Assembly (NCBI RefSeq): GCF_026153295.1
Contig: NZ_CP110615.1
Span: 868,001 to 932,000, forward strand
Direction of reading: 5' to 3'
DNA: 64,000 nt
Origin: Rhodococcus antarcticus
GTDB lineage: Bacteria; Actinomycetota; Actinomycetes; Mycobacteriales; Mycobacteriaceae
Of this stretch, positions 1-64,000 are shown piece after piece (the first letter of the stretch is position 1; every line of letters starts with the position of its first letter). The translations under genes were made by a program, and so were the position numbers. The notes beneath the pieces were generated by a model. It was given only the letters and a program-made list of their open reading frames with translations, ran no database searches and had not been told where the DNA came from.

Positions 1-81
1 CCGCGGTGGCGATCACCGCCGGAGAGGGGCCGGTCCGCCCGCGGGCCTCGACGGGCCCGGGGTCCGGGGGAGCCGTCACGG

Positions 82-318
82 TCACGACAAGTTGACGACC
101 GGACAGGTGAGCGTGCGGGTGATGCCCGCCACGCCCTGCACGCGCGCCACCACGAGCTGACCGAGCTCGTCGACCGTCGCGGCGTCGGCGCGGACGATCA
201 CGTCGTAGGGCCCGGTCACGTCCTCGGAGGAGGACACCCCGGGGATCCGGCCGATCTCCGACGCGACGGCGGCGGCCTTGCCGACCTCGGTCTGGACCAG
301 GATGTATGCCTGCACCAC
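82..318 (-). CDS. Stand-alone Lrp/AsnC ligand-binding (RAM) domain protein
   Basis: This is a protein of about 78 residues that consists only of the Lrp/AsnC C-terminal ligand-binding fold; there is no helix-turn-helix in front of it. It begins VQAYILVQTEVG and contains the turn VTGPYDVIVR, the glycine-bearing segment that shapes the amino-acid pocket at the dimer interface in this family. I chose GTG at 318 because AGAGAAGAGG lies just upstream; the GTG at 348 would add ten unconserved residues. It is divergent from thiL. A role as a ligand sensor or oligomerisation partner of a full-length Lrp protein is inference. Confidence 0.85.
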   Translation of the reverse strand: MVQAYILVQTEVGKAAAVASEIGRIPGVSSSEDVTGPYDVIVRADAATVDELGQLVVARVQGVAGITRTLTCPVVNLS

Positions 319-474
319 GGCGTGCCTCTTCTCTGCGACGGTCACCACCGGGGTAGGAACGACACGTCCGGCGGCGCTGTCTCGACTGCGGCGACCGGGG
401 TGGAAACCCCGACCGACCCGTCAACCTACTCGTCCCGCTCCGGCCCACCACCCGCCCGCACCGCCCGCACCCAC

Positions 475-488
475 GGAGGCCCCCGATC
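475..488 (+). other. Shine-Dalgarno plus possible non-canonical ATC start of thiL
   Basis: GGAGG at 475-479 is followed after 6 nt by ATC at 486-488, which is in frame with thiL. Reading from it adds 20 residues, and the last ten or so ([10 protein letters not shown]) resemble the N-terminus of ThiL proteins, in which an LGE-like motif precedes the first helix. No ATG, GTG or TTG lies in frame between here and GTG 546. The ATC start is an inference from homology and spacing. Confidence 0.35.
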
Positions 489-545
489 CCCTCGTCACCG
501 CCGCCCCCAGCCCCGGGAACAGTCGCCGAGATCGGCGAGCACGGG

Positions 546-1466
546 GTGATCGCCCGGGCCACCGCCCACCGGACCCAGCCCGCCACCACCCTGCTCGGCC
601 CCGGTGACGACGCGGCCGTGGTCTCCGCCCCGGACGGCCGCACCGTCGTGACCACCGACGTGCTCGTCGAGGGGGTCCACTTCCGCCTGGACTGGTCCAC
701 CGCCGAGCAGGTGGGGCGCAAGGCGGTGGCCCAGAACTTGGCCGACGTGGTCGCGATGGGGGCGGTCCCCACCGCGCTCCTGGTCGGCCTCGCCTGTCCC
801 GGGTCCACCCCGGTGGAGGTCGTCGACGGACTGACCACCGGCCTGTGGGACGAGGCGGCGAAGGTGGGTGCCGGCATCGTCGGAGGTGACGTGGTGCGCG
901 CCGAGCAGGTGGTGGTGTCGGTGACCGCGCTGGGCGACCTGCAGGGCCGTGAGCCGGTGCTGCGCTCCGGTGCCCGTCCCGGTGACGTGGTGGCCGTGGC
1001 GGGGCGGCTGGGCTGGTCGGCGGCGGGGCTCGCGGTGCTGAGCCGGGGGTTCCGGGCGCCTGCCGCCGTGGTCTCGGCCCACCGGGTGCCCGAGCCGCCG
1101 TACGCGCTGGGCCTGGCCGGCGCCAGGGCCGGGGCGTCGGCGATGACCGACGTCTCCGACGGCCTGCTGGCCGACCTGGGCCAGCTCGCCGAGGCCTCCG
1201 GCGTGTCGGCCGACCTGGACCGGGTGGCGCTCACCCCGGCCGCCAAGCTGGTCGAGGTGGGCTCCGCGCTGGGCGTCGACCCGTGGACCTGGGTGCTCAC
1301 CGGTGGGGAGGACCACGCCTTCCTGGCCACCTTCGGGCCCCGGCGCACGCTGCCGGCGGGCTGGACCGTCATCGGGACGGTCGGTGAGGGGTCGGGGGTC
1401 ACCGTGGACGGCGTGGACTGGGACCCGGAGAACGGCCCCACCGGGTGGACGGCCTTCGGACGGTGA
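546..1466 (+). CDS. thiL: Thiamine-monophosphate kinase
   Basis: ThiL phosphorylates thiamine monophosphate with ATP to give the cofactor thiamine diphosphate, a cytosolic last step of thiamine synthesis. The PurM/ThiL fold shows GPGDDA near residues 18-23, [11 protein letters not shown] near 36-46, VGGDVV near 115, TDVSDGL near 200 and TGGEDHAFL near 250, all of which form the ATP and Mg sites. GTG 546 is the first canonical in-frame start, but it falls inside the conserved N-terminus, so the true start is probably upstream (see 475-488). The stop overlaps the GTG of the following acetyltransferase gene, which suggests translational coupling. Identity is clear; only the start is in doubt. 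Confidence 0.95.
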
Positions 1467-1966
1467 GCGGCTGGACGCTGGAGCCGGTGCGCTACGACCA
1501 CCCGGAGGTCGCGCTGCTCGTCGACGCCGTCCAGGCGGAGTACGTGCGGCGCTACGGGACGGGCGACGACACGGTGCTGACCCCGGCGGACTTCGCCGCC
1601 GGCCGCGGGGTGTTCCTGCTGGGGTGCCTGGACGGCGTTCCCGTCGCGATGGGCGGCTGGCGGTCCCGGGACGCCGAGCGGGGCGAACCCGGGCTGGCCG
1701 ACGGTGACGCCGAGCTCAAGCGGATGCACGTGGTCGCGGCGGCGCAGCGTCGAGGGCTCGCGCGGCTCCTGCTCGCGGAGCTGGAGGCCTCGGCGGCGGC
1801 CGCGGGACGTCGTCGGGTGGTGCTGGAGACCGGCACGGAGCAGCCGGAGGCGATCGCGCTCTACCTGTCCTCCGGGTACGCGCCCACCGAGAAGTTCGGC
1901 CTCTACCGGTTCGAGGCGTCCTCGCGCTGCCTCGCCAAGAACCTGGGCGAGCCGCTGCCCGGCTAG
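1463..1966 (+). CDS. GNAT-family N-acetyltransferase
   Basis: A 167-residue single-domain GNAT protein. The acetyl-CoA binding motif A is visible as ELKRMHVVAAAQRRGLARLL (near residues 85-105), followed by the motif B region with LYLSSGYAPTEKFGLYRF. The acceptor substrate cannot be read from the sequence. GTG at 1463 is chosen because it overlaps the thiL stop as GTGA; an in-frame GTG at 1445 lies inside thiL. Coupling to thiL suggests co-expression but not necessarily a role in thiamine metabolism. Its TAG stop is built into the predicted -10 of the next gene. Confidence 0.85.
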   Translation: MSGWTLEPVRYDHPEVALLVDAVQAEYVRRYGTGDDTVLTPADFAAGRGVFLLGCLDGVPVAMGGWRSRDAERGEPGLADGDAELKRMHVVAAAQRRGLARLLLAELEASAAAAGRRRVVLETGTEQPEAIALYLSSGYAPTEKFGLYRFEASSRCLAKNLGEPLPG

Positions 1967-1969
1967 GTT
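1964..1969 (+). promoter_or_regulatory. -10 element TAGGTT of a leaderless promoter
   Basis: TAGGTT ends 7 nt before the ATG at 1977, and its first three bases are the stop codon of the preceding gene. No Shine-Dalgarno precedes the ATG. The spacing predicts transcription starting at the initiation codon. Confidence 0.55.
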
Positions 1970-1976
1970 CGCCCGC

Positions 1977-2498
1977 ATGGCCCTCTACGCGCTCGGCGAC
2001 GTGGTCCCCACCGTCCACCCCGACGCCTTCGTGCACCCGGACGCGACCGTGATCGGCGACGTCACCCTGGCCGCGGGGGTGAGCGTGTGGCCGCACGCGG
2101 TGCTGCGCGGGGACTACGGGCGCATCACCGTGGGGGAGCGCACCTCGGTCCAGGACGGCACCGTGCTGCACTGCACGGAGTGGCACCCCACCGTGGTCGG
2201 GGCCGACTGCGTGCTCGGGCACAACGTGCACGTGGAGGGCGCCACCATCGGCGACGGCTGCCTGATCGCCTCCGGGTCGGTGGTGCTCAACGGCTCCGTG
2301 GTCGGCGATGGTGCGGTGGTCGGTGCGGGCGCGGTGGTGAGCTTCAACGGCGTGGTGCCGGCCCGGTCGATGGCCCTCGGGGTCCCGGCCCGGATCCGCG
2401 AGGGCCACGAGGTGCCGGCGGGGTCCACCCTGGCCATCGTGGAGAAGTACCTGGAGAACATCACCCGCTACCGCAGCGAGCTCCGCCGGTTGGACTGA
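1977..2498 (+). CDS. Gamma-class carbonic anhydrase / hexapeptide-repeat protein
   Basis: A 173-residue left-handed beta-helix protein with repeated [LIV]-G-x4 hexapeptides, for example DATVIGDVTLAAGVSVWPH and GATIGDGCLIASGSVVLNG. It belongs to the PaaY/YrdA gamma carbonic anhydrase-like family, trimeric enzymes that hydrate CO2 with a metal held by histidines from adjacent subunits. Candidate ligands are His65 and His82. The third position reads GHNVHVEG, so the usual HG pair is shifted and His85 may serve instead. Activity is therefore probable but not certain. The ATG at 1977 starts directly at the family N-terminus (MALYALGD). Confidence 0.88.
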   Translation: MALYALGDVVPTVHPDAFVHPDATVIGDVTLAAGVSVWPHAVLRGDYGRITVGERTSVQDGTVLHCTEWHPTVVGADCVLGHNVHVEGATIGDGCLIASGSVVLNGSVVGDGAVVGAGAVVSFNGVVPARSMALGVPARIREGHEVPAGSTLAIVEKYLENITRYRSELRRLD

Positions 2499-2510
2499 CC
2501 CACTCTGTTT

Positions 2511-2574
2511 CGCCAAGTGCGGGCTTGTGGTCGTCATTCGGATCGGGATGACCGCCATAAGCCCGCACTTGGCG
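2511..2574. repeat. 64-nt near-perfect palindrome (hairpin element)
   Basis: The arms CGCCAAGTGCGGGCTT (2511-2526) and AAGCCCGCACTTGGCG (2559-2574) are perfect 16-bp inverted copies. Pairing continues inward through 2527-2536 against 2549-2558 with one mismatch and two G-T wobbles, leaving a small loop near 2541-2544. It lies between two genes read in the same direction, so it could end the upstream transcript, but it has no T tract and is far longer than a normal terminator. It looks like a mobile or REP-like palindrome. Confidence 0.8.
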
Positions 2575-2595
2575 GTGGTCCGCCCGCGCGACCGA

Positions 2596-2601
2596 TAGCG
2601 T
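2596..2601 (+). promoter_or_regulatory. -10 element TAGCGT upstream of ung
   Basis: TAGCGT is followed after 8 nt by the GTG at 2610, with no Shine-Dalgarno. This matches the leaderless arrangement seen repeatedly in the window. Confidence 0.5.
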
Positions 2602-2609
2602 GGCGGCTC

Positions 2610-3287
2610 GTGGCTGGACGACCGTTGACCGAGGTGGTGGAGGCCGGCTGGGCCCGTGCGCTGGAGCCCGTGGCCGAGCAGGTGACGGCGATGGGGGAGT
2701 TCCTCCGCGCCGAGGTCGCAGCGGGGCGCACCTACCTGCCGCCCGGTGCCGCGGTGCTGCGGGCCTTCCAGCAGCCCTTCGACGCGGTGCGCGTGCTGGT
2801 CGTGGGCCAGGACCCCTACCCGACCCCCGGGCACGCCGTCGGACTGAGCTTCTCGGTCGCGCCGGACACGCGCCCGGTGCCCCGCAGCCTGGCGAACATC
2901 TTCCGCGAGTACAGCGACGACCTCGGCCACCCGACGCCGTCCTCGGGTGACCTCACCCCGTGGACCGAGCAGGGCGTGCTGCTGCTGAACCGGGTGCTGA
3001 CCGTGCGGCCGGGCGAGCCCGCGAGCCACCGCGGCCAGGGCTGGGAGGCGGTCACCGAGCAGGCCATCCGTGCTCTGGTCGACCGGCCTGATCCGCTGGT
3101 GGCGGTGCTCTGGGGCAAGGACGCCGGCACCCTGGGTCCGCTGCTGGAGGACGTGCCGATCATCGCCTCCGCGCACCCGTCGCCGATGTCGGCCGACCGC
3201 GGGTTCTTCGGGTCGAAGCCGTTCAGCCGCGTGAACGCCGAGCTGGAGGACCTGGGCGACGAGCCGGTGGACTGGCGCCTGCCCTGA
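2610..3287 (+). CDS. ung: Uracil-DNA glycosylase (family 1)
   Basis: Ung removes uracil from DNA to begin base-excision repair. The 225-residue protein has the water-activating motif [13 protein letters not shown] (Asp68), the uracil-stacking region [17 protein letters not shown], and the Leu-intercalation loop [16 protein letters not shown] with its catalytic His near residue 189. Length and the N-terminal block [12 protein letters not shown] match actinobacterial Ung. GTG 2610 gives the family start; earlier in-frame codons would read through the upstream palindrome. It is monocistronic, bounded by the palindrome at 2511-2574 and the hairpin at 3347-3383. Confidence 0.97.
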
Positions 3288-3346
3288 GGCGCTGGACCAC
3301 CCGCCCCACCGGCTCGTCCGGGGCGCCGAAAACGGCTCCGGACGCA

Positions 3347-3383
3347 CGAGAGCCCCGCATCCACCAGGGGTGCGGGGCTCTCG
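3347..3383. terminator. Bidirectional terminator hairpin between ung and rpmB
   Basis: CGAGAGCCCCGCA (3347-3359) and TGCGGGGCTCTCG (3371-3383) form a perfect 13-bp stem with an 11-nt loop. It sits between the convergent genes ung and rpmB, 10 bp past the rpmB stop, and can serve both strands. Confidence 0.8.
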
Positions 3384-3393
3384 GGAGACGAGC

Positions 3394-3585
3394 TCAGGCG
3401 CGCGTGACCTTGCCGGCCTTGAGGCAGGAGGTGCACACGTTCAGGCGCTTGCGGTGGCCGGGGGAGACCTCGGCGCGCACCGTCTGGATGTTCGGGTCCC
3501 AGCGGCGCTTGGTCCGCCGGTGCGAGTGGGAGACCGACATGCCGAAGCCGGGTCCCTTGGCGCAGACGTCGCAGACGGCAGCCAT
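3394..3585 (-). CDS. rpmB: 50S ribosomal protein bL28
   Basis: A 63-residue L28 with the typical basic core [12 protein letters not shown] and a full zinc knuckle: Cys5-x2-Cys8 and Cys51-x2-Cys54. This is the zinc-binding (C+) form, which in Actinobacteria usually coexists with a zinc-free paralogue expressed under zinc starvation. TAGGAG lies 8 nt before the ATG on the minus strand. It is transcribed divergently from the DAK2 gene and ends at the strong hairpin at 3347-3383. Confidence 0.97.
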
Positions 3586-3764
3586 GTGTCGAACTCCTAG
3601 CGTGTGGTGAGCGGATCAGGGGTGGCGCGGCGACGAGCAGCCGTGCGCAACCCTGGAAGAGTAACCGTCGCGGACGCGTGGCCCAAACCGGCGTCCACGC
3701 CCCGGGCCCGTCGGTCCCCGCCGATACCCTGCGTCGGACGCACCGAGAAGGGGAGGACGCCGCC

Positions 3765-5336
3765 GTGCTGCACGTGCTCGACGCCGACGCCGTGCTCCGG
3801 TGGGCCGAGCAGAGCGTGGTGGTCCTCGCCGCGCACCGGTCCGAGGTGGACCGGCTGAACGTCTTCCCGGTGCCGGACGCGGACACCGGGAGCAACCTCC
3901 TCGCCACCAGCACGGCGGCCCTGGCCGGCTTGCTCCAGGTCCCCGAGCCGCGCACCGCTGCGACGGCCGCGGCGGGCTGGGCCCACGGGGCGGTGCTCGG
4001 GGCGAGGGGGAACTCCGGACTCATCCTGGCCCAGGTCCTCGTCGGCATCGCGGAGACGCTGGCCGACGCCGGTCCGTGCACCGGCCCGGTGCTCGCGGCC
4101 GCGCTCGCCCGCGCCGACGTCCTGGCCACCGCCGCGGTCAGCGAGCCCGCCCCGGGCACCGTGCTCACCGTGCTGCACCTCGTGGCCTCGGTGGCCGGGT
4201 CCGCGGCCGGCGCCGACCTCGCGTACGTGACCAGGGGGGCCTGCGCAGCCGCGGGCACCGCGGTGGCCGACACCACCGGTCAGCTGCCCGAGCTCGCGGC
4301 GGCCGGGGTGGTGGACGCTGGAGCGAGGGGACTGGAGCTCGTCCTGGCGGCCCTGCTCTCGGTGGTCGCCGACGCACCCCTCCCGGTGCCGGCCGATCCC
4401 GCGACCGCCCTCCGCCCCACCCCGGTCGCAGCGGTCGGGTACGAGGTGGTCTACCTCCTCTCCGACACCGACCCGCCCCGGGTTGCGGTGCTGCGCGCGG
4501 CCCTCGACTCGCTCGGCGACTCGGTGGTGCTGGCCGGCGACCCGTCGACCACGGTCACCGTCCACGTGCACGCCCGGGACGCGGGGGCGGCGCTCGAGGC
4601 GGGTCTGGCCGCCGGTCGCCCGCACCGCATCACGGTCGAGGTGCTCGCCGCGGTGCCGGCCGTCACCGTCGGCGGGGCCCGCCGGGCGGTCCTGTCCCTC
4701 GTGGTCGGGGCCGCCACCGCCGCGCTCGTGGCGGGCGAGGGCTCGGCCGTGCTGCGCGTGGACTCCGCCGTGGGTGCGCTCGGGGCCGTCCGGGCCGCGA
4801 TCGCCGCCACGGGGGCCGAGCGCGTCACCCTGCTGCCGAACGGGGCGGTGGATCGCGACGTCGTGACCGAGGCGGTGGCCGCCGCGCGGGACGCGGGTCA
4901 GCGCGTCACGGTGGTGCCGACCGCCTCGGCCGTGCAGGGCCTGGCTGCCCTGGCGGTGCACGACCCCACCCGGGATGACTCCGACGACGTGGTCGCCATG
5001 GCCGAGGCCGCGGCGGCCACCCGTCGGGGTTCGGTGCACGTGGCGACCGGACGCGGTCTCACGTGGGTGGGGCAGTGCGAGCCGGGTGACGTGCTCGCCC
5101 TGGTCGACGACGACGTGGCGCTCATCGAGAGCGACCAGGGTGCGGCGTGCGAGCGCCTGCTGGACCGGATGCTGGGTGGGGGCGGCGAGCTGGTCACGGT
5201 GCTGACCGGGGTGCAGGCCGAGCCCGGGCTCGCCGAGCGGCTCGAGGAGCACGTGCGCTCGGAGCACCGCGGGGTCGACGTGGTGGTCTACCCGTGCGAC
5301 CTCGCGGACGTGGTGCTCGTGCTGGGGGTGGAGTAG
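3765..5336 (+). CDS. DAK2-domain protein (FakA/YloV-like kinase)
   Basis: A 523-residue protein of the DhaL/FakA family. The N-terminal DAK2 domain has NVFPVPDADTGSNL, the Mg-nucleotide loop, and HGAVLGARGNSGLILAQ, the helix that caps the ATP. The C-terminal half resembles the middle and FakB-interacting parts of FakA, which phosphorylates fatty acids bound to a FakB/DegV partner. No fakB lies nearby, so fatty-acid kinase activity is inferred from family only. GTG 3765 follows AAGGGGAGG at 3748-3756; the longer frame back to 3678 lacks a ribosome site. Its stop overlaps the recG GTG, so the two are coupled as in mycobacteria. Confidence 0.88.
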   Translation: MLHVLDADAVLRWAEQSVVVLAAHRSEVDRLNVFPVPDADTGSNLLATSTAALAGLLQVPEPRTAATAAAGWAHGAVLGARGNSGLILAQVLVGIAETLADAGPCTGPVLAAALARADVLATAAVSEPAPGTVLTVLHLVASVAGSAAGADLAYVTRGACAAAGTAVADTTGQLPELAAAGVVDAGARGLELVLAALLSVVADAPLPVPADPATALRPTPVAAVGYEVVYLLSDTDPPRVAVLRAALDSLGDSVVLAGDPSTTVTVHVHARDAGAALEAGLAAGRPHRITVEVLAAVPAVTVGGARRAVLSLVVGAATAALVAGEGSAVLRVDSAVGALGAVRAAIAATGAERVTLLPNGAVDRDVVTEAVAAARDAGQRVTVVPTASAVQGLAALAVHDPTRDDSDDVVAMAEAAAATRRGSVHVATGRGLTWVGQCEPGDVLALVDDDVALIESDQGAACERLLDRMLGGGGELVTVLTGVQAEPGLAERLEEHVRSEHRGVDVVVYPCDLADVVLVLGVE

Positions 5337-7510
5337 TGGCCGCCCTCGCCGACGGGCTGGAGGGGGTGGTCGGGGCGAAGGCCGCGAAGGCGCTGTCCAC
5401 CGCGCTGGACCTGCAGACGGTGGGCGACCTGCTGCGGCACTACCCCCGCCGCTACGTCGAGCGCGGGAAGATGACCGTGCTGGGCGGTCTCGAGGTCGAC
5501 GAGCACGTCACGGTGCTGGCTCGCGTCGCGACGATCACCAGCCGCCGGATGCAGAACAGGCCGGGCACCATCCAGGAGCTGGTCATCACGGACGGCCGCG
5601 GGGAGCTGCGGTGCACGTTCTTCTCCCGTCCCTACCTGCTGCAGCAGCTGCCTGCGGGCACCGAGGCGCTCTTCGCCGGCCAGGTCAGCCAGTACCGACG
5701 CACCCTTCAGCTCACCCACCCGGACTTCCGCGTGCTTCCCGGGCACGACGACGCCCCGGACGCCGCCACCGCCGCGGAGATCGCCGACTTCGCCCGCCCG
5801 CTCATCTCGATCTACCCGGCCACGGCGAAGCTGCCGTCCTGGGACGTCTCGGCCTGCGTGCGCCAGGTGCTCGCCGTCCTGGACCCGCAGGACGACCCGC
5901 TGCCGGCCGCCCTGCGCGCGGAGCTCGGGCTCGTCGGTCTGGAGGCGGCCCTGCGGGGGGTGCACCGGCCGGACCGGCTGGAGGACGTGGAGGCGGCCAG
6001 CGAGCGGCTGCGCTTCGACGAGGCGATGGCCCTGCAGCTCGTCCTCGCCCAGCGCCGCCACGCCGACTCGGTACGCGTGGCCCCGGCCTGCCCGCCGGTC
6101 GCCGACGGGGTCGCCGCCGCGTTCGAGCACGCACTGCCCTTCCCGCTGACCGACGGCCAGCTCACCGTCGGCGCCGAGCTGAGCGCCGACCTGTCCCGCA
6201 CCCGGCCGATGAGCCGGCTCCTGCAGGGCGAGGTGGGCTCGGGCAAGACGGTGGTGGCGCTGCGCGCGATGCTGGCGGTGGTCGACGCCGGCCGACAGGC
6301 CGCGATGCTGGCCCCCACCGAGGTGCTCGCCGCCCAGCACGCCCGGTCGCTGCGCGCGATGCTGGGCCCGCTGGGCCGGGCGGGCGAGCTCGACGGGGCG
6401 GAGCGGGCCACCCGGGTCACCCTGCTCACCGGGTCCATGCCCACCGCGGCCAAGCGGCAGGCGCTGCTGGACATCGTGACCGGGGACGCCGGCATCGTCA
6501 TCGGCACCCACGCCCTGATCCAGGACAGGGTGTCCTTCCTCGACCTGGGCCTGGTCGTGGTCGACGAGCAGCACCGCTTCGGCGTGGAGCAGCGCGACCG
6601 GTTGCGCGACCGGGGCCGGGACGGCGCCACCCCGCACCTGCTGGTCATGACGGCCACGCCCATCCCGCGGACCGTGGCCATGACCGTCTTCGGCGACCTC
6701 GAGGTGTCGACCCTGCGCGAGCTGCCGCGCGGACGGGCACCCATCGCCAGCTCGGTCGTGCCGGTGGCCGAGAAGCCGGCCTGGCTGGACCGCGCCTGGG
6801 CCCGCATCACCGAGGAGGTGGCCGCGGGGCGACAGGCGTACGTGGTGTGCAGCCGGATCGGGGCCGACGACCCGCAGGAGGAGGCGGAGAACGAGAGCCC
6901 CACCCGGCCGGTGCTCGAGCTGGCCGAGGAGCTGGCCGCCGGCCCCCTGGCGCACCTGCGGCTGGAGGTGCTGCACGGGCGGATGCCGGGCGAGGAGAAG
7001 GACGCGGTGATGCAGGCCTTCGCCGCCGGGGAGATCGACGTGCTCGTGGCCACCACCGTCATCGAGGTCGGGGTGGACGTCCCGAACGCCACGACCATGG
7101 TGGTGATGGACGCCGAGCGCTTCGGGGTCAGCCAGCTGCACCAGCTGCGCGGGCGGGTGGGTCGTGGTGGGCACGCGGGGCTCTGCCTGCTGCACACCAC
7201 GTCCCCGGCCGGCGCAGCGAGCCGGGAGCGGCTGGCCGCGGTGGCCGCGACCTCGGACGGCTTCTCCCTCGCCCAGCTCGACCTGGCGCAGCGCCGGGAG
7301 GGTGACGTGCTCGGGGTGGCGCAGTCCGGCACCCGCTCCACCCTGCGGATGCTGAGCCTGCTGCGCGACGGTGACGTCATCGCCAGCGCCCGGGTGCAGG
7401 CCGCGCTGGTGGTGGACGCCGACCCCACGCTCGCGCTGCACCCGGGGCTCGCCGGCATGGTCACCTCGGCCCTGGACGGCGACCGGGTGGACTACCTCGA
7501 GAAGGCCTGA
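5336..7510 (+). CDS. recG: ATP-dependent DNA helicase RecG
   Basis: RecG rewinds stalled replication forks and migrates branched DNA. The 724-residue protein shows the N-terminal wedge/OB domain (with ARVATITSRRMQ near 62-75), Walker A GEVGSGKT near residue 299, the DExH box DEQH near 408-411 followed by RFGVEQR, TATPIPRT, and motif VI QLRGRVGRGG near 603. GTG 5336 overlaps the TAG stop of the DAK2 gene. Its stop at 7510 lies only 7 bp from the convergent stop of the 7518-7958 gene, so transcripts from both sides must meet here. Confidence 0.97.
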   Translation: MAALADGLEGVVGAKAAKALSTALDLQTVGDLLRHYPRRYVERGKMTVLGGLEVDEHVTVLARVATITSRRMQNRPGTIQELVITDGRGELRCTFFSRPYLLQQLPAGTEALFAGQVSQYRRTLQLTHPDFRVLPGHDDAPDAATAAEIADFARPLISIYPATAKLPSWDVSACVRQVLAVLDPQDDPLPAALRAELGLVGLEAALRGVHRPDRLEDVEAASERLRFDEAMALQLVLAQRRHADSVRVAPACPPVADGVAAAFEHALPFPLTDGQLTVGAELSADLSRTRPMSRLLQGEVGSGKTVVALRAMLAVVDAGRQAAMLAPTEVLAAQHARSLRAMLGPLGRAGELDGAERATRVTLLTGSMPTAAKRQALLDIVTGDAGIVIGTHALIQDRVSFLDLGLVVVDEQHRFGVEQRDRLRDRGRDGATPHLLVMTATPIPRTVAMTVFGDLEVSTLRELPRGRAPIASSVVPVAEKPAWLDRAWARITEEVAAGRQAYVVCSRIGADDPQEEAENESPTRPVLELAEELAAGPLAHLRLEVLHGRMPGEEKDAVMQAFAAGEIDVLVATTVIEVGVDVPNATTMVVMDAERFGVSQLHQLRGRVGRGGHAGLCLLHTTSPAGAASRERLAAVAATSDGFSLAQLDLAQRREGDVLGVAQSGTRSTLRMLSLLRDGDVIASARVQAALVVDADPTLALHPGLAGMVTSALDGDRVDYLEKA

Positions 7511-7517
7511 GCCCGGC

Positions 7518-7958
7518 TCAGGACAGCAGGACCACCAGCCCGACGGCCCCGCAGCACCCCGCCGCCGCCGCCGCGAGCAGCCCCACCCGGGCGGTCCTGG
7601 TGCGGACCCGCGCCGCGGCGGCGAGGAGCAGCAGGCCGGAGCCCAGCCCGAGCAGCAGGGCGGTGCCCGGGGGCGGCGCGGCCGGGGCGGGCACCACCTG
7701 CTCCACCGTGCGGGCGTCGTAGCGGCCGGGCAGCACCATGACCAGCGCGCCCGCGGCGTCGCGCTCCACCGACACCGTCGAGCCGGCGGCGGCGGCCGCG
7801 AGGATGTCGCGGTCCGACGGGGCGGGGACGATCTCGTCCGGAGCGGCGGCCACCACCTCGGCCCCCGGGGCGGACACCGCCGCCAGGATCGCCAGCGACC
7901 CCGTGCCCACCCCGCTGAGCAGCAGCACCACCACGACGAGGAGGTCGGATCGGGTCAC
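7518..7958 (-). CDS. Small membrane protein, last gene of the P450 cluster
   Basis: I do not recognise this 146-residue protein. It has an N-terminal membrane segment or signal anchor (about residues 5-28), a hydrophilic region of about 60 residues (with PGRYDARTVEQVV) and two more hydrophobic segments at the C-terminus (about 92-112 and 120-143). The GTG start overlaps the P450 stop as GTGA, so translation is coupled. The topology, N-terminal anchor plus outside loop plus C-terminal hairpin, is shared with the other small membrane proteins of the cluster. No function can be assigned. Confidence 0.75.
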   Translation of the reverse strand: MTRSDLLVVVVLLLSGVGTGSLAILAAVSAPGAEVVAAAPDEIVPAPSDRDILAAAAAGSTVSVERDAAGALVMVLPGRYDARTVEQVVPAPAAPPPGTALLLGLGSGLLLLAAAARVRTRTARVGLLAAAAAGCCGAVGLVVLLS

Positions 7959-9271
7959 CCGACGAGCGTGCCCAGGCGCACGGGCAGTCGCTCCCACCCG
8001 CGCAGCACCCGCGTCGGCCGGCGCTGGGCGCCCGGTGCCAGGGCCAGGTCCGGGAACCGCTCGAACAGGGCGCGCAGCCCCACCTCGCCCTCGATGCGGG
8101 CCAGCGCGGCCCCCAGGCAGAAGTGCCGGCCCGCGGAGAAGGACAGGTGCTCCCGGGCGTTGGCGCGGTCCACGTCGAACACGTGCGGGTCGGTGAACAC
8201 CGCCGGGTCGCGGTTGGCCCCGGCCAGCATGGTGGCCACGAGGTGGCCCTTGCGCACGGCCACCCCCTGGACCGAGGTGTCGCGCACCGCCACCCGGGCC
8301 GTCACCTGCACGGGCGACTCGTGACGCAGGACCTCCTCCACGGCGTTGCCCCAGCGCTCGGGCTCGGCGCGCAGGCGGGCCAGCTGGTCGGGGTGGCGCA
8401 GCAGCAGCTCGGTGCCGCTGCCGATCAGGTTGACCGTGGTCTCGAACCCGGCGGCGAGCAGCAGGCCGGCCGTGGCGCGCAGCTCGTCCTCGGACAGCCG
8501 TCGTCCGTCGTCGGTGGCCACCACGAGCTGGCTGAGCAGGTCGGTGCCGGGGTTCTCGCGCAGCCGCTGCAGGTGGGTGCCCAGCCAGGCGTCGAAGGCA
8601 CGCAGGCTCGTGTCCACGTGGCTGAACTCCGACCAGCTCAGCCCCACGTCCAGGCTGGGTGCCGCGCCCGCGCCGAAGGTGAGCACCTGGGGGCGGTCGG
8701 CCTCGGGGACACCGAGGATGTCCGAGATCACGGTGAGGGGCAGCAGGGTGGCGTAGCGCTCCACCAGGTCGACCTCGGAGGTGGTGCTGGCCGCGAGCTC
8801 GTCGAGCAGCCGGCCCGCGGTGTGGGTGACGTCCCCGCGCAGGGCCTCGACGGCTCGGGCGGAGAACACGCGGGAGACCAGGCGGCGGTAGCGGGCGTGC
8901 TGCTCCCCGTCCACGGCCAGCAGCGAGGGCGGCTCCACCGGGTGCAGCACGTGCTGGCCGGCCGACCACTCGGCGAGGCGCGCGACCAGCCCGGACAGCG
9001 GGGTCTCGGGGGGCCCGGTGCGGAAGTCGTCGCTGCGCAGCACCTCCTTGCAGGCGGCGTGGTTCGTGCTGACCCAGGACAGTCGTCCGCGCAGCAGGGG
9101 CCCGGCGGCGCGGACGGTGTCGTGCAGCGCGTACGGGTGGGCCCGGGTGTCCGCGTCCATGATGAGCAGCGCCTGCGGGTCGCCCTGCCGGGCTGCCCGG
9201 GTGAGCACCCGCCGGGCCAGGCCGTGCTGCAAGGTCCACCGCACCGCTCTGCGCGCGTTCATGCGCGCCAT
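7955..9271 (-). CDS. Cytochrome P450
   Basis: A 438-residue class I bacterial P450, a soluble heme monooxygenase that needs ferredoxin partners. The I-helix reads AGFETT (274-279), the K-helix ExxR is EVLR (313-316), and the heme loop is FSAGRHFCLG with the ligand Cys385. The N-terminus lacks a membrane anchor. No ferredoxin or reductase gene is nearby, so electrons must come from elsewhere. It is embedded between small membrane-protein genes, overlapping its upstream neighbour by 13 nt and the downstream one by 4 nt. ATG 9271 has GGGAGCAGG before it; ATG 9262 would give an ATGA overlap. The substrate is unknown. Confidence 0.95.
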   Translation of the reverse strand: MARMNARRAVRWTLQHGLARRVLTRAARQGDPQALLIMDADTRAHPYALHDTVRAAGPLLRGRLSWVSTNHAACKEVLRSDDFRTGPPETPLSGLVARLAEWSAGQHVLHPVEPPSLLAVDGEQHARYRRLVSRVFSARAVEALRGDVTHTAGRLLDELAASTTSEVDLVERYATLLPLTVISDILGVPEADRPQVLTFGAGAAPSLDVGLSWSEFSHVDTSLRAFDAWLGTHLQRLRENPGTDLLSQLVVATDDGRRLSEDELRATAGLLLAAGFETTVNLIGSGTELLLRHPDQLARLRAEPERWGNAVEEVLRHESPVQVTARVAVRDTSVQGVAVRKGHLVATMLAGANRDPAVFTDPHVFDVDRANAREHLSFSAGRHFCLGAALARIEGEVGLRALFERFPDLALAPGAQRRPTRVLRGWERLPVRLGTLVG

Positions 9272-9780
9272 CCTGCTCCCGCGTCGTGCCGGCGCACGAG
9301 GAGCCCTCCGGCCACCACCAGCACGCAGGCGGCCACGAGCGGGGCCACCCCGCCCCCCGAGAGGCCGACCACCAGCGTGGTGGCCCCCAGCACGCCGGCA
9401 CCGGCGGCGACGAGTCCCCCGGCGAACCGTCGCAGGACGGTGCCGAGCGCGAGGACGAGCGCCGCAACCCCGAGCGACTGGGGGGCTCCCGGCGGCGCGG
9501 CGGGCACGTCCTGGGCCAGGAACAGGGACGAGCCGTACGCGGAGTCGCGCTGGTTGGCCTGCAGGAGGGCCAGGGGGGCCACCGCTCCGGCCGGACCCTC
9601 GGCGTAGCGGCGCGACGAGGGGGCGCCGAGCTCCGCGGACGGGACGAGGACGGGGCCGGTGGCCTGCGGCTGCGGCACCCCGGTGTGGTCGTTGGTGGCG
9701 AGGGCCGTGACGCCGGCCAGCACGGCCCCGGCGAGCAGCAGCGCGACCCCGAGCAGGGCGAGACGGTCAGGCCGGCGCAC
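9259..9780 (-). CDS. Small membrane protein upstream of the P450
   Basis: An unrecognised 173-residue protein. Residues 8-28 form a signal anchor, residues 29-97 a hydrophilic loop containing SSRRYAEGP and LLQANQRDSAYGSSLFLAQD, and the rest holds two or three membrane segments before a short basic tail (VRRHDAGAGW). The predicted orientation puts the loop outside the cell. It overlaps both neighbours (14 nt and 13 nt). I see no catalytic motif, lipobox or cysteine. Confidence 0.75.
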   Translation of the reverse strand: MRRPDRLALLGVALLLAGAVLAGVTALATNDHTGVPQPQATGPVLVPSAELGAPSSRRYAEGPAGAVAPLALLQANQRDSAYGSSLFLAQDVPAAPPGAPQSLGVAALVLALGTVLRRFAGGLVAAGAGVLGATTLVVGLSGGGVAPLVAACVLVVAGGLLVRRHDAGAGWRA

Positions 9781-10378
9781 CGCGCACCCGCTCCCGGCGC
9801 AGCAGCACCGCGCCCAGGCCCGCCGCCAGCCCGCTGGCGGCCAGGACGGGCGACCACCAGCCGAGCACCCCCACCACGGCGGTCACCGCGGCCAGCCCAC
9901 CGGCGGCGAGAACCGCCGTGCCCGCGGCTGCGCGCGGGGTCCACCGTCGCCCGTGCCGTCCCGCCCCGCCGAGCACCGCCGCCACCAGGCCCAGCCCCGC
10001 CAGCGCCGCGAGCACCGGCCGCAGCCCGTCGCCCGCCCCGCCGGCCGGGCTCAGGCTGGAGTCGGTCCGCACGTCCGGGCCGGTCACGCTGGAGAGCAGG
10101 GTGCCGTTGCGCAGGGACTGGGCGGCGCGGAGCTGGGAGAGGTAGCTCTCGGTGAATCCGAAGCCCGGCACCACGGCCGGGCCGTCGCCGGGGCCGGCGA
10201 ACACCCCGGAGGTCCGCCCCGTCGCCGCGTCCAGCACGACCAGCGTCCACCCGGGCGAGGCGTTCGGGGCCGTGGTGGTCACGGAGTCCCCCGGGGGACC
10301 CACCGCGGTGGCGGCCACCCAGCCGGACCCGGCCACCGCCGAGACGAGCAGGGCGGTGGCCAGCAGCCGAGAGCTCAC
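9767..10378 (-). CDS. Small membrane protein, second gene of the P450 cluster
   Basis: A 203-residue protein of unknown function. The N-terminus VSSRLLATALLVSAVAGSGW is a signal anchor, followed by a roughly 95-residue extracytoplasmic region with LVVLDAATGRTSGVF and ESYLSQLRAAQSLRNGTLL, then hydrophobic segments at about 125-145 and 155-195 and a basic tail. GTG 10378 is chosen because it overlaps the preceding stop as GTGA; the open frame upstream of it lies inside the previous gene. Composition and topology resemble its neighbours. Confidence 0.72.
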   Translation of the reverse strand: MSSRLLATALLVSAVAGSGWVAATAVGPPGDSVTTTAPNASPGWTLVVLDAATGRTSGVFAGPGDGPAVVPGFGFTESYLSQLRAAQSLRNGTLLSSVTGPDVRTDSSLSPAGGAGDGLRPVLAALAGLGLVAAVLGGAGRHGRRWTPRAAAGTAVLAAGGLAAVTAVVGVLGWWSPVLAASGLAAGLGAVLLRRERVRGAPA

Positions 10379-10956
10379 GGCGAGCTCGGTGTCACGGGCT
10401 GCCACACGGCCAGCGGGGGAGGCGGCACCCGGGCCGGGCGGGGGGTGCGACGGGGGGCGAGCGCAGCCACCGCCGCCAGCACGCCGGACGCGACGAGCAG
10501 CCAGGGTCCCGCCGACCCGGTCAGCACCACCTGGCCGGGCACGACCTCGACGAGCACGTCGCGCAGCCGTGCCGCCCGGGCGGCGGTGTGCAGCACCACG
10601 AGCACGCCGGTGGCCACCAGCCACCCCGCTGCCAGCACGGCGGTCGCCGGGGACCGGCCGACGCGCAGCCGCAGCGCGACGGCCACCCCGAGCAGCACCA
10701 CTCCCGCCAGCACCACCCACCCGAAGGCGGGAACGGCGCCGGCGCTCACCGTCCGCGCACCGGTGCCGTCGGTGCTGACCAGGTCGCCGAACCAGCCGGA
10801 GGTCGCCGTGGCGCTGCCGGTGCCGTCGGCGGAGCGGGTGGTGGCGACGGGACTCGCCAGGGCCAGCAGGGCGAGCACCGCAGCGAGGACGATCGCGCCC
10901 GTGCCGAGGTCGCGCCGGGCGGCCGGCTCCGGGGTCGGCGTCGCGGGGTCCGACAC
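10375..10956 (-). CDS. Multi-pass membrane protein, first gene of the P450 cluster
   Basis: An unrecognised 193-residue protein with a short charged N-terminus, then about four hydrophobic segments (near 21-40, 72-92, 98-117 and 147-165) and a Pro-rich cytoplasmic-looking tail ending LAVWQPVTPSSP. The loop after the first segment (SADGTGSATATSGWFGDLV) probably lies outside. GTG 10956 follows GGAGGGG by 8-9 nt. It heads five genes that overlap without a gap down to 7518, and starts 40 nt after the CoA-transferase stop, so it may share that transcript. Confidence 0.72.
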   Translation of the reverse strand: MSDPATPTPEPAARRDLGTGAIVLAAVLALLALASPVATTRSADGTGSATATSGWFGDLVSTDGTGARTVSAGAVPAFGWVVLAGVVLLGVAVALRLRVGRSPATAVLAAGWLVATGVLVVLHTAARAARLRDVLVEVVPGQVVLTGSAGPWLLVASGVLAAVAALAPRRTPRPARVPPPPLAVWQPVTPSSP

Positions 10957-10996
10957 GTGCGCCACCCCTCCCGCTCGACCGCTGGTCGGCCCGAGG

Positions 10997-12520
10997 CTAG
11001 CCCGCAGGGGTGTGGCGCGGGTGCGGTCGGGCGCGGGGCAGCCACTCCGGCCGCGACGACCCGCGCGGCACGAGCACGGGGGAGTAGCGACCCGGGGTGC
11101 CGGACATCCGGACCTGCTCGGTGACCCCCTGGTAGCGACCGAGCGGGGTGTCGGCGGTGAAGGTCTCGGGGTCCAGGTAGGCGTGCTCGCCCCCGGTCCC
11201 GGCGATCTCGTGGGCGTAGCCGCGGTCGAAGACACCGAGGGAGAGCACCCACAGCGCGGCCCGGGTGAGGGAGACGTGCACCCGCCAGCTGCCGCCCTCG
11301 GTGGCCCGGCGGCGCAGCGCCTCGACCACGCCCGCGGTGAGCAGCCAGCTGACCATGTAGTCGTTCACCACCAGGATCGGGGGCAGCCGCGGCGGACCGT
11401 CGCCGCCCTCCAGGCCCATCATCCCCACGAGGCTGCCCGCGCTCTGGTCGAACCCGACGCGGTCGGCCCACGGTCCCCGGGGCCCGTTCAGCGAGGCGGT
11501 GGCGTGCACCAGACCCGGTCGTGCCGCCACGGCCTCCTGCCAGCCCAGGCCGATCCGCTCCAGCGCACCGGGGCGTCGGTTGGCGTAGAACACGTCGGAC
11601 TCCACCAGCAGCCCGCGCAGCAGTGCGCGCCCGTCGGTGGAGTGCGGGTCCACGGTGGACGAGCGCACCCCGACGTTGGCCGTGGTGTACGTGGAGTCGT
11701 GCTCGATCTCGTCGGGCCGCCAGACGTTCAGCACGTCCGCGCCGTGCAGGGCGAGCGCACGGCCCACCCCGGCCCCGGCGATGACGTGACCCATGCCCAG
11801 CGCCCGCACCCCACCGAGCGGGTCGTCGTGGTGGCCCAGGGGCTCCGGCGGGGCGTCGCCCACCCGGGTGATCTCGACGAGCGGCAGGTCGCGCAGCCCC
11901 TCGGCGTAGTGGCGCTCGGCCAGCAGCTCACCGGTGGTGCGCAGCACGGGGCAGACCACGCCCGCGGCGACGGCGGCCTCCTCGAGCGCGTGGGCGTCCC
12001 AGCCCGCGACCGCCCGCGCCACGGCGTCCTTGTCGTCGGGCACGCCCAGCAGGCGCTGCGCGGCCACCGACATCGCGGGGTAGGGGTTCAGCGGCATCAC
12101 CCAGCGACCGTCCCGGGTCCGGGTGAAGCGGAAGCCGAAGCCCGTGCCGGCGGTGGCCGGGGCACCGGGTGGGTAGCCGTTGAGCAGCTCCCAGCGCCGG
12201 TCGTAGAACGGGCACAACCGGTGCGGCGTCACGCGCAGGTCCACCGACAGGTCCTGGCCGGCTCCGCCGCGGGCCCGGTGCAGGGCGGCGACGGACACCG
12301 ACTTCGCCAGCAGCGCCACGCCCGCGGCCCCGCCCAGGCGCAGGGTGCTGGGCACCACCGGGTCCGCGCCCACGACGTCGATCCGGCCCCCGGCGTCCGC
12401 GGCACGCAGCCCGATCCCCGCGAGCACCTCCGCCAGTGCTGCGTGCGGGTCGAAGGCGTCGTCGGTGGCCGGGTGGGCCAGCGCCTCGGTCAGCCGGTCC
12501 GCCAGGGGGTCGATGGTCAC
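10997..12520 (-). CDS. CaiB/BaiF (class III) CoA-transferase
   Basis: A 507-residue CoA-transferase of the CaiB/BaiF family, which moves CoA between carboxylic acids through an aspartyl intermediate. Two related halves are visible: one with LRLGGAAGVALLAKSVSVAA and NPYPAMSVAAQRLLG, the other with ALGMGHVIAGAGVGRALAL, GADVLNVWRPDE, GLVHATASLNGPRG and FDQSAG. The length exceeds the usual 400 residues, as in other actinobacterial two-half members. GTG 12520 overlaps the upstream AtuA-like stop as GTGA and has GGAGG in front. The pair probably acts on one acyl-CoA substrate, possibly in terpenoid or branched-acid breakdown; the substrate is not evident. Confidence 0.88.
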   Translation of the reverse strand: MTIDPLADRLTEALAHPATDDAFDPHAALAEVLAGIGLRAADAGGRIDVVGADPVVPSTLRLGGAAGVALLAKSVSVAALHRARGGAGQDLSVDLRVTPHRLCPFYDRRWELLNGYPPGAPATAGTGFGFRFTRTRDGRWVMPLNPYPAMSVAAQRLLGVPDDKDAVARAVAGWDAHALEEAAVAAGVVCPVLRTTGELLAERHYAEGLRDLPLVEITRVGDAPPEPLGHHDDPLGGVRALGMGHVIAGAGVGRALALHGADVLNVWRPDEIEHDSTYTTANVGVRSSTVDPHSTDGRALLRGLLVESDVFYANRRPGALERIGLGWQEAVAARPGLVHATASLNGPRGPWADRVGFDQSAGSLVGMMGLEGGDGPPRLPPILVVNDYMVSWLLTAGVVEALRRRATEGGSWRVHVSLTRAALWVLSLGVFDRGYAHEIAGTGGEHAYLDPETFTADTPLGRYQGVTEQVRMSGTPGRYSPVLVPRGSSRPEWLPRARPHPRHTPAG

Positions 12521-14331
12521 CGGGGCACCTCCGTGATCAGCGGGAGCGTGGCGAGCAGCTCGTCGGGCACGTCCACCCACCGGGCGCGCAGCAGCTCGCC
12601 CACGGCCTTGCCCACCTGGTCCACCCGGGTGTTGGACGAACCCCCGGTGCCCAGCAGCCCACGGACGACCAGGTGCACCGCGCGCAGCCGGGGCAGCTCG
12701 TGGCGCACCAGCTCCAGGTGCGCGGCCTCGCCGAACAGCTCCCGGACCCGCGCCGTGGTCACGGTGCGGCGCAGCCACTCCCAGGCCCGGTCATCGGTGA
12801 CCCACAGGCCGATGTTGCTGTTGCCGCCCTTGTCCCCGCTGCGTGCGTGCACCAGCACCCCGAGCGGCGCGCGGGTGGTGGACCCGGTGGTCGCCGGGCC
12901 CACCGGCTCGGGGTGCACCGGCTGGCGGCTCTCGCGGGTGGCGGGCGGTGGCGGCACCGGCAGGCGGCGGCCGTCGGCGAGCACCACCTCGTGCCGGGGC
13001 ACGTCGCCGGCGAGCAGGGCGGGCCAGTAGTCCACCCGGACCCGGGCGCGCCGGGCACGGTCGGCCACCGTGTCGATGTAGTAGCCCGGCACGCTGCCCA
13101 GGAACAGGCTGCCCACCGCGGCCAGGAAGTCCTCGCCCAGCGGTTCCGCGTCCGGCCCGGTGGCCACCACGCGGACCGCCACGGTGGCCTCGTCCTGGGT
13201 CGCCGGGTCCAGCACCGGCCGCCCCAGCGGGGTGAGCTCGACCTGCACACCCGGGTCCAGCAGCGCCGTGAGCTGGGCGCGCAGCAGCTCCACCTTGGCC
13301 GGCACGTCGAGGCCGGTGAGGTAGACCGTGGTCGCGCGGACGAAGCCCGTCGGCGCGAACACGGCGACCTTGGTGGTGGGCGAGGGGGGCGAGCCGACGA
13401 CGCCGCCGACGGCCACCCGGTCCGGCCCCACCTGGGTCAGGGTGACGTCGTCGAGGTGGGTGGTGACGTCGGGGTTCAGGTAGCGCGGGCCCTGGATCTC
13501 GTAGAGCAGCTGCGCGGTGACGGTGTCCACGGTGACCGTGCCGCCGTCGCGCGCGTGCTTGGTGATGACGGCGGTGCCGTCCGCGGCCACCTCGGCGACG
13601 GGGAAGCCGGGTGCGGTCATCCCGGGCACGGCCCGGAACCCGGAGAAGTTCCCGCCGGTGGAGTGCGGTCCGCACTCCACGAGGTGACCGGCAACGACCG
13701 CGCCCGCGAGCGCGTCCCAGTCGTCGGGGGCCCATCCGTGCCACCACACCGCCGGACCGACGACCAGCGAGGCGTCGGTGACCCGCCCGCAGATCACCAC
13801 GTCCGCCCCGGCGGTGAGCGCGGCCGCGATGCCGAACCCGCCCAGGTAGGCGTTCGCCGCGACCGGGGTCAGGGCCCAGTCCTTGAGCGGGGCGCCACTG
13901 TCCAGGTGCTCCATCCCGTGGCCCTGCGCGTGCAGCTCCGGCAGCCGGGCGAGCAGGTCGTCGCCCTCGACGTGGGCCACCCGCAGCTCCGCCCCGGCCG
14001 CGCGGGCCAGCTCGCGGACCGCCGCGGCCATGCCCGCCGGGTCGAGCCCGCCCGCGTTGACCACCACCTTGGTCCCCCGGTCGGCGAGGACGCCGAGGTG
14101 TGGTCGCAGCTGGTCGAGGAAGCCCGGCACGTACCCGGCGCCGCCGCTGGCCCGGGTGCGGCCGACCAGCGCGGCCAGGGTGACCTCGGCCAGGTAGTCC
14201 CCGACGAGGACGTCGACGGGGTCGCCCGCCAGCACCTCGGCCAGGGCGCTGGCCCGGTCTCCCAGGTAGCCGGAGAAGCCGGCCACCCGCAGCGGGCGAC
14301 GGTCCGTGGGGGTCTCCTCGGTGGTGCTCAC
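12517..14331 (-). CDS. AtuA-like (DUF1446) acyclic-terpene-utilisation family protein
   Basis: A 604-residue protein. Residues 1 to about 470 match the DUF1446/AtuA family ([12 protein letters not shown] near the start, [45 protein letters not shown]). The last 110 residues form the separate AtuA C-terminal domain with [18 protein letters not shown]. AtuA is needed for growth of Pseudomonas on citronellol/geraniol, but its reaction is not settled. The fused arrangement and the coupled CoA-transferase suggest a small acyl-CoA pathway. GTG 14331 has a TCTGAT -10 hexamer 6 nt upstream and no Shine-Dalgarno. Confidence 0.85.
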
Positions 14332-14337
14332 CGAGCC

Positions 14338-14343
14338 ATCAGA
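14338..14343 (-). promoter_or_regulatory. -10 element TCTGAT for the atuA-like/CoA-transferase operon
   Basis: On the minus strand TCTGAT is followed by 6 nt and the GTG at 14331. The 63-bp gap to rsmD holds divergent leaderless promoters. Confidence 0.45.
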
Positions 14344-14382
14344 CCACCTCGGTCGCCGGGAGGGGCCGTCTCCGGCGGGTGG

Positions 14383-14388
14383 GAGGAT
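14383..14388 (+). promoter_or_regulatory. -10 element GAGGAT for rsmD
   Basis: GAGGAT is followed by 6 nt and the GTG at 14395. The same hexamer and spacing occur in front of ftsY. GGGAGG in the same place could instead act as a weak ribosome site. Confidence 0.4.
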
Positions 14389-14394
14389 CGACCG

Positions 14395-14957
14395 GTGACA
14401 CGGATCGTGGCGGGCTCCGCCCGTGGCCGACGCCTCAAGGTGCCGGCCCAGGGCACCCGACCCACCTCGGAGCGGGTGCGGGAGGCGGTGTTCAGCGCGC
14501 TGGAGTCCCGCACCGACCTCGACGGCGCCCGGGTGCTCGACCTCTACGCGGGTTCGGGCGCGCTCGGGCTGGAGGCGCTCTCGCGGGGGGCGTCGCGGCT
14601 GCTGCTCGTGGAGTCCGACGCCCGCGCAGCCGCGGTGGCCGCGGCCAACGTCGACGCCGTCGGCCTGGCCGGGGCCGCGGTGCGTCGCGCCCCGGTGGCC
14701 AGCGTCCTGGCGCAGCCTGCGGACACCCCCTACGACCTGGTCCTGCTCGACCCGCCGTACTCCGTGACCGACGCTGCCGTGGCCGGGGTCCTCGCCGCGC
14801 TGCTCCAGCACGGGTGGCTCGCCCAGGACGCGCTCGTCGTGCTGGAGCGGGCCGGCCGCTCGCCGGACACGGTGTGGCCCACCGGGCTCGAGGCCACCTG
14901 GGGCAAGCGCTACGGCGACACCAGGATCGAGATGGCCACCTGTTACCGTCCCGGCCC

Positions 14958-14961
<4 letters not shown>
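14395..14961 (+). CDS. rsmD: 16S rRNA (guanine(966)-N2)-methyltransferase RsmD
   Basis: A 188-residue SAM-dependent methyltransferase that modifies G966 of 16S rRNA during 30S assembly. It shows the family N-terminus [12 protein letters not shown], the RNA-contacting [13 protein letters not shown], motif [13 protein letters not shown] and the catalytic motif IV LLDPPY. Its stop overlaps the coaD ATG as ATGA, the standard rsmD-coaD pair. Confidence 0.96.
14944..14949 (+). promoter_or_regulatory. Internal -10 element TACCGT before coaD
   Basis: TACCGT lies inside the 3' end of rsmD, 8 nt before the coaD ATG. It could give coaD its own leaderless transcript in addition to read-through from rsmD. 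Confidence 0.4.
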
Positions 14962-15455
<494 letters not shown>

Positions 15456-15457
15456 GA

Positions 15458-15493
15458 CCGACACGCCCGCGCACCTGCGCCGGGCGCGGTCGG
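15458..15493 (+). terminator. Hairpin after coaD
   Basis: CCGAC (15458-15462) and CGCCCG (15464-15469) pair with CGGGCG (15481-15486) and GTCGG (15489-15493) across small bulges. It begins 3 nt past the coaD stop; there is no T tract, as is usual in this group. Confidence 0.5.
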
Positions 15494-15543
15494 TGCCCGG
15501 GCAGACTGGGCCCCCAGCAACCAGCGGATGATCGGGGAGTGTC

Positions 15544-16245
15544 GTGTACCGGGTTTTCGAGGCGCTCGACGAGCTCGTCGCCATCGTGGAGGAGGCGCGC
15601 GGCGTCCCCCTGACCGCCGGCTGCGTCGTGCCGCGCGGTGACGTGCTCGAGCTGCTCGACGACGTGCGCGACGCCATCCCCGGCGAGCTCGACGACGCCC
15701 AGGACGTGCTGGACCACCGCGACGGCATGATCAACGAGGCCCGCGCCTCCGCCGAGGCCACCGTCGCCGGGGCGAGCTCGGAGGCGGAGGGCACCGTCGC
15801 CGGTGCGCGCGCCGAGGCCGACCGCATCGTCGCCGAGGCCCGCGCCCGGGCCGACGCCTTCGTCGCCGAGGCCCGCACCGAGGCCGAGCGCACCGTCACC
15901 GCCGGGCAGCGCGAGTACGAGCAGGTCACCACCCGCGCGCGCTCCGAGGCCGAGCGTGCCGTCGCCGCGGGGCGGGCCTCCTACGAGCGCTCGGTCGCCG
16001 ATGGTGAGACGGAGCAGGCCCGCCTGGTGTCGCAGACCGAGGTCGTCCAGGCTGCGCACGCCGAGTCGGCCCGGGTCATCGACGAGGCCCACGCCGAGTC
16101 CGACCGCCTTCGCGGGGAGTGCGACGTGTACGTCGACGCCACGCTGGCGAGCTTCGAGGAGACGTTGACCGGCACGCTGCGCACCGTCACCCGCGGTCGT
16201 CAGCAGCTGCGCTCCGGCAACGGCGCACCCGACTACCGCAGCTGA
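15544..16245 (+). CDS. sepIVA: SepIVA-type DivIVA-domain septation protein
   Basis: A 233-residue coiled-coil protein. The N-terminus MYRVFEALDELVAIVEEARG and the block VVPRGDVLELLDDVRDAIPG are nearly the same as in mycobacterial SepIVA, an essential septation factor of the DivIVA family that localises to the septum and intracellular membrane domain. Residues 60-215 are Ala/Glu/Arg-rich heptads with repeated EARxEAE units, ending in LRGECDVYVDATLASFEE. The position between coaD and the DUF177-rpmF-rnc-mutM cluster also matches mycobacteria. GTG 15544 follows GGGGAG. Transfer of the division role is by homology. Confidence 0.85.
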   Translation: MYRVFEALDELVAIVEEARGVPLTAGCVVPRGDVLELLDDVRDAIPGELDDAQDVLDHRDGMINEARASAEATVAGASSEAEGTVAGARAEADRIVAEARARADAFVAEARTEAERTVTAGQREYEQVTTRARSEAERAVAAGRASYERSVADGETEQARLVSQTEVVQAAHAESARVIDEAHAESDRLRGECDVYVDATLASFEETLTGTLRTVTRGRQQLRSGNGAPDYRS

Positions 16246-16355
16246 CGGGCCGAGGTCCGCGGCCGACGATTTCGTGGGAGACCCGGCCTCACGTACCGTG
16301 GTGTGGTTGCCGGTTCGGCAGCACCCCCACCTCGCGAGGAGAACGACCCACCGTC

Positions 16356-17024
16356 ATGGCTGCACACCGACACGAGGGACGCCTGGACGCCGCGGCGCCG
16401 CTCGTCCTGGACACCCGCGAGCTGGGCCGCCGCCCCGGCTCGATGCGGCCGGTGCACCGCGAGGTCCCGTCCCCGCGCCGGATCGGCCTCGACCTGGTGG
16501 CCGTGCCCGAGGGGGGCGAGCTCGTGCTGGACCTGCGCATGGAGTCCGTCGTGGAGGGCGTTCTCGTGACGGGCACCGTCACCGGTGTGGCGGAGGGTGA
16601 GTGCTCGCGCTGCCTCGAGCCGTTGAGCGACCCGGTGTCGGTGCACCTCACCGAGCTGTACGCCTACCCGAGCGCGACCACCGAGGCTGCCCACCCCGAC
16701 GACGAGACCCGGAGCGTCCTCGACGACCTCGTGGACCTCGAGGAGGCGATCACCGACGCCGTCGCGCTGGCCCTCCCGCTGCAGCCGCTGTGCGACGACG
16801 ACTGCGCCGGGCTGTGCTCGGAGTGCGGCGAGCGGCTCGCGGTTGTGGGTCCGGACCACCGGCATGAGACGATGGACCCCCGGTGGGCGGCGCTCGCGGC
16901 GAAGTTCGCGGATCCCGACGCGCCCGGCCCGCAGGACGCCGTCAGCGTGGCGTCCCCCGCCCGTTCCACCACCCAGCACGGCGGCACCGAACACGGTGCC
17001 GCACCCGATGTCGAGGAGAAGTAG
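16356..17024 (+). CDS. DUF177 (YceD-like) protein
   Basis: A 222-residue member of the DUF177/YceD family, usually encoded directly before rpmF as here. The core (DTRELGRRPGSMRPVHREVP, then GVAEGECSRCLEP and LCDDDCAGLCSECGERL) includes cysteines able to bind a metal. Family members influence 23S rRNA or 50S maturation in plants and bacteria, so a role in ribosome assembly is plausible. The last 40 residues (SVASPARSTTQHGGTEHG) are low complexity. ATG 16356 has AGGAG about 15 nt upstream. It ends 2 nt before rpmF. Confidence 0.85.
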   Translation: MAAHRHEGRLDAAAPLVLDTRELGRRPGSMRPVHREVPSPRRIGLDLVAVPEGGELVLDLRMESVVEGVLVTGTVTGVAEGECSRCLEPLSDPVSVHLTELYAYPSATTEAAHPDDETRSVLDDLVDLEEAITDAVALALPLQPLCDDDCAGLCSECGERLAVVGPDHRHETMDPRWAALAAKFADPDAPGPQDAVSVASPARSTTQHGGTEHGAAPDVEEK

Positions 17025-17026
17025 TC

Positions 17027-17206
17027 GTGGCTGTCCCGAAGCGCAAGATGTCCCGAGCCAACACCCGGGCCCGTCGCAGCCAGTGGAAGACCACTGTGCC
17101 CACCCTCATCACCTGCCCCAACCGCGCGTGCGGTGAGCAGAAGCTCCCGCACACCGCCTGCGCCGCGTGCGGCACGTACAACAACCGCCAGGTCACCGCG
17201 GTCTGA
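17027..17206 (+). CDS. rpmF: 50S ribosomal protein bL32
   Basis: A 59-residue L32 beginning VAVPKRKMSRANTRARRSQW, the standard N-terminus. It carries a zinc ribbon with Cys30-x4-Cys35 and Cys45-x2-Cys48. The first pair is CX4C where most zinc-type L32 proteins have CX2C. The GTG start follows GAGGAG and the DUF177 stop by 2 nt, so the two are probably coupled. Confidence 0.96.
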   Translation: MAVPKRKMSRANTRARRSQWKTTVPTLITCPNRACGEQKLPHTACAACGTYNNRQVTAV

Positions 17207-17245
17207 CCGGCCGAGCGTCGGGGTGGTGACGGAGCAGCGGTCCGG

Positions 17246-18046
17246 GTGAAGCGCGAAGCCGGAGCAGCGACCGATCGTGGGCCCCTGCTGGACTCGCTCG
17301 GTGTGCAGCTCGACGCCGAGCTGCTGACGCTCGCCCTCACCCACCGCTCGTTCGCCTACGAGAACGGCGGACTGCCCACCAACGAGCGGCTCGAGTTCCT
17401 GGGTGACGCGGTGCTGGGGCTCGCGGTGACGGAGCGGCTCTACCGCTCGCACCCGGACTTCTCCGAGGGGGTGCTGGCCAAGATCCGCGCCAGCGTGGTG
17501 AACATGCACGCGCTGGCGGGGGTCGCTCGAGCCATCGGCGACGGGGGCCTCGGCGGGTACCTGCTCCTCGGGCGCGGCGAGGAGCTCACCGGGGGACGGG
17601 ACAAGACGTCGATCCTCGCCGACGCGACGGAGTCCCTGCTGGGTGCGGTGTTCGTGGAGCACGGCATCGACGCGGCCCGTGGCGTGGTGGACCGCCTGTT
17701 CGCCGCCCTGCTGGCCGAGGGTCCGCTGCTCGGCGCCGGTCTGGACTGGAAGACGAGCCTGCAGGAGCTGACCTCCGAGCGCGGTCTCGGTGTCCCGGTC
17801 TACGAGGTGACCTCGGACGGACCCGACCACCTCAAGGAGTTCACCGCGCAGGTGCTCGTGGTGGGCGACTCGTTGGGCACCGGCACCGGCCGCAGCAAGA
17901 AGGAGGCTGAGCAGCAGGCGGCCTCCTCGGCGTGGCGTGCGCTCTCGGTGGGGAACCCCGGGACCGAGCCGGAGCTGGAGCCCGGGACCGAGTCGGGGTC
18001 CGAGCTGGGGCCCGGGACCGACGGGGGCGCACCGGCCGGTGCCTGA
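17246..18046 (+). CDS. rnc: Ribonuclease III
   Basis: RNase III cuts double-stranded RNA and processes rRNA precursors. The signature [14 protein letters not shown] (about 48-61) holds the acidic metal ligands, with [11 protein letters not shown] supplying the second set. The dsRNA-binding domain runs from [10 protein letters not shown] to [17 protein letters not shown]. After residue 235 there is an extra acidic tail with repeated PGTE/PGTD units encoded by copies of CCCGGGACCGA, not part of the enzyme fold. The 3' end overlaps mutM by 8 nt. Confidence 0.96.
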
Positions 18047-18932
18047 GCTCCCCGAGGTGGAGGTGGTGCGGCGCGGCCTGGCCGAGCACCTCCTCGGGCG
18101 GATCGTGACCTCCGTCGAGGTCCGTCACCCCCGCGCCGTGCGCCGCCACGTGGCCGGGGCGGACGACCTCGCCGCCCAGCTGACCGGCGCCAGGGTGCTC
18201 ACGGCCGATCGCCGCGGGAAGTACCTGTGGCTGGAGGTGGAGGGCCCCGCGCAGCGCGACCGCACCGCCCTGGTGGTGCACCTGGGCATGAGCGGGCAGA
18301 TGCTGGTGCAGCCGGCCGGGGCCCCCGACGAGAAGCACCTGCGCATCCGGGTGCGGCTGCGCCCGCACGACGGGGAGCCCGACGCCCCCGAGCTGCGGTT
18401 CGTGGACCAGCGGACCTTCGGGGGCTGGGCGGTGGAGCCGCTGGTGGAGGTGGACGGCGCGTGGCTGCCGCGCCCGGTGGCCCACATCGCCCGCGACCCC
18501 CTGGACCCCGCCTTCGACCTGGAGGCCGTGGTGACGGCACTGCGGAAGCGACGCACCGAGCTCAAGCGCGCGCTGCTGGACCAGACGCTGGTCTCCGGGA
18601 TCGGCAACATCTACGCCGACGAGGCCCTGTGGCGGGCGCAGCTGCACGGCCGCCGCCCCACCGACGTGATCAGCCGGCCCCAGGTGCGCACCGTGATCGG
18701 GGCCGCCACCGAGGTGATGACCGCGGCCCTGGCCCAGGGCGGCACCAGCTTCGACGCGCTGTACGTCAACGTGAACGGCGCGTCGGGCTACTTCGACCGG
18801 TCCCTGGACGCCTACGGCCAGCAGGACCGCGCGTGCGCCCGCTGCGGCGCGGCGATCGTGCGGGAGCAGTTCATGAACCGCAGCTCGTTCAGCTGCCCGC
18901 ACTGCCAGCCACCTCCGCGGCGCCGGCGCTGA
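18039..18932 (+). CDS. mutM: Formamidopyrimidine-DNA glycosylase
   Basis: MutM (Fpg) removes 8-oxoguanine and formamidopyrimidines and nicks the abasic site. The start [13 protein letters not shown] places the catalytic Pro and Glu right after the initiator residue. The Lys-containing GKYLWLE loop, the helix-two-turn-helix motif [14 protein letters not shown] and the C-terminal zinc finger CARCG...SFSCPHC are all present in 297 residues. GTG 18039 lies inside the end of rnc, so translation is likely coupled. This marks the right edge of the conserved sepIVA-mutM block. Confidence 0.96.
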
Positions 18933-18969
18933 GGTCGCGACGCCGTACCGCACACGGCAGGCTGCCCGG

Positions 18970-20055
18970 GTGACCCACGACGGCAGCGCCGACCGCCCGG
19001 ACCACCGCGACGTCGTCGTCATCGGCGCCGGGACCGCCGGGCTCGCCGCTGCCGACCTGCTCAGCGGCGCGGGGCGCAGCGTCACCGTGCTCGAGGCCCG
19101 TGACCGTGTCGGCGGACGGGCCCACAGCGTCGGGACCCCGCACGGGCCGGTGGACCTGGGCGCCAGCTGGTTCTGGCCGGGCGAGGCTCGGGTCCGGTCC
19201 CTGCTGGAGGAGCTCGGCATCGGCACCTTCGCCCAGCACCTGGCCGGGGACGCGCTGTTCGAGCCCGTCGGCAGCGGGCCGCAGCGCCTCGCGGGCAACC
19301 CGATCGACGTTCCGTCGGGCCGCATCGTGCCCGGGGCCCAGGAGATGTGCCGCCGACTGGCCGGCCGGCTCCCGGCGGGCGCGCTCCGCCTCGAGGAGCC
19401 GGCCAGCGCCGTGACCCTGACCGGGCAGGGCGTCCGGGTCGAGCACCGCAGCGGGGTGCTCACCGCCGCGGACGTCGTCCTGGCGGTGCCCCCGCCCCTG
19501 GCGGTGGAGCAGATCCGCTTCGTCCCGGCGCTGCCCGAGGGGGTGCGCTCCGGCGCGGAGTCGATCGCGGTGTGGATGGGGAGCACGGTCAAGGCAGTGG
19601 CGGTGTTCGAGCGCCCCTTCTGGCGGGCTGTGGGGATGTCGGGATCGGCGATCAGCCACCAGGGTCCCTTCCAGGAGCTCCACGACCTTTGTGGTCCCGG
19701 CGGGGCCCCGGCGGCCCTGTTCGGCTTCGCCCCCGCGGACCGGTTCGCCGGCGTCGGCACCCCCGAGGTGGCTGCGGCGTTCGGTGCGCAGCTCGTCCGG
19801 CTGTTCGGTCCGGCGGCCGAGGACCCGCTGCACGTCCACGTCACCGACTGGAGCCGCGAGCGCTTCACCACGCCCCGGGCGCCGGCCCGGCACGCCACCT
19901 CCGCCGGCTTCGGCGCGCCCGAGCTCCAGGTCCCGGTGGGCGGGCGGATCCACTGGGCCTCCACCGAGAGCGCGACCACCCACGCCGGCCACCTCGAGGG
20001 TGCCCTCGGCGCGGGGACGGCGGCCGCGCGGGCGATCCTCCGCGCGCGGGCCTGA
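18970..20055 (+). CDS. Flavin-dependent amine oxidase family protein
   Basis: A 361-residue FAD oxidoreductase of the monoamine oxidase/protoporphyrinogen oxidase superfamily. The Rossmann motif VVVIGAGTAGLAAADLL and the second FAD motif DRVGGRAHS are at the N-terminus, GASWFWPGE follows, and a C-terminal FAD-binding block ends with HWASTESATTHAGHLEGAL. It is shorter than typical 450-residue members, so the substrate domain is compact. The substrate is unknown. It begins an accessory block that separates mutM from acyP-smc. GTG 18970 is the first start in frame and lacks a clear ribosome site. Confidence 0.85.
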   Translation: MTHDGSADRPDHRDVVVIGAGTAGLAAADLLSGAGRSVTVLEARDRVGGRAHSVGTPHGPVDLGASWFWPGEARVRSLLEELGIGTFAQHLAGDALFEPVGSGPQRLAGNPIDVPSGRIVPGAQEMCRRLAGRLPAGALRLEEPASAVTLTGQGVRVEHRSGVLTAADVVLAVPPPLAVEQIRFVPALPEGVRSGAESIAVWMGSTVKAVAVFERPFWRAVGMSGSAISHQGPFQELHDLCGPGGAPAALFGFAPADRFAGVGTPEVAAAFGAQLVRLFGPAAEDPLHVHVTDWSRERFTTPRAPARHATSAGFGAPELQVPVGGRIHWASTESATTHAGHLEGALGAGTAAARAILRARA

Positions 20056-20087
20056 CCGGGGACCGCGCCGATGGTGCGCTCTGGCCA

Positions 20088-20108
20088 GTACCGCGCATCG
20101 CGTGGTAC
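20088..20108. promoter_or_regulatory. Inverted repeat upstream of the padR remnant
   Basis: GTACCGCG (20088-20095) and CGTGGTAC (20101-20108) form an 8-bp dyad with one mismatch and a 5-nt spacer, about 40 nt before the PadR-like start. PadR repressors commonly bind dyads upstream of their own gene, so this may be a leftover autoregulatory operator. Function is inference. Confidence 0.35.
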
Positions 20109-20149
20109 GCGTTCACCGCGTCACACCGGAGCGGACCGCAGGGGTACGG

Positions 20150-20358
20150 ATGGACACCACGCAGCTGCTCAAGGGGGTGCTCCACCTGGCCGTGCTGGCG
20201 GTGCTCGAGCGCGAGGACGGGTACGGCCACCAGGTGGTCCGTCGGCTGCGCGACGCCGGTCTGGAGGAGGTGGGAGACGCGTCGCTCTACGGCACGCTGC
20301 GGCGGCTGTTCAACGCGTGCTGACGTCCTACGTGGTGCCCAGCGACGAGGGCGGCGAG
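20150..20358 (+). pseudogene. PadR-family regulator, frameshifted and truncated
   Basis: The first frame reads MDTTQLLKGVLHLAVLAVLE, then DGYGHQVVRRLRDAGLEEVG and YGTLRRLFNAC before a TGA at 20321: this is the start of the PadR winged-helix domain. The homology resumes in another frame from 20317 as VLTSYVVPSDEG, the next conserved PadR strand, and then stops. So there is a frameshift near 20315-20320 and loss of everything after about residue 68, including the recognition wing and dimerisation helices. The product cannot be a working repressor. Confidence 0.75.
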
Positions 20359-20374
20359 CAGGGGGTGGGAACGG

Positions 20375-20512
20375 GTGGTGGCAGCGCTGCCACCCGCCGT
20401 GCTCGAGCTGCTGCGGGCGCGGCGCCCCGCGTGGTGGGTGCTGCGTGCCGTGCTCGCCGCCGTGCTGGTGCTGGGCGCGATCCGCAGCCCCCCCGGGGTA
20501 GCCCGATGCCCC
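20375..20512 (+). pseudogene. Possible C-terminal remnant of a PadR-linked membrane protein
   Basis: One frame reads VAALPPAVLELLRARRPAWW followed by a hydrophobic stretch VLRAVLAAVLVLGAI. Genes following padR in Actinobacteria often encode a HAAS/DUF1700-like membrane protein with an RRPxWWVLR segment before a membrane helix, which this resembles. No start or upstream domain is present. It fits a single deletion running from inside padR into the neighbouring gene. Tentative. Confidence 0.35.
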
Positions 20513-20614
20513 GTCACGGGACGACCACGGGGTGGGGCCCGCCGTGGCACCGTCGCTCGCGCACACCGAACGGGGGTGAGCGGTCGTGGGGAAGCCGGAA
20601 GCCGATCGGTGTGC

Positions 20615-20674
20615 GAGAACGACGGGCCGGGGCCGAGAACGACGGGCCGGGGCCGAGAACGACGGGCCGGGGCC
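20615..20674. repeat. Three perfect copies of a 20-nt tandem repeat
   Basis: The unit GAGAACGACGGGCCGGGGCC occurs at 20615-20634, 20635-20654 and 20655-20674 without a mismatch. It lies in the non-coding stretch between the padR remnant and kdp. Perfect identity suggests recent slippage. Confidence 0.85.
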
Positions 20675-20722
20675 CGGGGCCGGGCGGCGCCACGACCGGC
20701 CACGGCCCCGGGGTCCGCCCTC

Positions 20723-20773
20723 CGCGTCAAGAACGCGTCAAGGGCACGCGCCCGGGGTCAACGACGCGTCAGG
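20723..20773 (+). promoter_or_regulatory. Candidate KdpE operator: direct repeats CGCGTCA[AG]G
   Basis: CGCGTCAAG occurs at 20723-20731 and again at 20734-20742, exactly 11 nt apart, with a third near-copy CGCGTCAGG at 20765-20773, 31 nt further on. Two direct repeats one helical turn apart are the typical binding pattern of OmpR-family response regulators such as KdpE, and the site is about 90-140 nt before the first gene of the kdp operon. Assignment to KdpE is inference from geometry and position. Confidence 0.5.
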
Positions 20774-20862
20774 GCCGACGCCAGGGTCCCGCGCCGCGGG
20801 CACAGTCGCCACGAACGCAGCGCCACGACCGGCGCTGTGCTGACATGGATGGGGTTCCGCAC

Positions 20863-20946
20863 ATGGCCGACCTGGCCTTCGTCCTGGTGGTGCTCGGTGG
20901 CTTCGGGGTGTGCGCGCTGGTGCTGCGCGCCCTGCAGGGCCGGTGA
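20863..20946 (+). CDS. 27-residue membrane peptide preceding kdpF
   Basis: The frame starting at ATG 20863 encodes a 27-residue peptide, MADLAFVLVVLGGFGVCALV and seven more residues, with one membrane helix and a basic C-terminus. The TGA overlaps the GTG of kdpF. Similar short peptide genes precede kdpF in other Actinobacteria, but I know of no assigned role; a small accessory subunit of the Kdp complex or a translation-coupling leader are both possible. It is a real candidate because of the GTGA overlap and clean hydrophobic profile. Confidence 0.55.
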   Translation: MADLAFVLVVLGGFGVCALVLRALQGR

Positions 20947-21038
20947 CGGGCGTGGCGGAGAACATCGTCCTGCTGGTCATCGCCGCCGCCCTCGTGGTCT
21001 ACCTGCTGGTGGCGCTGCTCGACCCCGAGAGGTTCTGA
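20943..21038 (+). CDS. kdpF: K(+)-transporting ATPase subunit KdpF
   Basis: A 31-residue single-helix protein, VTGVAENIVLLVIAAALVVY followed by LLVALLDPERF. The ending (L-x-P-E-R-F) is the hallmark of KdpF, which packs against KdpA and stabilises the KdpFABC complex. GTG 20943 overlaps the preceding stop; GTG 20952 would give the more usual short N-terminus. The TGA overlaps the kdpA ATG. Confidence 0.85.
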   Translation: MTGVAENIVLLVIAAALVVYLLVALLDPERF

Positions 21039-22720
21039 TGAACGCCGCCCTGGCCGCCACCCTCCAGCTGGCGGCCGTCGTCGGCGTGCTCGCCCTGCTG
21101 TACGTCCCGCTCGGTGACCACATGGCGCGCGTGTTCACCTCTGCCCGGCACCTGCGCATCGAGTCCGGCTTCTACAGGGCGACCCGGATCAACCCGGACA
21201 CCGACCAGACCTGGGGCGCCTACGCCGCGAGCGTGCTGGGCTTCTCCTTCGCCAGCATCGGGCTGCTGTACCTCCTCCAACGGGTGCAGGACCTGCTGCC
21301 GATGAACAACGGTCTCCCCGCGGTGAGCCCGGCGGTCGCGTTCAACACCGCGATCTCGTTCGTCACGAACACCAACTGGCAGTCCTACGCGGGCGAGTCG
21401 ACGATGGCCAACCTCACCCAGATGATCGGGCTGACGGTGCAGAACTTCGTCTCCGCCGGGGTCGGTCTGGCCGTGGCGGTGGCGCTGGTGCGCGGCTTCC
21501 TCGGCACGGGCGGCGGACGCATCGGCAACTTCTGGTCCGACCTCGTCCGCGGGGTGACCCGGATCCTGCTGCCGCTGGCGTTCGTGGTCGCGCTGGTCCT
21601 GCTGACCCAGGGCGTCATCCAGTCCTTCCACACGAGCTTCGCCTCCACCGGCCTGGACGGCAGCGCCGCGGTGAACCCGTTGGCGCCGGTCGCCTCGCAG
21701 GAGGCGATCAAGGAGCTCGGCACCAACGGCGGTGGCATCTTCAACGCCAACTCCGCCCACCCCTTCGAGAACCCGACCCCGCTGAGCAACATCGTTGAGA
21801 TCATCGCCCTCCTGCTGATCCCGGTCGCCCTCACGCGGACCTTCGGCACCATGGTCGGCGACAGGCGGCAGGGCTGCACGATCCTCGGCGTGATGACCTT
21901 CCTGTGGGCGGCGATCCTCACCGCCACCACCCTCGCCGAGTCCTCCGCCAGCGGCACCGCGGGCAGGCTCGCCGGCGCGATGATGGAGGGCAAGGAGGTG
22001 CGCTTCGGCATCCCCGGCTCCACGCTGTTCGCGGTCAGCACCACCGGGACGTCCACGGGTGCGGTCAACTCGATGCACGACAGCTACTCCGCCCTCGGGG
22101 GCGGCGCGCTGACCCTCAACATCCTGTTCGGCGAGATCGCGCCGGGCGGGGTGGGCACCGGTCTCTACGGGATCCTCGTGCTCGCCGTCATCGCCGTGTT
22201 CATCGGTGGCCTGCTCGTCGGGCGCACCCCGGAGTACCTGGGCTGCAAGATCGCCCGGCGCGAGATCACGATGGCTGCGCTCTCGGTGCTGGTCATGCCC
22301 GCGCTCGTGCTCATCGGCACCGCGGTCGCCGTGGCGCTGCCCAGCACCCTGAGCGCCCAGGGCAACAGCGGTGACCCGGGTTCCAACGGCTCGATCCACG
22401 GCTTCTCCGAGGTGCTCTACGCCTACGCCTCGGCGTCGAACAACAACGGCAGCGCGTTCGCCGGCATCACGGTCACCAGCGACTGGTTCCAGACCTCGCT
22501 CGCGATCTGCATGCTGCTCGGCCGGTTCCTGCCGATCCTGTTCACCCTCGCGCTGGCCGGCTCGCTGGCGGCCCAGCGCAAGATCCCGGCCACGGCCGGG
22601 ACGCTACCCACCCACGGCCTGCTGTTCAGCGGGTTCCTGGTCGGGGTCGTCGTCCTGGTCGCTGCCCTCACCTTCTTCCCGGCGCTGGCGCTGGGCCCGA
22701 TCGCCGAGGCACTCGCATGA
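21038..22720 (+). CDS. kdpA: K(+)-transporting ATPase subunit KdpA
   Basis: KdpA is the channel-like subunit of the high-affinity potassium pump. The 560-residue protein contains four filter loops like those of K channels: [51 protein letters not shown] and [11 protein letters not shown], between about ten membrane helices. ATG 21038 overlaps the kdpF stop and the TGA overlaps the kdpB ATG, so subunits are made in a coupled way. Confidence 0.97.
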
Positions 22721-24807
22721 GCAGCACCGCGCTGCAGGACGCACCTTCCCCCTCGTCCACGCCCACCGAGGGCAAGGTCGGCTCCGGGCTCTTCGACCCC
22801 CGCCAGCTGCTCACCTCGCTGCCCGGGGCGTTCCGCAAGCTTGACCCGCGCCACCAGGCCCGCAACCCGGTCATGTTCGTGGTGCTCGTCGGGTCCGCGC
22901 TCAGCACCGTGCTCGCGGTCAAGGACCCGTCGGTGTTCGCGTGGCTCATCGCCGCGTGGCTGTGGTTCACGGTGCTGTTCGCGAACCTGGCCGAGTCGGT
23001 CGCCGAGGGACGAGGCAAGGCCCAGGCGGCTACGCTGCGCGCCGCCAAGAAGGACACGATCGCCCGCCGCCTGGGCGAGGACGGCACCGAGACCGAGGTC
23101 CCCGGCACCGAGCTCACCCTGGGTGACCGCGTCGTCGTCGAGGCCGGCGGGACCATCCCCGGGGACGGCGACGTCGTCGAGGGCATCGCGACCGTGGACG
23201 AGTCCGCGATCACCGGGGAGTCGGCGCCCGTCATCCGCGAGTCCGGCGGTGACCGCTGCGCCGTCACGGGCGGCACCACCGTGCTGAGCGACCGGATCGT
23301 CATGCAGATCTCGTCGAAGCCGGGGGAGTCGTTCGTCGACCGGATGATCGCCCTGGTCGAGGGTGCGGCCCGGCAGAAGACGCCGAACGAGATCGCCCTG
23401 AACATCCTGCTCGCCTCGCTGACGATCGTCTTCCTGCTCGCCGTCGTGTCGATCGGCCCCATGGCCCTCTACGGCGGACGGGCCCAGGACCCGATCAAGC
23501 TGATCGCGCTGCTGGTCTGCCTCATCCCCACCACGATCGGTGCGCTGCTCTCGGCCATCGGCATCGCCGGGATGGATCGGCTGGTCCAGCGCAACGTGCT
23601 CGCCATGTCCGGACGTGCGGTGGAGGCGGCCGGCGACATCGACGTCCTGCTGATGGACAAGACCGGCACCATCACCTTCGGCAACCGGCGTGCCACCGCG
23701 CTGGTTCCGGTGGGCGGCGTGGAGCCGGCCGAGCTGGCCCGCGCCGCCCGCCTGTCGAGCCTGGCTGACGAGACCCCGGAGGGACGCAGCGTCATCGACC
23801 TCTGCGCCGCCGAGCACGGTCTTCCCTCCGAGGCCACCGCCCACGAGCTGCGGGCGGAGTTCGTCCCCTTCACCGCGCAGACCCGGATGAGCGGCCTCGA
23901 CCTGCCAGGTATCGAGGTCCGCAAGGGTGCCAGTGGTTCGGTGATCGCCTGGGTCGTGGAGCACGGGGGCTCCACGGCTGCCGACGTCACCGGCGCGGTC
24001 ACCACGATCAGCAACCGTGGCGGCACCCCGCTGGTGGTGGCGGAGAAGCACGGCTCCGGAGCGGCGCGCGTGCTGGGCGTCATCCAGCTCTCCGACGTGG
24101 TCAAGCCCGGCATCGCCGAGCGGTTCGCCGAGCTGCGCGAGATGGGCATCCGCACCGTCATGGTCACCGGGGACAACCCGCTGACCGCCGCGGCGATCGC
24201 CGCCGAGGCCGGGGTGGACGACGTCCTCTCCGAGGCCACGCCCGAGGACAAGCTCGCCCTGATCCGCACGGAGCAGGAGGGTGGCCGGCTGGTCGCCATG
24301 ACCGGGGACGGCACCAACGACGCCCCGGCGCTGGCCCAGGCCGACGTGGGCGTGGCCATGAACACCGGTACCTCCGCGGCCAAGGAGGCCGCCAACATGG
24401 TCGACCTGGACTCCGACCCCACCAAGCTCATCGAGGTCGTCCAGATCGGCAAGCAGCTGCTCATCACCCGCGGCGCGCTCACCACGTTCTCCCTGGCCAA
24501 CGACCTCGCGAAGTACTTCGCGATCCTGCCGGCGCTGTTCAGCGGTGTGTACCCGGCGCTGGGCTCGCTGAACATCATGCGGCTCTCCAGCCCCGAGTCG
24601 GCGATCCTCTCGGCCGTCATCTTCAACGCCCTCGTCATCGTCGGGCTCATCCCGCTCGCGCTGAAGGGGGTGCGCTACCGACCCACCACGGCCGCGAAGA
24701 TGCTGCAGCGCAACATCACCGTCTACGGCCTCGGCGGTGTGGTGGTGCCCTTCGCCGGCATCTACGTCATCGACCTCCTCGTCCGCCTCATCCCCGGGAT
24801 CGGCTGA
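22717..24807 (+). CDS. kdpB: K(+)-transporting P-type ATPase subunit KdpB
   Basis: KdpB is the ATP-hydrolysing P-type subunit that drives K uptake. The 696-residue protein has the actuator loop [12 protein letters not shown], the phosphorylation site [10 protein letters not shown] (Asp314), the nucleotide-domain KGAS, and the hinge motif [17 protein letters not shown]. The N-terminal Ser/Thr-rich segment is slightly longer than in E. coli. It overlaps kdpA by 4 nt and is followed by kdpC after 5 nt. Confidence 0.98.
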
Positions 24808-24812
24808 ACACC

Positions 24813-25463
24813 ATGCGCTTCGCCTCCTCGCTCCTGCGCCAGACCGGAGCCGGCCTCCGCGTCCTGCTCCTGCTCACCGTCATCACCGGGCTGGTCTACC
24901 CGGCCCTCGTGTGGGGGGTCAGCCGGATCGGCTCCAGCTCCGCCGAGGGCTCCCCGCTCACCGACGCCTCCGGCTGCGTCGTCGGCAGCGCGCTGCTCGG
25001 CGTCGACCCGCAGGTGGTGGCCGGTGCTCCCGACCCGTACTTCCACCTCCGCGTCAAGGGCGACCCCACCGCCACCGACCCCACCGCGGCGGCCACCGCC
25101 CCCGGCGACCCGGCCTCCAGCGGGGGCAGCAACCAGGGCCCGAACGACGAGACGCTGGCGGCGGACATCGTGATCCGGCGCCAGGTGGTCGCCGACCGCG
25201 AGGGCGTCGACCCCGCCCGGGTTCCGGTGGACGCCGTGACGGGCTCCGGCTCGGGCCTCGACCCCCAGATCAGCCCGGCCTACGCGCGGATCCAGGTCGC
25301 CCGGGTCGCTCGCGAGAACGACACGACCACCGCCGCGGTGACCGCCCTGGTCGCCGAGCACACCGACGGCCGCCAGCTCGGGTTCCTCGGCCAGGAGCGG
25401 GTGGACGTGCCGGCCCTCAACGTCGCGCTGGGGCTCACCGCCCCCCGCTGCGCCGGGTCCTGA
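24813..25463 (+). CDS. kdpC: K(+)-transporting ATPase subunit KdpC
   Basis: KdpC is the single-span subunit that contacts KdpB/KdpA and is required for assembly. The 216-residue protein has the membrane helix (LRVLLLLTVITGLVYPALVW), the conserved GSGLDPQISPAYARIQVARVA, and a C-terminal block ending DVPALNVALGL. A Pro/Thr/Ala-rich insert (about residues 84-110) is typical of actinobacterial KdpC. The stop is 32 nt before kdpD, which has its own -10 element. Confidence 0.96.
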   Translation: MRFASSLLRQTGAGLRVLLLLTVITGLVYPALVWGVSRIGSSSAEGSPLTDASGCVVGSALLGVDPQVVAGAPDPYFHLRVKGDPTATDPTAAATAPGDPASSGGSNQGPNDETLAADIVIRRQVVADREGVDPARVPVDAVTGSGSGLDPQISPAYARIQVARVARENDTTTAAVTALVAEHTDGRQLGFLGQERVDVPALNVALGLTAPRCAGS

Positions 25464-25483
25464 GCCGGGAGCCCCGCACGGAG

Positions 25484-25489
25484 GATGAT
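25484..25489 (+). promoter_or_regulatory. -10 element GATGAT for kdpDE
   Basis: GATGAT is followed by 6 nt and the kdpD ATG at 25496. It predicts a separate leaderless transcript for the sensor-regulator pair, so KdpDE could be present before kdpFABC is induced. Confidence 0.4.
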
Positions 25490-25495
25490 GACGGC

Positions 25496-28051
25496 ATGAA
25501 GGAGAGGTCGGGTGGCCGGGCTCGCGGGGAGCTGCGCATCTACCTGGGCGCCGCCCCCGGGGTCGGCAAGACCTTCGCCATGCTCGGGGAGGCCCAGCGG
25601 CGCGCCGAGCGCGGCTGCGACGTCGTCGTCGCCCTCGTGGAGACCCACGGCCGCGAGCGCACCGCGCAGGCCATGGGCGACCTGGAGGTGCTGCCCCGCA
25701 GGGTGGTCGACCACCGGGGCGCGGCGCTGGAGGAGATGGACCTCGACGCCGTGCTGTCCCGGCGGCCGGACGTGGCCCTGGTCGACGAGCTCGCCCACAC
25801 CAACGCCCCCGGCGCGCGCCACGAGAAGCGCTGGCAGGACGTCGAGGAGCTGCTCGCCGCTGGCATCGACGTGCTCTCCACCGTCAACGTGCAGCACCTG
25901 GAGAGCCTCAACGACGTGGTCCTCCAGATCACCGGGGTGGTGCAGCAGGAGACGGTGCCGGACGAGGTGGTGCGTCGCGCGGAGCAGGTGGAGCTGGTCG
26001 ACATCACCCCGGAGGCGCTGCGCCGCAGGCTCTCCCATGGCAACGTCTACAAGCCCGAGCGGGTCGACGCGGCGCTGAGCAACTACTTCCGCGCCGGCAA
26101 CCTGACCGCGCTTCGCGAGCTGGCGCTGCTCTGGGTGGCCGACCAGGTCGATGCGGCGCTGGCCACCTACCGCGCGGACAACGCGATCACCGACACCTGG
26201 GAGGCCCGCGAGCGGGTGGTGGTGTCGGTGACCGGGGGTCCGGAGTCGGAGACCCTGGTGCGCCGGGCCAAGCGGATCGCCTCCCGCGCCGGTGGCGAGC
26301 TGGTGGTGGTGCACGTCGTCCGGGGCGACGGGATCGCCGGGACATCCCCGGCCGCCATGCTCCGGGTCCGCACGCTGGCCGAGGGCATGGGCGCGAGCGT
26401 GCACAGCGTGGTCGGCGACGACGTGCCGAGCACCCTGCTGGAGTTCGCCCGCAGCGTGAACGCCACCCAGCTCGTGCTCGGCACCTCACGACGCTCCCGC
26501 TGGGCGCGGATGGTGGACGAGGGCATCGGCGCGACCGTGGTCCGCGACTCCGGACCGGTCGACGTGCACATGGTGACCCACTCCGAGTCGAACACGCGGC
26601 GGATCCGGCTGCAGCACTTCACCTCGTCGCGGCACCGGCTGCTCAGCTGGGTGGCCGCGGTGGTGGTTCCGGCGCTGGCCACCGTGGTGCTCGCCCTGCT
26701 CGGGCGGTTCCTCGACTTCAGCAGCCAGGGCGTGCTGTTCTTCCTCGTGGTGCTCGGGGTGGCGCTGCTCGGCGGGGTGGGACCGTCGGTGGTGGCGGCC
26801 CTGGTCTCGGCCGGGCTGCTGAACTACTTCTTCACGGAGCCGCGCTACAGCTTCACCATCGCCGAGCGCGACAACGTGGTCACCCTGGTCGTCCTCATGG
26901 TGGTGGCCGTCGCGGTGGCGCTGCTGGTGGACACCTCCGCCCGCCGGGCCCGCGACGCCCGCAGCGCCTCCCGCGAGGCCGAGCTGCTCGCCCTGTTCGC
27001 CTCCTACGTGCTGCGCGGGGCCGACCTGCCCGCGCTGCTGGACAAGCTGTGCGCCACCTACGGCCAGGACGCGGCGAGCCTGCTGCGGCGCAACGGCTCC
27101 ACGGGACCGCTGCGCGTCGCCGTCGGGGTGGGTGCGAACCCGCCCGAGTCGGAGGAGGACGGCGACACGGTGTGCGAGGTGGCCGAGGGGGAGTTCGCCC
27201 TGGTGCTGTCGGGTCCGGAGCTCACCGCCCGCGACCGCCGGGTGCTCCGCGCCGTGGCCTACCAGTCGGTGGGCCTGCTGCGTCAGGAGGAGCTCGCCGC
27301 CGAGGCCGCCGGGGCCGTGGCGCTCGCCGAGGCCGACGACCTGCGCCGCGCGCTGCTCTCGGCCGTGAGCCACGACCTGCGCACCCCGCTGGCCGCGGTC
27401 AAGGCCGGGGTGTCCAGCCTGCGCAGCCCGGACGTCGAGTTCTCCCCCGAGGACACCGCCGAGCTCCTCGCCGGGGTGGAGGAGTCCACCGACCAGCTCA
27501 GCGCGCTGGTGGCGAACCTGCTCGACTCGTCGAGGCTGGCCGCCGGCGTGGTACGGCCGCAGGTGCGCGAGGTGTCCTGCGAGGAGGTGGTGCACCGCGC
27601 CCTCGTCGGGGTGCCCCAGCACGAGCGGGTGCACGTGGACCTCACGTCGGTCGCCGAGCCGCTCCCGACGGTGCTCGCGGACCCCGGGCTGCTGGAGCGG
27701 GTGCTGGCGAACCTGCTGGCCAACGCCCTGCAGCACGCTCCCCTCGCCGATGTCCGGGTGTCGGTGGCCGAGCAGGCCGGACGGGTGTCGATCCGGGTGG
27801 CGGACACGGGGCCCGGGCTCCCGCGCGGCGGCGTGGACCGGGTGTTCGAGCCGTTCCAGCGACTGGGTGACCGCGACAACTCCACCGGCGTGGGCCTGGG
27901 GCTCGCGGTGGTCAAGGGGTTCACCGAGGCGATGGGCGGCACCGTGACCGCGGAGGACACCCCCGGAGGCGGTCTGACCATGGTCGTCGAGCTGCCGAGC
28001 GCGCCGAGGGCCACGGCCGTTCCCGTGGTCCGCGAGGAGGTGCCGGCGTGA
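25496..28051 (+). CDS. kdpD: Osmosensitive K(+) channel histidine kinase KdpD
   Basis: KdpD senses low potassium and controls phosphorylation of KdpE. The 851-residue protein has the cytoplasmic KdpD domain with Walker A GAAPGVGKT (18-26) and LVDELAHTNAPG, a universal-stress-protein-like domain (VVVSVTGGPESE onward), four membrane helices (about 385-480), and a C-terminal kinase with the phosphoacceptor SAVSHDLRTPLA (His626), N box NLLANALQHAP, G1 DTGPGLP and G2 STGVGLGLAVVKG. All expected parts are present. It overlaps kdpE by 4 nt. Confidence 0.97.
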   Translation: MKERSGGRARGELRIYLGAAPGVGKTFAMLGEAQRRAERGCDVVVALVETHGRERTAQAMGDLEVLPRRVVDHRGAALEEMDLDAVLSRRPDVALVDELAHTNAPGARHEKRWQDVEELLAAGIDVLSTVNVQHLESLNDVVLQITGVVQQETVPDEVVRRAEQVELVDITPEALRRRLSHGNVYKPERVDAALSNYFRAGNLTALRELALLWVADQVDAALATYRADNAITDTWEARERVVVSVTGGPESETLVRRAKRIASRAGGELVVVHVVRGDGIAGTSPAAMLRVRTLAEGMGASVHSVVGDDVPSTLLEFARSVNATQLVLGTSRRSRWARMVDEGIGATVVRDSGPVDVHMVTHSESNTRRIRLQHFTSSRHRLLSWVAAVVVPALATVVLALLGRFLDFSSQGVLFFLVVLGVALLGGVGPSVVAALVSAGLLNYFFTEPRYSFTIAERDNVVTLVVLMVVAVAVALLVDTSARRARDARSASREAELLALFASYVLRGADLPALLDKLCATYGQDAASLLRRNGSTGPLRVAVGVGANPPESEEDGDTVCEVAEGEFALVLSGPELTARDRRVLRAVAYQSVGLLRQEELAAEAAGAVALAEADDLRRALLSAVSHDLRTPLAAVKAGVSSLRSPDVEFSPEDTAELLAGVEESTDQLSALVANLLDSSRLAAGVVRPQVREVSCEEVVHRALVGVPQHERVHVDLTSVAEPLPTVLADPGLLERVLANLLANALQHAPLADVRVSVAEQAGRVSIRVADTGPGLPRGGVDRVFEPFQRLGDRDNSTGVGLGLAVVKGFTEAMGGTVTAEDTPGGGLTMVVELPSAPRATAVPVVREEVPA

Positions 28052-28728
28052 CCCGGGTGCTCGTGGTCGACGACGAGCCGCAGATCCTGCGGGCCCTGCG
28101 CATCAACCTCTCCGCCCGCGGCTACGAGGTGACGACGGCCGTGGACGGGGCCTCGGCGCTGCGGGCCGCGGCCGAGCGCAACCCGGAGGTCGTGGTCCTC
28201 GACCTCGGGCTGCCGGACATGGACGGCACCGAGGTGCTCGCCGGGATCCGCGGCTGGAGCACGGTCCCGGTGATCGTGCTCAGCGCCCGCACCGACTCCG
28301 CCGACAAGGTCGACGCCCTGGACGCCGGGGCCGACGACTACGTGACCAAGCCGTTCGGGATGGACGAGCTGCTCGCGAGGCTGCGTGCGGCCGTGCGGCG
28401 CGGGGCCGCCGCCACCGAGGAGGACCTCCCGGTGGTGGAGACCGCCTCGTTCACGGTGGACCTGGCCGCCAAGAAGGTGGTCCGCGGCGGGGCCGAGGTG
28501 CACCTGACGCCCACGGAGTGGGGGATGCTGGAGGTGCTCGTGCGCCACCGCGGCAAGCTCGTCGGGCAGAAGGCCCTGCTCCAGGAGGTGTGGGGACCGG
28601 CCTACGCCACCGAGACGCACTACCTGCGGGTGTACCTGGCCCAGCTGCGTCGCAAGCTCGAGCCCGAGCCCGCCCGTCCGCGCCACCTGCTGACCGAGGC
28701 CGGGATGGGCTACCGCTTCCAGGTCTGA
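28048..28728 (+). CDS. kdpE: KDP operon response regulator KdpE
   Basis: A 226-residue OmpR-family regulator. The receiver domain has the acidic pair DDE (8-10), the phosphoacceptor Asp52 in VVLDLGLPDMDG, LSARTDSADKV and the Lys in DDYVTKPFG. The C-terminal winged helix (LTPTEWGMLEVLVRHRGKLV to YLAQLRRKLEPEP) binds DNA. The GTG overlaps the kdpD stop as GTGA. Its probable target is the repeat array at 20723-20773. Confidence 0.97.
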   Translation: MTRVLVVDDEPQILRALRINLSARGYEVTTAVDGASALRAAAERNPEVVVLDLGLPDMDGTEVLAGIRGWSTVPVIVLSARTDSADKVDALDAGADDYVTKPFGMDELLARLRAAVRRGAAATEEDLPVVETASFTVDLAAKKVVRGGAEVHLTPTEWGMLEVLVRHRGKLVGQKALLQEVWGPAYATETHYLRVYLAQLRRKLEPEPARPRHLLTEAGMGYRFQV

Positions 28729-28740
28729 TCCGGGTCCGGC

Positions 28741-28746
28741 TACCGT
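28741..28746 (+). promoter_or_regulatory. -10 element TACCGT
   Basis: TACCGT is followed by 6 nt and the ATG at 28753, with no ribosome-binding site. The gene after kdpE is therefore probably a separate leaderless unit. Confidence 0.5.
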
Positions 28747-28752
28747 GCGGAC

Positions 28753-29256
28753 ATGGACCCCGTCGAGGACCCCGCCGCCGCCGACGAGCCGGGAGCGGTC
28801 CTGGAGCCGGACCGCTGGTGGACCCGCGTCCTGGTGCCCGAGCCCCGTCCGTGGCCCCGCTCGTTCGGGTGGCTGGCGCGGGCGGACGCGTCGTCGGCGC
28901 TGCTCGTGTGGTATCCGGGGGAGCCCGGCGACGCCGAGCTCCCGATGCTGCCCGAGCTCAGTCCGCGGATCGAGGTGGAGCTCGTCCGTCCCGGCTCGGC
29001 CGGCCAGGAGGGTGGCGACCTGGACGTGCTCGTGGGGGAGCTCCGGCTGCCGGGCGTGCTCGGTCGGGCCCGGCACGGCTGGAGCGCGACGCTGCTCGTG
29101 CCGGGCGCGGAGCTCGACGGTGGCAGCGACCTCGCGGTGACGGTCCGGGCGGCGGGCGTGCCCGCCCCGCTCCAGCTGCGGCTCGAGGCGGCCCCGGTGA
29201 CGGACGTGCTCGAGGGTCGTCGCCACCTGCTCTCGAGGGTGCAGCAGCTCTCCTGA
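28753..29256 (+). CDS. Conserved-looking hypothetical protein (167 aa)
   Basis: I do not recognise this protein. It is soluble, acidic at the start (MDPVEDPAAADEPGAVLE) and contains DRWWTRVLVPEPRPWPRSFG and LARADASSALLVWYPGEPGD, followed by Val/Leu-rich strands. No membrane segment, signal peptide or catalytic motif is visible. A clean -10 hexamer 6 nt before the ATG and normal third-position GC support expression. It sits between kdpE and a GNAT-like gene, but nothing ties it to potassium transport. Confidence 0.7.
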   Translation: MDPVEDPAAADEPGAVLEPDRWWTRVLVPEPRPWPRSFGWLARADASSALLVWYPGEPGDAELPMLPELSPRIEVELVRPGSAGQEGGDLDVLVGELRLPGVLGRARHGWSATLLVPGAELDGGSDLAVTVRAAGVPAPLQLRLEAAPVTDVLEGRRHLLSRVQQLS

Positions 29257-29415
29257 GGGGCAGAGAGGGGCATCGTCGGACGAACCGGGCGGACCGGGTG
29301 GAAACCTCCTGACCGGGAGGAACACGGCGACGAGACACCGTGGGCCCGATCGGTGGCGGCGCTACGGTCTCCCCTGCGCGGACGCCACCGGGGGTCCGCC
29401 GGAAGGGGGCTCGAC

Positions 29416-30246
29416 GTGAGCGGCGGTCAGCAGGAGGCGGCCACGGGTCGGCGGGGTGGCGGTTCTCCGGCGGCCCGGACGCCGCCGTTGCCGGTGGTCG
29501 ACCGCGAGGTCCTCGAGCGGGCTCGGGCCCACCTCCGGGCGGTGGCGGTGGCGAAGGGCCCGGCCGCGCGGTTGGTGGCCGGGGCGTCCCCGGCCGGGTT
29601 GCGCAGCGTCGTGACGGGTCTGCGGCAGCTGCCCGTGGTCGAGGCACACCTCAGCGAGCAGCCGGCCGGCCTGGAGCTGCGCTCGTGGTTCGCCAACGGC
29701 CGGCGTGCGCTCCCGGTCGACCGGCTGGCCGTTGCGGTGCTGCCGCTGCCCCCGGAGCACACCGCGTACCTGGCCGGGCGCCAGCGCCAGGCGCTGCGCA
29801 CGAACGTCCGTCGCTCGGAGCAGGCCGGGGTGGTCTGCGCGGACGTGTTCGACGCGGCTGAACGGCACCGGTGCGTCGAGCACGTCGTCAGCACGCGCGG
29901 CGACGGTGACCCCCAGGGGGTGCTGGGGCGCGAGACCCGGCCAGGGCTGCACCGGTGGGTCTCGGTCGCCTACGACGCGACGGGTGATCCCGTGGCCTTC
30001 CACGAAGCGGTGGTCGACGTCTCCTGGGCCGGGGTGGGCGCGTTCCTGACGGCCAGGACGGGCGGTGCCACCCACGACGCGCGCTACCAGCTCCACGTGC
30101 ACGCGGTGCGCCGGCTGATCTCGGCCGGCATCGGCCACCTGGTCGTGAGCGGGTTCAGCCTGCTGGCACCGCCCGGGATCCGCTACTTCCAGGAGCGCAC
30201 GGGGTTCCAGCCCGTCCGCCTGCGGCTGCGAGGGCCCGAGCACTGA
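29416..30246 (+). CDS. GNAT-fold acyltransferase-like protein
   Basis: A 276-residue protein whose C-terminal half looks like a GNAT or FemAB-type acyltransferase: YLAGRQRQALRTNVRRSEQA, then GDPVAFHEAVVDVSWAG, an acceptor strand before RYQLHVHAVRRLISAG, and GIRYFQERTGFQPVRL, the typical final motif. The first 100 residues form a separate Ala/Arg-rich part. The substrate is unknown; similar proteins occur in actinobacterial envelope or polysaccharide loci, but no such genes are near. GTG 29416 follows GGAAGGGGG by 7 nt. It ends 19 bp from the convergent gene at 30266. Confidence 0.7.
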   Translation: MSGGQQEAATGRRGGGSPAARTPPLPVVDREVLERARAHLRAVAVAKGPAARLVAGASPAGLRSVVTGLRQLPVVEAHLSEQPAGLELRSWFANGRRALPVDRLAVAVLPLPPEHTAYLAGRQRQALRTNVRRSEQAGVVCADVFDAAERHRCVEHVVSTRGDGDPQGVLGRETRPGLHRWVSVAYDATGDPVAFHEAVVDVSWAGVGAFLTARTGGATHDARYQLHVHAVRRLISAGIGHLVVSGFSLLAPPGIRYFQERTGFQPVRLRLRGPEH

Positions 30247-30265
30247 CGCTCGACGCGGCTGCAGC

Positions 30266-30451
30266 TCAGGCCCTGCGCGCGGCCCGTACCGCGTCGGGCA
30301 CCACGCCGTCGGCGTCCACCGGTGTCCAGCCCTGACCGGGCTCCCACTGCGAGCCGCACCCCGCGCAGGCGAACAGCTCGCCCCCGGCGCGGCTGCGCCG
30401 CCAGGAGCACAGCGAGCGGCACGGGTTCACCACGAGGTCGACGGAGGCCAC
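30266..30451 (-). CDS. Small zinc-ribbon-like protein (61 aa)
   Basis: A 61-residue protein with VNPCRSLCSWRRSRAGGELF followed by ACAGCGSQWEPGQGWTPV. Cys11-x3-Cys15 and Cys29-x2-Cys32 could bind one zinc. The compact charged middle and the conserved-looking WTPVDADGVVPDAVRAA end suggest a real protein rather than an antisense artefact. The GTG start at 30451 has CATCAT 8 nt upstream on the minus strand, a -10 overlapping the one used by divergent acyP. Function unknown; a nucleic-acid or ribosome-associated role is only a guess. Confidence 0.6.
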   Translation of the reverse strand: MASVDLVVNPCRSLCSWRRSRAGGELFACAGCGSQWEPGQGWTPVDADGVVPDAVRAARRA

Positions 30452-30458
30452 GGGCAGG

Positions 30459-30465
30459 CATGATG
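30459..30465. promoter_or_regulatory. Overlapping divergent -10 elements (CATGAT / CATCAT)
   Basis: The sequence GGCATGATGCC reads CATGAT on the plus strand, 7 nt before the acyP GTG, and CATCAT on the minus strand, 8 nt before the GTG of the 61-residue gene. The start codons are only 20 bp apart. One melted region could serve both directions. Confidence 0.45.
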
Positions 30466-30471
30466 CCGCAC

Positions 30472-30750
30472 GTGGGAGACAGCTGCCGTCTCACCGCCTG
30501 GGTCCACGGTGACGTCCAGGGGGTCGGCTTCCGGTGGTGGACGCGCTCACGCGCCCTGGAGCTCGGGCTCGTGGGCACCGCGACCAACACCGCGGACGGC
30601 CGGGTCCTCGTGGTCGCCGAAGGGGAGCGTGCACGGTGCGAGGCGCTGCTGGCCGCACTGCGCGGCGGGGGCGCCCCTGGCCGCGTCGACCTGGTGGTGG
30701 ACGGCTGGGACCTGCCGCGGGGTGCGCTCACCGGGTTCACCGAGCGGTAG
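30472..30750 (+). CDS. acyP: Acylphosphatase
   Basis: A 92-residue acylphosphatase that hydrolyses carboxyl-phosphate bonds. The signature LTAWVHGDVQGVGFRWWTRS contains the phosphate-binding loop and catalytic Arg, and NTADGRVLVVAEG supplies the conserved Asn. GTG 30472 gives the family start; ATG 30460/30463 would add a few residues but would destroy the -10 spacing. The position just before smc is conserved in mycobacteria. Confidence 0.93.
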   Translation: MGDSCRLTAWVHGDVQGVGFRWWTRSRALELGLVGTATNTADGRVLVVAEGERARCEALLAALRGGGAPGRVDLVVDGWDLPRGALTGFTER

Positions 30751-30769
30751 CGAGCCGGGGTGCGGCCGG

Positions 30770-30775
30770 TAGGTT
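30770..30775 (+). promoter_or_regulatory. -10 element TAGGTT for smc
   Basis: TAGGTT is followed by 8 nt and the GTG at 30784; there is no Shine-Dalgarno. Confidence 0.55.
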
Positions 30776-30783
30776 CAGCGGCT

Positions 30784-33700
30784 GTGCACCTGAAGAGCCT
30801 GACGCTGAAGGGCTTCAAGTCCTTCGCCTCGGCGACCACGCTGCGCTTCGAGCCGGGCATCACGTGCGTGGTGGGGCCGAACGGCTCCGGCAAGTCCAAC
30901 GTGGTCGACGCGCTCACCTGGGTGATGGGGGAGCAGGGGGCCAAGGCGCTGCGCGGCGGCAAGATGGAGGACGTCATCTTCGCCGGCACCGCCGGCCGCG
31001 CACCGCTGGGGCGGGCCGAGGTCACCCTCACCATCGACAACGCCGACGGCGCGCTGGCCATCGAGCACGCCGAGGTGTCCATCACCCGGCGGATGTTCCG
31101 CGACGGGGCCAGCGAGTACGAGATCAACGGCGCGGGCTGCCGGCTCATGGACGTCCAGGAGCTGCTCAGCGACTCCGGGATCGGTCGCGAGATGCACGTC
31201 ATCGTCGGGCAGGGCCGCCTGGCCGGGATCCTGGAGTCGCGCCCGGAGGACCGCCGCGCCTTCATCGAGGAGGCCGCCGGGGTGCTCAAGCACCGCAAGC
31301 GCAAGGAGAAGGCGCTCCGCAAGCTCGACTCGATGCAGGCCAACCTGGCGCGGCTGGCCGACCTCACCACCGAGCTCCGCCGCCAGCTCAAGCCGCTGGG
31401 GCGCCAGGCCGAGGTGGCCCGCCGTGCGCAGACCGTCCAGGCCGACCTCCGGGACGCCCGTCTGCGCCTGGCCGCCGACGACCTGGTCACGCGTCGCGCC
31501 GAGCTCGCCACCCAGCAGGCCGACGAGACCACTTCCCGGGCCGAGCAGGAACGGGCTCAGGCTGCCCTCGCCGCCGCCGAGGCCGCGCTGGCGCAGGGGG
31601 AGGCGGCCGTGGCCGAGCTGGCGCCGGCCGCCCACGCCGGCCAGGACACCTGGTTCCGGCTCTCGGCGCTGTCCGAGCGCGTCGGGGCCACCACCCGGGT
31701 GGCCGCGGAGCGGGCCCGGCACCTCGGTGCTCCGGCCGGGCCGGAGCGCCACGGCCGCGACCCGGCCGAGCTCGACGCCGAGGCCGAGCGCTCCGCCGCC
31801 CTGGAGGCCGAGCTCGCCACCGCAGTCGAGGTCACCCGGGCCGCCCTCGGCGGCGCCCAGGCCCACCGCGCCGAGCTGGAGCGGATCCTGACTGCGGCCG
31901 AGCGCGAGCACCTGGCTGCCGTGCGGGCCGTCGCCGACCGGCGTGAGGGCTTGGCCCGCCTCTCCGGCCAGGTCGACACGCTGCGCTCGCGCACCGAGTC
32001 CCGCGCCGCGGAGGTCGAGAGGTTGTCGGCGGCGGTGGCCGAGGCGCGCGAGCGGGGCGCGGCCGCCCAGGAGAAGTTCGACAGCGTGCAGGCGCAGGTG
32101 GGGGCGCTGGACGAGGGCGAGGTGGACCTCGACGACACCCACGAGCAGGCCGTGGCTGCACACGGGGCGGCCCGGGCGCGGGTGGTCGAGCTCGTGGCCG
32201 CCGAGCGCTCGGCCGAGCAGGAGGTGGCATCGGGCCGCGCCAGGGTCGAGGCGCTCTCGGTCGGTCTCACCCGCCGCGACGGGGCCGCCTGGCTGCTGGA
32301 GCACGGCAGCACCGGGCTCGTGGGGGCCGCCGCGCAGCTGCTCCAGGTGGAGCCTGGGTTCGAGGTGGCCGTGGCCGCGGCGCTAGGTCCGGCCGCGGAC
32401 GCCGTGGTGGTGGACGGGCCGGCCGCGGCGCTCGGGTCGCTGCGGGCGCTCAAGAGCGGTGACGGTGGGCGGGCCGGCCTGCTGCTGCAGGGCGCCGCGG
32501 CGACCGTGGCGCGGCCCGAGCTCCCGGGCGGGGCTCGGTGGGCGGCCGAGCTCGTCACGTGCGCGCCCGCCCTCCGCGGAGCCGTGGACGGGGTGCTGGC
32601 CGACGTGGCGGTGGTGGACGACCTGGCCGCGGCGTCCGCGCTGGTGGCGGCGCGGCCGGGGCTGCGCGCGGTCACCCCGGACGGTGACCTGCTGGGCGAG
32701 GGCTGGGCGGCCGGTGGCTCCGACCGGGCCCCGTCGACCCTGGAGGTGCAGGCCTCGGTCAACGAGGCCGTGGCCGCCCTCGCCTCGGCCGAGCAGCGGG
32801 CCCACGGCCTCGACGCCGCGCTGCGGTCCGCGCGCGAGGAGGAGACGGCGCGGGCCGGTGCGGCCGGGCGGGCGCTGGCGGCGCTCAACGCCTCCGACGC
32901 CGCGCTGGCGGCCGTGGCCGAGCAGCTCGGTGGCCTGGGCCAGGCCGTGCGCTCGGCCTCCGCGGAGGTGGCGCGGCTCAGCGCCCAGCGTGCCGAGCTG
33001 GAGGAGCGCCGGGACACCGACGTGGCCGCGCTGGAGGACCTCGTCGACCGCCTCGGGCGGGTGCAGGCGGAACCCGGTGAGCACGAGCCCAGCACGGACG
33101 CCCGCGACGCCGCGGCCACCGAGCTCACCGCGGCCCGCGCCGTGGAGGTGGAGGCCCGCCTGGAGCAGCGCACCGCCGAGGAGCGCGCCGGGGCCCAGCG
33201 GGGGCGCGCGGAGGGCCTGCGGCGGGCCGCGGCCACCGAGCGGGAGGCCCGGGCCCGCGCCGAGGTCGCGCAGCGCGCCCGTGCGCACGCCGCGGCGGTG
33301 GCGGCTGCCGTCGTCACCGGGGGCGAGCGCACCCAGGCCCGCCTGCAGGAGGTGCTGGTCCTGGCCACGGCGGAGCGTGACGCGGTGGCCGCCCGGCGCG
33401 CGGCCGCCGACGCCGGGCTCGCCGGGGCCCGCGCGCAGGTCCAGGGGCTGCGCCAGCAGGTGGCCACCCTCACCGACACGGTGCACCGCGACGAGGTGGC
33501 CCGCACCCAGGCCGCCGTGCGCACCGAGCAGCTCGAGCAGAGCATCGGCGAGCGGCTCGGGATCTCCCTGGACGAGCTGGTGTCCGAGTTCGGCCCGGAC
33601 GTGCCGCTGCCGCCCAGCGCTGTCGAGGTGGACGAGTACGAGACCGCCCGCGAGCGCGGCGAGCAGGTCACCGCACCGGCTCCGCTGCCCTTCGAGCGGG

Positions 33701-34395
33701 CCGCGCAGCAGCGCCGCGCAGCGGCCGCGGAGAAGGACCTCGCCCTGCTCGGGCGGGTGAACCCGCTGGCCCTGGAGGAGTTCGCCGCGCTGGAGGAGCG
33801 CCACACGTTCCTGGCCACCCAGCTGCAGGACGTCAAGGACACCCGGCGCGACCTGCTCGGCGTGGTCGCCGACGTGGACGCCCGCATCCTGGAGGTCTTC
33901 ACCGCCGCCTACACCGACGTGGCCCGCGAGTTCGGGGCCGTGTTCGAGACCTTGTTCCCCGGGGGTGAGGGCCGCCTGGTGCTCACCGACCCCGACGACA
34001 TGCTCACCACCGGGATCGAGGTCGAGGCACGTCCGCCGGGCAAGAAGGTCAAGCGCCTCTCGCTGCTCTCCGGGGGCGAGAAGTCCCTCACCGCAGTGGC
34101 CATGCTCGTGGCGATCTTCCGGGCGCGTCCGTCGCCGTTCTACGTGATGGACGAGGTGGAGGCTGCGCTGGACGACACCAACCTGCAGCGTCTGATCACC
34201 CTGTTCACCCAGCTGCGGGAGAAGAGCCAGCTCATCGTCATCACCCACCAAAAGGCGACGATGGAGGTGGCCGACGCCCTCTACGGGGTGAGCATGCGGG
34301 GCGACGGCATCACCACGGTCATCTCCCAGCGCCTGCGTGGCCAGGACCTCGGAACCCCGCCCGTGGTCGTGGACGTGGGACCGGACCGGCCCTAG
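30784..34395 (+). CDS. smc: Chromosome segregation protein SMC
   Basis: SMC forms the ring-shaped condensin with ScpA/ScpB that organises the chromosome. The 1203-residue protein has the N-terminal ATPase half with Walker [10 protein letters not shown] (31-39), long Ala/Glu/Arg coiled coils (about 165-490 and 655-1000), a hinge domain (about 495-650, with [13 protein letters not shown]), and the C-terminal head with signature [14 protein letters not shown] (near 1095) and Walker [17 protein letters not shown] 30784 begins the standard N-terminus [15 protein letters not shown]. The stop lies 13 bp from the convergent DsbA-family gene. Confidence 0.97.
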
Positions 34396-34408
34396 CCGTC
34401 CTGGCCGG

Positions 34409-35125
34409 TCACACCGCGCAGGAGTCGCCCTCGCACCCGGGCGCCGCGCCGCCGGCCGGTGTCACCAGGGTCAGCGGGCTGCGCTCGGACCACGCCTGCT
34501 CCAGCGCCTGCAGGACGGTGTCGGCCGGCTGCGCCCCGGAGATCCCGTACTTGCCCTCGATGACGAAGAACGGCACCCCGCTGATGCCGTACGCGTGGGC
34601 CTGGTCCTCGTCGGCCCGGACGTCGGCCGCGAACTCGTCGGAGCCGAGGACGGCCTCCACCCGCTCCTGCGGGAGCCCGACCTCGAGCGCCAGGCTGCGG
34701 AGGGCCTCGTGGTCCGAGGCGGGCGAACCCTCGGTGAACGTGGCCCGGTCGAGACGCTCCTTGAGGGTGTCCTGCAGCCCGTGCTCCTTGGCCAGGTGCA
34801 GCAGCCGGTGCGCGTCGAAGGTGTTGCCCGGCCTCGCCAGGTCGAAGCGGAAGTCCAGGCCCTCCTCGGCGGCCGCCGCCGTCATCGTGTCGATCATCCC
34901 CTGGGCCTGCTCCGACGAGCTGCCGTACTTCTTCGCCAACCTCGCGACGTAGGACCCCTGCTGGGCGTCGCTGGGCCCGGCCGTCGGGTCCAGCTCGAAG
35001 CTGCGCCACACCAGCTCCACGTCCTCGGCGTGGGCGAAGCGGGCCAGCGCCGCCTCGAAGCGCCGCTTGCCGATGTAGCACCACGGGCAGACGACGTCGG
35101 ACCAGATCTCGACCTTCATGCTCAT
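34409..35125 (-). CDS. DsbA-family (FrnE-like) oxidoreductase
   Basis: A 238-residue thioredoxin-fold protein of the FrnE/2-hydroxychromene isomerase type. The active site CPWC lies in WSDVVCPWCYIGKRRFE, the helical insert follows, and ISGVPFFVIEGKYGISGAQP supplies the cis-Pro loop. There is no signal peptide, so it acts in the cytosol. The C-terminus ends CEGDSCAV, a second Cys pair often found in actinobacterial members and possibly redox active. ATG 35125 (MSMKVE) or 35119 (MKVE) are both acceptable starts. Substrate unknown. Confidence 0.88.
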   Translation of the reverse strand: MSMKVEIWSDVVCPWCYIGKRRFEAALARFAHAEDVELVWRSFELDPTAGPSDAQQGSYVARLAKKYGSSSEQAQGMIDTMTAAAAEEGLDFRFDLARPGNTFDAHRLLHLAKEHGLQDTLKERLDRATFTEGSPASDHEALRSLALEVGLPQERVEAVLGSDEFAADVRADEDQAHAYGISGVPFFVIEGKYGISGAQPADTVLQALEQAWSERSPLTLVTPAGGAAPGCEGDSCAV

Positions 35126-35391
35126 GCCCGTGCCAACGCACGGGGCCGTCCGGGGCTTCCCGGCCGGCCCCCGCCGCACCCAGGACGTGGACGGGAGCAC
35201 CACGGTGCCGGCGTCGTCGACGACCTCGAAACCGTCGGCGGCGGTGCGCAGGACCGAGGAGCTCCGGCCCGTGCGCCTGGTCCGCGGCCCGGACCCCGGG
35301 GTCCCCGGACAGTGCCGGGAGCGGGGTCTCGGTGGAGGTCACCCCAGCACCTGCGCACCCCGGGCCAGGAACGTCCACCCCGGCCGGCTGC

Positions 35392-35397
35392 GAGGAT
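35392..35397 (+). promoter_or_regulatory. -10 element GAGGAT for ftsY
   Basis: GAGGAT is followed by 6 nt and the GTG at 35404, the same hexamer and spacing as in front of rsmD. The rest of the 278-bp gap after the DsbA-family gene shows nothing recognisable. Confidence 0.45.
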
Positions 35398-35403
35398 GGA
35401 GCG

Positions 35404-36855
35404 GTGACCACTGCCCTCTGGATCGTCCTCGCCGTCGTGCTCGTCCTGGCCGTGGCCCTCGCTGTCGGTCTCCTGCTGCGCCGTCGTCGCCGGGTCAGCC
35501 TCCACGCACCCACCACGCCGGCCGTCCCGCAGGGCTACCAGGCCGGGGGCGGGTTCAGCTTCAGCCAGGGGGGCGTCACGACCCCGGCTCCGCCCGTGCC
35601 CCTCACCCCGACGCCCCCGGTGGAGCGCACGGTCACCCCGACGCCCCCGGTGGAGCGCACGGTCACCCCGATGCCCCCGGTGGAGCGCACCGAGACCGAC
35701 GGACAGCCCGGGGTGGGGGACGACGCCGCCGTCCCCCGCGACTCGCCCCAGCGTGGAATGGTCGATGTAGGCCTGCCCGAGGTCGACGACGAGCCGCCCA
35801 CCCCCGCGGCCGTGCGCACCCCGCAGCCCCCCGCCCCGCCGGTGGTCGCCCTGCCCCCCGAGGTGCCCGCCGCCGACGAGGTGGCTCCGGAGCAGCCGGC
35901 CCCGGAGCCGCTCGCCGCTCCGCGGGACGAGATCGAGCCCACCGCAGGTCGGCTCGACCGGCTCCGCGGACGCCTCTCCCGCTCCCAGTCCGCCGTGGGT
36001 CAGAGCCTGCTCGGGCTGCTCGGCGCCGGCGACCTCGACGAGGACTCCTGGGAAGAGGTCGAGGACACCCTGCTCGTGGCCGACCTCGGCTCCGCCACCA
36101 CCACCGCCGTCGTCACCCGGCTGCGCGAGGAGATCGCCCTGCGCAACGTGCGGACCTCCGAGCAGGCCCGGGCGCTGCTGCGCGAGGTCCTCGTGGCCGA
36201 GCTGCACCCGGAGATGGACCGCTCCATCGCCGCGCTGCCGCACGACGACCACCCGTCGGTGCTGCTCGTGGTCGGGGTCAACGGCACCGGCAAGACCACC
36301 ACCACCGGCAAGCTCGCGCGGGTGCTGGTGGCCGACGGCCGACGCGTCCTGCTGGGTGCGGCCGACACCTTCCGCGCCGCCGCGGCCGAGCAGCTGCAGA
36401 CCTGGGGTGAGCGGGCGGGTGCGGAGGTGGTGCGCGGCAAGGAGGGCGGCGACCCCGCCGCCGTGGCGTTCGACGCCGTCAGCCGCGGGACCGCCGACGG
36501 CGTCGACGTCGTGCTCATCGACACCGCGGGCCGGCTGCACACCAAGACCGGGCTGATGGACGAGCTGGGCAAGGTCAAGCGCGTGGTGGAGAAGAAGGCC
36601 GCCGTCGACGAGGTGCTGCTGGTGCTGGACGCGACCACCGGGCAGAACGGGCTCACCCAGGCCCGGGTGTTCTCCGAGGTCGTCCAGATCACGGGTGTGG
36701 TGCTGACCAAGCTGGACGGGACGGCCAAGGGCGGCATCGTCTTCCAGGTCCAGCGCGAGCTGGGCGTGCCCGTGAAGCTCGTCGGTCTCGGCGAGGGTCC
36801 GGACGACCTCGCCCCCTTCGAGCCGGGAGCCTTCATCGACGCGCTGCTGGGCTGA
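35404..36855 (+). CDS. ftsY: Signal recognition particle receptor FtsY
   Basis: FtsY docks SRP-ribosome complexes at the membrane. The 483-residue protein starts with a membrane helix (ALWIVLAVVLVLAVALAVGL), then a 150-residue Pro/Val/Glu linker containing three tandem copies of a ten-residue unit (TPTPPVERTV), then the NG GTPase domain: GVNGTGKTTTTGKLA near 292, AADTFRAAAAEQL, DTAGRLHT near 373 and TKLDGTAKGG near 435. The true membrane anchor is typical of Actinobacteria and unlike E. coli. The repeat-bearing linker has no known role. Confidence 0.96.
   Translation: MTTALWIVLAVVLVLAVALAVGLLLRRRRRVSLHAPTTPAVPQGYQAGGGFSFSQGGVTTPAPPVPLTPTPPVERTVTPTPPVERTVTPMPPVERTETDGQPGVGDDAAVPRDSPQRGMVDVGLPEVDDEPPTPAAVRTPQPPAPPVVALPPEVPAADEVAPEQPAPEPLAAPRDEIEPTAGRLDRLRGRLSRSQSAVGQSLLGLLGAGDLDEDSWEEVEDTLLVADLGSATTTAVVTRLREEIALRNVRTSEQARALLREVLVAELHPEMDRSIAALPHDDHPSVLLVVGVNGTGKTTTTGKLARVLVADGRRVLLGAADTFRAAAAEQLQTWGERAGAEVVRGKEGGDPAAVAFDAVSRGTADGVDVVLIDTAGRLHTKTGLMDELGKVKRVVEKKAAVDEVLLVLDATTGQNGLTQARVFSEVVQITGVVLTKLDGTAKGGIVFQVQRELGVPVKLVGLGEGPDDLAPFEPGAFIDALLG
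35605..35694 (+). repeat. Three tandem 30-nt repeats inside ftsY
   Basis: The 30-nt units at 35605-35634 and 35635-35664 are identical and the copy at 35665-35694 is slightly diverged. Each encodes TPTPPVERTV or a close variant in the linker between membrane helix and GTPase domain. Confidence 0.85.
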
Positions 36856-36933
36856 GCCGCTCGTGCGCGCCGCCGCCGGGTGACGTGGTGCGCACGCACG
36901 GGTCACGCGGTCGTAACACGGTCCGAGGGTTCG

Positions 36934-36971
36934 TTCACCTCGGCGAAACGACCGTGCGCCCTGGGCGAAAC
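36934..36971 (+). promoter_or_regulatory. GlnR-type operator upstream of amtB-glnK-glnD
   Basis: The pattern TTCAC-n6-GAAAC-n6-GCGCC-n6-GAAAC runs from 36934 to 36971, with the two GAAAC boxes exactly 22 bp apart (36945 and 36967). This is the a1-b1-a2-b2 geometry of actinobacterial GlnR sites (GTnAC-n6-GAAAC twice); only the a2 box is degenerate. A further GTAAC lies at 36913-36917. It sits about 80 bp before amtB, where GlnR activates nitrogen genes in Streptomyces and mycobacteria. Confidence 0.75.
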
Positions 36972-37048
36972 ACGCAGTGCGGACCCTTCTCCCCGAGACG
37001 ACGGCCACGGTCCCCCCGGCCGCGGCTGGACAGAGGAGGAGGCTCCAC

Positions 37049-41287
<4,239 letters not shown>

Positions 41288-41387
41288 CCGCGACCGCGCG
41301 ACGTGGCGGCTCGTGAGTAGGAACCCCCACCCCGACCAGGGGGTCGTGCTCAGGTGCCCACCCCGCCCGGCGCGACAGGCTCGATCC

Positions 41388-41432
41388 GTGCCACGGGGCG
41401 GTCCGTCGGAGGGGTCGGACCGCCCCGGGCAC
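41388..41432 (+). terminator. Terminator hairpin after glnD
   Basis: GGGGCGGTCC (41395-41404) and GGACCGCCCC (41417-41426) pair perfectly over 10 bp, extended by GTGCC (41388-41392) with GGCAC (41428-41432). It closes the amtB-glnK-glnD unit 33 nt before the ffh -10. A weaker 6-bp stem lies upstream at 41323-41344. Confidence 0.75.
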
Positions 41433-41464
41433 CCAGCAGCACCCGGCCAGGCGCACCGCGCGAC

Positions 41465-41470
41465 TAGGGT
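41465..41470 (+). promoter_or_regulatory. -10 element TAGGGT for ffh
   Basis: TAGGGT is followed by 6 nt and the ffh GTG at 41477, without a ribosome-binding site. Confidence 0.55.
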
Positions 41471-41476
41471 GAGCCG

Positions 41477-42994
41477 GTGTTCGAATCCCTCTCCGACCGG
41501 CTCGCAAGCACCCTCAAGGACCTCCGTGGCAAGGGACGGCTCTCCGACGCGGACGTCGACGCCACCTGCCGCGAGATCCGGCTGGCGCTGCTCGAGGCCG
41601 ACGTCGCCCTGCCCGTGGTCCGTGCGTTCATCACCCGCATCAAGGACCGGGCCAAGGGCGCGGAGGTCTCCGGGGCGCTGAACCCGGCGCAGCAGGTCGT
41701 CAAGATCGTCAACGAGGAGCTCGTCGGCATCCTCGGCGGGGAGACTCGGCGCCTGACCTACGCCAAGACCGCGCCCACGGTGATCATGCTCGCAGGCCTG
41801 CAGGGCGCCGGCAAGACGACCCTGGCCGGCAAGCTCGCCGCCTGGTTGCGCAAGCAGGGCCACACCCCGGTCCTCGTGGCCTGCGACCTGCAGCGTCCCA
41901 ACGCCGTGCAGCAGCTGCAGGTGGTCGGGGAGCGCGCGGGCGTGCCCGTCTTCGCCCCGGAGCCCGGCTCGGGAGTGGGTGACCCGGTCGACGTGGCGCG
42001 CCGCGGCATCGTGGAGGCACGCGCCCGCCAGCACGACGTCGTCATCGTCGACACCGCCGGTCGCCTGGGCATCGACACCGAGCTGATGCAGCAGGCCGCC
42101 GACATCCGGGACGCGGTCAGCCCCGACGAGATCCTGTTCGTCGTCGACGCGATGATCGGCCAGGATGCCGTGAACACCGCCACGGCGTTCCAGGAGGGCG
42201 TCGGCTTCACCGGGGTGGTGCTGACCAAGCTCGACGGCGACGCCCGTGGTGGTGCGGCGCTCAGCGTCCGCGAGGTCACCGGACGGCCGATCCTGTTCGC
42301 GTCCACGGGAGAGAAGCTCGAGGACTTCGACGTCTTCCACCCGGACCGGATGGCCAGCCGCATCCTGGGCATGGGTGACGTGCTGAGCCTCATCGAGCAG
42401 GCCGAGCAGGTCTTCGACGCCGACCAGGCCGAGGCCACCGCGGCCAAGATCGGCTCCGGCCAGCTGACCCTGGAGGACTTCCTCGAGCAGATGATGGCCG
42501 TGCGCCGGATGGGCCCGCTGGCCAACCTGCTGGGCATGCTGCCGGGTGCGGGCGCCATGAAGGAGCAGCTCGGCCAGGTCGACGAGAAGCAGCTCGACCG
42601 GGTGCAGGCCATCATCCGTGGCATGACACCGGCCGAGCGCGCCGACCCCAAGATCATCAACGCGTCGCGGCGGCTGCGGATCGCCACCGGATCCGGCGTC
42701 AAGGTCAGCGAGGTCAACCAGCTCGTCGACCGCTTCTTCGACGCGCGCAAGATGATGGCGCAGATGGCGGGACGCTTCGGCCTCCCCGGGGCGGGCAGCG
42801 CCACCCGGAAGGCGGTCAAGGGCAAGAAGGGCAAGAAGGGCAAGGGCTCCGGCCGCGGTCCCACTCCGCCCAAGAACCGTGGGGGGATGCCCGGCGGCTT
42901 CCCGGGCCTGGCCGGCATGCCGCCGGGGCTCGACCAGCTGCCCCCGGGCCTGGAGGGCTTCGACCCCTCCCAGCTCAAGCTGCCGAAGAAGTAG
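41477..42994 (+). CDS. ffh: Signal recognition particle protein Ffh
   Basis: Ffh is the protein core of the SRP that delivers membrane proteins to FtsY. The 505-residue protein has the N domain, the GTPase with GLQGAGKTTLAGKLA (near 107), VACDLQRPNAVQQL, DTAGRLGID and TKLDGDARGGAA, and the Met-rich M domain (LEQMMAVRRMGP to DARKMMAQMAGRFG) that binds SRP RNA. The tail has a basic KGKKGKKGKG stretch and a Gly/Pro/Leu-rich end. GTG 41477 starts the normal N-terminus VFESLSDRLAST. No SRP RNA gene was seen in the window. Confidence 0.97.
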   Translation: MFESLSDRLASTLKDLRGKGRLSDADVDATCREIRLALLEADVALPVVRAFITRIKDRAKGAEVSGALNPAQQVVKIVNEELVGILGGETRRLTYAKTAPTVIMLAGLQGAGKTTLAGKLAAWLRKQGHTPVLVACDLQRPNAVQQLQVVGERAGVPVFAPEPGSGVGDPVDVARRGIVEARARQHDVVIVDTAGRLGIDTELMQQAADIRDAVSPDEILFVVDAMIGQDAVNTATAFQEGVGFTGVVLTKLDGDARGGAALSVREVTGRPILFASTGEKLEDFDVFHPDRMASRILGMGDVLSLIEQAEQVFDADQAEATAAKIGSGQLTLEDFLEQMMAVRRMGPLANLLGMLPGAGAMKEQLGQVDEKQLDRVQAIIRGMTPAERADPKIINASRRLRIATGSGVKVSEVNQLVDRFFDARKMMAQMAGRFGLPGAGSATRKAVKGKKGKKGKGSGRGPTPPKNRGGMPGGFPGLAGMPPGLDQLPPGLEGFDPSQLKLPKK

Positions 42995-42998
42995 CGCG

Positions 42999-44087
42999 GT
43001 GACGGCGGCGGCTGCCCGCTACCACCTGCGCGGTACCGGCCTGCCCGACGGCGAGCCGGTCGAGCTGTGGGTGCACGACGGGGTGCTCAGCACGGAGCCG
43101 GTCGCCGACGCGGAGACGATCTGCGACGGCGGCTGGATCACCCCCGGCCTCGTCGACGCCCACTGCCACGTCGGCCTCGGACCGCACGGGCCGACCGACC
43201 TGGCCGAGGCGCTCGTCCAGGCGGAGGCCGAGCGCGACGCCGGGGCGCTGCTGCTGCGCGACGCCGGATCGCCGGTGGACACCCGGTCCTTCGACGACCA
43301 CCTCGACCTGCCGCGGATCATCCGGGCCGGCCGTCACCTGGCCCGGCCCAAGCGCTACATCTCCACCCTGGCCCTGGAGCTCGAGGACGAGTCCGAGCTG
43401 CCCGGCGCGGTCCTGGAGCAGGCCGCCCGGGGTGACGGCTGGGTGAAGCTGGTGGGCGACTGGATCGACCGCGCCACCGGCGACCTCGCGCCGCTGTGGA
43501 GCGACGCGGTGCTCGTCGAGGCCGTCGCGGCCGCGCACTCGGTCGGTGCGCGGGTCACGGCGCACGTGTTCGGCGAGGACGCGCTGCCCGGGCTGGTGCG
43601 TGCGGGGATCGACTGCCTGGAGCACGGGACCGGGCTCACCGAGGACACCGTCGCGCTGGTGGCCGAGCACGGGACCACGCTCGTGCCCACCCTGATCAAC
43701 ATCGAGAACTTCCCCTCCATCGCCGACGGCGCGAGCCGCTACCCGGTGTACGCCGCGCACATGCGTGACCTGCACGCCCGGGTCGGGTCCACCGTCGCGG
43801 CGGCGCTGGAGGCCGGGATCACCGTCTACGCGGGCACCGACGCCGGCGGCGGCATCCGGCACGGACGGATCGTCGACGAGGTGGAGTCCCTGGTCGCGGT
43901 CGGCATGAGCAGGCACGATGCTCTCGGGGCGGCCTGCTGGGACGCACGCACCTGGCTCGGGCACCCGGGCCTGGCGCACGGGGCGTCGGCCGACCTGCTG
44001 GTGCACGAGCAGGACCCGCGGACCTCCGCGGCCGTGCTGCGGACGCCCCGGCACGTGCTGCTGCGGGGGCGTCGGGTCGGCCGGTAG
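42999..44087 (+). CDS. Amidohydrolase family protein
   Basis: A 362-residue metal-dependent hydrolase of the imidazolonepropionase-like amidohydrolase superfamily. The metal motif HxH is VDAHCHVGLG; further ligands are His in VTAHVFGEDA and CLEHGTGL and Asp in YAGTDAGGGI. A small beta domain flanks the TIM barrel (WITPGLVDAH; SADLLVHEQDPR). Substrate unknown. GTG 42999 starts 4 nt after the ffh stop, so it is in the same transcript; ffh followed by an amidohydrolase is common in related Actinobacteria. Confidence 0.88.
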   Translation: MTAAAARYHLRGTGLPDGEPVELWVHDGVLSTEPVADAETICDGGWITPGLVDAHCHVGLGPHGPTDLAEALVQAEAERDAGALLLRDAGSPVDTRSFDDHLDLPRIIRAGRHLARPKRYISTLALELEDESELPGAVLEQAARGDGWVKLVGDWIDRATGDLAPLWSDAVLVEAVAAAHSVGARVTAHVFGEDALPGLVRAGIDCLEHGTGLTEDTVALVAEHGTTLVPTLINIENFPSIADGASRYPVYAAHMRDLHARVGSTVAAALEAGITVYAGTDAGGGIRHGRIVDEVESLVAVGMSRHDALGAACWDARTWLGHPGLAHGASADLLVHEQDPRTSAAVLRTPRHVLLRGRRVGR

Positions 44088-44413
44088 CCGCTCGGCGGGC
44101 ACCGTCGGAGGAGGTCTCGCCTGCGGCGTCGGGACACCACGCACGGCAGGGTCGTGCGTCAGGGGAAGGGACGTCGTGACCGGAGGATGGCCACCGCGGT
44201 GGGGGGAGGACCTCGTGCTCGCGCCGCACCTGCTCACCCGCACCGACCCTGGCGTGCACGTCCGCGGGCGGGGTTCGTCGCGGCCGGGTTTCTTCCCACC
44301 CGCCTCATCTGGCACCATGGGACGGTCACCCACCAAGGGCGGAACCGGGTGCGCGAGCCTCGCGCGCCGCTGAACCGCGTCGTGACCGAACACCTCAAGG
44401 AGATCTGAACCTC
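44088..44413 (+). other. Intergenic region before rpsP
   Basis: This 326-bp stretch holds a small hairpin (ACGCACG 44139-44145 with CGTGCGT 44153-44159) that may end the ffh-amidohydrolase transcript, a short unconvincing open frame from GTG 44176, the rpsP promoter element near 44308-44320 and the ribosome site AAGGAG at 44398-44403. Confidence 0.6.
44308..44320 (+). promoter_or_regulatory. rpsP promoter core TCTGGCACCATGG
   Basis: CACCAT inside TCTGGCACCATGG is a plausible -10, with TTCTTC about 17 nt upstream as -35. The element TCTGGCACnnTGG recurs at 46560-46572 in front of rplS. It lies about 95 nt before the rpsP GTG. Confidence 0.45.
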
Positions 44414-45028
44414 GTGGCTGTCAAGATCAAGCTCATGCGTCTCGGCAAGATCCGTGCCCCCCACTACCGGATCGTCGTCGCCGACGCGCGCACCCGCCGC
44501 AACGGCCGCGCCATCGAGACCATCGGCAAGTACCACCCGAAGGAGGAGCCGAGCCTCATCGAGGTCGACTCCGAGCGGGCGCAGTACTGGCTGGGTGTGG
44601 GTGCCCAGGCCACCGAGCCTGTCGAGAGCCTGCTGAAGATCACGGGCGACTGGCAGAAGTTCAAGGGCCTGCCGGGCTCCGAGGGCACCCTCCGCGTCAA
44701 GGAGGTCGGTGCCTCCAAGCTGGAGCTGTTCCAGGCCGCACTCGCGCAGGCTGGTGACGAGCCCTCCGGTGCCGCCACCACGCCCAAGAAGAAGACGGCC
44801 AAGAAGGCCGACGACGCCCCGGCAGCGGCCGAGAAGCCCGCCGCCAAGGCCGACGACGCGCCTGCCGCCAAGGCCGATGACGCGCCTGCCGCCAAGGCCG
44901 ACGACGCGCCCGCTGCCAAGGCCGACGACGCGCCTGCCGCCAAGGCCGACGACGCGCCCGCCGCCAAGGCCGATGACGCGCCTGCCGCCACCGACACTGC
45001 TGCGCCCGCCGGGGCCGACGCGAAGTGA
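44414..45028 (+). CDS. rpsP: 30S ribosomal protein bS16 with repeat tail
   Basis: The first 90 residues are a normal bS16 ([54 protein letters not shown]). The protein continues to 204 residues, more than twice the E. coli length, with a Lys-rich segment ([16 protein letters not shown]) and six tandem AKADDAPA units. Actinobacterial bS16 tails are often extended, but a perfect six-fold repeat is unusual. The tail would project from the 30S surface. AAGGAG precedes the GTG. The stop overlaps the KH gene as GTGA. Confidence 0.96.
44843..44986 (+). repeat. Six tandem 24-nt repeats in the rpsP tail
   Basis: Units of 24 nt begin at 44843, 44867, 44891, 44915, 44939 and 44963. They differ only at synonymous third positions (GAC/GAT, CCT/CCC, GCC/GCT) and each encodes AKADDAPA. 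Confidence 0.9.
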
Positions 45029-45264
45029 GCGAGGTCGTCGACGCCGTGGAGCACCTGGTCCGCGGCATCGTCGCCAACCCGGACGAGGTCCGGGTGGAGA
45101 TGGTCACCGGTCGTCGGGGTCGCACCATCGAGGTCCACGTGCACCCCGAGGACCTCGGCAAGGTGATCGGCCGTGGTGGTCGCACCGCCACGGCTCTGCG
45201 CACCCTGGTCGCCGGTGTCGGTGGCCGTGGGGTGCGGGTCGACGTGGTCGACACGGACGGCTAG
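45025..45264 (+). CDS. khpA: KH-domain RNA-binding protein (KhpA-like)
   Basis: A 79-residue single KH domain with the GxxG loop in [19 protein letters not shown]. KhpA-type proteins bind RNA and in Gram-positive bacteria act with KhpB in cell elongation and sRNA binding. The position between rpsP and rimM is the standard one. GTG 45025 overlaps the rpsP stop. Confidence 0.92.
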
Positions 45265-45285
45265 ACACCAACCCCGAGGAGGCAC

Positions 45286-45810
45286 GTGGAGCTCGTCACC
45301 GGGCGCGTCGCGCGCTCGCACGGCGTCCACGGCGAGCTCGTCGTCGACGTCCGCACGGACGACCCCGAGGACCGCTTCGCCGTGGGCACCGTCCTGCACG
45401 CCCGCCGACCGCGGGAGCGCGAGACCACCGACCACGAGGTCACGGCCGTCCGGAGCCACTCCGGGCGGCTCCTCGTGCGGCTGGCCGGTGTCGACGACCG
45501 GGCCACGGCGGACGGGCTGCGCGGGCTGCTGTTCGTCGTCGACCACTCCGAGCTCCCGCCCTCGGCGGACCCGGACGAGTTCTACGACCACGAGCTCGTG
45601 GGCCTGCGGGTCGAGCTCACCGACGGCACGGAGGTCGGCACGGTCCTCGACGTGCTGCACGGTGCCGCCGGGGAGCTGCTCTCCGTGCGACCGACCGGCC
45701 GGTCCGAGGGCGAGCACCTCGTCCCCTTCGTCGCGGCCATCGTCACGTCGGTCGACCGCACGACGGGCACGGTCGTCATCGACCCGCCCGACGGCCTGCT
45801 GGAACCCTGA
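45286..45810 (+). CDS. rimM: Ribosome maturation factor RimM
   Basis: RimM assists maturation of the 30S head. The 174-residue protein has the N-terminal RimM domain ([39 protein letters not shown]) and the PRC-barrel domain ([27 protein letters not shown]). GTG 45286 follows GAGGAG. It ends 2 nt before trmD, forming the usual rpsP-khpA-rimM-trmD cluster. Confidence 0.95.
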
Positions 45811-45812
45811 AC

Positions 45813-46604
45813 GTGCAGCTCGACGTCGTCACGATCTTCCCGGAGTACCTCGAGCCGCTGCGCGCAGCGCTTCTCGGCCGGGCCGCCGAGCGCGGACTGG
45901 TGCGGGTGGGCGTGCACGACCTGCGTCGCTGGACCCACGACGTGCACCAGGCCGTCGACGACTCGCCGTACGGCGGTGGCCCCGGGATGGTCATGAAGGC
46001 CACCGTGTGGGGCGACGCGCTCGACGAGGTGTGCGCGGGTGACCCGGCTCCGCTGGTGGTGGTACCGAGCCCGGCGGGGGAGCCGTTCACCCAGGCTCTG
46101 GCCCACGAGTGGGCGGCCGAGACCCGCATCGTCTTCGCGTGCGGGCGCTACGAGGGCATCGACCAGCGGGTGCTCGACGACGCCGCCCGCCGCCACCGGG
46201 TGCGCGAGGTGTCCCTGGGCGACTACGTGCTCATCGGCGGCGAGGCCGCGGTGCTCGTCATGGTCGAGGCCGTGGTCCGGCTGCTGCCCGGGGTGCTGGG
46301 CAACGCCGCCTCCCACGAGCAGGACTCGTTCTCCGACGGGCTGCTGGAGGGCCCGGCCTACACGCGCCCGGAGACCTGGCGTGGCCTCGCCGTGCCCGAG
46401 GTGCTGCGCAGCGGGGACCACGCCCGGATCGCGGCCTGGCGCCGGGCCGAGTCGCTGCTGCGGACGGCGGCGCGCCGCCCCGACCTGCTCGCCGGGGTGG
46501 AGCTGGACGACCGCGATCGCGCAGTGCTGGCCGAGGCAGGTTCTGCCGACGACCCCGCGTCTGGCACACTGGACCAGTTGCCTGGGGCGCCCGCGCCCCG
46601 GTGA
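45813..46604 (+). CDS. trmD: tRNA (guanine(37)-N1)-methyltransferase TrmD
   Basis: TrmD methylates G37 of tRNAs and prevents +1 frameshifting. The 263-residue SPOUT enzyme has the start [29 protein letters not shown], the knot motifs [11 protein letters not shown] and [13 protein letters not shown], and the catalytic loop [21 protein letters not shown] 45813 begins 2 nt after rimM. The rplS promoter lies inside its last codons. Confidence 0.97.
46560..46572 (+). promoter_or_regulatory. rplS promoter core TCTGGCACACTGG
   Basis: CACACT inside TCTGGCACACTGG is a plausible -10, with TTCTGC about 18 nt upstream. The element lies in the 3' end of trmD, about 140 nt before rplS, and matches the rpsP element at 44308-44320 in 11 of 13 positions. 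Confidence 0.5.
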
Positions 46605-46640
46605 GCATCGTCTCGGTCCCACTCGTTCGACCCCCAGCAG

Positions 46641-46684
46641 GAGCACGAACGCTGCGCGCCACGTCGCCGAGCGTTCCTCTGCTC
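46641..46684 (+). other. Structured 5' leader hairpin before rplS
   Basis: GAGCA (46641-46645) pairs with TGCTC (46680-46684) and GAACGCT (46647-46653) with AGCGTTC (46670-46676), with a small asymmetric bulge and a 16-nt loop. Ribosomal protein leaders often carry autoregulatory structures; whether this one binds bL19 is unknown. Confidence 0.4.
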
Positions 46685-46711
46685 ACGTGATCACGCAAGG
46701 ACGGTAGACAC

Positions 46712-47053
46712 ATGAACACCCTGGACGCCCTGGACAACCAGTCGCTGCGCAGCGACATCCCCGACTTCCGCCCCGGTGACACCCTCAACGTGCACGTGCG
46801 CGTCATCGAGGGCACCCGTGAGCGCGTGCAGGTCTTCAAGGGCGTCGTGATCCGTCGCCAGGGTGGCGGCGTGCGCGAGACCTTCACCGTCCGCAAGGTC
46901 TCCTTCGGCGTCGGCGTCGAGCGCACCTTCCCCCTGCACACCCCGAACATCTCGGTCATCGAGGTCGCGACCCGGGGCGACGTCCGCCGCGCCAAGCTCT
47001 ACTACCTGCGCGACCTGCGCGGCAAGGCCGCCAAGATCAAGGAGAAGCGCTGA
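46712..47053 (+). CDS. rplS: 50S ribosomal protein bL19
   Basis: A 113-residue bL19 located at the subunit interface. It shows [36 protein letters not shown] and [20 protein letters not shown], then the C-terminal [23 protein letters not shown] lies about 10 nt before the ATG. It is probably transcribed from its own promoter at 46560-46572 as well as from the rpsP operon, and ends at the hairpin at 47083-47107. Confidence 0.97.
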
Positions 47054-47082
47054 GCGCTCGGCCCCCCGGTCCGTCCCTGTGG

Positions 47083-47107
47083 GGCGCCTGCAGATCCTGC
47101 GGGCGCC
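47083..47107 (+). terminator. Terminator hairpin after rplS
   Basis: GGCGCCTGCAG (47083-47093) and CTGCGGGCGCC (47097-47107) form an 11-bp stem with one G-T wobble and a 3-nt loop. It lies 29 nt after the rplS stop and 7 nt before the lepB -10. Confidence 0.7.
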
Positions 47108-47114
47108 TCGCCGC

Positions 47115-47120
47115 TAACCT
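47115..47120 (+). promoter_or_regulatory. -10 element TAACCT for lepB
   Basis: TAACCT is followed by 6 nt and the lepB GTG at 47127, with no Shine-Dalgarno. Confidence 0.55.
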
Positions 47121-47126
47121 GATCGG

Positions 47127-48116
47127 GTGCCGGACGACGTGAGTGACAACCCCACCCGAGACGGCAGCGTCGAACCCGAGTCGCCCGTCGAGGCCCCCGC
47201 GGCACCGCCCCGGTCCAGACGGAAGAAGGCTCCGCAGCGATCCTTCCTGAAGGAGCTGCCGATCCTGCTCTTCGTCGCCCTGGTGCTCAGCTTCGTGATC
47301 CAGACCTTCCTGGCCCGGGTGTACGTCATTCCCTCGGAGTCCATGGAACCCACCCTGCTGGGCTGCTCCGGCTGCGGGATCACCAACGACCGCATCGTGG
47401 TCGACAAGGTCGGCTACCGCTTCAGCGATCCGCGCGCGGGCGATGTCGTGGTGTTCAAGGGCCCCGACTCCTGGTCCAGCGAGTTCTCCTCCAACCAGTC
47501 GGGCAACGTCCTCGTCCGCGGACTGCAGCAGGTCGGCGCCGTGGTGGGGCTGGCCCCGCCGAACGAGCGCGACTTCGTCAAGCGGGTCATCGCCACCGGC
47601 GGTCAGACGGTCACCTGCTGCGACGCCCAGGGCGACGTGCAGGTGGACGGGGCCCCGCTCACCGAGCCGTACGTGGTGAACGACTTCCCCTTCGTGCCCG
47701 GGACGCTGGACTGCACCACTCCCGCCGTGTCCGGCCGTTGCTTCGCGCCGGTGACGGTGCCCGAGGGCCACCTCTGGATGATGGGCGACAACCGCAACAA
47801 CTCCGCCGACTCGCGGTACCACGTGGGGGACGCCGCCCGTGGGACCGTCCCGGTGGGCAACGTCGTCGGCAAGGCCAGGATCATCATCGTGCCGGTCTCC
47901 CGGTGGCAGCTCGTGGACTCCCCGCAGATCAACCCCACCGCCTCGGCGCTGGGCGCCCCCACACTGCCGGACACCACGCCCGCACTGCTCGGGGCTCTCG
48001 TCCTGGTGCCCGGACTCCGGCGCCTGCGCGGCTGCGCCATCGATCCGACACCGGGTGGCCCCGCGACCGGGGCGGCACCGCGTGACCCCGCCCCGGGGCG
48101 CCGCCGCCGGTCGTGA
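47127..48116 (+). CDS. lepB: Signal peptidase I
   Basis: LepB cleaves signal peptides at the outer face of the membrane. The 329-residue protein has a Pro/Glu-rich cytoplasmic N-terminus, one membrane helix ([18 protein letters not shown]), the nucleophile Ser in [14 protein letters not shown], the general-base Lys in [11 protein letters not shown], and the box E motif [13 protein letters not shown]. Extra cysteines ([18 protein letters not shown]) could form disulfides outside. A second hydrophobic segment lies near the C-terminus ([12 protein letters not shown]). The stop overlaps the rnhB GTG. Confidence 0.95.
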
Positions 48117-48820
48117 GCCGCACCTGGCCGCCCCGTGTCGTGGTCCGCTCGGCGGCGGGTCTGCGCACCCTCGAGTCCACCCTGCAGCGCAGCGGGCTCG
48201 GACCCGTCGCCGGTGCCGACGAGGCGGGCCGCGGGGCGTGCGCGGGGCCGCTCGTGGTGGCTGCGTGCGTGCTGCCGCCCCGGCCCGTGCCCGCGCTGGA
48301 GGGCCTCACCGACTCCAAGCTGCTTCGCGAGTCCGAGCGCGAGAGGCTGTTCCCCCTGGTGCTGCGGCACGCCGTGGCCAGCTGCGTCGTGGTGGTGCCG
48401 GCGCAGGAGGTCGACGCCCTGGGCATCCACGTGGTGAACATCGAGGGCATGCGCCGCGCGGTCGCCGGGCTGTCCGTGGCGCCCGGCTACGTGCTGCTCG
48501 ACGGGTTCCGGGTGCCCGGCCTGCCCGCGCCCTCGCTGCCCGTCATCGGCGGCGACGCCGCCGCCGCCTGCATCGCCGCCGCGAGCGTGCTGGCCAAGGT
48601 GACCCGCGACCGGATCATGGTGGTGATGGACACCGAGGTGCCCGGCTACGAGCTGGCGGTGCACAAGGGGTACTCCACCCCGGCGCACCTGGCGGCGCTG
48701 GCCCGGCTGGGTCCGAGCCGCCAGCACCGGTTCTCCTACGTGAACGTGCGCACGGCGGCAGCCCGTGCGGATGCAGCGCGCGGGGCCCCGCTCCACGCCG
48801 ACCGGGCCCGCGCGTCCTGA
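48113..48820 (+). CDS. rnhB: Ribonuclease HII
   Basis: RNase HII cuts RNA-DNA hybrids and single ribonucleotides in DNA. The 235-residue protein shows the metal-binding [30 protein letters not shown] and [12 protein letters not shown] with [13 protein letters not shown] at the C-terminal side. The GTG overlaps the lepB stop as GTGA. Confidence 0.95.
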
Positions 48821-48838
48821 GCTCACGGGCTGCGGACC

Positions 48839-48844
48839 TACACT
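48839..48844 (+). promoter_or_regulatory. -10 element TACACT for ilvD
   Basis: TACACT is followed by 7 nt and the ilvD GTG at 48852. Confidence 0.55.
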
Positions 48845-48851
48845 CGCGCAC

Positions 48852-50558
48852 GTGAGCGACAGCAGCGCAGCACCTGACATCAAGCCCCGCAGCCGGGTCG
48901 TCACCGACGGCATCGAGGCGACCACCAGCCGGGGCATGCTCCGCGCCGTCGGGATGGGCGACGACGACTGGGTCAAGCCCCAGATCGGCATCGCCAGCTC
49001 CTGGAACGAGATCACCCCCTGCAACCTCTCGCTGGACCGTCTGGCGAAGGCAGCCAAGGAGGGCGTCCACTCCGGCGGGGGCTACCCGCTGCAGTTCGGC
49101 ACCATCTCGGTCTCCGACGGCATCTCGATGGGCCACGAGGGCATGCACTTCTCCCTGGTCTCCCGCGAGGTCATCGCCGACTCGGTCGAGACCGTCATGA
49201 TGGCGGAGCGCCTGGACGGCTCCGTCCTGCTCGCGGGCTGCGACAAGTCGCTGCCCGGCATGCTCATGGCCGCCGCCCGCCTCGACCTGGCCTCGGTGTT
49301 CCTCTACGCCGGCACCATCGCCCCCGGCTGGGTGAAGCTCAGCGACGGCACCGAGAAGGACGTCACCATCATCGACTCGTTCGAGGCGGTCGGGGCGTGC
49401 AAGGCCGGGACGATGAGCCTGGACGACCTGGGCCGCATCGAGCGGGCGATCTGCCCGGGCGAGGGGGCTTGCGGCGGCATGTACACCGCCAACACCATGG
49501 CCTCGGTGGCCGAGGCGCTGGGGATGAGCCTGCCCGGATCGGCCTCCCCGCCCTCGGCCGACCGTCGCCGGGACAACTTCGCGCACCTCTCCGGCGAGGC
49601 CGTCGTGGAGATGCTGCGCCGGGGGATCACCGCCCGGGACATCCTGACCAAGCCGGCCTTCGAGAACGCCATCGCCGTGGCCATGGCCCTCGGCGGCTCC
49701 ACCAACGTGGTCCTGCACCTGCTCGCCATCGCCCGCGAGGCCGAGGTCGACCTGACCCTGGAGGACTTCAACCGGATCGGCGACAAGGTTCCGCACATCG
49801 GCAACCTGAAGCCGTTCGGCCGCTTCGTGATGAACGACGTGGACCGCAACGGGGGCATCCCCGTGGTGATGCGGGCCCTGCTGGACGCCGGCCTGCTGCA
49901 CGGGGACGCCCTCACCGTGACCGGTCGCACCGTCGCCGAGAACCTGGCCTTGATCAACCCGCCGGACCCCGACGGCAGCGTGCTCCGGAAGCTGTCGGAC
50001 CCGATCCACGCCACCGGCGGGATCAGCATCCTCACGGGCTCGCTCGCCCCCGAGGGTGCCGTGGTCAAGACGGCCGGCTTCGACCTCGACGTGTTCGAGG
50101 GACCCGCCCGGGTCTTCGAGCGCGAGCGCGCAGCCATGGACGCCCTGACCGCCGGCGAGATCCAGGCCGGCGACGTCGTGGTGATCCGCTACGAGGGGCC
50201 CAAGGGCGGACCGGGCATGCGGGAGATGCTGGCCATCACCGCGGCCATCAAGGGCGCGGGCCTGGGCAAGGACGTGCTCCTGCTCACCGACGGTCGCTTC
50301 TCCGGGGGCACCACGGGGCTGTGCATCGGCCACGTCGCCCCCGAGGCCGCCGACGGCGGGCCCATCGCCCTCGTCCAGGACGGCGACCGCGTCCGGGTGG
50401 TCGTGGCGGACAGGACGATCGACCTGCTCGTCGACGACGCGGAGCTGGACAGGCGTCGCGAGGGCTGGGCACCCCTGCCTCCCCGCTACACCCGCGGTGT
50501 GCTGGCCAAGTACGCCGCGCTGGTCGGCTCGGCGGCCCACGGCGCCGTCACGGGCTGA
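48852..50558 (+). CDS. ilvD: Dihydroxy-acid dehydratase
   Basis: IlvD dehydrates dihydroxy-isovalerate and -methylvalerate in valine, isoleucine and leucine synthesis. The 568-residue protein has three Fe-S ligands: Cys57 in ITPCNLSLD, Cys130 in GCDKSLPGM and Cys207 in [10 protein letters not shown]. The C-terminal domain has [12 protein letters not shown] and [20 protein letters not shown]. It is monocistronic, with a leaderless promoter in front; no other ilv genes are near. Confidence 0.96.
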
Positions 50559-50615
50559 GGCACGTGATGATGGGCCGCGGCCACGCAGCGACGACGGGAC
50601 AGGGGTGCGACACCG

Positions 50616-50939
50616 ATGAGCGCTGAGGAGCTCGAGAAGTACGAGACCGAGATGGAGCTCAGCCTCTACCGCGAGTACCGCGACATCGTCAGCCAGTTCA
50701 CCTACGTGGTGGAGACGGAGCGTCGGTTCTACCTGGCGAACTCCGTCGACGTGCAGCCGCGCAACGCTGACGGCGAGGTCTACTTCGAGCTGAAGATGAC
50801 CGACGCCTGGGTCTGGGACATGTACCGACCCGCCCGGTTCGTCAAGCAGGTCAAGGTCATCACCTTCAAGGACGTCAACGTCGAGGAGCTCGACAAGCCC
50901 GACCTGCGACTGCCTGAGGACGGTCCCTTCCGCGGGTAG
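50616..50939 (+). CDS. DUF2469 protein
   Basis: A 107-residue protein of the actinobacteria-specific DUF2469 family, beginning MSAEELEKYETEMELSLYRE and containing RDIVSQFTYVVETERRFYLA and FVKQVKVITFKDVNVEELDK. It is highly conserved in Actinobacteria next to rnhB or yraN, but its function is unknown. No membrane segment is present. It ends directly at the hairpin at 50940-50981. Confidence 0.92.
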   Translation: MSAEELEKYETEMELSLYREYRDIVSQFTYVVETERRFYLANSVDVQPRNADGEVYFELKMTDAWVWDMYRPARFVKQVKVITFKDVNVEELDKPDLRLPEDGPFRG

Positions 50940-50981
50940 CACCACGCCCCGACGGTTCGGCCGTCGGGGCCTGTCGTGGTG
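50940..50981 (+). terminator. Terminator hairpin after the DUF2469 gene
   Basis: CCCCGACGG (50947-50955) and CCGTCGGGG (50961-50969) form a perfect 9-bp stem around TTCGG, and an outer pair CACCACG (50940-50946) with CGTGGTG (50975-50981) extends it. Confidence 0.8.
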
Positions 50982-50985
50982 ACGG

Positions 50986-51014
50986 TTGTCCACAGAGCCG
51001 CGAGCTGTCCACAG
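50986..51014. promoter_or_regulatory. Pair of DnaA-box-like sequences
   Basis: TTGTCCACA (50986-50994) matches the actinobacterial DnaA-box consensus, and CTGTCCACAG (51005-51014) is a second copy in the same orientation, 20 nt further. They lie in the 174-bp gap between the DUF2469 gene and yraN. A DnaA role away from the origin is inference. Confidence 0.35.
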
Positions 51015-51113
51015 CGAGGACCGGCAGCGGCGGCCCGGTGGGCGCGCACCGGCACAGTCGGGTCCCTCGGTGGCCGGACCTGCGGCTGCCCCGCACGAGG
51101 TCCGAGGCCAGCC

Positions 51114-51518
51114 GTGGCAACCGCACCACCTCCGGGCGCACCCAGCGCCCCCGCCCCGCCGAACCCGCGCGCCGTGCTCGGCGCCCGCGGCGAGCAGATC
51201 GCCGTCGAGCACCTCACGGGACAAGGCCTGGTGGTCCTGGACCGCAACTGGCGCTGCCGTGAGGGCGAGCTCGACGTGGTCGCCACCGACGGGGCCACCG
51301 TCGTCGTGGTGGAGGTGAAGACGCGGACCGGGACCGGCTACGGCACCCCCGAGGAGTCCGTGACCCCCCGCAAGCTCGCCCGCATCCGTCGGGTCACGCA
51401 GCGCTGGCTCTCCGAGCACCGGGTGGGCTGGGTCGAGGTGCGCTTCGACGTGGTGGCCGTGCTGGTGGACCGCCGCACCGGTACCGCCCAGGTCACCCAC
51501 CTGCGCGGGGTGTTCTGA
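51114..51518 (+). CDS. YraN-family (UPF0102) endonuclease-like protein
   Basis: A 134-residue protein of the UPF0102/YraN family with the Holliday-junction-resolvase-like fold: GARGEQIAVEHLTGQGL, then RNWRCREGELDVVATDG and VVVVEVKTRTGTGYG, which hold the conserved E, D and E-x-K of the nuclease core. Activity is not proven for the family. The Pro/Ala-rich first 20 residues are not conserved, so GTG 51114 may be upstream of the true start. The stop shares a base with the ATG of the next gene. Confidence 0.9.
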   Translation: MATAPPPGAPSAPAPPNPRAVLGARGEQIAVEHLTGQGLVVLDRNWRCREGELDVVATDGATVVVVEVKTRTGTGYGTPEESVTPRKLARIRRVTQRWLSEHRVGWVEVRFDVVAVLVDRRTGTAQVTHLRGVF

Positions 51519-53026
51519 TGGCGCTCGGACGAGCGCACTCGGTGGCCGTCGCAGGGGTCGACGGCGTGCTCGTGGAGATCGAGGCCGACCTCGGTCAGGG
51601 GCTGCCCGGCGTGCACATCGTGGGCCTGCCCGACACGGCGCTGCAGGAGTCCCGCGACCGGGTGCGGGCGGCGGTGACGAACTCGGGCGAGACCTGGCCG
51701 TCGCGGCGCACGACCCTCGCGCTCTCGCCGGCGACCCTGCCCAAGGTCGGCTCGGTCTACGACCTGGCCCTCGCGTGCGCCGTGCTGTGCGCGGCCGGTT
51801 CCGTGCCGCAGGCGCCGCTGGCCGGGGCGGTGCTGCTCGGAGAGCTCGCGCTCGACGGGCGCCTTCGCCCGGTGCGTGGGGTGCTGCCCGCCCTGCTCGC
51901 CGCTCGCAACGCGGGGTGGGCGCGCGCGGTGGTGCCGGCCGACTCCCTCGCCGAGGCCTCGCTGGTGCACGGAATCGAGGTGCTGGGCGCTCGACGGCTG
52001 CTCGACGTGCTCGTCTGGGCACGGGGGTTCGGAGACCTGCTGGTGCCGGGGCCGTGCGTCCTGCCGCCCGAGGAGGACCTCGTCGACCTGGGCGACGTGG
52101 TGGGCCAGGGTGAGGCCCGCTGGGCGGTGGAGGTGGCCGCGGCCGGTGCGCACCACCTGCTGCTCACCGGCCCGCCGGGCACGGGCAAGACGATGCTGGC
52201 CCAGCGTCTGCCGGGCCTGCTGCCCCCGCTGGGTGAGCAGGACGCGCTGGAGGTCACGGCCATCCACTCCGTGGCGGGGTTGCTCACCGCGGAGCGACCG
52301 CTCATCTCCCGGCCGGCCTTCGTGGCCCCGCACCACACGAGCTCGGTGACGGCGCTGGTGGGGGGCGGCAGTGGCTGGGCGCGTCCGGGAGCGGTCAGCC
52401 GCGCCCACCGGGGGGTGCTGTTCCTCGACGAGTGCCCCGAGTTCGGCTCCCGGGCCCTGGAGGCGCTGCGCACCCCGATCGAGGACGGCGAGGTGCGCAT
52501 CGCCCGGCGGGACGGCGTGGCGCGCTACCCGGCACGGTTCCAGCTGGTGCTCGCCGCCAACCCGTGTCCGTGCGCCCCGCCCCGGGAGACGGAGTGCGTG
52601 TGCCCGCCCACCGCGCGTCGCCGGTACCTCGGTCGGCTGTCCGGTCCGCTGCTCGACCGGGTGGACCTGCGGGTGCGGATGCGTCCGCTCGCCTCCGCCG
52701 CGCTCACCGACGCCACGGCCGAGGACTCCGCCGCCGTGCGGGCCCGGGTGGCCACCGCCCGGGAGGCCGCCGCACTGCGGTGGGCCGAGCACGGCTGGCG
52801 CACCAATGCCGAGGTTCCGGGTCCGGCCCTTCGCCAGCGCTTCCGCCTCGGCCGCGCCGCGCTCGTCCCGCTCGAGAGGGCCCTGCGGACCGGAGACGTC
52901 ACCGCACGCGGAGCGGACCGGGCCCTGCGGGTGGCGTGGACGCTGAGCGACCTCGTCGGCGCCACTGCACCCGGCCGCGAACAGGTGGGCGCCGCGCTCG
53001 AGTTCCGCGACCGGCGGTCGGTGTGA
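51518..53026 (+). CDS. YifB/ComM-family AAA+ ATPase (Mg chelatase-like)
   Basis: A 502-residue protein: N-terminal ChlI/Lon-protease-like domain (VEIEADLGQGLPGVHIVGLP, ALSPATLPKVGSVYDLALA), then an AAA+ module with Walker A TGPPGTGKTML, Walker B GVLFLDECPEF and sensor ANPCPCAPP followed by the Cys-rich CVCP insert. ComM is a hexameric helicase that promotes branch migration during natural transformation. The order yraN-comM-dprA is conserved in Actinobacteria and supports a DNA-uptake or recombination role. ATG 51518 overlaps the yraN stop. Confidence 0.93.
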   Translation: MALGRAHSVAVAGVDGVLVEIEADLGQGLPGVHIVGLPDTALQESRDRVRAAVTNSGETWPSRRTTLALSPATLPKVGSVYDLALACAVLCAAGSVPQAPLAGAVLLGELALDGRLRPVRGVLPALLAARNAGWARAVVPADSLAEASLVHGIEVLGARRLLDVLVWARGFGDLLVPGPCVLPPEEDLVDLGDVVGQGEARWAVEVAAAGAHHLLLTGPPGTGKTMLAQRLPGLLPPLGEQDALEVTAIHSVAGLLTAERPLISRPAFVAPHHTSSVTALVGGGSGWARPGAVSRAHRGVLFLDECPEFGSRALEALRTPIEDGEVRIARRDGVARYPARFQLVLAANPCPCAPPRETECVCPPTARRRYLGRLSGPLLDRVDLRVRMRPLASAALTDATAEDSAAVRARVATAREAAALRWAEHGWRTNAEVPGPALRQRFRLGRAALVPLERALRTGDVTARGADRALRVAWTLSDLVGATAPGREQVGAALEFRDRRSV

Positions 53027-54168
53027 GCGCCCCCACGGCCGCGGGCAGACAGGCGTGGGCCTACCTGTCCAGGGTGGTCGAGGCACCCACCGCTGCACTG
53101 CACGCCCTGCTGGCCGAGCACGGGGCCGAGCGTGCCGCCGCCCTCGTCCGCACCCGGCAGGTACCCCCGGGGCTGCGAAGGAGCACCGAGGCGCGACACC
53201 ACCTCGACACCGCCGAGGCCGACCTGGCCCGGGCCGGGGCGCTCGGCGGACGGCTGGTCACCCCGGAGGACGCGGAGTGGCCGGGGTGGAAGCTGCACCC
53301 CTTCGCGACGACCGTGCCAGCCCCGCGCCAGGTGCCGGTGCTGCCCGTCGCGCTGTGGGTGCGGGGCCCGGCCCGGCTCGACGAGGTCACCGACCGGGCG
53401 GTGTCGGTGGTGGGCACCCGGGACGTCAGCGGCTACGGCGAGCACGTCACCGCCGAGCTGTGCCACGACCTGGCCGCCGACGGCTGGACGGTGGTGTCGG
53501 GCGCCGCGTACGGGGTGGACGGTGCGGCACACCGCGCGGCCCTGACCGCCGGGGGACCGACCGTCGCCGTGCTGGGGTGCGGGATCGACCGCGCCTACCC
53601 GGCCGGCCACGCCGCCCTGCTCGCCCGCATCGCGGAGGTGGGGCTGGTGGTCAGCGAGCACCCGCCCGGCACGACCGCCGCCGGCTACCGGTTCCTGGCC
53701 CGCAACCGTTTGGTGGCCGGGCTCGGGGACGGCGTGCTCGTCGTGGAGGCCGGCTGGCGCAGCGGGGCGCGCAGCACCGCGCGGTGGGCCCGCGAGCTCG
53801 CTCGGCCGGCCATGGCGGTCCCGGGGCCGGTCACCTCCCTGGGGTCCACCGGCTGCCACCAGATGATCCGCACGGGGGAGGCCGAGCTCGTCACGACCGC
53901 CGCGGAGGTCGTCGAGCACGTCGGACGGGTGGGCGAGCTCGCGGAGGTCAGCACCAGCCCCCCGCGACCGCTGGACGGGGTGGACGCTGCCCTGCGCCCG
54001 GTGCTGGAAGCACTCCCGCGCCGGGGCAGTGCGAGCCCGCAGCAGATCTCCGAGAGCTCGGGCGTGCCGCTCGACGCGGTGCGGGCGGCCCTGCCCGAGC
54101 TGGAGCTCGACCGGCACGTGGTCCGCACGGAGGACGGGTGGTCCCTGCGGCGCGGCGCGGGTGCTTGA
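53023..54168 (+). CDS. dprA: DNA-processing protein DprA
   Basis: DprA loads RecA on incoming single-stranded DNA. The 381-residue protein has an N-terminal helical region and the Rossmann domain with [44 protein letters not shown] and [20 protein letters not shown], and a C-terminal winged helix ([20 protein letters not shown]). GTG 53023 overlaps the end of comM. No competence pilus genes are in the window. Confidence 0.95.
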
Positions 54169-54187
54169 CCGGTCCTGGCCGACGGGG

Positions 54188-54193
54188 CACCGT
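54188..54193 (+). promoter_or_regulatory. -10 element CACCGT for the xerC-like gene
   Basis: CACCGT is followed by 6 nt and the GTG at 54200. Confidence 0.4.
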
Positions 54194-54199
54194 GCAGGC

Positions 54200-55147
54200 G
54201 TGGCAGCACCGGTCGACGTGGGGGCCGGGGAACCCGGGCTCGGTGGAGGTGCGGTGGCCGACCACCTCGCTGCCTTCGCCCGGCACCTCCTGCTGGAGCG
54301 CGGCCGCTCCGAGCACACGGTGCGGGCCTACCTCGGCGACCTCCGGTCGCTGCTGGCGCACGCGGGCGAGCCCGCCGACCTCGGCGCCCTGACCCTGCCC
54401 GTGCTGCGCGCGTGGTTGGCGGAGCAGGCACGCTCCGGGGTGGCCAGGACCACGCTGGCCCGGCGGACGGCCGCGGTGCGCACCTTCACCGCCTGGGCCC
54501 GGCGCACCGGACGCACCGAGACCGACACCGGTGCTCGGCTCGTCGCCCCACGAGCGCACCGCACCCTGCCCGCGGTGCTGCGCCCCGAGCAGGCCGCGAT
54601 CGCGCTGGGGGCGGCAGCGGCGGGTGCAGCGCAGCTGGATCCCGTCGCGCTGCGTGACCACCTCGTGGTCGAGCTGCTCTACGCCACGGGCATCCGTGTC
54701 GGCGAGCTGTGCGCGCTGGACGTCGACGACGTGGACCACGGGCGGCGCGTGGTCCGCCTCCTGGGCAAGGGTGGCCGCGAGCGGACCGTCCCCTACGGAG
54801 TGCCCGCCGAGCGGGCGCTGCGCCAGTGGTTGGCCCACGGCCGTCCTGTGCTCGAGGGGGAGAACAGCGGCGCAGCGCTGCTGCTGGGGGCACGCGGCGG
54901 CCGGCTCGACCCCCGCGCCGCGCGGCGGACGGTGCACGAGACGGTGGCGTCCGCGCCGGGCGCCCCCGACCTCGGACCGCACGGCCTGCGTCACTCCGCT
55001 GCAACGCACCTGCTGGAGGGAGGGGCGGATCTTCGTGTCGTTCAGGAGCTGCTTGGTCACGCTACGCTGTCAACGACACAGCTGTACACCCATGTCACCG
55101 TCGAGCGACTGAGGGCCGTCCATGACAGAGCGCACCCGCGTGCCTGA
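54200..55147 (+). CDS. xerC: XerC-like tyrosine recombinase
   Basis: A 315-residue tyrosine recombinase. The SAM-like N-terminal domain ([20 protein letters not shown]) is followed by the catalytic domain with Arg166 in [16 protein letters not shown], Lys190, His261 and Arg264 in [15 protein letters not shown], His287 in [10 protein letters not shown] and the nucleophile Tyr296. All active-site residues are present. The position between dprA and whiG is that of the chromosomal dimer-resolution recombinase in Actinobacteria rather than a phage integrase. It overlaps whiG by 26 nt. Confidence 0.92.
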
Positions 55148-56018
55148 GCGGCCGGCGCTCTCCCGGGTTCCCGGCCGACCTCCCGCGGGTTCCGACGGTC
55201 TCGCGGTCGAGCAGGCCCTGGACGAGCTGTGGAACGCGTTCACGCGGGAGCGCAGCCAGGCCCTCCGCGGCCGCCTGGTGCTGCACTACGCACCCATGGT
55301 CAAGTACGTGGCGGGTCGGGTCGGCACGGGTCTGCCCCAGCACGTGGATGCCGGAGACCTGGTGCAGGCGGGCATCTTCGGGCTCATCGACGCGATCGAC
55401 CGCTTCGAGCCCGAGCGAGGCTGGAAGTTCGAGACCTATGCCATCAACCGGGTGCGGGGCGCGATCCTGGACGACCTCCGCGCGCAGGACTGGGTGCCGC
55501 GCTCGGTGCGGTCCCGGGCGCGCGCGGTACAGGCCGCTCTGGGGCGCCTGGAGTCGAGCCTGCGCCGCAGCCCCACGGACGCCGAGGTGGCGGCCGAGGC
55601 GGAGCTGACGCTGCCGGAGCTGCACGCTCTGTACAGGGAGATGTCGATGACGTCGGTCATCGCGCTGGACGACCTCGTGGGTGGTGACGGGGAGTCGGGC
55701 GGGCTCTCGGCCGCGGACGTCCTGGCCGACGAGCACGCCCCGGACCCGGTGGCCGTGCTGGAGTCCGAGGAGTCCCGTCGGCTGCTCGCCGAGGCGGTGG
55801 CCGGCCTGCCCGAGCGCGACCGCACCGTCGTCACGCTGTACTACTTCGAGAACCTGACGCTGTCGGAGATCGGCACCGTGCTCGGGGTGACCGAGAGCCG
55901 CATCTGCCAGCTCCACACCCGCGCGGTGCTCCGGCTGCGCACGCGGATCGCCGAGGTCACCGGGGACCGGGTGCCCGATCCGTCCTCCCGGCCCCGTGCG
56001 CGGCGCGGCCGGGCCTGA
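55122..56018 (+). CDS. whiG: FliA/WhiG-family RNA polymerase sigma factor
   Basis: A 298-residue sigma factor of group 3. Region 2 is [20 protein letters not shown] to [20 protein letters not shown] (core binding, -10 recognition), region 3 is [20 protein letters not shown], and region 4 is [20 protein letters not shown] with [20 protein letters not shown] (-35 recognition). WhiG controls spore commitment in Streptomyces and FliA controls motility elsewhere; no flagellar or sporulation gene lies here, so the regulon is open. ATG 55122 lies inside the xerC-like gene. The last codons sit in the first copy of a 25-bp direct repeat. Confidence 0.92.
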
Positions 56019-56050
56019 TCCTGCAGCGCGGCGCGGCCGGGCCTGATCCT
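55998..56050. repeat. 25-bp perfect direct repeat at the whiG stop
   Basis: The same 25 nt occupies 55998-56022 and 56026-56050, separated by 3 nt. The first copy contains the TGA of whiG and the second ends at the last base of the convergent peptidase gene. It is probably a local duplication. Confidence 0.85.
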
Positions 56051-56571
56051 CACCCCCGCCAGGGGAGCAGTCGCACCTCCCACCGTCCCAGCAGGCGCAG
56101 CGGGTCGAGGTAGTTCTCGGCTCCGCGCCGCACCCCCCAGTGCAGGCAGGACGGCGCGGGGCAACCCGGGTGTCCGGGCTCCAGCACCCCGAGCACGTCC
56201 CCGCGCTGCACGTGGGCGCCGACGGCCACCGCGGCGGTGACCGGCTCGTAGGTGGTCCGCAACCCGTCCGCGTGCAGCACCGACACCACCCCCCGGCCGG
56301 CGAGCGGACCGGCGAAGGCCACGGTTCCCGATCCCGCCGCGAGCACGGCCGTCCCAGGCGCGGCCACCAGGTCCACCCCGCGGTGACCCGCGCCGTAGGT
56401 GGACTCCGGCGGGTCGAACGGCCGGGCCACCCGCGGCCAGCCGGGTACCGGCCACCCGTAGTCCCCCGTGGGGGCCACGGCGCCGGGAGGTGGGGCAGCA
56501 GCGCGCACGGGGGCCGCGGGCAGCCCGGTCAGCAGCGTGCACAGCAGCACGGTCAGCACTCGTCGTCGCAC
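56050..56571 (-). CDS. Secreted M23-fold (LytM-like) protein with altered active site
   Basis: A 173-residue exported protein: signal peptide about residues 1-25 (VRRRVLTVLLCTLLTGLPAA), then an M23 domain with GHRGVDLVA (His63, Asp67) and His99 in VLHADGLRTTYEP. The final HxH motif is changed to CLHWGV, so the first histidine, a catalytic residue in LytM, is Cys141, which may pair with Cys136. It may thus bind peptidoglycan or regulate an amidase rather than cut. It is convergent with whiG and divergent from rpsB. Confidence 0.85.
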   Translation of the reverse strand: MRRRVLTVLLCTLLTGLPAAPVRAAAPPPGAVAPTGDYGWPVPGWPRVARPFDPPESTYGAGHRGVDLVAAPGTAVLAAGSGTVAFAGPLAGRGVVSVLHADGLRTTYEPVTAAVAVGAHVQRGDVLGVLEPGHPGCPAPSCLHWGVRRGAENYLDPLRLLGRWEVRLLPWRG

Positions 56572-56927
56572 GCCCCCACCTTCGTGGAGCCCGGTCCCCG
56601 AGCCGGCCGCCGACGCCCCCACCTGTGGATGGCGCCGGTCCTGTCCACAGCAGGGGCCTCGGTGGCGGCGTGGCGTCGTCGCAGGTCGTACACTCCCGGG
56701 TGCGGCTCGTGCGTGCACGGGCCGACTTCGCGCGCTCGGGCCCCACCCGCTCACCAGGTGGACGGTCACCGGCGGTCCCGCTCGTCGGGCCCGGTGTCCT
56801 GCTCGGGCGCCAGGGCGGGGACCCACCGGGCCCCCGCGGCAAACCGAGAACACCTCGGCGCAGCAGTCCGGCGCCGCGGTGCTGAACGAGGAAGCGAGGA
56901 CGGGGGCCACAGGCTCCCGCACCACAC
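56572..56927 (+). other. Divergent intergenic region between the M23 gene and rpsB
   Basis: This 356-bp gap contains an inverted pair of DnaA-box-like sequences (CTGTGGA at 56623-56629 and CTGTCCACAG at 56641-56650) and a TACACT hexamer at 56689-56694 that could be the rpsB -10, which would leave a leader of about 230 nt. I see no gene in it and no clear ribosome site next to the rpsB ATG. Confidence 0.5.
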
Positions 56928-57938
<1,011 letters not shown>

Positions 57939-57944
57939 TCCGTC

Positions 57945-57984
57945 CGAGCCGGGTCCCTCGCCTGACGGCAGGGGGCCCGGCTCG
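57945..57984 (+). terminator. Hairpin between rpsB and tsf
   Basis: CGAGCCGGGTCCC (57945-57957) pairs with GGGGGCCCGGCTCG (57971-57984) through an 11-13-bp stem with a G-T wobble. It may attenuate transcription into tsf and so set the uS2 to EF-Ts ratio. Confidence 0.65.
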
Positions 57985-58079
57985 TCGGTTCGGCGCCCCG
58001 AACGTGGCGCCCCGCACTGCCCGGTCGTGCCCGCCCCGGCACGAGCACCCCAGACCCCGAACCAGGAGGCCGTCCCACC

Positions 58080-58904
58080 ATGGCTAGCTACACCGCCGCC
58101 GACGTCAAGAAGCTCCGCGAGCTCACCGGCTCCGGGATGATGGATTGCAAGAACGCCCTCGCCGACAGTGACGGTGACCACGACAAGGCTGTCGAGCTGC
58201 TCCGGATCAAGGGCGCCAAGGACGTCGGCAAGCGTGCCGAGCGGTCCACCGGCAACGGCCTCGTCGCCGCCTCCGAGGGCGTCATGGTCGAGCTCAACTG
58301 CGAGACCGACTTCGTGGCCAAGAACGCGGAGTTCCAGGCCCTGGGCGACCGCATCGTCGCCCTCGCCGTGGCCCACAAGCCGGCCGACGCCGAGGCCTTG
58401 AAGGCCCTCGAGCTCGACGGGAAGACCGTCGGAGCCGTCGTCGAGGAGTTCTCCGCGCGCATGGGCGAGAAGCTCGAGGTCCGCCGGGTCGTCGTGTTCG
58501 ACGGTCCCGTCGCCACCTACCTGCACCGCAAGTCCGCGGACCTGCCGCCCGCCGTGGGCGTGCTGGTCGAGTACGCGGGGGAGGGCGAGGCCGCGGGCGA
58601 GGCCGCCCGCGGTGCGGCCATGCAGGTCGCGGCCATGCGCCCGAAGTTCGTCACCCGTGACGAGGTCCCGGTCGACGTCGTCGCGAACGAGCGCCGCATC
58701 GCCGAGGAGACCGCCCGCGAGGAGGGCAAGCCGGAGCAGGCGATGCCGAAGATCATCGAGGGCCGGGTGAACGGGTTCTTCAAGGACGCCGTGCTGCTCG
58801 AGCAGTCCTCGGTGCAGGACTCCAAGAAGTCGGTCAAGGCGGTGCTGGAGTCCGCCGGCGCCACCGTCAGCCGGTTCGCCCGTTTCGAGGTCGGGCAGAG
58901 CTGA
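58080..58904 (+). CDS. tsf: Elongation factor Ts
   Basis: EF-Ts exchanges GDP for GTP on EF-Tu. The 274-residue protein begins [20 protein letters not shown], has [20 protein letters not shown], the EF-Tu contact motif [10 protein letters not shown] near residue 80, and the C-terminal core ending [20 protein letters not shown]. The normal spacing to rpsB and pyrH is kept. Confidence 0.97.
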
Positions 58905-59046
58905 TCGAGGCAGGAACCGGTCCCCGCGTGGGGCAGGATGACGGGGTCGTCCCGGGTGCCACGAGCCCCTGGGGCGGCCCTGCCCTGCGCAGACCCCCGG
59001 CAGCCGTGCGCCCACCGCGCACCCGCCAACCCGACGGAGGACCGTG

Positions 59047-59835
59047 ATGACGAGCCACGAGGCCGAGACGCCGGAGACCGGAGGGCGGCACGGCTACCAC
59101 CGGGTGCTCCTCAAGCTCGGCGGGGAGATGTTCGGCGGCGGGGCCGTCGGCGTGGACCCCCTGGTGGTGCAGAACGTCGCCGAGCAGATCGCGGCCGTGG
59201 TGGCCTCGGGGGTGCAGGTGGCGGTGGTCATCGGGGGCGGCAACTTCTTCCGTGGCGCCGAGCTGCAGCAGATGGGCATGGACCGCGCCCGCGCCGACTA
59301 CATGGGCATGCTCGGCACCGTGATGAACTGCCTCGCGCTGCAGGACTTCCTGGAGAAGCAGGGCGTGGACACCCGCGTGCAGACGGCGATCACCATGGGC
59401 CAGGTGGCGGAGCCGTACATCCCCCGCCGTGCGGTGCGCCACCTCGAGAAGGGTCGCGTGGTCATCTTCGGGGCCGGCGCGGGCATGCCGTACTTCTCCA
59501 CCGACACCACCGCCGCCCAGCGTGCGCTGGAGGTCCACGCGGAGGTCGTGCTCATGGCCAAGGGCGTCGACGGCGTCTACACCGCGGATCCCAAGACCGA
59601 TCCCGCGGCGACGATGTTCTCCGAGATCACCCACCGCGAGGTGCTCGAGCGCGGGCTCAAGGTCGCCGATGCCACCGCGTTCAGCCTCTGCATGGACAAC
59701 GACATGCCGATCATGGTCTTCAACCTGCTGGTGCAGGGCAACATCGCCCGTGCCGTGGCGGGTGAGAGGATCGGCACCCTGGTCCGCACCCCCGGCACCC
59801 CCGCCGACGACACCACCCCTGGAGGTACCGAGTGA
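59047..59835 (+). CDS. pyrH: UMP kinase
   Basis: PyrH makes UDP from UMP. The 262-residue amino-acid-kinase-fold protein has [23 protein letters not shown], the UMP-binding [39 protein letters not shown] and [18 protein letters not shown] 59047 is placed 7-8 nt after GGAGG; a GTG at 59044 is the alternative. A short charged N-terminus and a Thr/Pro-rich tail are added to the bacterial core. The stop overlaps the frr GTG. Confidence 0.97.
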
Positions 59836-60389
59836 TCGACGAGACCCTCTTCGACGCCGAGGAGAAGATGGAGAAGGCCGTCTCGGTGGCCAGGGACGAT
59901 CTCTCCTCCATCCGCACCGGACGCGCGAACCCCGGCATGTTCTCCCGCATCGTCATCGAGTACTACGGCTCCATGACCCCCATCACCCAGCTGGCGGGGA
60001 TCAACGTCCCCGAGGCTCGGATGATCATCATCAAGCCCTACGAGGCGAGCCAGCTCCAGGCGATCGAGACCGCGATCCGCAACTCCGACCTCGGGGTGAA
60101 CCCGAGCAACGACGGCACGATCATCCGCGTCGCACTCCCGCAGCTGACCGAGGAGCGCCGCCGCGAGTACGCCAAGCAGGCCCGCGGCAAGGGCGAGGAT
60201 GCCCGCGTCTCCGTGCGGTCCGTCCGGCGCAAGGCCATGGACGAGCTGGCGCGCATCCAGAAGGACGGCGACGCCGGCGAGGACGACGTGGCGCGGGCGG
60301 AGAAGGAGCTGGACAAGACCACCAGCCGGTACACGGCGCAGATCGACGAGATGGTCCGCACCAAGGAGGGTGAGCTGATGGAGGTCTAG
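59832..60389 (+). CDS. frr: Ribosome recycling factor
   Basis: RRF splits the post-termination ribosome together with EF-G. The 185-residue protein shows the three-helix bundle and beta/alpha domain: [60 protein letters not shown] and [19 protein letters not shown]. It begins at a GTG overlapping the pyrH stop. Confidence 0.97.
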
Positions 60390-60471
60390 TGCGGGCGCCC
60401 CACGGGGCTCCAGCACGACCCCACCAGCGGGTCCAGCACGGGCGAGGCGAGCAGCGGGGAGGAGGGCAGCG

Positions 60472-61326
60472 GTGACCAAGAACGGCTCGGCACGCACCGG
60501 CGCCGCACCCGCCACCCCGTCGACCCCCCGAGCCGGGCGCAACCTGCCCGCCGCGCTGGCCGTCGGTGGTGCCCTGGGCGGTGTCATCATCGCGAGCCTC
60601 GTGCTCGTGCCCCAGGCCTGGGTCGTCATCGTGGCCGTCGCCATGGCCGTGGCCACGTGGGAGGTCTCCACCGCCGCGTCCACCGCCGGGGTGCGGGTGG
60701 CCCTGGTGCCGCTGCTGGTGGGCGGACAGGCCATGGTGTGGCTGGGGTGGGTCTTCGGTCCGGACGGGGCCCTGGACGCGTTCGCGGCGACCGTCGTCGT
60801 CTGCATGGTGTGGCGGCTGGCCGGCGGCGCGCAGGGGTACGTGCGCGACGTCGCCGCGTCGACCTTCGTCGCAGCCTGGGTGCCGCTGTTCGGCTCGTTC
60901 GCCGTGCTGCTGCTCACCGAGGACCACGGCGCGGCTCGGGTGGCCTGCTTCATGATCGGCGTGGTGTGCTCCGACGTCGGCGGCTACGCGTTCGGGGCGG
61001 CACTGGGCAAGCACCCCATGGTCCCGACCATCAGCCCCAAGAAGTCCTGGGAGGGCTTCGCCGGGTCGATGCTGCTCGGCGTGGTCGGCGGAGCACTGAC
61101 GGTCTCCCTGCTGCTCGACGCGTCGCCCTTCGTCGGAGCGCTGTTCGGTGCGCTCATCGTGGTGGTGGCCACCGGGGGCGACCTCGTGGAGAGCCAGGTC
61201 AAGCGGGACCTGGGACTCAAGGACATGGGCGACCTCCTGCCGGGCCACGGCGGGCTGATGGACCGGCTCGACTCGATCCTGCCCTCGGCCGTCGTCTCGT
61301 GGCTCGTGCTCAGCGTCCTGGTCTGA
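60472..61326 (+). CDS. cdsA: Phosphatidate cytidylyltransferase
   Basis: CdsA makes CDP-diacylglycerol, the precursor of all phospholipids, in the membrane. The 284-residue protein has about eight membrane segments and the family signature near the C-terminus: KRDLGLKDMGDLLPGHGG followed by LMDRLDSILP; SPKKSWEGFAGS is the second conserved block. The N-terminal 25 residues are Ala/Thr/Pro-rich. GTG 60472 has GGGGAGGAGGG just upstream. Confidence 0.96.
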   Translation: MTKNGSARTGAAPATPSTPRAGRNLPAALAVGGALGGVIIASLVLVPQAWVVIVAVAMAVATWEVSTAASTAGVRVALVPLLVGGQAMVWLGWVFGPDGALDAFAATVVVCMVWRLAGGAQGYVRDVAASTFVAAWVPLFGSFAVLLLTEDHGAARVACFMIGVVCSDVGGYAFGAALGKHPMVPTISPKKSWEGFAGSMLLGVVGGALTVSLLLDASPFVGALFGALIVVVATGGDLVESQVKRDLGLKDMGDLLPGHGGLMDRLDSILPSAVVSWLVLSVLV

Positions 61327-61331
61327 GGACC

Positions 61332-62078
61332 GTGCCCCCGAGACCCGCCGCGCGTGCGCCTGCCGTTCTGCCCAGCCCCAACATCTGGCACTGGCCGGCG
61401 GTCTACGAGGTGGAGAACGCTGCCCAGGACGCGCACGACGCCGTGTGGACGGTGCTCGGAGAGGTGGCGCCGTGGGCCGGGCTCGACGTCGTGGACGTCG
61501 GGTGCGGAGCAGGGTTCCACCTGCCGCGGTTCGCCGGCACCGCCCGCACCGTGGTGGGGGTGGAGCCGCACCCGCCGCTGGTCGAGCTCGCCCGCGCCCG
61601 CACCGACGGCCTCGGCCGGGTGCACGTGCTCGCCGGGACGGGCGAGCGGCTCCCCCTGCCGGACGCCCGCGCGGACGTGGTGCACGCGCGCACCGCCTGC
61701 TTCTTCGGGCCGGGGTGCGAGCCCGCGGTGGCCGAGGCCGAGCGGGTGCTGCGGCCCGGCGGGGTACTCGTGGTGGTGGATCTCGACGCCACCCGCGGGC
61801 CGTACGGCGAGTGGATGCGCACCGACCTGCCCCGCTACGACCCGGTGGCAGCCGAGCGGTTCTTCGCCGACCGGGGCTTCGGCCTGCGCCGGGTGGACAC
61901 GACCTGGCGCTTCGCCGACCGCGCCGCCCTCAGGTCGGTGCTCGGGATCGAGTTCTCCGCGCGCGTGGCCGACCGTGCCTTCGAGCGCACCCCCGGGCTG
62001 ACCCTGGACGTCGCCTACCGGGTGCACTGGCGCCGCACGCCGGGCGTCCCCGGTGCCGGCGCTCAGGCCTTCTTGTAG
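61332..62078 (+). CDS. Class I SAM-dependent methyltransferase
   Basis: A 248-residue small-molecule methyltransferase. Motif I is LDVVDVGCGAGFHLPRFAGT, motif II is GERLPLPDARADVVHAR, and EAERVLRPGGVLVVVDLDAT is motif III. The conserved start SPNIWHWPAVYEVENAAQD marks a family found next to cdsA in related Actinobacteria. The substrate is unknown. GTG 61332 lies 5 nt after the cdsA stop, so the two are probably co-transcribed. Its 3' end overlaps the convergent LapA-domain gene by 16 nt. Confidence 0.85.
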   Translation: MPPRPAARAPAVLPSPNIWHWPAVYEVENAAQDAHDAVWTVLGEVAPWAGLDVVDVGCGAGFHLPRFAGTARTVVGVEPHPPLVELARARTDGLGRVHVLAGTGERLPLPDARADVVHARTACFFGPGCEPAVAEAERVLRPGGVLVVVDLDATRGPYGEWMRTDLPRYDPVAAERFFADRGFGLRRVDTTWRFADRAALRSVLGIEFSARVADRAFERTPGLTLDVAYRVHWRRTPGVPGAGAQAFL

Positions 62079-62404
62079 GCGCGGCGCAGCTGCAGGATGC
62101 GGATGGCCCCGGCGAACCCGGTGATGATCGCCCCGGCCAGCGCCGAGATCAGCATGTTGATGCCGATCGGCAGCTGGTAGCCCCAGCCGAAGAACTTCAC
62201 CTCGGGGCTCGCACCGAGGTTCTGCACGATGAAGACGACCAGCGCCAGCATGACCAGAGCACCGACGACGAGGAACGCGTAGCTGCTGGCCGCTCGGGTC
62301 TTCTTCACCCTTCGCGGCGCGCCCGGGGAGGTGTCCGGACGTGCGGAGCCGACGGTCGAGCCGTGCTCGGGCGAGGACGAGGGGTTTCCGGGATCGGTGG
62401 TCAT
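62063..62404 (-). CDS. LapA-domain membrane protein
   Basis: A 113-residue protein with a 35-residue charged N-terminus, two membrane helices (about 43-62 and 82-102) joined by a conserved [20 protein letters not shown] segment, and a basic end (LQLRRAYKK). This is the LapA/YciM-partner DUF1049 pattern. LapA controls lipopolysaccharide assembly in E. coli, but Actinobacteria lack that pathway, so the role here is open. The start has a CATCAT -10 six nt upstream. Confidence 0.85.
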
Positions 62405-62410
62405 GGCGCA

Positions 62411-62416
62411 ATGATG
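62411..62416 (-). promoter_or_regulatory. -10 element CATCAT for the LapA-domain gene
   Basis: On the minus strand CATCAT is followed by TGCGCC and the ATG at 62404, a leaderless spacing of 6 nt. Confidence 0.45.
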
Positions 62417-62506
62417 TCGGCCGCAGGCGATCCGTCACGAACGACGGGCCGCGGGTCGCGCAGGGGGTCGGCACCGGTCGGCGGTGGTCCGGGCCGTCGG
62501 AGGTGA

Positions 62507-62512
62507 GAGACT
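62507..62512 (+). promoter_or_regulatory. -10 element GAGACT for rlmN
   Basis: GAGACT is followed by 8 nt and the ATG at 62521. GGAGGTGAG lies at 62500-62508, probably too far upstream to act as the ribosome site. Confidence 0.4.
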
Positions 62513-62520
62513 GGGCCATC

Positions 62521-63642
62521 ATGGCTGTCTCCCTCCCCCTCGTCTTCGACGCTCCCAAGCGCGGTCTGCCCCCACGTCACCTGGCCGACCTCGACGCGGC
62601 CGGTCGTCGGGCCGCCGTCGCGGCCCTCGGTCTGCCCGCCTTCCGGGCCGACCAGCTGGCCCGCCAGTACTACGGCCGGCTCACCGCCGATCCGGCGCAG
62701 ATGACGGACCTGCCGGCCGCGGTCCGCGACACCGTGGCCAGCGAGCTGTTCCCCACGCTGTTCACCACCGTGCGACACCTCTCCTGCGACGAGGGCACCA
62801 CCCGAAAGACGCTGTGGCGGGCCCACGACGGGACGCTGGTGGAGAGCGTGCTCATGCGCTACCCCGACCGCGCGACGCTGTGCATCTCCAGCCAGGCCGG
62901 CTGCGGCATGGCGTGCCCGTTCTGCGCCACCGGCCAGGGCGGGCTGGACCGCAACCTGTCCACCGCGGAGATCGTGGACCAGGTGCGGGCCGCAGCGGCC
63001 GCCATGCGCGACGGCGAGGTCGGGGGCAGCCCCGGCCGGCTGTCGAACGTGGTGTTCATGGGCATGGGGGAGCCCCTGGCCAACTACAACCGGGTGGTGG
63101 CGGCAGTGCGCCGGATCATCGAGCCCAACCCCGACGGTCTGGGCATCTCGGCGCGCTCGGTCACGGTGTCCACCGTCGGGCTGGCCCCGGCGATCCGCAA
63201 GCTCGCCGACGAGGGTCTCCAGGTCACCCTGGCCGTGTCGTTGCACACCCCTGACGACGAGCTCCGGGACACCCTCGTGCCGGTGAACAACCGCTGGTCG
63301 GTGCGCGAGGTGCTCGACGCCGCCCGCTACTACGCGGACTCCACCGGCCGACGGGTGTCCATCGAGTACGCGCTGATCCGGGACGTCAACGACCAGCCGT
63401 GGCGGGCCGACCTGCTCGCCAAGAAGCTCAGGGGCGCGCTCGGCGCCCGGGTGCACGTGAACCTCATCCCGCTCAACCCCACGCCGGGCAGCGAGTGGGA
63501 CGCGAGCCCGAAGCCGGTGGAGCAGGAGTTCGTGCGCCGGGTGCTCGCCGGTGGGGTGTCCTGCACGGTGCGCGACACCCGGGGCCAGGAGATCGCGGCC
63601 GCCTGCGGACAGCTGGCGGCCGAGGAGCCCGGCCGCTCCTGA
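62521..63642 (+). CDS. rlmN: 23S rRNA (adenine(2503)-C2)-methyltransferase RlmN
   Basis: RlmN is a radical-SAM enzyme that methylates A2503 of 23S rRNA and A37 of some tRNAs. The 373-residue protein has the cluster motif [15 protein letters not shown] (CxxxCxxC), [14 protein letters not shown] for SAM binding, and the acceptor cysteine in [11 protein letters not shown]. The adapter domain at the N-terminus ([17 protein letters not shown]) is complete. ATG 62521 is chosen because the extended frame upstream crosses the divergent LapA-domain gene. Confidence 0.96.
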
Positions 63643-63645
63643 GCG

Positions 63646-63951
63646 CTACTTGCGCCAGGCGGTCCGGCGGCGCAGCGAGTCCCGGAAGATGAGGGCGAGC
63701 AGGCCGACCGCCAGCGCCACGAGCCAGATGTCCTCGATGTGCCCGCGGTGGTTCCCGTGCATCAGCGCCAGCAGGCCCAGGGCCACCAGCACGCCCATGA
63801 GCCGGGTGACGCGGGGGAACTGACCGTGCCAGCCCCACTCGACGGACGGCTCGTCGGAGACGTCGACGCGGGCGACCGCGGTACGGGTGGTCGTCTCGAG
63901 CTGCTTGCCTGCCACGGGGGCCTCCGGTTCCTCGTCCTGCGTTGGTTCCAT
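63646..63951 (-). CDS. DUF2631 membrane protein
   Basis: A 101-residue protein of the actinobacterial DUF2631 family. It has a cytoplasmic N-terminal half with SDEPSVEWGWHGQFPRVTRL and two membrane helices (about 52-66 and 74-89) joined by HGNHRGHIEDIW, then a basic tail RDSLRRRTAWRK. Function unknown. Its stop lies 3 bp from the rlmN stop on the other strand; the position between rlmN and the isoprenoid genes is typical in mycobacteria. Confidence 0.85.
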   Translation of the reverse strand: MEPTQDEEPEAPVAGKQLETTTRTAVARVDVSDEPSVEWGWHGQFPRVTRLMGVLVALGLLALMHGNHRGHIEDIWLVALAVGLLALIFRDSLRRRTAWRK

Positions 63952-63984
63952 CGTGGCACACGGGCAGCGACGGCCCCGGTCGGG

Positions 63985-63999
63985 GATGATGGGTCCGTG
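63985..63999 (+). promoter_or_regulatory. -10 element GATGAT and start codon of a gene cut by the window edge
   Basis: GATGAT (63985-63990) is followed by 6 nt and GTG at 63997, the same arrangement as at kdpD. Only the start codon is inside the window. By synteny the gene may be dxr, which is inference only. Confidence 0.35.
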
Positions 64000-64000
64000 A

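Follow-up and report, generated by a model that had tools for sequence, protein, structure and literature searches.

A probable lineage-specific operon combining a cytochrome P450, an AtuA-CaiB pair and four orphan membrane proteins at a variable site in Rhodococcus antarcticus

The interval between recG and rsmD in Rhodococcus antarcticus is occupied by an unbroken run of seven minus-strand genes, namely AtuA, CaiB, A, B, C, P450 and D, where A to D encode small membrane proteins. The explanation to which we give slightly better than an even chance is that this block is a lineage-specific operon located at a variable site, made up of two separable enzyme modules and four orphan membrane proteins which are probably anciently paralogous. 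These four proteins of one layout are the sole unusual part of the block, and their putative link with the P450 was observed in one genome only. Since many relatives have the same P450 without these proteins, the genes look as if they had been brought together locally in one lineage and do not resemble a conserved new machine.

Organization of the gene block

The window (the whole stretch of 64,000 nucleotides that was analysed) belongs to a 3.94 Mb genome of high GC content (75% GC). No second species of the source genus was found among the relatives searched, where the closest ones are other genera of the family; the nearest of these is referred to here as g17. The five open reading frames A, B, C, P450 and D were found at the coordinates originally predicted, all on the minus strand (Table 1), and the reported overlaps of 4 nt (A/B), 14 nt (B/C), 13 nt (C/P450) and 4 nt (P450/D) were read again from the sequence. 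The C/P450 overlap shortens to 4 nt if the P450 starts at its second ATG. The AtuA-CaiB pair, which was absent from the original prediction, extends the block upstream with a 40-nt gap between CaiB and A and a 4-nt overlap between AtuA and CaiB.

Overlapping same-strand neighbours were observed in 15 of the 48 pairs in the window, the present block included, and overlap taken alone is therefore weak evidence for a complex. A scan for promoter and terminator signals, of a kind ill-suited to such genomes, gave none in the block, and no RNA families were detected in it.

Table 1. Genes of the block and of its borders, with the basis of each assignment
Feature	Length	Position	Strand	Basis	Remarks
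AtuA-family protein	604 aa	12517..14331	-	PF07287 E=3e-155, PF23544	First gene of the probable operon
Family III CoA-transferase (CaiB-like)	507 aa	10997..12520	-	PF02515 E=9e-38	
Orphan membrane protein A	193 aa	10375..10956	-	Coding score, GC by codon position	
Orphan membrane protein B	203 aa	9767..10378	-	Coding score, GC by codon position	
Orphan membrane protein C	173 aa	9259..9780	-	Coding score, GC by codon position	
Cytochrome P450	438 aa	7955..9271	-	PF00067 E=3e-29, motifs, clade	Second ATG at 9262 may be the start
Orphan membrane protein D	146 aa	7518..7958	-	Coding score, GC by codon position	Last gene, convergent with recG
recG		5336..7510	+	RecG, DEAD/Helicase_C domains	Left border of the variable interval, outside the operon
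rsmD		from 14395	+		Other border of the interval; divergent from AtuA, 63 nt between starts

Coding status and homologue searches

The GC content at codon positions one, two and three was observed to be 0.78-0.86, 0.51-0.67 and 0.91-0.98 respectively across all seven genes, where position 2 is the lowest. A codon-based score preferred each of the seven genes over the frames that overlap it; this score was trained on clear genes, with P450, CaiB and AtuA in the training set and A-D outside it. The opposite strand is rich in long spurious open reading frames, but these score worse. The coding GC pattern together with the strong coding scores therefore indicates that A-D and the P450 are not chance open reading frames of a 75% GC genome. 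That A-D are not genes but merely open frames in high-GC DNA would agree with their lack of homologues and with the frequency of spurious long frames in the window; we nevertheless consider it extremely improbable, since the codon-position GC and coding scores of A-D match those of neighbouring real genes and each of the four is laid out like a membrane protein.

The earlier statement that A-D fit no family was borne out, as no match was found in Pfam, NCBIfam, PHROGs or PADLOC. Nothing fell below E=0.01 in the four libraries and the best match had an E-value of 0.012 over 25 residues. Genome searches yielded no homologue of C in 100 relatives, none of B or D in 250 genomes of the order and, for A, weak matches only and no convincing homologue in about 300 genomes of the class. 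A concatenated A+B+C+D query found nothing credible in the two g17 genomes or in the samples of the family and the phylum, where only three candidates per genome were scored for the last two. Furthermore, no credible second copy of A-D was found elsewhere in their own genome, searches of A and B against plasmids gave nothing and neither did a search of B against virus contigs. Where weak matches (E-values of 1e-3 to 1e-5) were inspected, they turned out to sit in an unrelated gene or in another frame.

Another possibility is that A-D are strongly diverged members of known membrane families which are missed by profile searches at such a composition. The Ala/Leu/Val-rich sequence at 75% GC weakens these searches, and the single-sequence AlphaFold models of B (pLDDT 48) and C (pLDDT 57) are not confident and too poor for a fold search, so that the folds are not comparable. 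Set against this is the outcome of the profile searches, in which none of the four libraries returned a family below the threshold given above, and we regard such hidden membership as unlikely.

Layout and kinship of the membrane proteins

From hydropathy, A, B and C were each found to have four hydrophobic segments and D three, with loops of 38 (A), 98 (B), 72 (C) and 75 (D) residues. The common layout consists of an N-terminal segment, the loop and then a cluster of segments, which numbers three in A, B and C and two in D. The shared topology first noticed in these proteins stood up to comparison with other loci, where the layout was observed in one of 24 comparable proteins (120-230 aa with 3-5 segments, taken from 840 other genes), the criterion being set after the pattern was seen. 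The lone other protein with this layout is a fragment of an 8-helix protein which is cut by the locus end. The shared topology is probably real and more than chance, as judged by hydropathy only and with a post hoc criterion.

The basic residues of A-D gather close to the N-terminus and in the stretch separating the second segment from the third, and this placement puts the loops outside according to the positive-inside rule. A-D probably reside in the cytoplasmic membrane and expose their loops on its outer face, a reading made from hydropathy and from our own assessment of the positive charges and not with a trained predictor. Cysteines are few in these proteins and no recognisable redox-metal motif was found.

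The pairwise sequence similarity that would mark A-D as one paralogous family was not observed, but the common layout was, by hydropathy. The comparison of C with D gave a BLASTP E-value of 31, and the pairwise scores among A-D did not exceed the best scores against unrelated membrane proteins, except for C-D when seen from the side of C. Because A-D do not resemble one another convincingly more than they resemble unrelated membrane proteins, common descent is drawn from layout and adjacency only, and on these two grounds A-D most likely go back to a single gene that was copied in tandem and whose copies diverged long ago.

The cytochrome P450 and its relatives

The P450 was confirmed to be complete, with the heme-binding Cys385 (FSAGRHFCLG), AGFETT at 274 and ExxR at 313. 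Its score of 102.5 bits against PF00067, for which the cut-off is 22.8, places it in the superfamily, and its sequence relatives with a solved structure include EryF, PikC, PksS and enzymes like them. Hydropathy shows no membrane anchor. As had been noted before, ferredoxin and reductase are missing: no such domain was detected by profile search in the block genes or recG, and the operon contains no ferredoxin or reductase gene that would give the P450 its own redox partner. The ferredoxin-like domain of AtuA (PF23544) is, as we take it from the domain name, named after a fold and is not an iron-sulfur protein.

By convention, a P450 is assigned to a CYP family when it is at least about 40% identical to a named member. 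The P450 of the window is 46% identical to CYP140A7, the P450 of the mycolactone plasmid, over 98% of the length, and families other than CYP140 may be nearer. The plasmid enzyme acts on mycolactone by hydroxylating its acyl side chain (PMC2569948). Relatives were found at 66-69% identity in g17 and at 52-60% identity in many genomes of the family, in Amycolatopsis and in Nocardioides. In the tree, the window P450 is placed next to the g17 pair inside a supported clade of 44. It is an ordinary bacterial enzyme, soluble and complete, and its clade, which lies near CYP140, is widespread in actinobacteria. The CYP140-type P450s (CYP140A1 of M. tuberculosis and CYP140A7) and the related actinobacterial clade have the P450 fold and motifs in common with it; they differ in that the four membrane-protein genes beside the window P450 were seen in no relative examined.

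The original prediction proposed a dedicated P450-membrane assembly, a proposal that relatives having the P450 without the membrane genes would contradict. This was the situation in every clade relative examined, as all 43 other members of the clade, the nearest genus included, were found to be without an A-D-like neighbour; a conserved P450-membrane system, with A-D-like genes beside the P450 in relatives, was thus observed in 0 of 43. This argues that A-D are dispensable for catalysis by P450s of this kind, although the source lineage could have added them. The neighbours of the P450 in other genomes vary by lineage, and in g17 an acyl-CoA oxidase is located 35 nt downstream of it.

The AtuA-CaiB pair and the variable interval

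The AtuA-CaiB pair was found in six relatives (L106-L111), where it is 57-70% identical to the window pair and occurs without P450 or A-D. These pairs resemble that of the window in the 4-nt overlap, which is present in several of them, but they differ in having a LysR-type gene alongside (named from sequence) whereas the window copy has no regulator. The set of AtuA, CaiB-like and LysR-type genes is sporadic in the family.

In relatives, the recG-rsmD interval was observed to be empty, or to hold a putative pyruvate carboxylase gene or other genes, and in the nearest genus a long NRPS-like gene is located there together with several more genes, all of opposite strand (all names were read from the sequence). 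Since the P450 and the AtuA-CaiB pair are separate elsewhere and the interval is variable, the block seems to have been assembled in the source lineage from parts that are separate in other genomes.

Proposed function and alternative explanations

In the operon that we favour, the tight overlaps would lead to co-expression and translational coupling of the block genes. The P450 would probably take its electrons from a ferredoxin and a reductase encoded elsewhere and would hydroxylate a hydrophobic acyl-, polyketide- or terpenoid-like substrate, while AtuA and CaiB would probably handle the CoA ester of this substrate or of a related compound. A-D would probably act as a small membrane module, for example one that lodges or moves the hydrophobic substrate or product. 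Judged from gene neighbours, AtuA and CaiB as well as the acyl-CoA oxidase of g17 would fit a substrate of lipid or terpenoid-like nature; the position of this oxidase by the P450 and the identity to the mycolactone-plasmid enzyme were both counted in favour of this explanation. The identities of the P450 and the AtuA-CaiB pair are supported by tools; co-transcription, the redox partners, the substrate class and a joint function are what we infer.

A-D could also be functionally unrelated to the P450, as lineage-specific membrane proteins of the variable site which became interleaved by insertion. The variable content of the recG-rsmD interval, the orphan nature of A-D and the occurrence of the P450 and AtuA-CaiB as independent units all agree with this, and we see it as a possible though not a likely account; random insertion should seldom leave overlaps of 4 to 14 nt on the flanks of a P450. 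That the P450 is surrounded by four membrane proteins of one layout, and that the junctions between the genes overlap, speaks for the assembly first proposed, in which a hetero-oligomer of A-D would dock the P450 at the membrane and deliver or remove a lipid substrate. The rarity of the A-D layout by chance and the CoA- and lipid-type enzymes upstream point the same way. However, the P450s of the 43 relatives do without such proteins, that of the window is without a membrane anchor and overlaps are frequent in the window, and such an assembly is quite unlikely. Very unlikely in our view is the more specific proposal that A-D represent a fold of small membrane proteins not described before, present in four diverged copies which jointly serve as a membrane platform for one P450 in substrate lodging, transfer or docking. 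To our knowledge, a membrane-platform partner has not been described for bacterial P450s. Our searches of the literature on AtuA with a CoA-transferase and on P450s with small membrane proteins found nothing on the gene arrangement seen here.

The substrates of soluble bacterial P450s are often hydrophobic and their delivery is poorly understood. If A-D work with the P450, they would be membrane partners of a kind that is new for these enzymes. If they are unlinked to it, the locus would still be a clear case of same-layout orphan membrane genes inside a metabolic operon, and it would be useful for asking how orphan membrane genes arise in high-GC genomes.

Other P450 and membrane-gene neighbourhoods

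A DUF998 membrane protein adjoins the P450 in a further genus of the family (g6) and in several Amycolatopsis. DUF998-type genes beside the same P450 clade were observed in two families, at L013, L014, L016 and L021 in g6 and at L034, L035, L038, L040, L045 and L047 in Amycolatopsis, where confirmation with the PF06197 profile covers L014 and L038 only. A membrane gene next to this P450 is thus a neighbourhood that recurs, and it has no relation to A-D. The loci are like the window in that a P450 of the same clade lies by a small membrane-protein gene; they differ in having a single membrane gene, which in g6 is divergent and without overlap, and A-D do not match PF06197.

At most Amycolatopsis loci (L032-L034, L036-L040 and L047), a 4-nt overlap joins the P450 to a gene of about 210-217 aa, and the one that was scanned (L032) encodes a TetR-type regulator. 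The P450 at L029:1501-2790 has an in-frame TAG inside the match and may be a pseudogene or the result of a sequencing error.

The small membrane proteins found in the recG-rsmD interval of g17 were considered as possible relatives of A-D and rejected, as they have 122-145 aa, are without the long loop and gave no match. In one genome of this genus (G016), the opposite-strand block in this interval (L151:2821-11088) includes an NRPS-like gene of 1312 aa. Two similar genes of 248 and 275 aa flank an 8-helix protein in this block, and the block has two small membrane proteins in common with a second genome, G042.
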